The translations under genes and the position numbers were made by a program. A DNA stretch of 25,194 nucleotides from a virus: IMG/VR virus record IMGVR_UViG_3300005918_000119, positions 1-25,194 of that record, one strand, 5' to 3'. This document shows positions 1-25,194 of this stretch, in pieces; the stretch's first letter is position 1; each line of letters opens with the position of its first letter. The notes under the pieces are model-generated. The model did not search any database. It was not told the origin of the DNA and was given only the letters and a program-made list of their open reading frames with translations.

Positions 1-78
1 GTGGATCCAGATATGAAAAAGGGTAAGGATCCAAAGAAAAAGAAAAAGCGGGGGACTGATGCTAAAATCTCTAAGTGA
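1..78 (+). CDS. 3' end of an unidentified gene with a lysine-rich tail
   Basis: The window opens inside an open reading frame that stops with TGA at 76-78. Only 25 codons are visible, and they include a run of basic residues (KDPKKKKKRG). The last 20 bases overlap the start of the next gene, so the two are probably translationally coupled. Such tails occur on many phage structural and DNA-binding proteins. A portal or other head gene would fit upstream of this region, but nothing in 25 residues identifies the product. The frame is chosen because it is open from base 1 and couples to the next gene. Confidence 0.45.
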   Translation: MDPDMKKGKDPKKKKKRGTDAKISK

Positions 79-268
79 TACCGGGCATTGCCCCCAGTGC
101 CATATAAAAGTAGTGAAGCCTGATCGTGATCATCCGAACAGGTTATTTTATGCTGTAAAGTCCATGATGATAGATCGTGATAATGGAACCGTGATTGCCC
201 GCTGCAGTAAATGCAAAACTGAACTGCAGATGCCAGCGGTGCTTTTACCACGAAAACTGAAGATCTGA
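59..268 (+). CDS. Small zinc-ribbon protein, Com-like
   Basis: This 69-residue protein has two CxxC knuckles: CPQC near residues 11-14 and CSKC near 49-52, separated by about 35 residues. That is the spacing of a zinc ribbon. The arrangement resembles the Mu Com family of small phage zinc-finger proteins (known there as translational activators), but the similarity is one of pattern only. It starts inside the 3' end of the preceding gene, with a GGGGG stretch about four bases upstream as ribosome-binding site, and it lies just before the sigma-like gene. A nucleic-acid-binding role is inferred from the fold. The target is unknown. Confidence 0.6.
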   Translation: MLKSLSDTGHCPQCHIKVVKPDRDHPNRLFYAVKSMMIDRDNGTVIARCSKCKTELQMPAVLLPRKLKI

Positions 269-278
269 GGATCCTATT

Positions 279-1646
279 ATGCAATTTAGATTATTCACGC
301 TTTTTAAGGGCTCCCAGAGCCAAGTGAAGCAGCACATGAGGCAAGGCAAGGTAGTAGCTGCCCATGCTCGTACAAACACCAGAACAGCCACTGTGGACGA
401 TATGAAGTGGATCCAGAAGCAGATCGAAGGCAATACCGGGCTTCTGATAAAAATTGGTAAGGAAGTAGCTGCTTCTCATGGACTCCCCCAGCAGTTTTAT
501 CAGGGTAAGCCCACAGGGGATCTGGAAGATGTAGTAGCTGAAGGCAGGCATGGTATGATCATAGGTGCTATGGAAGCCATGAATGCCGGGAAAAAGAAAG
601 ATGATATCAAAGCCCAGATGAGATCCAGAGCCCGGCAAAGGATGCGGGATGTAGCCAAAAAGCTCATGGGTGCTGTAGATCTGCCTCACCAAGTAACCCG
701 GGATCTGGCTATTCTGGTTCAGGCAAAAGAACGATTTAGACAAACCCACGATGGACGTGAACCAGCTATCTCAGATCTGAGCAAGATCGTAGTTCTGGAT
801 CACAGGGATCGCAATGGGAATAAGAAACGATTGAACCCAGAGCAAACGATTGATAGGATCCACGATCTGGAGCAGTGGGCAAAGTTCCAGCAGCCTGAAG
901 ATCTGGATACTGCTGAAGAGCTCAATCCATATTCTGATGAAGCGGATGTAGATTTCTGGAACCGCTGGGATATCAGGCAAAGGGAGCTCAGGGATATTAC
1001 TCACCAGACTCTGAATAAAATGGTGAAGGATGGAGATCTATCCATAGGTGAAAAGAATGTTATGTTCTGGAGATTTTACGTTGACAAACCAGAAGAGCAT
1101 CACAATGAACGTACCAGAACCTTTGATCAGATCGCCCGGCTATTCGATGCAAATCAGGGGCTGAAGAAAATTGATCGCAGGAAACAGGTAGGGGATCAAT
1201 ATAGATTTACTCCCACGAAAAAGATCCGGACAGTGGTTCCCGTAAACGATCCCAAAAACCCCCGGAAGAAATCTGAAGTAGTTTACACCTATGAGCCATT
1301 CAAGGATCCAGTGACTGCCAAGATATCCAAGATCAATAAGGATAATTTTATAGTTGCCAGAGGTAAGAAATCATGGGAGATTCCCGGCAAGCCCCCAGAG
1401 GTATCTGCAGGAACCACAAAGCAGGACGTTCAGAGGCTTTATGAATCCGGTGTAGCGAAGATCCAAAAGGATCCTGATGCACCAGCTATCCTGAAGGAAG
1501 CTCTGGATAGACTTGAAAAATCAATGGATCTGGATGAACAGATCTTCAGCGTATTTGAAAAGGGAATGCTGGAGCAGCAGCAGAAACCCAAAAGGATAAG
1601 AATTGTGATACCACGTAGGCTTCCCAAGCCTGCAGCCTTCCTCTGA
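279..1646 (+). CDS. Divergent sigma-70-like protein
   Basis: This 455-residue protein has blocks in the order of a sigma-70 factor. Residues about 45-105 read like regions 2.1-2.2, including DLEDVVAEGRHGMIIGAMEA, which matches the classical DLVQEGxxGLMxAV pattern. Residues about 125-170 resemble the 2.4/3.0 boundary, with a VDLPHQVTRDL helix and a THDGREPAISDLSKI segment that parallels GREPTPEELA. Residues about 240-290 (LSIGEKNVMFWRF, then RTFDQIARLF) look like a region 4 helix-turn-helix. The C-terminal 150 residues are lysine-rich and not recognised. If it is a real sigma factor it could direct host RNA polymerase to phage promoters. Identification is by motif reading only. The gene ends at a strong terminator. 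Confidence 0.55.
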   Translation: MQFRLFTLFKGSQSQVKQHMRQGKVVAAHARTNTRTATVDDMKWIQKQIEGNTGLLIKIGKEVAASHGLPQQFYQGKPTGDLEDVVAEGRHGMIIGAMEAMNAGKKKDDIKAQMRSRARQRMRDVAKKLMGAVDLPHQVTRDLAILVQAKERFRQTHDGREPAISDLSKIVVLDHRDRNGNKKRLNPEQTIDRIHDLEQWAKFQQPEDLDTAEELNPYSDEADVDFWNRWDIRQRELRDITHQTLNKMVKDGDLSIGEKNVMFWRFYVDKPEEHHNERTRTFDQIARLFDANQGLKKIDRRKQVGDQYRFTPTKKIRTVVPVNDPKNPRKKSEVVYTYEPFKDPVTAKISKINKDNFIVARGKKSWEIPGKPPEVSAGTTKQDVQRLYESGVAKIQKDPDAPAILKEALDRLEKSMDLDEQIFSVFEKGMLEQQQKPKRIRIVIPRRLPKPAAFL

Positions 1647-1670
1647 TTGGTTAAGGTGTCACTTTCACCC

Positions 1671-1702
1671 GCCCCGGGACTGGCATCCCCCGGGGCTTTT
1701 TT
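1671..1702 (+). terminator. Rho-independent terminator after the sigma-like gene
   Basis: A perfect 8-bp stem (GCCCCGGG at 1671-1678, CCCGGGGC at 1689-1696) with a 10-base loop is followed by six T residues. It ends the transcription unit of the sigma-like gene and insulates the cassette that follows. Confidence 0.85.
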
Positions 1703-1703
1703 A

Positions 1704-1732
1704 TTGACAGGAAGCATTCCTGTGGTTTAAAT
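1704..1732 (+). promoter_or_regulatory. Predicted sigma-70-type promoter
   Basis: A consensus -35 TTGACA (1704-1709) lies immediately after the terminator T-tract. A 17-base spacer and a weaker -10 (TTAAAT, 1727-1732) follow. It would transcribe the exported-protein gene at 1784 independently of the upstream operon. The -10 matches only four of six consensus bases. Confidence 0.45.
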
Positions 1733-1783
1733 TGAATCACTTAGGAAAATGTTAAATCAGAAACAACAGAAAAGGAGAGCAAG

Positions 1784-2077
1784 ATGAAACGAGAATGCCA
1801 TCTTTGCGCTATCACTATGATCATGATTGCAATGATCAGCTTTGCCTTTGCGGGTCAAACTCCTGTGGTAGCTCAGTCCGATTCTAAGGATGTAATGTTC
1901 ACATCTTCAGAGTACGGCGCACCCTTCAGCATGGATCAGAGTATCGATTATGTTGTGGTGCAACCCAGCTTCTATGAAATCGAACAAACCAATGTCACGG
2001 AGCCAGTAGAGCTTCAAGGTCATGCAGATATAGGGACTGATGGGATCATAACGATCAACTGCCATGAGTGTGTCTGA
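1784..2077 (+). CDS. Small exported protein of unknown function
   Basis: This 97-residue protein has a clear Sec-type signal peptide: a basic N-terminus (MKR), a hydrophobic stretch over residues about 8-23, and a likely cleavage site after AFA. The mature part is short, acidic and not recognised, and it ends with a CHEC pair of cysteines. An excellent ribosome-binding site (AAAGGAG) precedes the ATG. It has its own predicted promoter just upstream and a terminator downstream. This is the promoter-gene-terminator arrangement of a phage moron. Exported phage proteins of this size often act on the cell envelope (superinfection exclusion or lysis control), but no such role can be assigned here. 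Confidence 0.65.
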   Translation: MKRECHLCAITMIMIAMISFAFAGQTPVVAQSDSKDVMFTSSEYGAPFSMDQSIDYVVVQPSFYEIEQTNVTEPVELQGHADIGTDGIITINCHECV

Positions 2078-2090
2078 AGGTGTCCCCTGT

Positions 2091-2201
2091 ATGCTGGTGA
2101 GCGGAAGCCACAAATATATTATGATAAACAAAAGCGAAAACTCTGATAAATTGATCAGTGATGCTATGACAAGTAACCGATTTCAGCTACCAGAGACTTA
2201 G
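2091..2201 (+). CDS. Possible 36-residue small ORF
   Basis: An ATG at 2091 is preceded by AAGGTG about eight bases upstream and opens a 36-codon frame that stops at TAG 2199-2201. The predicted peptide is polar and has no recognisable domain. It lies between the exported-protein gene and the terminator at about 2228, so it would belong to the same small transcription unit. Only the ribosome-binding site and position support it. It could equally be untranslated. Confidence 0.3.
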   Translation: MLVSGSHKYIMINKSENSDKLISDAMTSNRFQLPET

Positions 2202-2227
2202 AGCATAACCCAGATCTAACCATAATT

Positions 2228-2259
2228 AAAAAGCCCTATCTTACCGTAGGGCTTTTTTT
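2228..2259 (+). terminator. Rho-independent terminator
   Basis: AGCCCTA (2232-2238) pairs with TAGGGCT (2247-2253) around an eight-base loop. A-rich bases flank it 5' and a run of seven T follows. It closes the cassette that begins at the promoter near 1704. Confidence 0.85.
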
Positions 2260-2278
2260 GTACCCAGAAACGGAGCTA

Positions 2279-2348
2279 TTACACTTCCCCCAAGTGTAAC
2301 AATATCCCATTTGGACAAATCACTTATGTTAAATGTATAGTAAGGGTG
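2279..2348 (+). promoter_or_regulatory. Phage promoter/operator module, copy 1
   Basis: The module has an inverted repeat TTACA-N11-TGTAA (2279-2299; here extended to 8-bp arms around CCCCC), a 12-base gap, a -35-like TGGACA (2312-2317), an 18-base spacer containing GTTAAATG, and a -10 TATAGT (2336-2341) followed by AAGGGTGA. The same parts at the same distances occur at 3190 and 5838. It drives the gene at 2381, whose start has an AGGGGATTA-type leader. The inverted repeat is a likely regulator-binding site. Confidence 0.75.
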
Positions 2349-2380
2349 AGAGAATAACCAAATAATCAAAGGGGATTATC

Positions 2381-2674
2381 ATGGAAAAAGATATCAGCAT
2401 CATTCAACATTTTGAAGGCAGCACTCTGGATACTTACCCAGAGCTCACAGAAGTAACAATCTCAATACACGATCCAGACTTTGTAAAAAGGTTCTGGAGC
2501 GAATTAGTACCGATCGTGAGAACAGAAACTGAGCAGATCCCTACAGCAGCGATCTGGGAAAAAGGTGACTGGGTAGCACGTAGATTTTCTGGGATCAAAT
2601 TTCCACTGATTGAAAAGTGGCTCAGAGAGAACGGATACCAGTATGACAATTATAATTATTCAGTAAAGGATTAA
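2381..2674 (+). CDS. Hypothetical protein, 97 residues
   Basis: This small acidic protein has no recognised domain. The sequence shows alternating charged and aromatic residues (for example IEKWLRENGYQYDNYNY at the C-terminus) and no membrane segment or cysteine motif. It starts at the first ATG after promoter module 1 with AAAGGGG as ribosome-binding site. It is followed after two bases by the next gene, so it opens a three-gene unit (2381-3185). A role in takeover of the host cell is only a guess from its position among small promoter-proximal genes. Confidence 0.6.
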   Translation: MEKDISIIQHFEGSTLDTYPELTEVTISIHDPDFVKRFWSELVPIVRTETEQIPTAAIWEKGDWVARRFSGIKFPLIEKWLRENGYQYDNYNYSVKD

Positions 2675-2676
2675 TC

Positions 2677-2964
2677 ATGAGTACATGGACAGCAGATCAG
2701 CAGATAGCATGTTATGGAGTTACGGAAGAAAGTTTGAATGCACAGGTTCTGGATGCGATGCATCCCTTTGAAGGATCTGAGGGAGATACACTTTTCCTGC
2801 AGAGCCCAGCACAGGTAGTAACCAGTATGCTCAGTGATGTTCAGGAACTGATTGCCCGGGGTGAGAGTGAAACAGCAAGGCAGCGTTTGAACTGTGCAAA
2901 GCATGTGATCATAGAGAAGATCCATATCCCAGAGCGGGAAGCTGAACGGGCTGGGGTAGCGTAG
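2677..2964 (+). CDS. Hypothetical protein, 95 residues
   Basis: This is the second gene of the unit that begins at 2381, with only two bases between the preceding stop and its ATG. The protein is acidic and appears largely helical. The part from about residue 45 onward (VVTSMLSDVQELIARGESETARQRLNCAKHV, in segments) could form a helical hairpin, and it ends AERAGVA. No domain was recognised. Its TAG stop overlaps the GTG start of the following zinc-binding gene (TAGTG), which indicates translational coupling. Confidence 0.6.
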   Translation: MSTWTADQQIACYGVTEESLNAQVLDAMHPFEGSEGDTLFLQSPAQVVTSMLSDVQELIARGESETARQRLNCAKHVIIEKIHIPEREAERAGVA

Positions 2965-3185
2965 TGGTTCACAATGTCTTTTGTGTGCCTTGTGAGACGA
3001 TCACAGCACAGGAAGTAGATCCGGGTATGGGTGAGCATCACTGCCCGGAATGTGGAACGTATAGAGCCTTTTCAGAATTCAATTATGAAACAATGGAATG
3101 GGAGATCCCAGCAGGGACAGGATCCAAGCTGATCGATGGAGCTCTCTTCCATAAGCTGAATGGGAATGTTCAGGGTGAGGCGTAG
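2964..3185 (+). CDS. Small zinc-ribbon protein
   Basis: This 73-residue protein starts at GTG 2964, overlapping the stop of the gene before it. Two cysteine pairs, CVPC (residues 7-10) and CPEC (about 27-30), form a compact zinc-ribbon pattern with an HH pair just before the second. The rest, with many aromatic and acidic residues, is not recognised. Such proteins commonly bind nucleic acid or RNA polymerase, but the partner here is unknown. It is the last gene before promoter module 2. Confidence 0.6.
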   Translation: MVHNVFCVPCETITAQEVDPGMGEHHCPECGTYRAFSEFNYETMEWEIPAGTGSKLIDGALFHKLNGNVQGEA

Positions 3186-3189
3186 GTTA

Positions 3190-3259
3190 TTACATCGCTC
3201 TGAAGTGTAATTTTATCCCGTCTGGACAAACCGGGATTGTTAAATGTATAGTAAGGGTG
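3190..3259 (+). promoter_or_regulatory. Phage promoter/operator module, copy 2
   Basis: TTACA-N11-TGTAA (3190-3210), TGGACA (3223-3228), an 18-base spacer with GTTAAATG and TATAGT (3247-3252), then AAGGGTGA. Each element has exactly the spacing of the copies at 2279 and 5838. It lies five bases after the stop of the gene ending at 3185 and serves the gene at 3310. Confidence 0.75.
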
Positions 3260-3309
3260 AAGGCAGGGCAATCAGCCCAGCCATAAACATAAAATGTTAG
3301 GGGATTAAC

Positions 3310-3774
3310 ATGAACTTTATCAAAAAGAATTTCAGGCGTGGACAGTGGACAGAGTATGATAGAAATGATGGCAAGTATGGAACCTTTGTAGCACGTTTTA
3401 AATATCTCAAAGGGAAGCACATCACTCACTTTATTAATTTTCTGGTAAACAACTTTACTCAGGAAGAGTATTTTGGACTAATGGAACTCCGCTTCGCTCC
3501 CGCTACTATACTGGAAATGAAGGGCTACATTCCGCTGGTTTATTCTCTCCATAACGAACCCAAAAGATGCTGGGAAAAATTCAGCGATGCAGATCTGGTG
3601 AAGATCCGCACAATCATCCCTGAGTTCCAGAACGGTGCATTCCTTCCTAAGCAGGAAGGGCGAAAATGGATCAGTAGCAGTGAACATATTTATGTATCAA
3701 TGACTCCAGTGCAAGAGAAGCAGGATGAAGAGTATCAAGCTAAAAGGGCAGCATTGATAGCAGAAATGGCTTAA
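3310..3774 (+). CDS. Hypothetical protein, 154 residues
   Basis: The protein is basic at its N-terminus (MNFIKKNFRRGQW) and has mixed alpha/beta character, with many aromatic residues (for example HFINFLVNNFTQEEYFGL). I recognise no family. The start has the leader AGGGGATTAAC directly before ATG, which is shared with other genes of this region, and promoter module 2 lies 50-120 bases upstream. A tRNA-like element begins right after the stop codon. Confidence 0.6.
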   Translation: MNFIKKNFRRGQWTEYDRNDGKYGTFVARFKYLKGKHITHFINFLVNNFTQEEYFGLMELRFAPATILEMKGYIPLVYSLHNEPKRCWEKFSDADLVKIRTIIPEFQNGAFLPKQEGRKWISSSEHIYVSMTPVQEKQDEEYQAKRAALIAEMA

Positions 3775-3775
3775 T

Positions 3776-3842
3776 AATCCCCCAATGGTTAGGGGAAGGG
3801 CATTGGATCCTTCCCCTCAGAGTTCGATTCTCTGGGTGTGGA
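3776..3842 (+). ncRNA. tRNA-like element 1 (T-arm plus long hairpin)
   Basis: A canonical T-arm is present: CAGAG (3818-3822), loop TTCGATT, CTCTG (3830-3834). Before it comes an 8-bp perfect hairpin (GGGGAAGG 3792-3799 with CCTTCCCC 3809-3816) in the anticodon-arm position, and a D-loop-like AATGGTTA before that. GGTGTGG and a discriminator-like A follow the T-arm, but I find no good 5' acceptor strand. An alternative hairpin (CCAATG 3782-3787 with CATTGG 3801-3806) excludes the first. It could be a degenerate tRNA or an mRNA-processing signal. Confidence 0.4.
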
Positions 3843-3880
3843 ACTACTTAAACTGAAACCTAAAATAAGGGGATTACCTT

Positions 3881-4219
3881 ATGAAATTGAACTACTGCCA
3901 GCCTCTGCTGGTTTCCGCTTCTGATGCAGAGATCCAGATCATGGATGCTCACAAGGATCAGGCTGGATCTGGAGCCTTCACCTATGCTGAACTCAGGCTT
4001 ACTTTTAACTGGGTTACTGCTTTAGCAGGCATGGAAAACTGGAAGGATCGGATCCACTTTATTGCTTCCAATAACAAGATTAAAGCTGATAATCTCACTG
4101 AGGATTTGATTGCAGCAGCTATCTCTTATTTCACTGGATCTGATGCTAAGATCTATCACGATACCCACGATCAGATCAGGGTATCTGCTGATGGCTACTT
4201 TGTGGCTGTAGGCGCATAA
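3881..4219 (+). CDS. Hypothetical protein, 112 residues
   Basis: This small, mostly alpha-helical protein has no motif I recognise. Visible features are an internal stretch rich in Ala/Ile (NLTEDLIAAAISYFTGSDA) and an acidic overall character. It starts at ATG 3881 with AAGGGGATTACCTT upstream, the same style of leader as its neighbours. It lies 38 bases after tRNA-like element 1, and its stop is two bases before tRNA-like element 2, so it is bracketed by both. Confidence 0.55.
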   Translation: MKLNYCQPLLVSASDAEIQIMDAHKDQAGSGAFTYAELRLTFNWVTALAGMENWKDRIHFIASNNKIKADNLTEDLIAAAISYFTGSDAKIYHDTHDQIRVSADGYFVAVGA

Positions 4220-4221
4220 CT

Positions 4222-4284
4222 TTCTTATTATGGCTAAAGGGGGATCTCAGGATCCCCCGGGGAGTTCAATTCTCTCATAGGGAA
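4222..4284 (+). ncRNA. tRNA-like element 2 (D-armless)
   Basis: A 7-bp acceptor-like stem (TTCTTAT 4222-4228 with ATAGGGA 4277-4283, two G-U pairs) is followed by T-A at positions 8-9, a short TGGCTAAA in place of a D-arm, and a 5-7-bp anticodon-like hairpin (GGGGGAT/ATCCCCC). A 5-bp/7-base T-arm (GGGAG, TTCAATT, CTCTC) and a discriminator-like A follow. All arms stack as in a tRNA, but the D-arm is missing and the hairpin loop is not a normal anticodon loop. It shares ATGG(T/C)TA, GGATCC, the T-arm and GGAACTA with element 1, so the two look homologous. Confidence 0.45.
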
Positions 4285-4669
4285 CTAAGGATGGGGAAGA
4301 GTAACGTAAGCTCTCCCAGAATGAACCAGATCGCACTAAAACCCGTATGAGGATGTGATGCTAAAGCGATCCTGTAGGCTGTATGGCTATTGCAGGCGGA
4401 TCTTGAATCCAGTAGGCTGAAGTCCAATAGATGGCGGTGATAGGCTCCCCCCGGGGAGAGTACCAAAATGATGTTTGAAGGACGTGCAATCTGTATGGTG
4501 GCTGAAGATCTCACTTGTGGGATTTCCTTTGATTAGGGCTGTATCCCTGAGATAACCCGGGAGTAAAGCAGAGCAGTATGCCAGAGTAGCAGGAACGGAC
4601 TGGAGTTCACTGGGGTAGTTGATACCGCACCCCCATCCTTTTAATTTTAAATATAACGAAGGGACAAAT
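4285..4669 (+). other. Non-coding stretch with several hairpins
   Basis: I see no convincing gene in these 385 bases. Local hairpins include 4294-4317 (GGG-A-AGAG with CTCTCCC) and CTCCCC/GGGGAG at 4445-4458. GATCC/GGATC arms lie near 4370 and 4400. It follows tRNA-like element 2 and precedes a gene with its own ribosome-binding site. It could be a structured RNA or a long leader. No known RNA family (group I intron core, RNase P, tmRNA) was recognised. Confidence 0.35.
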
Positions 4670-4963
4670 ATGGCACATGAAGCTAAAAGGCAGCAGTGGA
4701 TTCGGAAGTACATCGAAGAGCATCTATCTGCCTCAGTAGTGGATGCTGCATTCCATGATGGCTATGATGCAGCTTTCCCCGGGTATGCCCGGAACCTGAA
4801 GCTCTGGGGAGCAAGTCCAGTTTATCAGGCTCAGAGAGATCTGGCAATGCTGGAATCATGCGGAATATTAGAACGTAACAGGCAAAGTCTTGGTGGATCC
4901 GGTTTAACCGGGCAAGGCTTTCCAAACTGGTTCTGGGATTATTCGATCCCAGCCATAAAGTAA
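4670..4963 (+). CDS. Hypothetical protein, 97 residues
   Basis: I place the start at ATG 4670, which has GAAGGGA six to seven bases upstream. The frame also extends 17 codons further back to a TTG without a ribosome-binding site. The protein is helical at the N-terminus (AKRQQWIRKYIEEHL), glycine- and aromatic-rich toward the C-terminus (GQGFPNWFWDYSIPAIK), and of unknown function. It follows the structured non-coding stretch and precedes two overlapping small genes. Confidence 0.55.
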   Translation: MAHEAKRQQWIRKYIEEHLSASVVDAAFHDGYDAAFPGYARNLKLWGASPVYQAQRDLAMLESCGILERNRQSLGGSGLTGQGFPNWFWDYSIPAIK

Positions 4964-4999
4964 ATATGAATGATATTAACAGCAAAAGTGAGGATGAAG

Positions 5000-5320
5000 A
5001 TGCCAAGATCTAAACAGAATAATGATGGAACGATCACTGTCATGGATGGCGATCGTAATAGGGACTTCCATTATCTCCATATCATCCCAGATGAAAACGG
5101 ATTCGATGTAAAGGGCTATGATGAATATCCAAAGGGATCTGTTCTGGAAGGTCAAACCCGGATCAATTTTCTGGATCATTTTGATACCTTAGAAGAGGCT
5201 GAAGCAATCTACCCTCATGCTGCTATGAGTAATCAGATGCTGGAGCCTGTGAACACTTTTGATCACCTACCAGATACCCCAGACGATGGGTATTATTGTA
5301 AGAGCCCAGACGATTATTAA
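5000..5320 (+). CDS. Hypothetical acidic protein, 106 residues
   Basis: The frame opens at ATG 4970, but I prefer ATG 5000, which follows GTGAGGA with good spacing. The protein is strongly acidic and rich in Asp, His and Pro (for example FDHLPDTPDDGYYCKSPDDY at the C-terminus), with no recognised domain. Acidic small phage proteins sometimes act as DNA mimics, but that is only a possibility. Its TAA stop overlaps the ATG of the following gene (TAATG), which suggests coupling. Confidence 0.5.
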   Translation: MPRSKQNNDGTITVMDGDRNRDFHYLHIIPDENGFDVKGYDEYPKGSVLEGQTRINFLDHFDTLEEAEAIYPHAAMSNQMLEPVNTFDHLPDTPDDGYYCKSPDDY

Positions 5321-5526
5321 TGGATGGGCGAAGGCTTATATGGGATCCACAGTCTGAAGAGTATTACACTGCTGCAGAAGTCAAGCGGATTCTGGTTTAC
5401 TACCAGAGCAGATGCTTGGAACGGGGTATTCCCCCACTGGCAGGAACTACGAAGGACGTGGATCCAAAGAATATCAGTGAGATCGTAGAGGAAGCCCGGA
5501 TCTTTTCCGGAACTTCAGTTATGTAA
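5320..5526 (+). CDS. Hypothetical protein, 68 residues
   Basis: This gene overlaps the stop of the preceding gene by one base and is probably translated by re-initiation. The protein begins MDGRRLIWDPQ and has a helical middle part (TAAEVKRILVYYQSRCLERG) and an acidic C-terminal helix. I recognise no family. tRNA-like element 3 starts seven bases after its stop. Confidence 0.5.
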   Translation: MDGRRLIWDPQSEEYYTAAEVKRILVYYQSRCLERGIPPLAGTTKDVDPKNISEIVEEARIFSGTSVM

Positions 5527-5533
5527 TTTCGGA

Positions 5534-5620
5534 GCGAATGCACAAATAGGGTGCATATCCCTTTTCCTGCACCCCCCCCAGCGGGACAGGATAGCCCGGG
5601 TTCGATCCCCGGGATTCGCA
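5534..5620 (+). ncRNA. tRNA-like element 3 (87 bases)
   Basis: A perfect 6-bp acceptor core (GCGAAT 5534-5539 with ATTCGC 5614-5619) and a perfect T-arm (CCGGG, TTCGATC, CCCGG, 5596-5612) with a discriminator-like A at 5620 make a tRNA-quality outer half. The 87-base length fits a class II tRNA. The middle does not fit: the best hairpin is GGGTGCA/TGCACCC (5549-5555, 5568-5574) with a 12-base loop, followed by eight C, and there is no clear D-arm or anticodon. It could be an unusual tRNA, a decayed tRNA or a tRNA-like processing signal. Confidence 0.5.
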
Positions 5621-5641
5621 CTATTTAACGGAAGGAAAATC

Positions 5642-5824
5642 ATGAAGGATGAAATCAGGATCCAGCGGATCCGTGAAAAGCTCAGTAAGTCAGAGAAGAT
5701 CTTTTTAGATGATATACTGCAGCAGATGGATAGGCTCAGATCTCAGGTAGAAACCCAGCAGGATCTGAAAGCACCGATCAAAGCACTGGCTGAAAAAGCA
5801 GGATTCATTGTAAAACACCATTAG
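5642..5824 (+). CDS. Hypothetical short coiled-coil protein
   Basis: This 60-residue protein is almost entirely charged alpha helix (IRIQRIREKLSKSEK..., then DILQQMDRLRSQVETQQDL), which gives a likely coiled coil over residues about 5-45. No catalytic motif is visible. The ribosome-binding site GGAAGGAAAATC precedes ATG 5642. It starts 21 bases after tRNA-like element 3 and ends 13 bases before promoter module 3. Confidence 0.5.
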   Translation: MKDEIRIQRIREKLSKSEKIFLDDILQQMDRLRSQVETQQDLKAPIKALAEKAGFIVKHH

Positions 5825-5837
5825 CCCGGTTAGCTTA

Positions 5838-5907
5838 TTACAATCCTCACAACTGTAATAATATCCCATCTGGACAAATGGGATCTGTTAAATGTATAGT
5901 AGGGGTG
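5838..5907 (+). promoter_or_regulatory. Phage promoter/operator module, copy 3
   Basis: TTACA-N11-TGTAA (5838-5858), TGGACA (5871-5876), an 18-base spacer with GTTAAATG and TATAGT (5895-5900), then AGGGGTGA. Architecture and spacing are identical to copies 1 and 2. It serves the DUF932-like gene at 5946. Confidence 0.75.
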
Positions 5908-5945
5908 AGAGAACGAACAATTAATTAACCGGAAGGGATTTACTT

Positions 5946-6695
5946 ATGAGTTTATTTGGTGGTGGAAACGCAACATTAGCACAGATCAATGAAGTACCTA
6001 TGCCAGTCCAGACTGATACATATCAGCCTGTTAGTCATTTAAAGCTGGTTCAGACAGTTCAGGAAATCACTCAGGACGTGCTTCCTGTAGAGCTCCAGAA
6101 AGCAGAATACAAGCTGGCATCTGATGGGCAGCATCTTTTTGCTCACATGCGCTTTAAAGCCCTTATGGGCTTCTCTGATGCAGCGGGAATGGGAATGAGT
6201 GTAGGTATCGTGAACAGCTATAACAAACGTCTGAAAGTTCAGATCGCTTCAGGTGCTGAAGTAATGGTATGCTCAAATCTTATGGTAACTGGAGATATCC
6301 ACTTCATGCGGAAACATACTGGAACGGTATGGGAAGATATCGCTGCTGCAGTAGCAGCTAACATTGCCACTTCTGAAGAGCGTTTCGATGCTGCAGTGAT
6401 CGCCCGGAATACTCTATCTGATCGTGAGCTCAGTGATGCTGAAGCCCATTCAATCGTGGGCAGGCTGTATGGTGAGCACATGCTTACAAACCCCATGATC
6501 AGCAAGGTTCGTGATCAGTGGATCACTCCAGATCATGAAGAGTTCCAGCCCCGTACCCAGTGGAGCCTTTACAATGCTGTCACTGAAGCCTACAAACTTG
6601 CACAGCCCGGCGATGCCCTTCAGCGGTATCAGAGGCTTCACAATTTCTTCATGGATACTGCAGAGGATGGATTCAATCTGAGTAACATGAACTAA
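5946..6695 (+). CDS. DUF932-like protein
   Basis: This 249-residue protein follows the DUF932 pattern seen in phage and plasmid genomes. It has an N-terminal PVSHLKLVQTVQE segment, a central LFAHMRFKALMGFSD block where family members have RNSxD-like residues, then SVGIVNSYN and VMVCSNLMVTGDIHFMRKHT (the family's VCxNL...G...RH pattern). The C-terminal 90 residues are helical. The biochemical role of the family is not established. Members are common next to DNA-metabolism genes. The start has GGAAGGGATT upstream, under promoter module 3, and a strong terminator follows, so this looks like a single-gene unit. Confidence 0.65.
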   Translation: MSLFGGGNATLAQINEVPMPVQTDTYQPVSHLKLVQTVQEITQDVLPVELQKAEYKLASDGQHLFAHMRFKALMGFSDAAGMGMSVGIVNSYNKRLKVQIASGAEVMVCSNLMVTGDIHFMRKHTGTVWEDIAAAVAANIATSEERFDAAVIARNTLSDRELSDAEAHSIVGRLYGEHMLTNPMISKVRDQWITPDHEEFQPRTQWSLYNAVTEAYKLAQPGDALQRYQRLHNFFMDTAEDGFNLSNMN

Positions 6696-6706
6696 ACCCT
6701 GAAACG

Positions 6707-6743
6707 GGGGGAGACTATGAGGATGCCAGTCTCCCCCTTTATT
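6707..6743 (+). terminator. Rho-independent terminator
   Basis: A perfect 10-bp stem (GGGGGAGACT 6707-6716, AGTCTCCCCC 6728-6737) with an 11-base loop is followed by TTTATTT. It lies immediately after the DUF932-like gene. Confidence 0.85.
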
Positions 6744-6770
6744 TGATTGTACCAAATGGGAGAACATTTT

Positions 6771-7607
6771 ATGAAACATTTTATTTTTGTATTTACGATC
6801 GGAACCAATCTGGAATGGTCTGGGGATAAGCCCGGTGCATTGATTGATCGTGGAGTTAATCCAGATGAACGTGCTAAGATCCGGAACTGGATGGAAGCAG
6901 CACAGCCCGGTAGTTTTTTGAAGTGTATCGGTGGCATGGCTGTTTGCTCTGGGGACGATGGGAAGGAAGATGGAGTACCCAAGCAGATCCTGCTGAACAT
7001 TGAGGACGGGAACCACAAATCCACAGCAAAATCGATCGCATTTTTCAGAGGGAACCGGAAGCTGGTTTCCCCCGTGAATTCCGTGGAAATCATCTGGGAT
7101 GGCAATGGCGATTTTAAGACAGTCGTAACTGCTCAGGAAGGCTCTACAATGTCACTATCAGGCTTTGCTATTGATGGCAATGGCGATGCCTGTGAAGGTC
7201 TGGGATGGCTTCTCAATTATTTGGGGATCCGCTTCCATGAGGATACGATCCTGAAGGCTAATCCAGATGCTGCAGGATCCTTTGCATGGCTTACCCCCAG
7301 AATGACAGCAGATGCCATTGAGATCTACCCAGACAACTATTCGCTGGAAGCAGGCAGATGGCGTGGGATCGTGAATATCCAGCGTATAAGGGGAACTATT
7401 CTGATCAGAAGCTATCCAGATCCCTCTGGGCAAAGTTTCTTTGATGATCCCGGTGAACTCTGTGAGGCTATCCTGAACGATTGCAAACTGCTCGGAGTAG
7501 AGTGGAGTGCGGATCCCCGGATCCAGATTGCTCAGGCTGCAGATCCAAGAGAGCATGATGCTGTGAGAATTAATTGCTCAGAACGGATTGGATGGAATTA
7601 TGAATAA
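6771..7607 (+). CDS. Hypothetical protein, 278 residues
   Basis: I chose ATG 6771, nine bases after GGGAG. The frame also contains ATG 6756 and a TTG at 6747 that overlaps the ribosome-binding region. The protein has a beta-rich N-terminal half and many glycines, and no family I can name. Two short DGNGD motifs (residues about 113 and 138) are encoded by an exact 15-base direct repeat (7098-7112 and 7173-7187) and could be loop motifs or acidic metal-binding turns. It sits after a terminator, so a promoter is expected in 6744-6770, but I cannot point to one. Its stop overlaps the next gene. Confidence 0.55.
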   Translation: MKHFIFVFTIGTNLEWSGDKPGALIDRGVNPDERAKIRNWMEAAQPGSFLKCIGGMAVCSGDDGKEDGVPKQILLNIEDGNHKSTAKSIAFFRGNRKLVSPVNSVEIIWDGNGDFKTVVTAQEGSTMSLSGFAIDGNGDACEGLGWLLNYLGIRFHEDTILKANPDAAGSFAWLTPRMTADAIEIYPDNYSLEAGRWRGIVNIQRIRGTILIRSYPDPSGQSFFDDPGELCEAILNDCKLLGVEWSADPRIQIAQAADPREHDAVRINCSERIGWNYE

Positions 7608-8004
7608 AGGGCGGGATGTAAATAGGAGTAGAGATCTGGATAAATACCAGAAGTATCATCGCCCAGATCTGCTGAAGTCGGTGGGATCCATGACAGCTAC
7701 TGAAGTAGTGGTAGCTGAACATGAGATCCGGATGAAGGCTCCAGTGAGGCATTGCTGGTGGTGTGGTAAGGTTCTAAAGAAGAGATCCTACCGGGTGAAC
7801 TCAGAGAATGAATTGAAGCTCAGTCTGGTAGCTTATGGCTGGAGAGATTCAGGCTTCTGGTGCTCCCCCGTGTGCATTGCCAATCATGCCCCCCAGCTTG
7901 GATCCACAATGGCGAAGATCTCCAGATCCAGCATATTTACAAATGATGGATATGATCTCTCCAAAAGATCCATAAATTATAAACGTGAAGTATTCCCGGC
8001 TTAG
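7600..8004 (+). CDS. Zinc-binding hypothetical protein
   Basis: This 134-residue protein starts at ATG 7600, eight bases inside the preceding gene, with GGATGGA upstream. The frame also extends four codons back to a TTG at 7588. The key feature is a CWWCG knuckle (about residue 50) and a second CSPVC knuckle (about residue 88), separated by a helical segment. This is a treble-clef or HNH-like zinc arrangement without the full HNH catalytic signature. The C-terminus is basic. A nucleic-acid-binding role is inferred. It is the last gene before the non-coding control region and ends at a terminator. Confidence 0.55.
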   Translation: MNKGRDVNRSRDLDKYQKYHRPDLLKSVGSMTATEVVVAEHEIRMKAPVRHCWWCGKVLKKRSYRVNSENELKLSLVAYGWRDSGFWCSPVCIANHAPQLGSTMAKISRSSIFTNDGYDLSKRSINYKREVFPA

Positions 8005-8027
8005 TTCCCCGGGAAGTTAATCCCCCT

Positions 8028-8062
8028 AAGCCCTTCAGGATTTTTCTGAGGGGCTTTTTTTT
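8028..8062 (+). terminator. Rho-independent terminator
   Basis: AAGCCCTTCAG (8028-8038) pairs with CTGAGGGGCTT (8046-8056; one G-U pair) and is followed by a run of T to 8062. It closes the left-hand gene block. Confidence 0.85.
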
Positions 8063-8122
8063 ATCCCCCTGTTACATCCCCCCAAGCTGCATTCCTGCAG
8101 CACTTTCCCCAACATGCTATGC

Positions 8123-8147
8123 CAAATATGGCGTATCGCCATATTTG
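8123..8147. promoter_or_regulatory. Perfect 11-bp inverted repeat, likely operator
   Basis: CAAATATGGCG (8123-8133), spacer TAT, CGCCATATTTG (8137-8147). No T-tract follows, so it is not a terminator. It lies between two terminator-like hairpins in the spacer ahead of the head genes, where a late-gene regulator could bind. Confidence 0.5.
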
Positions 8148-8239
8148 TCCCTTCACCCTTGTTTTACTATTCCCCCAGATTTAACTTTGTTTCGATTGCT
8201 GTTAGGCATTAGACGGAATTCAAAGAATTCAGGAGGTCA

Positions 8240-8268
8240 AAGCCCAGCCCGTTAAGGCTGGGCTTTTT
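8240..8268 (+). terminator. Terminator-like hairpin between ribosome-binding site and start codon
   Basis: A perfect 10-bp stem (AAGCCCAGCC 8240-8249, GGCTGGGCTT 8256-8265) with a six-base loop and a T-rich tail looks like an intrinsic terminator. It ends only seven bases before the ATG at 8276. A strong Shine-Dalgarno AGGAGGT lies on its 5' side at 8231-8237. It may terminate, or it may fold to bring the ribosome-binding site to the start codon. Confidence 0.6.
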
Positions 8269-8275
8269 CTATTTT

Positions 8276-9805
8276 ATGGACAATGAACAAAAAGTAAAAC
8301 CAGATTTTATTCTCTTAGGGCAAGTTAGCTTGTCCAAATCCATTGAATCTGCAGCAGCAGTTTCAGAGGGAAAAGCACCACGTAGATTGCTGTATGGTGA
8401 GATCACAAATACATCCCCAGATGAAGAGGGTGAAACCCTATTATCAAAATCTCTGGACTGGAGTTATTTCGATACTAATGGCTGGATCAAATATGAGCAC
8501 GTAGCTGCAGATCCAGAATACATCATTGGATGCCCCCACGATCGCAAATCTACCCCCGGTGGTGGAATGCTTGTGAAGGGTGCTTTATTTAACAATAAAA
8601 AATATTCTGATAAAACTTGGGAACTGATCACTGCTCTGGAAGAGCATAACCGTGAATTCCCTGAGAACCAGAGAACGCTGGGCTGGAGCATTGAAGGTCA
8701 TTACACTGATGGCAAGGCAGGACGTGGTGGAATACGGAAAGCTAAAGTTATTAATGTTGTGATCACTCCAAACCCCGTGAATAAATCTACCTATCTCCAG
8801 AAGATGGAAGAGAACAATGCCATCTTTGCTAAATCCATCATGGGTATCGATATAGATGCCCGGGAAGCCGAATTAATAAAGGCAATGGAAGTGGGTGATC
8901 CTGCTACCAACATCCCAGATAAAACTGGAGTGGATGCGATCGCAGGAGATAACATCGATACCAAAATCAAGCAGACTGCTGAAGAGATTGAGCAGACTGA
9001 AGATGATAAGAAAAAAAAGCGGAAAAAGAAAACCGCTGTTTCAAAATCACAGGAGATTGAAATGAAAGTATTTGAAAATGAAGCTGCAGCTTTAGCTCAC
9101 TTCAAAAATCAGGGTGTTACTGATGAAGATCAGGCAAAAAACCTGATTAAGTCTCTGGGCATCACGTATGAGCCAGAGGCTGAACCAGATCCAGAACCTG
9201 TAGTAGTGGAAAAATCCATGCTAAAAGGTCTTGGTGAGAAAATTGATGCTCTAAAAAAAGCAATTACTCCAGCAGCCAAGCCTGCTGATGAACCTGAAGC
9301 TCTCCCTGTAGTAGAGGGCGAAGAGGGTGATTATATCGATGCTGCTCCCATGCTGCTCAATATTGAGAAGAGCGTGAACGGTCTTGCTCAGGCAATTCAG
9401 GAAAAGATCGGTTATGATTACGAACGTGATGCTGAATTCGCAAAAGCCTTTGGTGAGGTGGATGGTATTCGCACTGAACTGGGTGCTCTATTGAAGAGCG
9501 TTCAATCTGCAGTCACTGTAGGCGAAGGGGAGAAAGCTATCTCCCTATCTAAAGCTGTTACGATCCTCATGAAATCCCGTCCGGGTGCTCAGGTAGATCT
9601 TGAGGCTTTGACGGTCGCTGGTGAAGGCGGTAGTGACGGTGGTGGCAAACCTGAATTCAAAAAGAACTGGGCTGAACTTCAGACTACTCTTCAGAAGGGT
9701 ATCGATGCTAAAAAGATCGATAACCGGGAGAGATCAATAGCTGAAAATCACTTCAGAACTGGTGAGTTTGAGACTGTCCAGACCGTTCTGGACAAGTGCG
9801 AATAG
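8276..9805 (+). CDS. Prohead protease with C-terminal scaffold domain
   Basis: The N-terminal about 200 residues fit the HK97-type prohead serine protease family: YEHV with a candidate catalytic His at 75, GWSIEG with candidate Ser at 138, and the following KAKVINVVITPNPVN strand-turn typical of the family. A lysine-rich linker (about 243-251) joins a 250-residue acidic, helical part that resembles an assembly scaffold. It includes a short AALAHFKNQGVTDEDQAKNLI helical motif. In the family the protease cleaves scaffold and capsid during head maturation. The C-terminal part may also be made separately from an internal start. It is followed directly by the capsid gene. The start lacks a nearby ribosome-binding site (see hairpin at 8240). 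Confidence 0.75.
   Translation: MDNEQKVKPDFILLGQVSLSKSIESAAAVSEGKAPRRLLYGEITNTSPDEEGETLLSKSLDWSYFDTNGWIKYEHVAADPEYIIGCPHDRKSTPGGGMLVKGALFNNKKYSDKTWELITALEEHNREFPENQRTLGWSIEGHYTDGKAGRGGIRKAKVINVVITPNPVNKSTYLQKMEENNAIFAKSIMGIDIDAREAELIKAMEVGDPATNIPDKTGVDAIAGDNIDTKIKQTAEEIEQTEDDKKKKRKKKTAVSKSQEIEMKVFENEAAALAHFKNQGVTDEDQAKNLIKSLGITYEPEAEPDPEPVVVEKSMLKGLGEKIDALKKAITPAAKPADEPEALPVVEGEEGDYIDAAPMLLNIEKSVNGLAQAIQEKIGYDYERDAEFAKAFGEVDGIRTELGALLKSVQSAVTVGEGEKAISLSKAVTILMKSRPGAQVDLEALTVAGEGGSDGGGKPEFKKNWAELQTTLQKGIDAKKIDNRERSIAENHFRTGEFETVQTVLDKCE
9062..9805 (+). CDS. Nested in-frame scaffold protein (internal start)
   Basis: Within the protease gene, ATG 9062 is in frame (residue 263) and is preceded by AGGAG at 9051-9055 with six-base spacing, a better ribosome-binding site than that of the full-length gene. 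It lies just after the lysine-rich linker, exactly where the protease domain ends. Translation here would give a 247-residue acidic, helical protein. Lambda C/Nu3 and many other phages make scaffold from such an internal start. The inference rests on position and ribosome-binding site. Confidence 0.5.
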   Translation: MKVFENEAAALAHFKNQGVTDEDQAKNLIKSLGITYEPEAEPDPEPVVVEKSMLKGLGEKIDALKKAITPAAKPADEPEALPVVEGEEGDYIDAAPMLLNIEKSVNGLAQAIQEKIGYDYERDAEFAKAFGEVDGIRTELGALLKSVQSAVTVGEGEKAISLSKAVTILMKSRPGAQVDLEALTVAGEGGSDGGGKPEFKKNWAELQTTLQKGIDAKKIDNRERSIAENHFRTGEFETVQTVLDKCE

Positions 9806-9859
9806 TCCTTTTTAACTATTCCTATTTTTAATAAACACTCTATTCATTAGGAGAAAACA

Positions 9860-11452
9860 ATGAATTTTCTGCTCGACAAATCGTTTGATCAGATTGTAGA
9901 GATGAACAAATCCATGATGGATTCAGGCGCAATGCGAATTACCCCCAATGGTATTAGCAAAGCCTTTTCCGCTGGTGAAGGTACTGGATCAGATATGACC
10001 GATCTGGATACTCTAACTGGTGGACGTGCCATCACGATTGAGAACATCGATACAGATCTTAAAACAACTGCTGAATCCCGCAATAACTTGGTATGGTTCA
10101 ACTTGCTCCGCAAGAAACCCATCCATGCTGTTCTGGATCAGTGGATGGTACTTTCCGATCACGGAACTAATGCTGCACAACGTCACTCATTTGGTAAATT
10201 CCGAACTGAGGGAGCATTTCCAAAGGCTTCTGATGTGACTTTGGAACGCAAAGTGGACTCCACAAAGTTCATCCGTGATATGCGTGATTTAACCCACGTA
10301 GCTGAGACTGTCAGAACAATGGCAGAGAAGCACCAGATTATCAATAACGCTGCTGCCATTACAATTCTGGAAGCAATGGAATTGGCTACCGTTTTCGGTA
10401 ACAGTGATCTGATGCCTACTCAGTATGATGGACTCTACAAACAGATTCTGGATGCATATAACGCTGGCTTTACTGATGCCATCGTGGATTGCCGTGCCAC
10501 TGGATCTGCCTCTTATTCTCAGGGTGATCAAATCTCTGAAGAAAAATTGGACGTGGGTGCTGAACGAATCTTGAATAACTATGGTGTAGCTACAGATATG
10601 GTTATGCCCACGAAGATCAAATCAGATCTGAATAAGATCTTACCTGTATCTCGCCGTGTAAACCTTCCTGCTGCTCAGGCTGCTGGAGCCCAGAACATGC
10701 TGCTTGGTCAACCTGCAGCCGGGTTCTATAGTGACTTTGCATACCAGTGGGGCGGTGGTGATCCTCACTTCAAATTCCGTTCATCTATTGATACCTTTTT
10801 CCCATCCGGTGAATCTGCTGGAATGTTAGCCCCCGCTGCTGACTTCCCAAGTGCAACTGATGCACCAGCCCAGCCTACAACTGCACCTACTGCAGTCGTG
10901 GCTGTGGATGCTGCCAGCAAATTCGGTGCTGGTGATGCTGGAGATTATTGGTACAAGGTTTCCGCTGTAGATGCTGATGGAATCTCAGTTTCTGTAGCTA
11001 CCGCTGCTGCTGTTTCAGTAGCTGCTGGTGAAAAGGTTACTCTTACTGTTACCTGTAATGATTCAACTATTTCCGGGTTATCAATTTATCGTAGTGCCAT
11101 GAATGCTGCTACCGCTGCTGATTGCAGATGGATCGCTGATGTAGCAATCACGAACGCTGTGAGCACGAACGCTGTGGTAGATCTTAACCTTATCCTTCCC
11201 GGGACTTCAGTGGCTATCCTGATCTCTAATGCAGCAGAGACTGATGCACTTGATTATCGCCAGCTTATGCCCTTCCTGAGAATGGAACTCCCCTTTGGTC
11301 TTAATGGCATCGTGGGATATCCATACTTGTATATGCTTTATGCATATTTGAGGATCCAAAAGCTCAGAAATACCCGTGTTGGTGGTACATATCATGTCAT
11401 GTACACAAATGTACGATGGAGTGAATCCACTTTTAACGGCGCAGCAGCCTAA
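9860..11452 (+). CDS. Major capsid protein with Ig/FN3-like insertion
   Basis: This 530-residue protein sits directly after the protease/scaffold gene, with a strong ribosome-binding site (TAGGAGAAAACA) and its own terminator downstream, as expected for the most abundant virion protein. The N-terminal 320 residues contain long helical and E-loop-like segments (NNAAAITILEAMELATVFGN, then VATDMVMPTKIKSDLNKIL) consistent with an HK97-fold capsid protein. Residues about 327-447 are an Ala/Val/Thr-rich beta domain with GDYWYKVSAVDADG, characteristic of a fibronectin-III or Ig-like module. The HK97-like C-terminus then resumes (RQLMPFLRMELPFGL). The module is probably displayed on the capsid surface. 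Assignment is by context and architecture. Confidence 0.75.
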   Translation: MNFLLDKSFDQIVEMNKSMMDSGAMRITPNGISKAFSAGEGTGSDMTDLDTLTGGRAITIENIDTDLKTTAESRNNLVWFNLLRKKPIHAVLDQWMVLSDHGTNAAQRHSFGKFRTEGAFPKASDVTLERKVDSTKFIRDMRDLTHVAETVRTMAEKHQIINNAAAITILEAMELATVFGNSDLMPTQYDGLYKQILDAYNAGFTDAIVDCRATGSASYSQGDQISEEKLDVGAERILNNYGVATDMVMPTKIKSDLNKILPVSRRVNLPAAQAAGAQNMLLGQPAAGFYSDFAYQWGGGDPHFKFRSSIDTFFPSGESAGMLAPAADFPSATDAPAQPTTAPTAVVAVDAASKFGAGDAGDYWYKVSAVDADGISVSVATAAAVSVAAGEKVTLTVTCNDSTISGLSIYRSAMNAATAADCRWIADVAITNAVSTNAVVDLNLILPGTSVAILISNAAETDALDYRQLMPFLRMELPFGLNGIVGYPYLYMLYAYLRIQKLRNTRVGGTYHVMYTNVRWSESTFNGAAA

Positions 11453-11479
11453 GAAAGCTGATTCAATCTCTTGAAAATG

Positions 11480-11514
11480 TTGGTGGGATCTCTCGGGATC
11501 CCACCAACCTTTTA
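11480..11514 (+). terminator. Rho-independent terminator after the capsid gene
   Basis: TTGGTGGGATC (11480-11490) pairs perfectly with GATCCCACCAA (11497-11507) around a six-base loop, followed by CCTTTTA. The 11-bp stem is strong but the T-tract is short. Partial termination after the capsid gene would favour high capsid expression. Confidence 0.75.
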
Positions 11515-11550
11515 CGGAAACTTTGAATTTTTACATAGGGAACGGTAATC

Positions 11551-12072
11551 ATGAAAATCTTAAAAGCACCTAACAAAAACACAGTGGATCGCCAAAGTTC
11601 AGCAGGAATAGTATCTTTTGTTGAAGGTATTGCTACCAAGTTCACAGCAGGACAGGAAGAACATTTTACGCTAAATATGCCCGGATACTCTGTAGAAGAG
11701 ATCCCTGATCCCCCCAAACCTACCAATGCAGCCTCTAAAGCTGCCTCAGTCAAATCTGAGACGGTTCAAGCACCTAACCCAGATGCAGATACCAGTGAAA
11801 CCCCTGAAGGCGGATCTGATGGATCTGAGAGCTCTGGAACTGGTACTGAAGAATCTGGTACTACTGGTGGATCTGGTGAGGGCAATAATAAAGATCTCGG
11901 AGAGCACTTTGAAAATGCTCCTGATGGATCCCTGAAAGTAGAACTACCTGTGAGCAAGTCCGGTAAGGAAAAGGATATCGTACCCTTTTGTAAAACATAC
12001 GGTATCGATCCTGAAGGGACAGCAAAAGAACTTTTATTACGGATTTATGCGGATCCCCGCTTTGAAAAGTAG
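11551..12072 (+). CDS. Hypothetical virion-region protein with low-complexity linker
   Basis: The 173-residue protein has three parts. A short beta-like N-terminus (residues 1-55) is followed by an acidic Ser/Gly/Glu/Thr-rich linker (about 60-125). The C-terminal 45 residues (KDIVPFCKTYGIDPEGTAKELLLRIYADP, in part) have the helix-extended loop-helix look of a SAP/HeH domain. Such short domains are often used to bind DNA or protein. It is the first gene after the capsid terminator and ends seven bases before the connector gene. A head-associated role is inferred from position only. Confidence 0.5.
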   Translation: MKILKAPNKNTVDRQSSAGIVSFVEGIATKFTAGQEEHFTLNMPGYSVEEIPDPPKPTNAASKAASVKSETVQAPNPDADTSETPEGGSDGSESSGTGTEESGTTGGSGEGNNKDLGEHFENAPDGSLKVELPVSKSGKEKDIVPFCKTYGIDPEGTAKELLLRIYADPRFEK

Positions 12073-12078
12073 AACAAA

Positions 12079-13161
12079 ATGCAAAAATTGTTTCTCGGGA
12101 GAACTAATCGGGTCTATCTGGATACCGAAGAGACGATCGATGCTGCAACTTTCTCACTTGTCACTACAACCGGATCCTATGTAAAGGATTCCAGTGAAGC
12201 TGATGTACAAGAGAAAACTTGCATACTCGATAGCTCCAATGGGAAGTATTACTACGATTTAATCCTCAGTAGTAGTGCCGTTCCAGATGATTGTTTCATT
12301 TATTGGGCTGCTACGCAGTCCACTATTGCTGTTAGTCTGGAACCCAAATATTCACCAGAAGATGCAGTAATTACAGAAGCGATCCAAACGGATCGCTTGC
12401 TGGTTTCAGTTACTTATGTCATGGATCAATACCTACGTGGTATCTCTGAGGCTGAAATAGAAGCCACGTTCTCCGGATTATCTTATCGTGATACGATCAG
12501 GGAGCAGATCCAATCTGCTACCCAGCATTTGGAAACAAAAACAAAACTATTCTTTTCCCCCACTACAGTCGTGGAAACCCATGATTATCTCATGGATCCT
12601 ATTCCAGAAAAATTCTGGACTCAGTACCTTCATGAATTCCCGGTAGTATCAATCACAACTATGGAATTAAAGCTAAACCAAACACTGGTAGCTACTATTC
12701 CCGCTGAATGGATCGTGATTGGAAATGCTAAGGAAGGGCTGCTGAAGGTAGTTCCATACGCTGGGGGGATCTCTGGATTCGCATTCCGGATGATCGCTCA
12801 GGGCGGAATGGGGATAGCTTTGGTTCTGGGTGAAGCAAATCACATCCCAGACTTTTTCCATATAACGTATGAAGCCGGGCTGGACTGGGACAATCTCCCA
12901 GCAAACTTGAAAAGGAACTTCCGGACAGCCATTGCCCGGCGGGTAGCATTACAAATGCTTCCTAATCTGGACGTTCATAGAGGTATTTCATCTGAAACTC
13001 GATCTGTAGATGGAGCAAGCACTTCCAAGAGCTATACTTCCTCTGCTACGTTCGGTGAGCATTCTGCTGCTTTGGAAGAGTATAAGAAGCAGGAAACTGA
13101 CTGGATCGATGCGACAAAGGGAAAATACTTAAAGAGATTAACCGTAGATGGTTTTCATTAA
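12079..13161 (+). CDS. Head-tail connector/adaptor protein
   Basis: This 360-residue protein lies at the usual place for the head-completion adaptor. Residues about 105-155 (VTYVMDQYLRGI, then REQIQSATQHLETKTKLFF) form the helical pattern of gp6-like connectors, in which paired helices pack around the portal. A beta-rich centre follows (WIVIGNAKEGLLKVVPY), then a helical C-terminus (LPANLKRNFRTAIARRVALQML) and a Ser/Thr-rich tail. The N-terminal 90 residues are a separate beta domain that I do not recognise. The ribosome-binding site is weak, so coupling to the preceding gene is likely. Assignment is from pattern and gene order. Confidence 0.55.
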   Translation: MQKLFLGRTNRVYLDTEETIDAATFSLVTTTGSYVKDSSEADVQEKTCILDSSNGKYYYDLILSSSAVPDDCFIYWAATQSTIAVSLEPKYSPEDAVITEAIQTDRLLVSVTYVMDQYLRGISEAEIEATFSGLSYRDTIREQIQSATQHLETKTKLFFSPTTVVETHDYLMDPIPEKFWTQYLHEFPVVSITTMELKLNQTLVATIPAEWIVIGNAKEGLLKVVPYAGGISGFAFRMIAQGGMGIALVLGEANHIPDFFHITYEAGLDWDNLPANLKRNFRTAIARRVALQMLPNLDVHRGISSETRSVDGASTSKSYTSSATFGEHSAALEEYKKQETDWIDATKGKYLKRLTVDGFH

Positions 13162-13175
13162 AAGGAGACGATACC

Positions 13176-14225
13176 ATGTCACAAAACCAAGTCTATCAGC
13201 TTAACCATGCCATGCCGATCTTTGGTAAGATCCGGTTCGGTAGAATTCTATTGCAGATTATCTCACTGATAAATGCGTTTAGAAGTTATTTCGTAGGAGA
13301 AACCAAACTGCTTTCAGGTGTCCCCGGGATGCAGGAAGGAACTGGCACTACAACTAAATCCCGCATGAATGCAGCTATTCGCTTCATGATTGGCGGGCAA
13401 CACTATTATGCCCCTGCTGCAGAATCAGTATTGGCAAGTGCTGCAAACGATATCACAGCAACCAAGTTCGGAGCGTGGAGATTCCAGATTAGTAAACTGG
13501 GTGTAATCACCAATGATGCTGCAGATGAGACTGGTGATATGGCTTATGAATCAGCAGAACTCGCTTTGCTGGCTCTATGCAATCAGCCACTGACTGCAAA
13601 CACTCTGGTAATCGGATATCTGGTTATTGAAGCTGCTGCTGGTGGTTTCACGATCGGTACTAATTTACCTGTTACATCTGATGCACAGGTAACAGCAGCC
13701 ACGTACTACGATGAACTGGGTGATTCTGGGATCATAGATCCAGCTACCATTGCTGTGAGTGCTACCCCGGAAGAGTTCGCCATCGGTGCATCCACAGTGA
13801 AGGTAAACGGATTAGAGTTAGCAGAAGTCGCTGCTGATGCCTCGTTCCCTTTTGCTCTGGCTGATACTGTCACTACTCTGAAATTTGGTGGATGGCTGAT
13901 CGTAACAAATCTGGCTGGAACTGCCCATTTGATTATCAGTGCTGATGGAGATCCAACAGCATCACTGCAGGCTTATGCAGACTTCGCTGCCACTAAAACC
14001 GCTCTGGATGCTCTTGAAGCAGCTATGTGCGGTCGCTTTGTAGTTCTGGGAAGATTCTATCTCCAGAATGGTGCGAAAGCTCCGTGGACTGCCAAAACAG
14101 ATGATATCGTGGATGGAAGTGATATCGTGGATGGCACATTCCGCAAAAATGCAGCTTACACCGGGATCCAGCGATTAAGTGCTGAAACCTCAGTAGATAC
14201 AATCAGCGGAAGCGTATCCAGCTAA
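13176..14225 (+). CDS. Structural protein of unknown role
   Basis: This 349-residue protein is rich in Ala, Thr and Gly, with beta-strand repeats (for example LVIGYLVIEAAAGGFTIGTN, TTLKFGGWLIVTNLAG) and a tandem DIVDGSDIVDG near the C-terminus. It looks like an extracellular virion component such as a head decoration, whisker or neck fibre. No family is recognised. It has a strong ribosome-binding site (AAAAGGAGACG) and sits between the connector and an HK97-gp10-like gene, which suggests a head or neck location. Confidence 0.5.
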   Translation: MSQNQVYQLNHAMPIFGKIRFGRILLQIISLINAFRSYFVGETKLLSGVPGMQEGTGTTTKSRMNAAIRFMIGGQHYYAPAAESVLASAANDITATKFGAWRFQISKLGVITNDAADETGDMAYESAELALLALCNQPLTANTLVIGYLVIEAAAGGFTIGTNLPVTSDAQVTAATYYDELGDSGIIDPATIAVSATPEEFAIGASTVKVNGLELAEVAADASFPFALADTVTTLKFGGWLIVTNLAGTAHLIISADGDPTASLQAYADFAATKTALDALEAAMCGRFVVLGRFYLQNGAKAPWTAKTDDIVDGSDIVDGTFRKNAAYTGIQRLSAETSVDTISGSVSS

Positions 14226-14232
14226 ACCCTGA

Positions 14233-15090
14233 ATGTTTGAGATTACTGCACAAGTCGATACCCGGCTTCTTAATGATGTAATTTATGCATTAGAGGCAAT
14301 GGGTGAAGATCGTCTCCCTTCCACGGCGAAAGCCGTTCAGGATGCAACCTATGCGATTCAGCAGGCATGGATAGATAATTCCAAAGGGGCATTTAAGCGC
14401 AAAAGTGGAGCGTATATCGCAGCCATTGAAAGCGGTGCTCAGTACCCCTACGCTGGAGATATCTTTAGGGGGGCAGTAGTAAATACTGCCCCTCATGCTT
14501 CTGCTATTGAGTATGGAACCCGGGCGTGGGATATGAAGAAAATGCTTCATACTTCCAGCAAAGCCCGGAGATCCAAAAAAGGGAAGCTCTATATGATCAT
14601 CCCCTTCAGGCATGGAACCCCGGGATCTGTTTCTCTCCCGGCTATGCCAAAGGCGGTTTATGTAGGAGCCAGAAAACTCACTACCAGCAGGCTTACTGGA
14701 ACGAAGCAAGTGGATAACCAGTTCGGAAATCCCATCACAAAAGGGAAATTCAAATTTGGAACCAGACTGAATTCTAATGTAGGCATCCGTACCAAAACCC
14801 TATCAAATCAGCAGGCAAGGCAGGCTGGAGTAAAACCGGGTTATCATTACACTTGGAAAGCAAGCCCCTATAAGGGCATGGTTAAGTTCCCCCGCCATTC
14901 ATCCGCTGGTGGATCTCAGTACATGACTTTCAGGATCATGCATGAGGATTCCAAAGGCTGGATCCATCCCGGGACACAACCGTATCACCTTGCCCAGAGA
15001 ACTGCTGCCCAAATGACTCCCCATGTAGTCAATATGATTAATTCGGGATTCAATGATGATCTTAGAATGCTAATGCCGGGGGCAAAATGA
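14233..15090 (+). CDS. HK97-gp10-like head-closure/tail-completion protein
   Basis: The 285-residue protein carries marks of the HK97 gp10-like family: an N-terminal long helix (LNDVIYALEAMGEDRLPSTAKAV), an AIEYGTRAW motif that matches the family's VExGT segment, basic loops, and a C-terminal HPGTQPYHLAQRTAAQMTPHV segment corresponding to the usual KPFLRPA region. Family members act at the head-tail joining region. It is the last gene before the DGR cassette and is separated from the preceding gene by only seven bases, with no obvious Shine-Dalgarno. It is longer than simple gp10-like proteins owing to an insertion between residues about 110 and 230. Confidence 0.6.
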   Translation: MFEITAQVDTRLLNDVIYALEAMGEDRLPSTAKAVQDATYAIQQAWIDNSKGAFKRKSGAYIAAIESGAQYPYAGDIFRGAVVNTAPHASAIEYGTRAWDMKKMLHTSSKARRSKKGKLYMIIPFRHGTPGSVSLPAMPKAVYVGARKLTTSRLTGTKQVDNQFGNPITKGKFKFGTRLNSNVGIRTKTLSNQQARQAGVKPGYHYTWKASPYKGMVKFPRHSSAGGSQYMTFRIMHEDSKGWIHPGTQPYHLAQRTAAQMTPHVVNMINSGFNDDLRMLMPGAK

Positions 15091-15123
15091 CAGATATCAG
15101 CTTAACATAGCGAGGAAATTATT

Positions 15124-15441
15124 ATGAGTTTAAGAAAAATGAAAACAGACGTACTGCTTTTGCCCGTAGCGGACACAGAATACCCCTACGAATTTCCTGA
15201 CAATGTTGAGCGTTTCAGAATTCAACTGCGAGATCCTTCCATTGCCTGGAGAATGAATGAATTAAGTGGAGTGGTTGCGTCTCCGGGTGCGAATGATAAA
15301 TATATAAACTTCCCCGCTGATAGCGTGTGGGAAGAAGACCTGCTGGACCAGCCGGAGACGAAGACCTTTTACTTCGCTTCACCAGGCACTTCTATGGTGC
15401 TTGAAATCATGTTCTGGACAGGCATCATAAGGAGATCGTAA
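15124..15441 (+). CDS. Small fibre-associated hypothetical protein
   Basis: This 105-residue beta-rich protein (for example VLLLPVADTEYPYEF, then TKTFYFASPGTSMVLEIMFWTG) sits two bases upstream of the fibre gene, with ribosome-binding site CGAGGAAATT. It uses GAC and other C-ending codons more than the head genes do. That matches the different composition of the cassette it opens. It could be a baseplate or fibre-attachment component. No family is recognised. Confidence 0.5.
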   Translation: MSLRKMKTDVLLLPVADTEYPYEFPDNVERFRIQLRDPSIAWRMNELSGVVASPGANDKYINFPADSVWEEDLLDQPETKTFYFASPGTSMVLEIMFWTGIIRRS

Positions 15442-15443
15442 TT

Positions 15444-17597
15444 ATGGGCATTGTAAAAAGACGGATAACGATGATCGAATGGGTGCCTTATGATGGAGAT
15501 GGTGCCATTGTACTCGGAGACGCTGCAGGTGTAAATAAAACACGTGTCCAAAACGTGAACCGTGTTGATGTAAAGACTGTGGACTCACTTGGTAATTTCT
15601 GGGTTGCGGGTGGGATCTCAGCCGGTGGTGTTGGAATGTTATTGACAGAGCAGGCTGTAAAGCCTGGTACTCCTGCCGCTGGATCTGGCCGAGTCTATAG
15701 CAAAACAGATGGTAAAGTATATTATGAGAATTCCGCTGGTAGAGAGTTTTTGCTGAGTGATGCTGGTGGCCTGCCAATGGCCGATTATGTAATCGACGAT
15801 GCAGGAGATACGAGTGCTGCCCTCACAGCTACAGTTGATGCATCTTCAGGTGTCTCAGTTACATGTACCTTTGCCGGTGTATCAAATACGATTGGTGATC
15901 CGACAGGAATAACAGCGAACCGCAAGTTCTGGGTTATGAACCTTGCATCAAGCACTGAGAACGCAACCTTTAACGGGATCGTAATCGAACCCGGCCACAT
16001 CCAAGGGTTCCAGTGGGATGGAGCAGCATGGGGCCAATTAGCTTCCGTTGATGCAGCCAATATTACCTATATAGCGAATGGCTATGTTACAGCGAATAAT
16101 GCTCAAGCTGCTTTTGATGGCTTTATGCCAGCAGCAGTTAAAGTTGCTGAAGCAAATAGAGCATTAGTCCCTGATGCTGATTTAGATGTAAGTAATCTTA
16201 GAAATGTGGATATAACTGGTATATTTACAATAGTAAATAATGTCTGGAAACGAGCAGTAGATTTCGCAGGTACAGGCTTTGTCAATATGTTCAAAATCAA
16301 TGCTTCTGATGAGATAGAGGTAGGAGCAAAATTAAATGGCACTTCCGCTAACTTTACTGGTAATCTTGTGGTCGCTGGCGGAATCTCAGCAGCTCCCTAT
16401 TACGGTGTTACATGGAATGAGACAACCGATGTATATGCCAGAACCGGGGCTCTATCCGGCGAGGCTATCGGAGCATCACCATCGGCATTTATGCCTATTC
16501 AGGAAGCCATGAAACGCTGCGTTCTGGATGACTCCGGAAACGTGCTCTACTTTCTCGATCCCGATGACAGTACACTAAAAGACAATGGCCAGCCAGCAAC
16601 CATCACGGATCAATCGCATGGTCAGGTCATGGTCCAGATCCCTAAATTCTGGTACAAGTACAGTTATTCAGCTCCATCGCATACCTGGGAAATCGCATCA
16701 CAACCCGTAGAGGGTTTTACGGTGCACCCTGCGTTTATCAAGGACGGCCAGGAGGTTGATTTTAGATATGTGGGTGCTTATGAGGCAAGTCTATATGATG
16801 CCACAGCTGGTGCCATGGTAGCCAGTGCCGACATTGTGACGAGCCTGTATGCCGCTGGAGATATACTCTGCTCAATATCGGGTCAGTTCCCAAAGGTGAA
16901 TGAAACACGTGCCGAGTTTAGAGGTGCGGCATCGCAACGTGGGGCCGGGTGGAGAGAGATGGACTTTGATTTGATGAGTGCTGCCCAGTTGCTCTATCTG
17001 ACGGAATATGCAGATTTTGATTCACAGACCACGATAGGCGAAGGCAGAACAGCACTCTCAGGCGGATCATGGGTCGCTGATAGCTATATCGGGCAGGCTG
17101 GGAAATCAAATTCGGACGGCAATGGATCAGCATCGGTGGGTGGCAATAGCAACACCGCTTATATGACCTATCGAGGGATCGAAAATTTCTTTGGGAATGT
17201 CTGGACCTTTATAGATGGGGTTAACATCTACAATAATGAGGCCGGGGCTTATAGTCGCTTGTTCGCATGTAACAACGAAGCCAATTTTGCAGACGATACT
17301 CAAACAAATTATGAAGAGGTCGGAGATCTGGCTCTCCTGGATGAATACCAGTCCACCTTGTCCCAGGTAATGCGAGGCTTTTTGCCTCTCACAGTCGGTG
17401 CAACCAGCTCTACAAAAATCACCGATTATTTCTATACCTACTACGACAATCTCGGTAGTGGTTGGGTCGAGGATTACCGGGTGCTCCGGTTGGGCGGTTC
17501 TGCGAGTGTCGGTTCGCCGGCGGGCGTTTTCTGCGTGTATGCGAGTAGCGCCTCTGCGTATGGCGATGTGGCCGTCGGCGGTCGGCTGTGCTTTTGA
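15444..17597 (+). CDS. DGR-diversified tail-fibre / receptor-binding protein (C-type-lectin-like)
   Basis: This 717-residue protein has an N-terminal fibre part with two copies of a VAGGISA motif (residues about 52 and 310), beta-rich spacer sequence, and a C-terminal region from about residue 320 that reads as a formylglycine-generating-enzyme/C-type-lectin fold. FFGNVWTFIDGVNIYN (within residues 570-590) and the closing RVLRLGGS...GGRLCF are characteristic. The last 38 codons are the VR of a diversity-generating retroelement, which in known DGR phages forms the ligand-binding face. AAGGAG lies nine bases before the ATG. The host receptor cannot be inferred. The presence of GGCC words marks it as compositionally foreign to this genome. 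Confidence 0.85.
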   Translation: MGIVKRRITMIEWVPYDGDGAIVLGDAAGVNKTRVQNVNRVDVKTVDSLGNFWVAGGISAGGVGMLLTEQAVKPGTPAAGSGRVYSKTDGKVYYENSAGREFLLSDAGGLPMADYVIDDAGDTSAALTATVDASSGVSVTCTFAGVSNTIGDPTGITANRKFWVMNLASSTENATFNGIVIEPGHIQGFQWDGAAWGQLASVDAANITYIANGYVTANNAQAAFDGFMPAAVKVAEANRALVPDADLDVSNLRNVDITGIFTIVNNVWKRAVDFAGTGFVNMFKINASDEIEVGAKLNGTSANFTGNLVVAGGISAAPYYGVTWNETTDVYARTGALSGEAIGASPSAFMPIQEAMKRCVLDDSGNVLYFLDPDDSTLKDNGQPATITDQSHGQVMVQIPKFWYKYSYSAPSHTWEIASQPVEGFTVHPAFIKDGQEVDFRYVGAYEASLYDATAGAMVASADIVTSLYAAGDILCSISGQFPKVNETRAEFRGAASQRGAGWREMDFDLMSAAQLLYLTEYADFDSQTTIGEGRTALSGGSWVADSYIGQAGKSNSDGNGSASVGGNSNTAYMTYRGIENFFGNVWTFIDGVNIYNNEAGAYSRLFACNNEANFADDTQTNYEEVGDLALLDEYQSTLSQVMRGFLPLTVGATSSTKITDYFYTYYDNLGSGWVEDYRVLRLGGSASVGSPAGVFCVYASSASAYGDVAVGGRLCF
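17480..17593 (+). repeat. DGR variable repeat (VR)
   Basis: This 114-bp repeat aligns without gaps to the TR at 17626-17739 and ends one base before the fibre stop codon. At 21 of the 27 TR adenine positions VR has another base (14 G, 4 T, 3 C). Only two non-adenine positions differ (17488 and 17556, both T in TR and G in VR). This adenine-specific pattern is the defining feature of a DGR target. Confidence 0.95.
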
Positions 17598-17619
17598 AAA
17601 ATTTTTACGGGTTTTTGTG

Positions 17620-17633
17620 GGAGCAGGTGCTCC
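17620..17633 (+). promoter_or_regulatory. Small hairpin at the VR-TR junction
   Basis: GGAGCA (17620-17625) pairs with TGCTCC (17628-17633). It lies 26 bases after the end of VR, and its 3' arm is the first part of TR. In the Bordetella phage DGR a hairpin just downstream of VR aids retrohoming. This one is similarly placed, but its two-base loop is tight. Confidence 0.35.
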
Positions 17634-17739
17634 TGTTGGGCAGTAATGCGAATAACGGTTCGACAGCAGGCGTTTTCTACGTGAATGCGAATAACGCCTC
17701 TTCGAATGACAATGTGAACATCGGCGGTCAGCTATGCTT
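17626..17739 (+). ncRNA. DGR template repeat (TR)
   Basis: This is the non-coding donor copy, 114 bp, 32 bp downstream of VR and 104 bp upstream of the RT gene. It is rich in AAT/AAC triplets in the VR frame (nine such codons). No combination of adenine substitutions can create a stop codon in that frame. It is expected to be transcribed and reverse-transcribed with adenine mutagenesis by the adjacent RT. The TR transcript probably extends into the spacer toward the RT, where TTGCC/GGCAA (17761-17774) can form a hairpin. Confidence 0.95.
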
Positions 17740-17843
17740 GAAGTCGTAACCACAAAGACCTTGCCTCTTGGCAAAACACAAAGCGATTCCCATATGGTGT
17801 CAGTAGGTCATTTTGATTCGAAAGCTCCGGGACATCCAAGCAC

Positions 17844-18803
17844 ATGAAGCGTCTTGGATATTTATATGAAGAAGTTTGTTCGATGGAAAATCTCATTGAA
17901 GCCCATAAGAGGGCGAGTAAAGGAAAGGGTCATTACCGGGAAGTGAAGATGATTAATGCAGCACCAGAGAAGTTTCTACACCTACTCAGAGAAATGCTGC
18001 TTAATCAGACATTCAAAAACTCGACATACACAAGAATGATCCGCAATGAATATGGGAAAGAGCGTGAGATATTGAAGCTCCCCTATTTCCCAGACAGAAT
18101 TATCCATCATGCGATCATGAATGTGATGGAGCCGATATGGATTTCTCATTTCATCAATGATACCTGGGCGTCCATCAAAGGGCGTGGAGTGCATAAGGGA
18201 GTGAGACGTATCAAGTCGGCCATGGGTGATCAGGCAGGGACACGATTTTGCTTAAAGATGGATGTCAGAAAATTTTACCCATCGGTTGACAATACGATCA
18301 TGAAGGACATTATTCGCCAAAGGGTCAAGGACGTTCGCTTACTCTGGTTGATCGACGAAATCATTGATTCATCAATCGGGCTTCCAATAGGCAATTATCT
18401 ATCACAGTTTTTGGCGAATCTATATCTCTCTGATATGGATCACTGGATTAAGGAACACCTTGGTGTCAAATATTACTTCCGCTATTGTGATGACATGGTG
18501 CTGCTTTCAAAGGGCAAGCGTGAGCTGCATAAATATCGCAGATTGATAGATCAGTATCTATCAGAACGCCTCAACCTTCAACTCAAAGGGGATTGGCAAG
18601 TATTTCCTGTTGATGCCCGGGGTATTGATTTTCTCGGATATAGGTTTTTCCACGGATACACACTCGTTCGAAAATCCATTGTAGCCAGATTTAAGCAGAA
18701 ACATAAGAGCCATAAGGTTGCTTCAATTCCGGCTTACTGGGGGTGGTTTAAGTGGGCAGACACAAACAATCTAATAAAAAGATATGGGGTTAATTATGGG
18801 TAA
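17844..18803 (+). CDS. DGR reverse transcriptase
   Basis: The 319-residue enzyme contains the RT core in order: SIKGRGVHKG (about 110-119), KMDVRKFYPSVD with catalytic Asp140, IGNYLSQ (182-188), and RYCDDMVLL with Asp216 and Asp217 (YxDD box as YCDD). The IGxxxSQ motif in place of the QG found in retron and retroviral enzymes is diagnostic for DGR RTs. The start YLYEEVCSMENLIEAHKRA matches the usual N-terminus of the family, so I keep ATG 17844 although its ribosome-binding site is weak. It is expected to copy TR RNA with adenine-specific errors. The 3' end overlaps the next gene. Confidence 0.93.
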   Translation: MKRLGYLYEEVCSMENLIEAHKRASKGKGHYREVKMINAAPEKFLHLLREMLLNQTFKNSTYTRMIRNEYGKEREILKLPYFPDRIIHHAIMNVMEPIWISHFINDTWASIKGRGVHKGVRRIKSAMGDQAGTRFCLKMDVRKFYPSVDNTIMKDIIRQRVKDVRLLWLIDEIIDSSIGLPIGNYLSQFLANLYLSDMDHWIKEHLGVKYYFRYCDDMVLLSKGKRELHKYRRLIDQYLSERLNLQLKGDWQVFPVDARGIDFLGYRFFHGYTLVRKSIVARFKQKHKSHKVASIPAYWGWFKWADTNNLIKRYGVNYG

Positions 18804-19116
18804 GGGAACAAGCATACAGCGGCCAGATCTAACCGTTTTTCGTAATCGGCGTCTGCAAGTGAGGTTCAATATCACGGATGCGACGATGGACGATGGCATT
18901 GGCGGGACCATGGCACAATTCAAATACGATTATATTGAGGTCTCAACTCCTGTAGATAGAAAAAAGATCATTGTGGCTTTAATTAGATCTATTTTTGATG
19001 TCGATGATGAGTTTGCGCTCATGCATCTCGACCCGCAGGATCCCGCCTACATCGAATATCGGGCTCATGTTGACAAATGCAAATCGATTGCTGACGAGGT
19101 GCTGAGTGTATTGTGA
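18796..19116 (+). CDS. Hypothetical protein downstream of RT
   Basis: This 106-residue protein overlaps the RT stop codon. I prefer ATG 18796 (GGGGT five bases upstream) to ATG 18784, which lies further inside the RT gene. It has a basic N-terminus (MGKGTSIQRPDLTVFRNRRLQVRF) and an acidic helical C-terminal half (IIVALIRSIFDVDDEFALMHL, then KCKSIADEVLSVL). No family is named. The position after a fibre/DGR unit suggests a tail- or DGR-associated role. It is not recognisably an Avd protein. Its stop overlaps the GTG start of the following gene. Confidence 0.55.
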   Translation: MGKGTSIQRPDLTVFRNRRLQVRFNITDATMDDGIGGTMAQFKYDYIEVSTPVDRKKIIVALIRSIFDVDDEFALMHLDPQDPAYIEYRAHVDKCKSIADEVLSVL

Positions 19117-19406
19117 AAAAGTTCTCAGAGTTCTCCACGGAGGATCAACCATTAGACGGCAGGAAAAGTCGTATGGACGATATACTGAATCAGAAAATAA
19201 TTGTCACAGGCTTCAGTATAAAAACGAGCAAATACAGTAAGAATGTAACCGGAAAGTATCTGACATTGCAATTTGAGATGAACAACGAGACCCAAATAAT
19301 TTTTACAGGATCGGATGTATTAATCGGTCAAATGGAGCGATATGGCGAGGAAATCCCATTTGCGGCAGTCATTAAAAAAATCAATCGGTATTATACCCTA
19401 ACGTAA
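19113..19406 (+). CDS. Small OB-fold-like protein, possible nucleic-acid binder
   Basis: This 97-residue protein starts at GTG 19113, overlapping the preceding stop (GTGA). After a helical N-terminus the pattern is alternating beta strands: KIIVTGFSIKTSKYSK, KYLTLQFEMNNETQIIFTG, then a helix (SDVLIGQMERYG) and closing strands (AAVIKKINRYYTL). Similar small phage proteins look like OB-fold single-strand DNA binders. I infer that fold from the pattern and have no motif proof. As it is coupled to the RT operon, it is the best candidate in the cassette for a nucleic-acid-binding helper. Confidence 0.5.
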   Translation: MKKFSEFSTEDQPLDGRKSRMDDILNQKIIVTGFSIKTSKYSKNVTGKYLTLQFEMNNETQIIFTGSDVLIGQMERYGEEIPFAAVIKKINRYYTLT

Positions 19407-19442
19407 AATGACTATGCAAACCAAAGCTAAAGGAAGAATCTA

Positions 19443-19850
19443 ATGATCTTTCCAGGATACAAACCAGAGTTTGAATTTAACAACGATCTGGACCATATTA
19501 ACTTTTCAGGTCACAACAAGATCCATTTCTGGGGAGCAGCAGCTATGGCCTATGTAAGCTCATTCTGGACCGTACCAGCCTTTGGATTGCTTGTTGGACT
19601 AACTGCATCATTCGCTATTGCATACGGCTTCTGGATAGCATGGGAGCTCGGTGACGGTTGGAAGCCTTCATGGGATGATCCGCGCTACAAACATTATAAC
19701 ACTGACTCAGGATTGCGGGCGTGGATCATAGCCAATGGGTTGCTGTCAGATAAATTTTCATTGCAAGATGCGCTGATCCACGACTTGGGCGGGTCCATAC
19801 TGGGCATTGCCGTTGCGTTTATTACGCAAGGCATATTGATACTAAGGTAA
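19443..19850 (+). CDS. Small membrane protein
   Basis: The 135-residue protein has three hydrophobic segments: residues about 31-48, 47-66 and 112-133. Between the second and the third lies a polar loop (GDGWKPSWDDPRYKHY). Features such as HFWGAAAMAY, WELGDG and LIHDLGGSILG recall the YfiM/DUF2279 type, in which histidines and acidic residues lie in the membrane region. This is a resemblance only. AAAGGAAG precedes the ATG. It could be a holin-like or envelope-modifying protein of the phage. Confidence 0.5.
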   Translation: MIFPGYKPEFEFNNDLDHINFSGHNKIHFWGAAAMAYVSSFWTVPAFGLLVGLTASFAIAYGFWIAWELGDGWKPSWDDPRYKHYNTDSGLRAWIIANGLLSDKFSLQDALIHDLGGSILGIAVAFITQGILILR

Positions 19851-19866
19851 AGGTAAGGGGCAAAAA

Positions 19867-20259
19867 ATGAAACTGATTGAATTTAAGATAATTGATATTG
19901 CAAATGCGGTAGAGGGTCAATTAGAGAGTATCGATTTTCGCAAAATTATAAAAACATGGCTTCGTCAGGATGAGCTTGGATGGGGCAAAACCCATCCCCT
20001 GAGTACACCAGATGATTTCAGGCTGGCAATCAAGATAGATGAATGCCTGGAAGATAAAGCCAGTTCTCAGATTGTGGATGATGAAGTTGCAAATTACCTG
20101 AGCGATGTGGCTGCTTTTACGAGAAATTCTACTTCAATACCATTGGGACATAAAAAGGCAATGTTTGAATTCAAAGAGTATTGGGGAAAGGTCAAAAGCG
20201 AGAAATCGCAGTCATATAAAAAGCTGGGATCACAACTGAAAAAGATATTAGCAGGATAA
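19867..20259 (+). CDS. Hypothetical protein, 130 residues
   Basis: This helical protein has a basic C-terminus (KSQSYKKLGSQLKKILAG) and no recognised domain. The centre (CLEDKASSQIVDDEVANYL) is acidic. It has a good ribosome-binding site (AAGGGGCAAAAA), follows the membrane protein within 17 bases, and is the last gene before composition returns to GATC-dense sequence. Its length is close to that of DGR Avd proteins (about 130), but I see no specific Avd pattern. Confidence 0.5.
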   Translation: MKLIEFKIIDIANAVEGQLESIDFRKIIKTWLRQDELGWGKTHPLSTPDDFRLAIKIDECLEDKASSQIVDDEVANYLSDVAAFTRNSTSIPLGHKKAMFEFKEYWGKVKSEKSQSYKKLGSQLKKILAG

Positions 20260-20287
20260 TGGTAAAAATGATTAAATCGGGGATAAT

Positions 20288-21379
20288 GTGACAAATATCA
20301 GATTAGATCATGAGATCCAAAAGCTGATAGATGATATGAGCACAAAGGTCTATTACCGGAAGGGTAGGCTTTGTTCATGTGTACAAGCAGAGCATGGAGC
20401 TCCAGATCCCCAGCATGATTGCATCGATGGATTCAGATATGATGCTCCGATCGAATATGAAGTGCTCAGGACATCTGTAGATATGCGAAGGCAATCTGAG
20501 AAAGCCCAGCGGATCCTGCAGGGCGGATCCACAATTACGATCCCCCGGAAGCGGCTTAATCACCATGCAGTAATTACCGGGAATGTAGATCTCTCTGGTG
20601 GGATAGATCTCACTTCAGTATTTAACATTAAAATTATTGTGGACAGCGGATCTGAAACTACGATCAATGCAGCTTTAAAGGCTGCAGATAAGTCTGATGT
20701 ATCACTCCCTGAGATTGTTCATTCAATCAATAGCGCAGGATTGGGGAATATAGCCTATGAGAGCGGATCCACGGGCGATCCTAATGAAAGTGGATACCTA
20801 ACCCTCAGATCCCTCAAAGCGGGCTCAGATTCCAATTTAACGCTATTGATTCCCTCTTCCGGGGATGCAGTGAGTGCTCTTCTGGGAGTGGATCCAAATT
20901 TTTATCCCCATCGATACATCCCCAGCACTACAGTTATGCAGTATATCCTACTCTATGATGAGATCTCAATGGGTGATATCTTCACTTTAAACCTGAGAAC
21001 TCGCAGGGATTCTGTAATGATGAAAAGGGGATTTCAGGATAGCATTAAGGCTTTCGATATTAAGCGGATCCTAAGTGTCTCCGCTGATGATCAGATCTAT
21101 CATGAGAATATTGATTTCACGTTCGCTGGAGATGCCATTACGTGGTTAGCTGGGAAGGGCATGAGTAATGGGGTAGCATACGCTACTGAAATGCTTGTGA
21201 ACCCAAATTACATTGTTTATGAAGAGCAGGCTTCAGATCGTGGATCTGATATTGAGCTTGTAGCAAAAAAAATAGTTTTAAAACTCCGGAACTATACTGA
21301 ATCAGGAAGAGCGATGGATCTACCGATCGATCGTAAATCAGCCTTCAGTAATGCATTTAGTTCAGGGTTTCAATTATAA
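20288..21379 (+). CDS. Tail/neck structural protein with N-terminal zinc-binding segment
   Basis: This 363-residue protein starts at GTG 20288 with GGGGA upstream. Near the N-terminus is a cysteine/histidine cluster (CSCVQAEHGAPDPQHDC) that matches the CxC...DPxCxxC zinc-loop pattern found in some phage head-tail joining proteins. Residues about 100-210 form a beta-rich domain (KIIVDSGSETTINAAL, then YLTLRSLKAGSDSNLTLLI). The C-terminal part is mixed alpha/beta. It sits between the DGR cassette and fibre- and tail-completion genes, so it is probably a neck or baseplate-proximal protein. The zinc cluster, not the whole family, is what I can see. Confidence 0.55.
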   Translation: MTNIRLDHEIQKLIDDMSTKVYYRKGRLCSCVQAEHGAPDPQHDCIDGFRYDAPIEYEVLRTSVDMRRQSEKAQRILQGGSTITIPRKRLNHHAVITGNVDLSGGIDLTSVFNIKIIVDSGSETTINAALKAADKSDVSLPEIVHSINSAGLGNIAYESGSTGDPNESGYLTLRSLKAGSDSNLTLLIPSSGDAVSALLGVDPNFYPHRYIPSTTVMQYILLYDEISMGDIFTLNLRTRRDSVMMKRGFQDSIKAFDIKRILSVSADDQIYHENIDFTFAGDAITWLAGKGMSNGVAYATEMLVNPNYIVYEEQASDRGSDIELVAKKIVLKLRNYTESGRAMDLPIDRKSAFSNAFSSGFQL

Positions 21380-21390
21380 GGATATGATCC

Positions 21391-21915
21391 ATGAGTGATA
21401 CTATCAGAACCAGAGCCCAGATCCTTGCACTACTGGCTGACAATGAAAATGGGGATATCTCTCCACAGGATCTGAGGGATGCCATCATATCCATGTTCGG
21501 AGTTTATGGAGCAATCTATTCAAAGGATAACGCTGTTACTCAGGTGCTGGCTGCAGCAACCGCTGCAAAGTTACTGAATTTTACAAAGAATGGGCTGGGT
21601 GTAGGATCTACCCCAGACTATCAAAATGGGCAGATCACTCTGGACAATGGTGGTGCTTATATAGTTCTCTCCCAGATCTCCGCAAAATCATCCGCTGCAG
21701 ATGCTACCATTAAGGGGCATTTAAGGCTGGATGCTGTAGAGGCAGATGGCGGATTTCATCATACCCTTACCACTGCAGACAAATTAGACTCCGGAATGTG
21801 TGTAGATCTGATTTCTGCTAATGCAGCACAGGTATTAAGCCTTTATGTAGAGAGCGATAAGACCACTACACTGACAGCAGAGCAAGTCCAAATAATTGCA
21901 CTCAGGATAGGATAG
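21391..21915 (+). CDS. Fibre-like protein with C1q-like C-terminus
   Basis: The 174-residue protein begins RTRAQILALLADNENGDISPQDLRDAIISM, a segment widely found at the N-terminus of phage fibre and head-spike proteins. The rest is beta-rich (GQITLDNGGAYIVLSQISAK, then SLYVESDKTTTLTAEQVQI) and resembles a C1q/TNF-like trimeric jelly roll. It is likely a short trimeric virion spike. The start has AAGGATATGATCC in front of ATG, 11 bases after the preceding gene. Assignment is from sequence pattern. Confidence 0.6.
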   Translation: MSDTIRTRAQILALLADNENGDISPQDLRDAIISMFGVYGAIYSKDNAVTQVLAAATAAKLLNFTKNGLGVGSTPDYQNGQITLDNGGAYIVLSQISAKSSAADATIKGHLRLDAVEADGGFHHTLTTADKLDSGMCVDLISANAAQVLSLYVESDKTTTLTAEQVQIIALRIG

Positions 21916-21921
21916 AGCCGA

Positions 21922-22506
21922 ATGAGCCCAAAGAATTCATCCCGTGCCCCGTCCGATCCCCCCAGCAGTATTGCTGGTGGGGATACGGATGAAACAGAAA
22001 AGGACGATACAAAAATGCCTCATGCAAAAGGATCGATTCTTATAGTTGACGATGATAGATCCCAGAGGGCTTATCTCCGTGGATTGATTGAGTATAGCTT
22101 CCCAGAGGTATATGTGGGTGAGGCTGGCAACTTTGAATCAGCAATGAAGATGGCTGGTGAACATGATTTTGATTTATTTGTTATGGATGTGCTGTTAGAT
22201 GGGAATACAGATGGAGTTCAGGCTGCAAAGGCACTGAATGCACTGAATGGGTATCATGTAACTCCAGTGATATTTATTACTGCAGCAGACGGGATGAGGG
22301 CGAAACTGAAGAGTGAATTTGATAATTTCGTATGTTACGATAAACCACTTAAACCCCATGTATTTAATCGCCGTGTAGGACGATGCTTGGAGCTAATGGA
22401 AAGCCTTAATCAGATAAGGCAAAATGTGATAAGTCTGAATATTCTTGAAACTGATATGATAGCTCAAAATGAAATGCTTGGGGGAATACATGCCATCCGA
22501 ACGTGA
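21922..22506 (+). CDS. CheY-like response-regulator receiver protein
   Basis: Residues about 37-160 form a complete receiver domain with all key positions: acidic pair Asp43-Asp44 (in SILIVDDDRSQ), phosphoacceptor Asp89 (VMDVLLDG), Thr120 (FITAADG) and Lys141 (YDKPL). It should therefore be phosphorylatable. There is no DNA-binding output domain, only a helical C-terminus of about 35 residues. The first 31 residues are a polar linker, so ATG 22015 (AAAGGACGATACAAAA upstream) is an alternative start. A near-palindromic hairpin lies around 21955-21985 at the N-terminal coding part. Its place inside a tail gene cluster is unusual. The cognate kinase is not in this window. Confidence 0.8.
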   Translation: MSPKNSSRAPSDPPSSIAGGDTDETEKDDTKMPHAKGSILIVDDDRSQRAYLRGLIEYSFPEVYVGEAGNFESAMKMAGEHDFDLFVMDVLLDGNTDGVQAAKALNALNGYHVTPVIFITAADGMRAKLKSEFDNFVCYDKPLKPHVFNRRVGRCLELMESLNQIRQNVISLNILETDMIAQNEMLGGIHAIRT

Positions 22507-22816
22507 TATCCAGAATGAGATCCTTAGATTACAGAAGCTGCAGGGCGATAAAGTGACAAACATTTGCAATATGGTTTCTGGAGATCCTTTTAGTCCGAAC
22601 GATACCGGGATGAAGGGGATCCTGATGGGGATAGTAAAAGATATGAAGGAATTTGATATTAGTGATTTTAAAGCAAATGTAAAATTCCGTGAAAAAAAAG
22701 AATCTGAAACATCCCGGTTAGTGGTGGGAGTGACTATATTAATTGTGAATTTAATGGTATCTGGATTTATTGGATTAATGTTTACAATGGCAGCAAAAGC
22801 TGCTGGGACTGAATAA
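22490..22816 (+). CDS. Small protein with one C-terminal membrane segment
   Basis: I choose ATG 22490, which has TTGGGGG upstream, over ATG 22469, which lies inside the receiver gene. The 108-residue protein has a soluble N-terminal part with helices (SERDIQNEILRLQKLQG) and one long hydrophobic segment near the C-terminus (LVVGVTILIVNLMVSGFIGLMF). It overlaps the receiver gene by 17 bases and is translationally coupled to it. A holin-like or tail-associated membrane role is possible, but neither is shown. Confidence 0.5.
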   Translation: MPSERDIQNEILRLQKLQGDKVTNICNMVSGDPFSPNDTGMKGILMGIVKDMKEFDISDFKANVKFREKKESETSRLVVGVTILIVNLMVSGFIGLMFTMAAKAAGTE

Positions 22817-22835
22817 AAGTGAAAGGGTAAAATTT

Positions 22836-23216
22836 ATGAGAAGTATGAGATTAATTCTGATCGTATTCATGGCTGTTTTTATTATGGCGGGCACTCTACT
22901 CGCTGTGCCTGAAGCTGCTTCTGCAGATCTTATTGCAGTCGTGGCAGATGCAGCAGTAAATGAAGCGGGATTGTTCGATAAGATCTGGATCTTCATTCAA
23001 GAAATCTGGAAGACTGCTGTAGGAACTATCATGGTTCTGATCGCAGGGTTTTATATACCGGGTGTTCGGACTCTTCTAATATTGGGTATTAAAGTGCTGT
23101 TTAGTGAGAAGATTGGAAAACTTATCTTTTTCGCCATTGCTCAAAAGCTGGTAGATGGAACTACTACAACGGTGGATAATAAGTGGCTGGAAGAGCTTAG
23201 GAAACAAGCTGGATAG
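22836..23216 (+). CDS. Small membrane protein, holin-like
   Basis: The 126-residue protein has an N-terminal hydrophobic segment (residues about 5-24, possibly a signal anchor with an Ala-rich cleavage region) and further hydrophobic segments near residues 60-80 and 85-105 (MVLIAGFYI, TLLILGIKVLF). It ends with a charged tail. The layout of two to three short membrane spans and a charged C-terminus fits holin-like phage proteins, but holin assignment by sequence alone is weak. AAAGGGTAAAATTT precedes the ATG. The next gene starts two bases after its stop. Confidence 0.45.
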   Translation: MRSMRLILIVFMAVFIMAGTLLAVPEAASADLIAVVADAAVNEAGLFDKIWIFIQEIWKTAVGTIMVLIAGFYIPGVRTLLILGIKVLFSEKIGKLIFFAIAQKLVDGTTTTVDNKWLEELRKQAG

Positions 23217-23218
23217 CT

Positions 23219-24106
23219 ATGCCTTCACCTAATGCACTCACTAATCTTATAGCGAATGCCCATCCATTGGGTAGCGAAGTGGAATTAGTCTGGACTCTTC
23301 CCGCTACGCTTCCTGATGGATGGAATCTGGTGCTATTCCGGAAACCCGGATCTGAGATCACCCAGAACGATATTGATAACCATTTTTTGGGAGCTATCAA
23401 TGATGATCTGATCGTATCCATGTTCTCCGGAACTGACTACCCAGATCTCACAGGGATCTCTGATTATGCGGTAGATAATAGAACCTTGTATTATTACCGG
23501 GCTGTTCTACAGGATACTGCAGACGATGCAGTCTCCGTTCCTACTACAGCCGGGGTGAGTGTAACACCACTGAAAACGGTGGTAACTCAGATCATCGATG
23601 CTAAGGCACTGATTCTGGAAAATGTAGAGAGAGTGATGAAATCTTATGGCATGGAGCGGGAGAAACATTATCAGCTTGCCCGTGAATATGGGATGCCTGA
23701 AATGAGAGCTCCGATCCTCTATGTTACCCGTGTAGGCGGGCATGTATTGAATCAGTTTATAGGGTACTTCAGGGAAGTGAAAGCTAACATGAAGGATGCC
23801 TATGGTGAGATCGAAATGGATAACATTCAGGTAGTCTGGGAAGATCCGAATGCTATTCGCCGGGACAACATCACCAACATCTTCAGAGAGAACAAAGAAT
23901 TTTTCCGCCAATATCTCATGCACCCAGACGGGGGCGGTATGACAAATGTAGAGATAATGATTGAAGGTGACGTGATAAATGAAGCGGTAAGGGACAGGGT
24001 TCAAATAGGTGGCATGATGATCATATCATGCGTAATTGAATCTGAAATCACCATGAACTCTACTCTGGCATCTTGGCTGGACGGTGAGGGACTGGGCACG
24101 GAATAG
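23219..24106 (+). CDS. Tail-completion protein with N-terminal FN3-like domain
   Basis: Residues 1-115 form a fibronectin-III-like domain: VELVWTLPATLPDGWNLVLFRK, then TLYYYRAVLQDTADD, and a closing VSVTPL strand. The remaining 180 residues are mixed alpha/beta (VERVMKSYGMEREKHYQLAREYGMPEM) and end in beta strands (MMIISCVIESEITM), the usual layout of tail terminator or neck proteins. It immediately precedes a small gene and the tail sheath, the expected position for a tail-completion protein in a contractile phage. Function is inferred from order. Confidence 0.55.
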   Translation: MPSPNALTNLIANAHPLGSEVELVWTLPATLPDGWNLVLFRKPGSEITQNDIDNHFLGAINDDLIVSMFSGTDYPDLTGISDYAVDNRTLYYYRAVLQDTADDAVSVPTTAGVSVTPLKTVVTQIIDAKALILENVERVMKSYGMEREKHYQLAREYGMPEMRAPILYVTRVGGHVLNQFIGYFREVKANMKDAYGEIEMDNIQVVWEDPNAIRRDNITNIFRENKEFFRQYLMHPDGGGMTNVEIMIEGDVINEAVRDRVQIGGMMIISCVIESEITMNSTLASWLDGEGLGTE

Positions 24107-24119
24107 GGACGTAAATAAA

Positions 24120-24326
24120 ATGGCAAAACAAAGTACAACTAAACAGGAAGTAGTCTCTAAAAGGCTCATTTCGCTATCTGAATTCAGAAACGATAACCCC
24201 GGAGCTATGAGCCCAGTGCTTGAAGCTGGTTTCCGGATGTGGATGAAGGTGGATAAGAAAGAATCTTTGAGAACCAGAACAAATGCCGAATGGCAAAAAC
24301 TACTTTCAGAATATCTTAAGTCATAA
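24120..24326 (+). CDS. Hypothetical protein, 68 residues
   Basis: This small basic protein (MAKQSTTKQEVVSKRLISLS at its start) lies between the tail-completion protein and the sheath. The frame extends 12 codons upstream to ATG 24084 inside the preceding gene. I prefer ATG 24120 because the shorter form avoids that 23-base overlap and has TAGGGACG upstream. No domain is visible. The centre (PVLEAGFRMWMKVDKKESL) is likely helical. Confidence 0.5.
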   Translation: MAKQSTTKQEVVSKRLISLSEFRNDNPGAMSPVLEAGFRMWMKVDKKESLRTRTNAEWQKLLSEYLKS

Positions 24327-24341
24327 GGTAAAGGAGCCAAA

Positions 24342-25194
24342 ATGAGCCAGCAGAAGTTTGACAATCAAATTTTAGTCGAACCACAGGCTAAATCGAAGTT
24401 CACGGTAGGCGTAACCCCCCGGGCAAATCCACTTGCTACCGGACGGGTTATCCTGATCGGTTCAAGTGAAGGTGGTACACCAGATGAAATAAACTGGTTC
24501 ACGAACAAAGGGCAGGCAGAAGCAGTGCTCCGTTCGGGTGACAGCTTACGTGCTATGGGATATTTATTCAACCCATCCCAGTTTCACGCTGGAGCCCCCT
24601 ATGTGGGATATATCAGGGCACAAGCTGCCACGATCGCAACCCACAATGCAACCAGTGGAACTGTAGATTCTAAGGATTATGGAACCTATGTGAATGGCAT
24701 TTCGGTGAAGATCGAAGCTGCTACACTCGCAGCGGGATCCAAAATCACTGTAGTATTTCAGGATAAAACAGAAACCTTCGATTATCTGGATCTGGCATTG
24801 TCAATTCAGTATGAGGGAGCTTTGGATTCTGGGTTACTGGAAATCACTGCTGGAAATCATATCATAGGATCTGCTGGAACTGCAGCATCTGAGTTAGTGG
24901 AATTTGATTTCGATTTTGCACTCTCCAGCTATAACACTGTGAGCAAGGTAGCAGCAGCTATCGAAGCTCTGGCAGACTGGACTTGCTCGATGTATGAAAA
25001 CACCTATGCTGGTGTTGGAACGCTGAATAGCACGATCCTCAATACTTTAGCTGAAGGCGATGTGAAATCCGCTGCTTTGGTATTACAGGGATATCCATAT
25101 ATCTCTGAGTATGTCCTGAACAATTATAGTGCCTTTGTAGATCTTACTGTAGTAACAGATGGAGCCAAGCTCGCAAATACCACGGGTTATGAGT
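24342..25194 (+). CDS. Tail sheath protein (N-terminal part; runs off the window)
   Basis: An open frame from ATG 24342 (AAAGGAG upstream) continues through the end of the window without a stop, giving 284 residues. It begins with the sheath N-terminal pattern: a VGVTPRANPLATGRVILIGSS strand region, then GTPDEINWFTNKGQAEAVL, LRAMGYLFNPSQF and YVGYIRAQAAT, the order seen in contractile-tail sheath proteins. Domain-insertion sequence rich in beta strands follows. This gene is the clearest evidence that the phage is a myovirus. The conserved C-terminal polymerisation region lies outside the window. Confidence 0.75.
   Translation, partial: MSQQKFDNQILVEPQAKSKFTVGVTPRANPLATGRVILIGSSEGGTPDEINWFTNKGQAEAVLRSGDSLRAMGYLFNPSQFHAGAPYVGYIRAQAATIATHNATSGTVDSKDYGTYVNGISVKIEAATLAAGSKITVVFQDKTETFDYLDLALSIQYEGALDSGLLEITAGNHIIGSAGTAASELVEFDFDFALSSYNTVSKVAAAIEALADWTCSMYENTYAGVGTLNSTILNTLAEGDVKSAALVLQGYPYISEYVLNNYSAFVDLTVVTDGAKLANTTGYE

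Follow-up and report, generated by a model that had tools for sequence, protein, structure and literature searches.

The window, by which we mean the whole 25,194-nucleotide stretch of phage DNA analysed here, carries a DGR and its target fibre gene in a slot between a neck gene and the gene for a 363-aa virion protein. The features of the locus are:

14233..15090 (+): neck/tail-completion-like protein of 285 aa, from the backbone gene that borders the slot on the left (phrog_16819, 3.4e-36; phrog_5, 3.1e-5, tail completion or Neck1; 46% homologue in L084)
15087..15110 (+): probable relic of the 5' end of the gene on the right, ATG ACA GAT ATC AGC TTA ACA TAG (MTDISLT and a stop; 15/17-base match, L084 junction)
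15124..20259 (+): block of foreign word usage, taking up the slot that separates the neck gene from the gene for the 363-aa virion protein (word confinement, Markov segment, missing in L084)
15124..15441 (+): orf105, small protein immediately upstream of the fibre (reading frame)
15444..17597 (+): fibre of 717 aa targeted by the DGR (residues 282-717 match the tail protein family phrog_5302, 7.9e-90)
16371..16480 (+): left anchor, opening the shared tip, GGISxAPYYGVxW... (identity to L003 77-90%, then 100%)
16480..19040 (+): core of 2.56 kb, with fibre tip, VR, TR, RT and orf110 (letter-identical outside VR in L003, L005 and L004)
17480..17593 (+): VR (23 VR/TR differences, 21 at TR adenines)
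17626..17739 (+): TR, 114 bp (identical in L002-L006)
17757..17847 (+): RT-17 RNA (Rfam RF03020), between TR and the RT start (42.2 bits, gathering 40.4)
17844..18803 (+): DGR-type reverse transcriptase (RT), 319 aa, with GNYLSQ (GxxxSQ) and YCDD (RVT_1, 8e-15; phrog_1423, 6.6e-116)
18784..19116 (+): orf110, conserved in the module (tblastn 43-95% in L003, L005, L007-L009, L062, L100)
19113..19406 (+): orf97, predicted OB-fold protein kept beside this RT type; right anchor (60-87% to L003)
19443..19850 (+): orf135, resembling a membrane protein (L003/L005 have a 35% homologue to the right of the module)
19867..20259 (+): orf130, function unassigned, bearing the last CCWGG at 20046 (reading frame; Pfam and PHROG scans)
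20288..21379 (+): vsp363, virion structural protein of 363 aa, from the backbone gene that borders the slot on the right (phrog_1004, 1.6e-6; 83% in G002/G003, 38% in L084)

The element has the two signatures of a DGR, namely an RT with the GxxxSQ motif, which serves as a criterion for this RT type (PMC3521204), and a TR/VR pair that changes almost only at TR adenines. The differences fall at A to a like degree in L003 (23/24), L004 (18/20), L005 (20/20), L006 (18/19), L007 (17/17), L008 (19/19), L009 (18/18) and L062 (20/22). The fibre joins an N-terminal part of its own to a widely shared C-terminal tip, and the N-termini differ in L003, L004, L007, L008, L009 and L109. Pfam, PHROG and NCBIfam give no match for orf105, although small ORFs (103-133 aa) also lie upstream of the fibre in L003, L004 and L007. 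The same profile collections recognised no Avd-type accessory in orf110 or orf97 and no integrase or transposase. The sequence of orf97 found nothing convincing among solved structures, and its Foldseek search gave no match at E <= 0.001.

The block stands apart in its use of short words. By exact count, all 13 GGCC of the 25,194 b lie inside it (15687, 15768, 15779, 15993, 16032, 16587, 16746, 16943, 17240, 17570, 18218, 18821 and 19547), one of them in VR, just as an earlier note on this DNA had read by eye; the remaining 20,058 b outside 15124-20259 have none, against 68.5 expected from an order-1 Markov model. The count thus looked for GGCC spread over the head and tail genes, which would tell against a foreign cassette, and found none. 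CCWGG (10 of 10) and GGNCC (9 of 9) are confined in the same way, adding two markers to the GGCC and GATC of the earlier note, and the break is stronger than that note had it. Codon shuffling of the backbone genes predicts 22.7 GGCC (300 shuffles, minimum 12) and 32.3 CCWGG where neither occurs, so that the deficit of these R-M-type words exceeds what codon usage and protein sequence impose; inside the block the words stand at the codon-shuffle expectation (GGCC 13 against 12.2, CCWGG 10 against 9.5), and it now carries 32 avoided-word sites. The comparison with Markov expectation that the note had proposed, extended here by the codon-shuffle null, gives a sharp break at the block, and a classifier trained on other phages, its models built without data from the window, returns 15187-20242 as the maximal segment. 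The GGCC at 17570 within VR is missing from TR, where the corresponding sequence is GTGAACATC; it was created from TR by the A-directed mutagenesis of the DGR.

Other compositional markers are less telling. The fall in GATC reported earlier rested on counts (31 in the cassette, 34 and 24 in two outside stretches) that are exact, but the stretches quoted are rich ones and the contrast was overstated: there are 34 GATC in the 5136 b inside (6.6 per kb) against 265 in the 20,058 b outside (13.2 per kb), without a clean edge. We dropped GATC as a second edge marker because its density in the backbone is itself uneven, the 2-kb bins at 8-10 kb and 14-16 kb, outside or mostly outside the block, having 8.5 and 8.0 per kb and that at 18-20 kb, inside, 9.5. 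C-ending codons are commoner in the cassette, as claimed, by a small margin overall (22.2% against 19.9% in the backbone), and single codons rise further (GAC from 0.12 to 0.30, GTC from 0.09 to 0.22). CTAG, with an exact count of 0 in the whole window, block included, is uninformative as a discriminating marker.

We suggest that the backbone lineage has been cleared of GGCC, CCWGG and GGNCC, and that restriction by its hosts is the likeliest cause. Alternatively, the missing words might express a bias of the lineage, mutational or lexical, under which the block would still be foreign, and the backbone is indeed also short of the non-palindromic GACC, CGAG and CAAC. However, CCWGG is missing outside the block while CCSGG is enriched there (86 against 19.2 expected); the two stand at 0 and 86 outside and at 10 and 10 inside (Fisher 5.8e-9), and such discrimination between W and S is hard to obtain from mutation bias. 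It fits EcoRII-type recognition. Further, the relative L084 avoids CCWGG (1/32) and GGNCC (0/60) yet has 30 GGCC, which is a word-by-word turnover of the kind seen with changing R-M sets. On this evidence we consider lineage bias unlikely, though a reading of some weight.

L084, whose proteins are 38-67% identical to those of the window phage, also bears on the slot itself. It is the one distant relative in which the proposed comparison of phages with and without the block could be made, and it keeps the flanking genes adjacent with the block missing: its neck gene (7254-8108) and vsp gene (from 8105) overlap. Loss of a block in L084 is conceivable given its distance, and we count this against import. 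Another relative of the 363-aa gene, L142, has a different gene order and is hence uninformative on the slot. At the left edge, the 24 bp at 15087-15110 share ATGA with the stop of the neck gene; in L084 the intact gene overlaps in the same way, by GTGA. The edges at 15088 and 20289 agree in 15 of 17 bases, and at least 15 are reached in 4 of 2962 random window pairs. The 24 bp are probably a remnant of the vsp363 gene start, and it is as such a fossil, rather than as a transposon repeat, that we read the edge similarity.

The core recurs outside this lineage. In each of L003, L005 and L004 it shows 0 mismatches over 2447 compared bases outside VR, although L003/L005 and L004 represent two phage types whose other genes are unrelated to those of the window phage; because identical DNA sits in contigs with unrelated genes, the core is of horizontal origin. 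Related but non-identical modules (71-92%) occur in L007, L008, L009 and L109, and three different major-head-protein families adjoin the module in L004, L109 and L008. A DNA search of a phage database found only short matches, to RT genes of gut phages. In the DNA beside the core in L003/L005, GGCC has a normal frequency (22 observed, 15.4 expected). Composition-wise these contigs match the close relative with the same cassette in uniform composition that the earlier note held would contradict import, but theirs is an unrelated phage and not a close relative. A phage of the L003 type was rejected as direct donor, since its flanks (CCWGG 44 against 18.3 expected, CCSGG 0 against 0.8) use these words unlike the core copy in the window (5 against 4.5 and 8 against 4.0).

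All the contigs are metagenomic and contig ends bunch at the edges of the core (L005, L004, G005, G001), so the identical cores could partly reflect an assembler switching through a shared repeat. To the stronger supposition, that block or core was joined to the wrong genome in assembly, we give hardly any credence: this bunching of ends speaks for it, as does the end of G004, which jumps oddly over TR and RT, but the left edge is spanned by L006, L064/G004 and L065/G005 and the right by L002 and L061/G001, the IMG contig prefixes are all different, and the modules at 71-92% show sharing without identical repeats.

Closer relatives place the block in time. G001, of the same species as the window phage, has 0 avoided-word sites in its first 23,198 b and all 6 in its block part; in the sister G002, 20 of 21 sites lie within the slot, and in G003, 4 of 5. 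That G002 has a like module in the same slot is what would be expected if the block were old, vertically inherited and spared avoidance by codon or protein constraint. Yet its version is a different one, about 70% identical with the same word break, and the window's block is nearer to unrelated genomes (core 100% to L003/L005/L004) than to it (69% for the module). The RT of G002 is 73% identical to the window's, as against 75-100% for those of L003, L004, L005, L007, L008 and L009 (the unrelated L100 is lower still, at 70%), and in the RT tree it falls outside the group of the window and L007-L009 (96/92), though a test against a sister clade gave no rejection (p-AU 0.067). The constraint is unnecessary given in-block words at their codon-shuffle expectation, the slot is empty in L084, and identical DNA in unrelated phage contigs contradicts vertical descent unless those contigs are chimeric. 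We accordingly hold vertical inheritance to be very unlikely.

Mosaics of the two sister backbones (20,183 aligned columns) have on average 6.0 GGCC, 8.4 CCWGG and 7.6 GGNCC where the parents have 0-1, although single mosaics reached GGCC = 0 (minimum 0 of 300); mosaics of the modules show no comparable word deficit. Word avoidance thus went on after the two sisters split, and the slot has for this reason probably been refilled repeatedly. The 32 sites now carried could also mean that the phage DNA is now modified, or that the host was switched along with the cassette, as a new receptor cassette could bring about, leaving the sites harmless. This is compatible with import, and we think it possible but doubtful: no methyltransferase was recognised among the scanned proteins, although the window is without early genes, and the mosaics place avoidance after the sister split. 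A host assignment was abandoned as too weak: a scan of bacterial genomes for head-protein homologues gave two MAG contigs, both short, with matches at 52-54% (Ca. Neomarinimicrobiota UBA9312, SpSt-1156). Nine contig pieces contain no tRNA genes.

We favour, with a probability of about 0.84, the reading in which the block, a cassette for receptor binding, was inserted between two virion genes, is exchanged by phages sharing cells and refills the slot faster than the slot is purged. Phages in one cell would swap the fibre tip together with the DGR, recombining within the conserved sequence at either end, and a tip that is tuned already and can be tuned again would travel as one unit; the DGR would then diversify it in the new genome, and refilling that outpaces the purging of unadapted words would keep the slot compositionally foreign. 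Import of the fibre, RT and downstream genes, as first proposed, is supported by the word break, L084 and the identical core. A single import of the whole block is not adopted, because G002 holds another version and the core edges lie inside the block, which is probably layered. Against the cassette reading we count that, if the present host restricted strongly, the survival of some 30 unadapted sites would be hard to explain. Tentatively, and at somewhat less than even odds, the fibre tip with its DGR may be a community-wide plug-in whose conserved ends, the GGISxAPYYGVxW linker on the left and orf97 on the right, act as recombination anchors; it would spread among phages whose capsids are unrelated and re-enter this slot faster than restriction cleans it.

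DGR transfer and mosaic tail fibres are already known. The nearest precedent is the DGR of Bordetella phage BPP-1 and its transfer to Vibrio cholerae HE-09, into a prophage of kappa type: a 2.9-kb unit, made up of RT, TR, VR, an accessory gene and a portion of the target gene, took the place of phage DNA there and became joined to the fibre gene already present (PMC3521204). The 2.56-kb core has the same kinds of part, with orf110 and orf97 occupying the position of Atd; what sets the present case apart is that contigs of three phage types have the identical core and several further types a related one, that a relative has an empty slot, and that the block departs from the word usage of its genome. 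A global microbiome survey reports frequent transfer of DGRs between genomes, and C-terminal C-Lec targets fused to diverse domains (PMC8144416); its evidence comes from trees and modular targets, that of the window from breakpoints that are sharp at the DNA level and from an edge that is probably a fossil. The unrelated Alteromonas phages A5 and V22 likewise have a fibre module in common, for host recognition, that unlike the present block includes a chaperone (PMC10579305); that paper makes no mention of a DGR (term count 0). Prokaryotic viruses avoid restriction sites, R-M-type words being lost from their genomes (PMC6286503), but in the window phage one block escapes, which gives its age relative to the genome. 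In the literature as far as it was accessible, we found no DGR block dated by restriction-word avoidance and no OB-fold DGR accessory, which is no proof of absence. Word avoidance can here serve as a clock: a purged backbone beside an unpurged slot in two sisters gives relative ages for a host-recognition module. This in turn poses the testable question of how a phage takes in some 30 otherwise excluded sites; the answer has a bearing on whether a swap of receptor goes along with a change of host.

An exact count over the virus record (25,194 b) agrees with the earlier note, which had placed 13 copies of GGCC between 15687 and 19550: all 13 fall within the block at 15124-20259 and none outside it. 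Screening 3,760 words showed CCWGG (10/10) and GGNCC (9/9) to be likewise confined to the block. Comparison with an order-1 Markov expectation shows a sharp deficit outside (GGCC 0 observed against 68.5 expected, CCWGG 0/44.8, GGNCC 0/63.7). Codon shuffles that preserve both codon usage and the encoded proteins (n = 300) show none inside, where the counts sit at expectation (GGCC 13/12.2, CCWGG 10/9.5, GGWCC 7/4.5), whereas the backbone genes hold none of the expected 22.7 GGCC (minimum 12 in 300), 32.3 CCWGG (minimum 20) and 12.7 GGWCC (minimum 5). As G+C is equal inside (0.452) and outside (0.450), the break concerns words rather than G+C. The GATC counts given earlier are also exact, but GATC is a soft marker. 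A third-order Markov contrast, trained on a sister-phage contig (G003) and the flanking DNA of G006, an unrelated phage, and on no data from the window, yields a maximal segment at 15187-20242, between two genes:

Neck-like gene, left bound of the block, ends 15090
Virion gene, right bound of the block, starts 20288

Five further contigs of the same phage, with other IMG prefixes, each cross one edge, either the left (L006, G004, G005) or the right (L002, G001).

Among related phages, the distant relative L084 lacks the block: there the neck gene runs to 8108 while the virion gene already starts at 8105, the two overlapping with nothing between. Its homologues of the protease (44% identity), major head (67%), 360-aa (55%), neck (46%) and 363-aa virion (38%) proteins follow the window's gene order; the window gene at 13176-14225 has no match in L084. 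At this place in the window, ATGACAGATATCAGCTTAACATAG still overlaps the stop codon of the neck gene; it encodes MTDISLT before reaching a stop, and the intact virion gene, 5.2 kb downstream, opens with GTGACAAATATCAGATTAGATC (MTNIRLD). These starts are alike at 15 of 17 bases; among 2,962 randomly chosen pairs of stretches of matching size, 4 reached at least 15. We read the short ORF at the left edge as the putative leftover first codons of the old virion gene.

Outside the block CCWGG and CCSGG number 0 and 86, the latter being enriched, as against 10 and 10 inside; an EcoRII-like enzyme distinguishes the two. L084 avoids CCWGG and GGNCC but GGCC much less (30 vs 63), which suggests that the set of avoided words shifts over time. 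Together, the CCWGG/CCSGG split and the L084 pattern make restriction the likely cause of the avoidance. Neither a host nor an enzyme came to light, however, and some non-palindromic words are also depleted in the backbone. The 32 avoided-word sites now tolerated point to a change of host, to modified DNA or to an import so recent that its cost does not yet show.

A sister phage is represented by contigs G002 and G003 (99.98% identical over shared parts), whose backbone is 81% identical to that of the window phage. In G002 a module of fibre tip plus diversity-generating retroelement (DGR) flanks the virion gene on the same side as in the window; its DNA is about 70% identical (reverse transcriptase, RT, 73%) and a different small gene follows it. 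The sister's avoided-word sites fall mostly within this slot: 20 of 21 in G002 (GGCC 6, CCWGG 7, GGNCC 8) and 4 of 5 in G003. G001, the window phage's other contig, has all six of its sites in the block part and is free of them over its opening 23,198 b. Mosaics that took each of 20,183 columns from one or other sister backbone averaged 6.0 GGCC, 8.4 CCWGG, 7.6 GGNCC and 9.8 CTAG, the parents having 0 or 1; control words lay within or near the mosaic range, with GATC (parents 262 and 266) at its top (265), and the same test on the module gave no comparable word deficit. This excess over the parents implies that avoidance continued after the sister split, while unpurged words persist in both slots. 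Late filling or refilling of each slot would explain this most simply. The shape of the RT tree agrees with late filling, placing the sister outside with support 96/92, but the alternative topology is not rejected (p 0.067). Beyond the window end, the purged backbone encodes a protein of 1101 aa with abundant SADxKAxSA-type repeats (L072 488-3793; 0 GGCC, 0 CCWGG, 0 GGNCC), perhaps another tail fibre.

The template repeat (TR) is identical in the window and L002-L006, and the variable repeats (VRs) differ nearly only at TR adenines; in the window these account for 21 of 23 VR/TR differences. The GGCC at 17570 lies in VR, where TR GTGAACATC has become GTGGCCGTC; it is thus a product of DGR mutagenesis, leaving 12 of the 13 GGCC informative on ancestry. 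An RT-17 RNA (Rfam match) lies between TR and RT, and the GxxxSQ motif can be read in the RT. Contig G004 of the same phage (L064 14462-14793) skips 17644-18752, which covers most of TR and of the RT gene, and continues in an 88% identical stretch; this gap, at a contig end, reflects either a variant lacking the RT or a join made in assembly.

Downstream of this type of RT lies orf97 (19113-19406), a conserved small protein recovered by profile search at 30 of 79 RT loci with at least 800 b downstream, some of which had been collected with orf97 as query. Its AlphaFold model (pLDDT 87, strand order b-b-b-a-b-b) has OB folds among its best structural matches, e.g. bacterial SSB at Z 6.6, where a conspicuous match would reach Z 8; a single-strand-binding DGR accessory is possible. 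In three phage types (window 19443-19850, L003:4356-4742, L009:4987-5278) the module is followed by membrane proteins resembling orf135, which by eye share the pattern WE.GDG..P.W / GFS..D (window/L003 35%, tblastn). The backbone also encodes a response-regulator receiver protein (21922-22506; PF00072, 1.8e-14), and a similar-looking one, by eye, lies on the same cassette side in the unrelated L003/L005 phage (L003:4759-5211).

Window and L003 are unrelated until about 16370, 77-90% identical from there to 16470, and without a mismatch in 2,447 bases across the core (16480-19040 minus VR). On the right, identity is 83-87% from 19040 to about 19130 and 60-67% over the remaining orf97, beyond which they are unrelated. 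L005, whose contig starts at the core's left edge, agrees with L003. L004 is 99.3% identical over 16172-19058 (core 0/2,447 mismatches), yet it has a different major head protein and fibre N-terminus and carries glycosyltransferase-like genes. More distant versions of the module occur in L109 (35/441 mismatches within the covered part), L007, L008/G006 and L009, where fibre N-terminus and neighbours differ from phage to phage. GGCC avoidance is not strong in the flanks of L003/L005 (22 observed/15.4 expected), L008/G006 (64/72.1), L009 (5/8.0) and L109 (17/15.7); the short L004 flank has 4 against 9.1. In CCWGG and CCSGG the bias runs opposite to that of the window phage's backbone, CCWGG being enriched in the flanks of L003/L005 (44/18.3), L129 (46/18.0) and G006 (135/52.3), with CCSGG absent in L003/L005 (0/0.8) and L129 (0/1.1). 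All the evidence given here comes from metagenomic contigs, the ends of which cluster at the core edges, as a repeat common to several genomes would produce, which leaves room for assembler errors too. Matching modules beside differing genes thus indicate a tip-plus-DGR unit common to several phage types, these being contigs with different neighbour genes rather than complete genomes.

What the first reader, a model, noticed from the sequence alone, without database searches (positions are those of the whole stretch)
17480..17739. Complete diversity-generating retroelement targeting a tail-fibre tip
VR (17480-17593) and TR (17626-17739) align over 114 bp without gaps. 21 of 27 TR adenines are changed in VR (14 to G, 4 to T, 3 to C), against 2 differences in the other 87 positions. 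A reverse transcriptase with IGNYLSQ and YCDD motifs follows. VR encodes the last 38 residues of a C-type-lectin-like fibre. TR holds nine AAY codons plus six others in which A can change the residue. By my arithmetic 15^9 x 4^6, about 1.6 x 10^14, proteins are possible, and no combination can create a stop codon.
Basis: partly seen in the sequence, partly recalled or inferred. Interest (0 to 1): 0.85.

Follow-up and report, generated by a model that had tools for sequence, protein, structure and literature searches.

The report
Phage fibre-mutating retroelement with unusual partner
This phage carries a working "diversity-generating retroelement" that keeps rewriting the tip of its own tail fibre, and it appears to use a small nucleic-acid-binding-type protein in place of the helper protein (Avd) known from the textbook system.

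Summary
It is a genuine diversity-generating retroelement (DGR), active in nature. Two near-identical contigs differ from the window at 20 positions in 2,887 bp (all in VR) and 17 in 5,265 bp (16 in VR), while TR is identical. The RT falls on the DGR side of a tree rooted on group II introns. The fibre domain's best structural match is the DGR protein TaqVP (C-type-lectin fold). The TR-RT spacer is Rfam RT-17 RNA.

(1) There is no Avd. A 97-aa basic OB-fold-like gene (19113-19406; unannotated family phrog_19665) accompanies this RT lineage. Searched for alone, 84 of 89 hits have a DGR RT nearby. It never occurs with Avd, sits in Avd's place in some phages, and is the RT's C-terminal domain in one contig and in hankyphage. 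(2) In this lineage, template A in CAG/CAC becomes G almost always (78 of 79 internal synonymous sites), unlike BPP-1-type DGRs. (3) Effective diversity is therefore about 10^11, not 10^14. I could not check whether Wu et al. 2018 already named this gene (recalled as "CH1").

The parts
15444..17597 (+). target gene: 717-aa tail fibre; C-terminal ~400 aa (16383-17594) is a C-type-lectin-fold domain
   Evidence: phrog_5302 tail protein 7.9e-90; AlphaFold pLDDT 93.1, pTM 0.93; Foldseek top hits DGR variable protein TaqVP 3e-10, then Mtd variants and TvpA at weak E-values; profile hit to TaqVP 5VF4 1.6e-9
17478..17593 (+). variable repeat (VR), last 38 codons of the fibre; 17478-17479 also match TR
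   Evidence: differs among five contigs mainly at TR-A positions
17624..17739 (+). template repeat (TR), intergenic, between fibre and RT
   Evidence: identical in six contigs
17757..17847 (+). structured spacer RNA between TR and RT: Rfam RF03020 RT-17
   Evidence: 42.2 bits, gathering cut-off 40.4; same place in 11 of the 26 other OB-lineage loci tested; BPP-1-type loci have RF03022 Phage_DGR there instead
17844..18803 (+). DGR reverse transcriptase, 319 aa
   Evidence: RVT_1 8e-15; phrog_1423 6.6e-116; tree
18796..19116 (+). 106-aa ORF overlapping the RT stop and the OB gene start; conserved downstream of the RT in several relatives; function unknown
19113..19406 (+). 97-aa basic (pI 8.9) OB-fold-like protein, candidate DGR partner protein in place of Avd (GTG start)
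   Evidence: family alignment; AlphaFold pLDDT 90.9, b-b-b-a-b-b; linkage to RT in 84 of 89 loci; RT fusions; pI

Best explanation
This is a naturally active DGR on a tailed-phage contig. TR is transcribed with its RT-17 spacer RNA. The RT copies it with errors at template A, and the cDNA replaces VR, so the last 38 residues of a C-type-lectin fibre tip are rewritten. Receptor binding and host-range change are inferred from fold and gene context. The DGR nature and natural activity are shown by sequence data. It belongs to an Avd-less DGR lineage whose RT is accompanied by an OB-fold-like basic protein, encoded in trans (here 19113-19406) or as the RT's C-terminal domain (hankyphage). I infer that this protein does Avd's job, binding the RT together with the TR-spacer RNA or the cDNA. 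In this lineage the RT inserts C opposite template A flanked by 5'-C and 3'-G/C almost every time, so CAG/CAC in TR become CGG/CGC in VR.
For: DGR activity: identical TR with divergent VRs; 36 of 37 mismatches against two near-identical contigs lie in VR, 31 of them at TR-A. RT phylogeny. CLec fold. Spacer RNA. OB partner: scans with this family alone bring in a DGR RT in 84 of 89 loci, and 4 of the 5 exceptions are cut by contig ends. OB and Avd never co-occur: 67 loci with Avd and none of these with OB among BPP-1-type RTs, 144 OB and 0 Avd among own-type RTs. In L043-L048 the OB gene lies between VR and TR, Avd's place. In-frame RT-OB fusion in L010; hankyphage RT residues 327-434 are the OB domain, i-E 7.5e-23; the top BFVD structure hits are phage RTs. 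OB follows the RT even where the target protein is different (L010-L042). Context rule: 185 of 194 internal CAG sites are G, over 107 distinct 17-mers; synonymous sites 78 of 79, against 9 of 36 in other contexts and 4 of 12 in the Avd clade.
Against: No biochemistry. The OB-fold assignment rests on predicted topology; no solved structure matches significantly. L230 has the OB gene and a fibre-like gene but no RT in the DNA held. Several RTs nested in the same tree region have neither OB nor Avd (Butyrivibrio-phage type), so the partner is not universal. Many of the 144 OB loci were fetched with the OB family, so the unbiased evidence is the RT-first set L002-L060 and the reverse linkage test. 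Hankyphage, which has the OB domain, does not follow the CAG/CAC rule, so the rule belongs to a sublineage. TR/VR pairs are phylogenetically related, so P values overstate independence.
Confidence: 0.78

Rival explanations
1. The DGR is real, but the OB-fold-like gene is an ordinary phage structural or lysis-region gene that rides next to the fibre/RT module and has no role in homing.
For: It lies in an overlapping gene row with another small ORF; L230 has OB plus a fibre-like gene without a detected RT; some close RTs lack it.
Against: Its position relative to the RT changes (downstream, between VR and TR, fused), yet linkage to the RT holds in 84 of 89 loci; it is covalently joined to the RT in hankyphage and L010; it stays with the RT when the target protein is different.
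Confidence: 0.17
2. CAG/CAC to CGG/CGC is not a mutation bias but fixed TR/VR differences (such as IMH against IMH*) or selection on the protein.
For: Some such sites lie near the ends of the repeat; the TAT site at 17588 in VR is a fixed G in this family and a fixed T in others, as a fixed IMH-type difference would be.
Against: Sites counted as internal lie between adenines that changed in the same VR, and 185 of 194 are G at 107 distinct sequences; the effect is the same at synonymous sites, 78 of 79; BPP-1-clade DGRs do not show it.
Confidence: 0.12
3. The element is a decayed DGR or a chance or tandem repeat.
For: None found beyond two non-A differences.
Against: Intact RT, TR invariant across contigs, and VR different in each while the flanks are identical.
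Confidence: 0.01

Closest known systems
Bordetella phage BPP-1 DGR (Brt/Avd/Mtd)
   Same: VR at the 3' end of a C-type-lectin fibre gene, intergenic TR, structured spacer RNA, RT downstream, A-specific changes
   Different: BPP-1-type loci have Avd (PF22296) between VR and TR and Phage_DGR RNA (RF03022); here no Avd, an OB-like gene and RT-17 RNA. CAG/CAC context outcome differs
ANMV-1 archaeal virus DGR (Paul et al. 2015, PMC4372165)
   Same: OB homologue (AJP62065.1, 42.6% identity) immediately downstream of the RT; CLec target adtA
   Different: distant RT (35% identity); the paper's Fig. 1 legend labels an 'Avd' ORF, but no Avd homologue was found by profile in the stretch held
Hankyphage p00 DGR (PMC6199706; activity shown in PMC12135933)
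   Same: RT carries the OB domain as its C-terminal 108 residues; VR in a gene with a C-type lectin domain
   Different: fusion instead of a separate gene; does not follow the CAG/CAC rule; the authors call a small ORF Avd-like by size and pI
Thermus aquaticus DGR variable protein TaqVP (5VF4)
   Same: nearest solved structure of the target fibre domain
   Different: 16% identity over the structural alignment; whole-chain TM about 0.42-0.45
CH1 accessory gene of Wu et al. 2018 (recalled; paper not held)
   Same: possibly the same family: PMC10053308 says one DGR-associated protein of that survey has no Pfam/CDD attribution
   Different: could not be compared; identity unknown

Membership tests
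Diversity-generating retroelement (DGR) | TR/VR pair differing almost only at TR adenines | tested here: met
   21 of 27 A against 2 of 87 non-A, P 1.5e-15
Diversity-generating retroelement (DGR) | TR invariant and VR diversified in the natural population | tested here: met
   one TR and five VRs in five contigs; 36 of 37 mismatches against two near-identical contigs lie in VR
Diversity-generating retroelement (DGR) | RT of the DGR clade with IGNxxSQ and YxDD motifs | tested here: met
   outgroup was group II intron RTs and one other plasmid RT, no retrons included
Diversity-generating retroelement (DGR) | VR in the ligand-binding C-terminus of a target protein (CLec or Ig fold) | tested here: met
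Diversity-generating retroelement (DGR) | structured TR-RT spacer RNA | tested here: met
   RF03020 RT-17 at 17757-17847
Diversity-generating retroelement (DGR) | mutagenic homing demonstrated experimentally | not testable with these tools
   sequence evidence only
BPP-1-type DGR | Avd (PF22296) accessory protein | tested here: not met
   absent from the window and from related contigs, while the BPP-1 control gave 2.2e-37; none in 155 loci with own-type RT by local profile
BPP-1-type DGR | IMH at the 3' end of VR differing from IMH* in TR | tested here: inconclusive
   fixed 3' differences at 17584 and 17588 in all VRs, but one of them is also a CAG site
BPP-1-type DGR | hairpin just after VR | tested here: not met
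   1 of 97 loci of this lineage has a strong perfect stem (6 bp or more) within 56 nt after VR, against 8 of 43 in the Avd clade; imperfect or shorter stems were not tested
OB-fold nucleic-acid-binding proteins (for ORF 19113-19406) | five-stranded barrel with a helix between strands 3 and 4 | tested here: inconclusive
   predicted topology b-b-b-a-b-b at pLDDT 91, but no significant PDB match

The most novel reading that the evidence does not exclude
A large, previously unrecognised lineage of DGRs (phages of Bacteroides including hankyphage, archaeal viruses, contigs binned with Chlorobiaceae and Deltaproteobacteria, and this phage) uses an OB-fold-like protein, in trans or fused to the RT, instead of Avd. 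A sublineage has an RT whose errors are not random: they turn nearly every CAG/CAC template A into G, giving programmed, context-coded mutagenesis.
Probability: 0.45. Interest if true: 0.78.

Novelty: new variant of a known kind. Interest (0 to 1): 0.6.

Why it matters
In BPP-1, retrohoming needs Avd, so DGRs without Avd have been hard to explain. A short protein that tracks the RT, swaps places with Avd and is fused to the RT in an experimentally active phage makes 'what replaces Avd?' directly testable in hankyphage (delete RT residues 327-434) or in a reconstituted system. The near-deterministic CAG/CAC rule offers a sharp, RT-lineage-specific handle on how DGR RTs choose the wrong base, and warns that diversity figures computed from possible codons overstate what a DGR explores. 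It also assigns Rfam's loosely named RT-17 and RT-18 RNAs to DGR spacers.

Tried and rejected
Second VR in the window: none. Avd by Pfam model in the window and relatives: none. OB family in Pfam and PDB by sequence: nothing convincing; in the plasmid collection: none. Post-VR hairpin: not found in this lineage. tRNA: none. A dislocation model (copying the 5' or 3' neighbour base) for the CAG rule does not fit other contexts: NAC gives A to C only 0-9% here, unlike BPP-1's RT, where NAC raises G misincorporation in cDNA (PMC12875486). A first profile search for the 106-aa ORF 18796-19116 suggested weak homologues across DGR clades, but they did not hold up well enough to call it a DGR part. 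Papers not held: Wu et al. 2018, Weinberg et al. 2017. crAss cr7_1 was examined for a fused OB domain: not found by profile.

Full report
OBSERVATION. Every number in the finding reproduces. VR 17480-17593 and TR 17626-17739 align over 114 nt without gaps; 21 of 27 TR adenines are changed (14 G, 4 T, 3 C), against 2 of 87 other positions; hypergeometric P is 1.5e-15. The pair extends 2 nt further 5' (17478/17624), giving 22 of 28 A changed. VR is the 3' end of a 717-aa ORF (15444-17597); TR is intergenic; the RT ORF is 17844-18803 with IGNYLSQ and YCDD. There is no second VR in the window. The window is a 25,194-base virus record with no end repeats, possibly a fragment.

NATURAL ACTIVITY. A scan with the RT brought in five other metagenome contigs whose RT is 100% identical at the protein level. 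TR is identical in all six records; the five with a full VR have five different VRs; of 26 variable VR columns, 21 are TR-A, 4 T, 1 C. Against L004 (2,887 bp aligned) all 20 mismatches lie in VR; against L006 (5,265 bp) 16 of 17 do; 31 of those 36 are at TR adenines.

RT AND TARGET. In an IQ-TREE tree rooted on group II intron RTs, the window RT lies on the DGR side (100/100) with phage relatives; BPP-1-type RTs are a separate group. No retron RTs were included. The fibre C-terminal domain (16383-17594), folded from an alignment of 32 sequences, gives pLDDT 93 and pTM 0.93. The leading Foldseek PDB matches are DGR variable proteins: TaqVP at 3e-10, then Mtd variants and TvpA at weak E-values. 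A profile search hits TaqVP (5VF4) at 1.6e-9 (identity of the entry from PMC6328139). The C-type-lectin reading is therefore supported.

SPACER RNA. Rfam places RT-17 (RF03020) at 17757-17847, exactly between TR and RT. The same family is found in the same place in 11 of 26 other OB-lineage loci and in L096 and L099; six BPP-1-clade loci carry RF03022 'Phage_DGR' there; L053, L058 and L085 carry RT-18. RT-17 and RT-18 thus look like DGR spacer RNAs.

NO AVD, BUT ANOTHER GENE. The Avd model PF22296 finds nothing in the window or in related contigs, while the BPP-1 control is hit at 2.2e-37. The third gene of the overlapping row RT, ORF2, ORF3 (19113-19406, 97 aa, GTG start) belongs to a family present next to the RT in nearly all relatives. 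It matches phrog_19665, function unknown, in 21 of 26 members, and no credible Pfam or PDB sequence. I searched with this family alone, without the RT: 84 of 89 loci contain a DGR-type RT in the fetched flank, mostly directly upstream; 4 of the 5 exceptions are cut by contig ends; only L230 is a real exception. The position varies: downstream of the RT, between VR and TR (L043-L048, where BPP-1 has Avd), or fused. In L010 RT and this domain form one ORF. In hankyphage p00 the RT (DAC76693.1, 434 aa) ends in this domain, residues 327-434, i-E 7.5e-23, and that DGR is experimentally active (PMC12135933). The family and Avd never occur together: 67 Avd-only loci among BPP-1-type RTs, 144 OB-only loci with own-type RT (loci from L173 on were selected by this family, so RT-first loci L002-L060 are the unbiased part). 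The two OB loci assigned to the BPP-1-type RT group by best BLAST score are ANMV-1 (L184) and a decayed RT (L269); neither has Avd. The gene accompanies the RT even in L010-L042, where in most loci the window fibre has no detectable relative. In the published archaeal virus ANMV-1 it is AJP62065.1, right after the RT.

FOLD OF THE PARTNER. AlphaFold with 25 aligned members gives pLDDT 90.9 and a strand order b-b-b-a-b-b, as in OB folds. No solved structure matches significantly. In the viral library the two best hits (8e-7, 1e-5) are phage proteins named as reverse transcriptases or group II intron-type proteins, consistent with fusion. Median pI is 8.9 and length 95-126 aa, close to the 'pI 9, about 10 kDa' profile used for Avd in PMC4372165. 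That it binds the TR RNA or cDNA and the RT, as Avd does, is my inference.

CONTEXT RULE. In the window family the five TR adenines at 17642, 17665, 17668, 17730 and 17734 are G in every VR of the five contigs; four are in CAG. Over 109 distinct TR/VR pairs of this lineage (88 TRs), internal CAG adenines are G in 185 of 194 cases (107 distinct 17-mers) and CAC in 80 of 85; GAA, AAT and AAC adenines vary freely. At internal sites where any base is synonymous, CA[GC] is G in 78 of 79 cases, other contexts in 9 of 36 (Fisher 1.6e-17), and CA[GC] in the BPP-1 clade in 4 of 12. Selection on the protein cannot explain this, and fixed end differences cannot explain internal sites. Sequence context is known to bias BPP-1's RT (PMC12875486), but the pattern there differs (NAC raising A to C in the coding sense); I found no report of this near-deterministic outcome in the papers I could read. 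The TAT site at 17734 (17588 in VR) is fixed G here and fixed T in related families, which looks like an IMH-type fixed difference. With the lineage's context frequencies the window TR explores about 10^11.4 effective protein variants, not 10^14.2 (neighbouring adenines treated as independent).

VERDICT. Ordinary in kind (a DGR), fully confirmed, naturally active; unusual in two details: an Avd-less lineage with an OB-fold-like partner, and a sublineage-specific CAG/CAC rule. The main uncertainty about novelty is whether the partner equals the 'CH1' gene I recall from Wu et al. 2018, which is not held here; PMC10053308 mentions a DGR-associated protein without Pfam/CDD attribution.

Noticed in passing
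window 21922-22506: Phage gene for a response-regulator receiver domain (PF00072, 1.8e-14) in the downstream region; no sensor kinase was seen among the ORFs scanned; unusual cargo for a phage.
   Followed up: no
window 18796-19116: 106-aa ORF between RT and OB gene, overlapping both; homologues directly downstream of the RT in several relatives, weakly in Butyrivibrio-phage type loci. Possibly a tail-fibre helper; function unknown.
   Followed up: partly
L013-L042, L049-L051, L056: Relatives with two (L050, L051: three) VRs served by one TR, in target genes not detectably related to the window fibre.
   Followed up: partly
L053, L058, L085; L096, L099: Rfam RT-18 and RT-17 RNAs sit in the TR-RT spacer, so these RT-named RNA families are DGR template-RNA parts.
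   Followed up: partly
L269:5257-6258: In a Deltaproteobacteria MAG a deletion joins the RT N-terminus to the OB domain: apparently a decayed DGR with TR/VR still present.
   Followed up: no
L062, L064-L095 (Butyrivibrio-phage type): DGRs with neither Avd nor OB gene detected, and with strong hairpins after VR (13 of 27 in the no-accessory group): what helps these RTs is open.
   Followed up: no
window 5946-6695: DUF932 protein (PF06067, 3.8e-12) on the phage contig.
   Followed up: no
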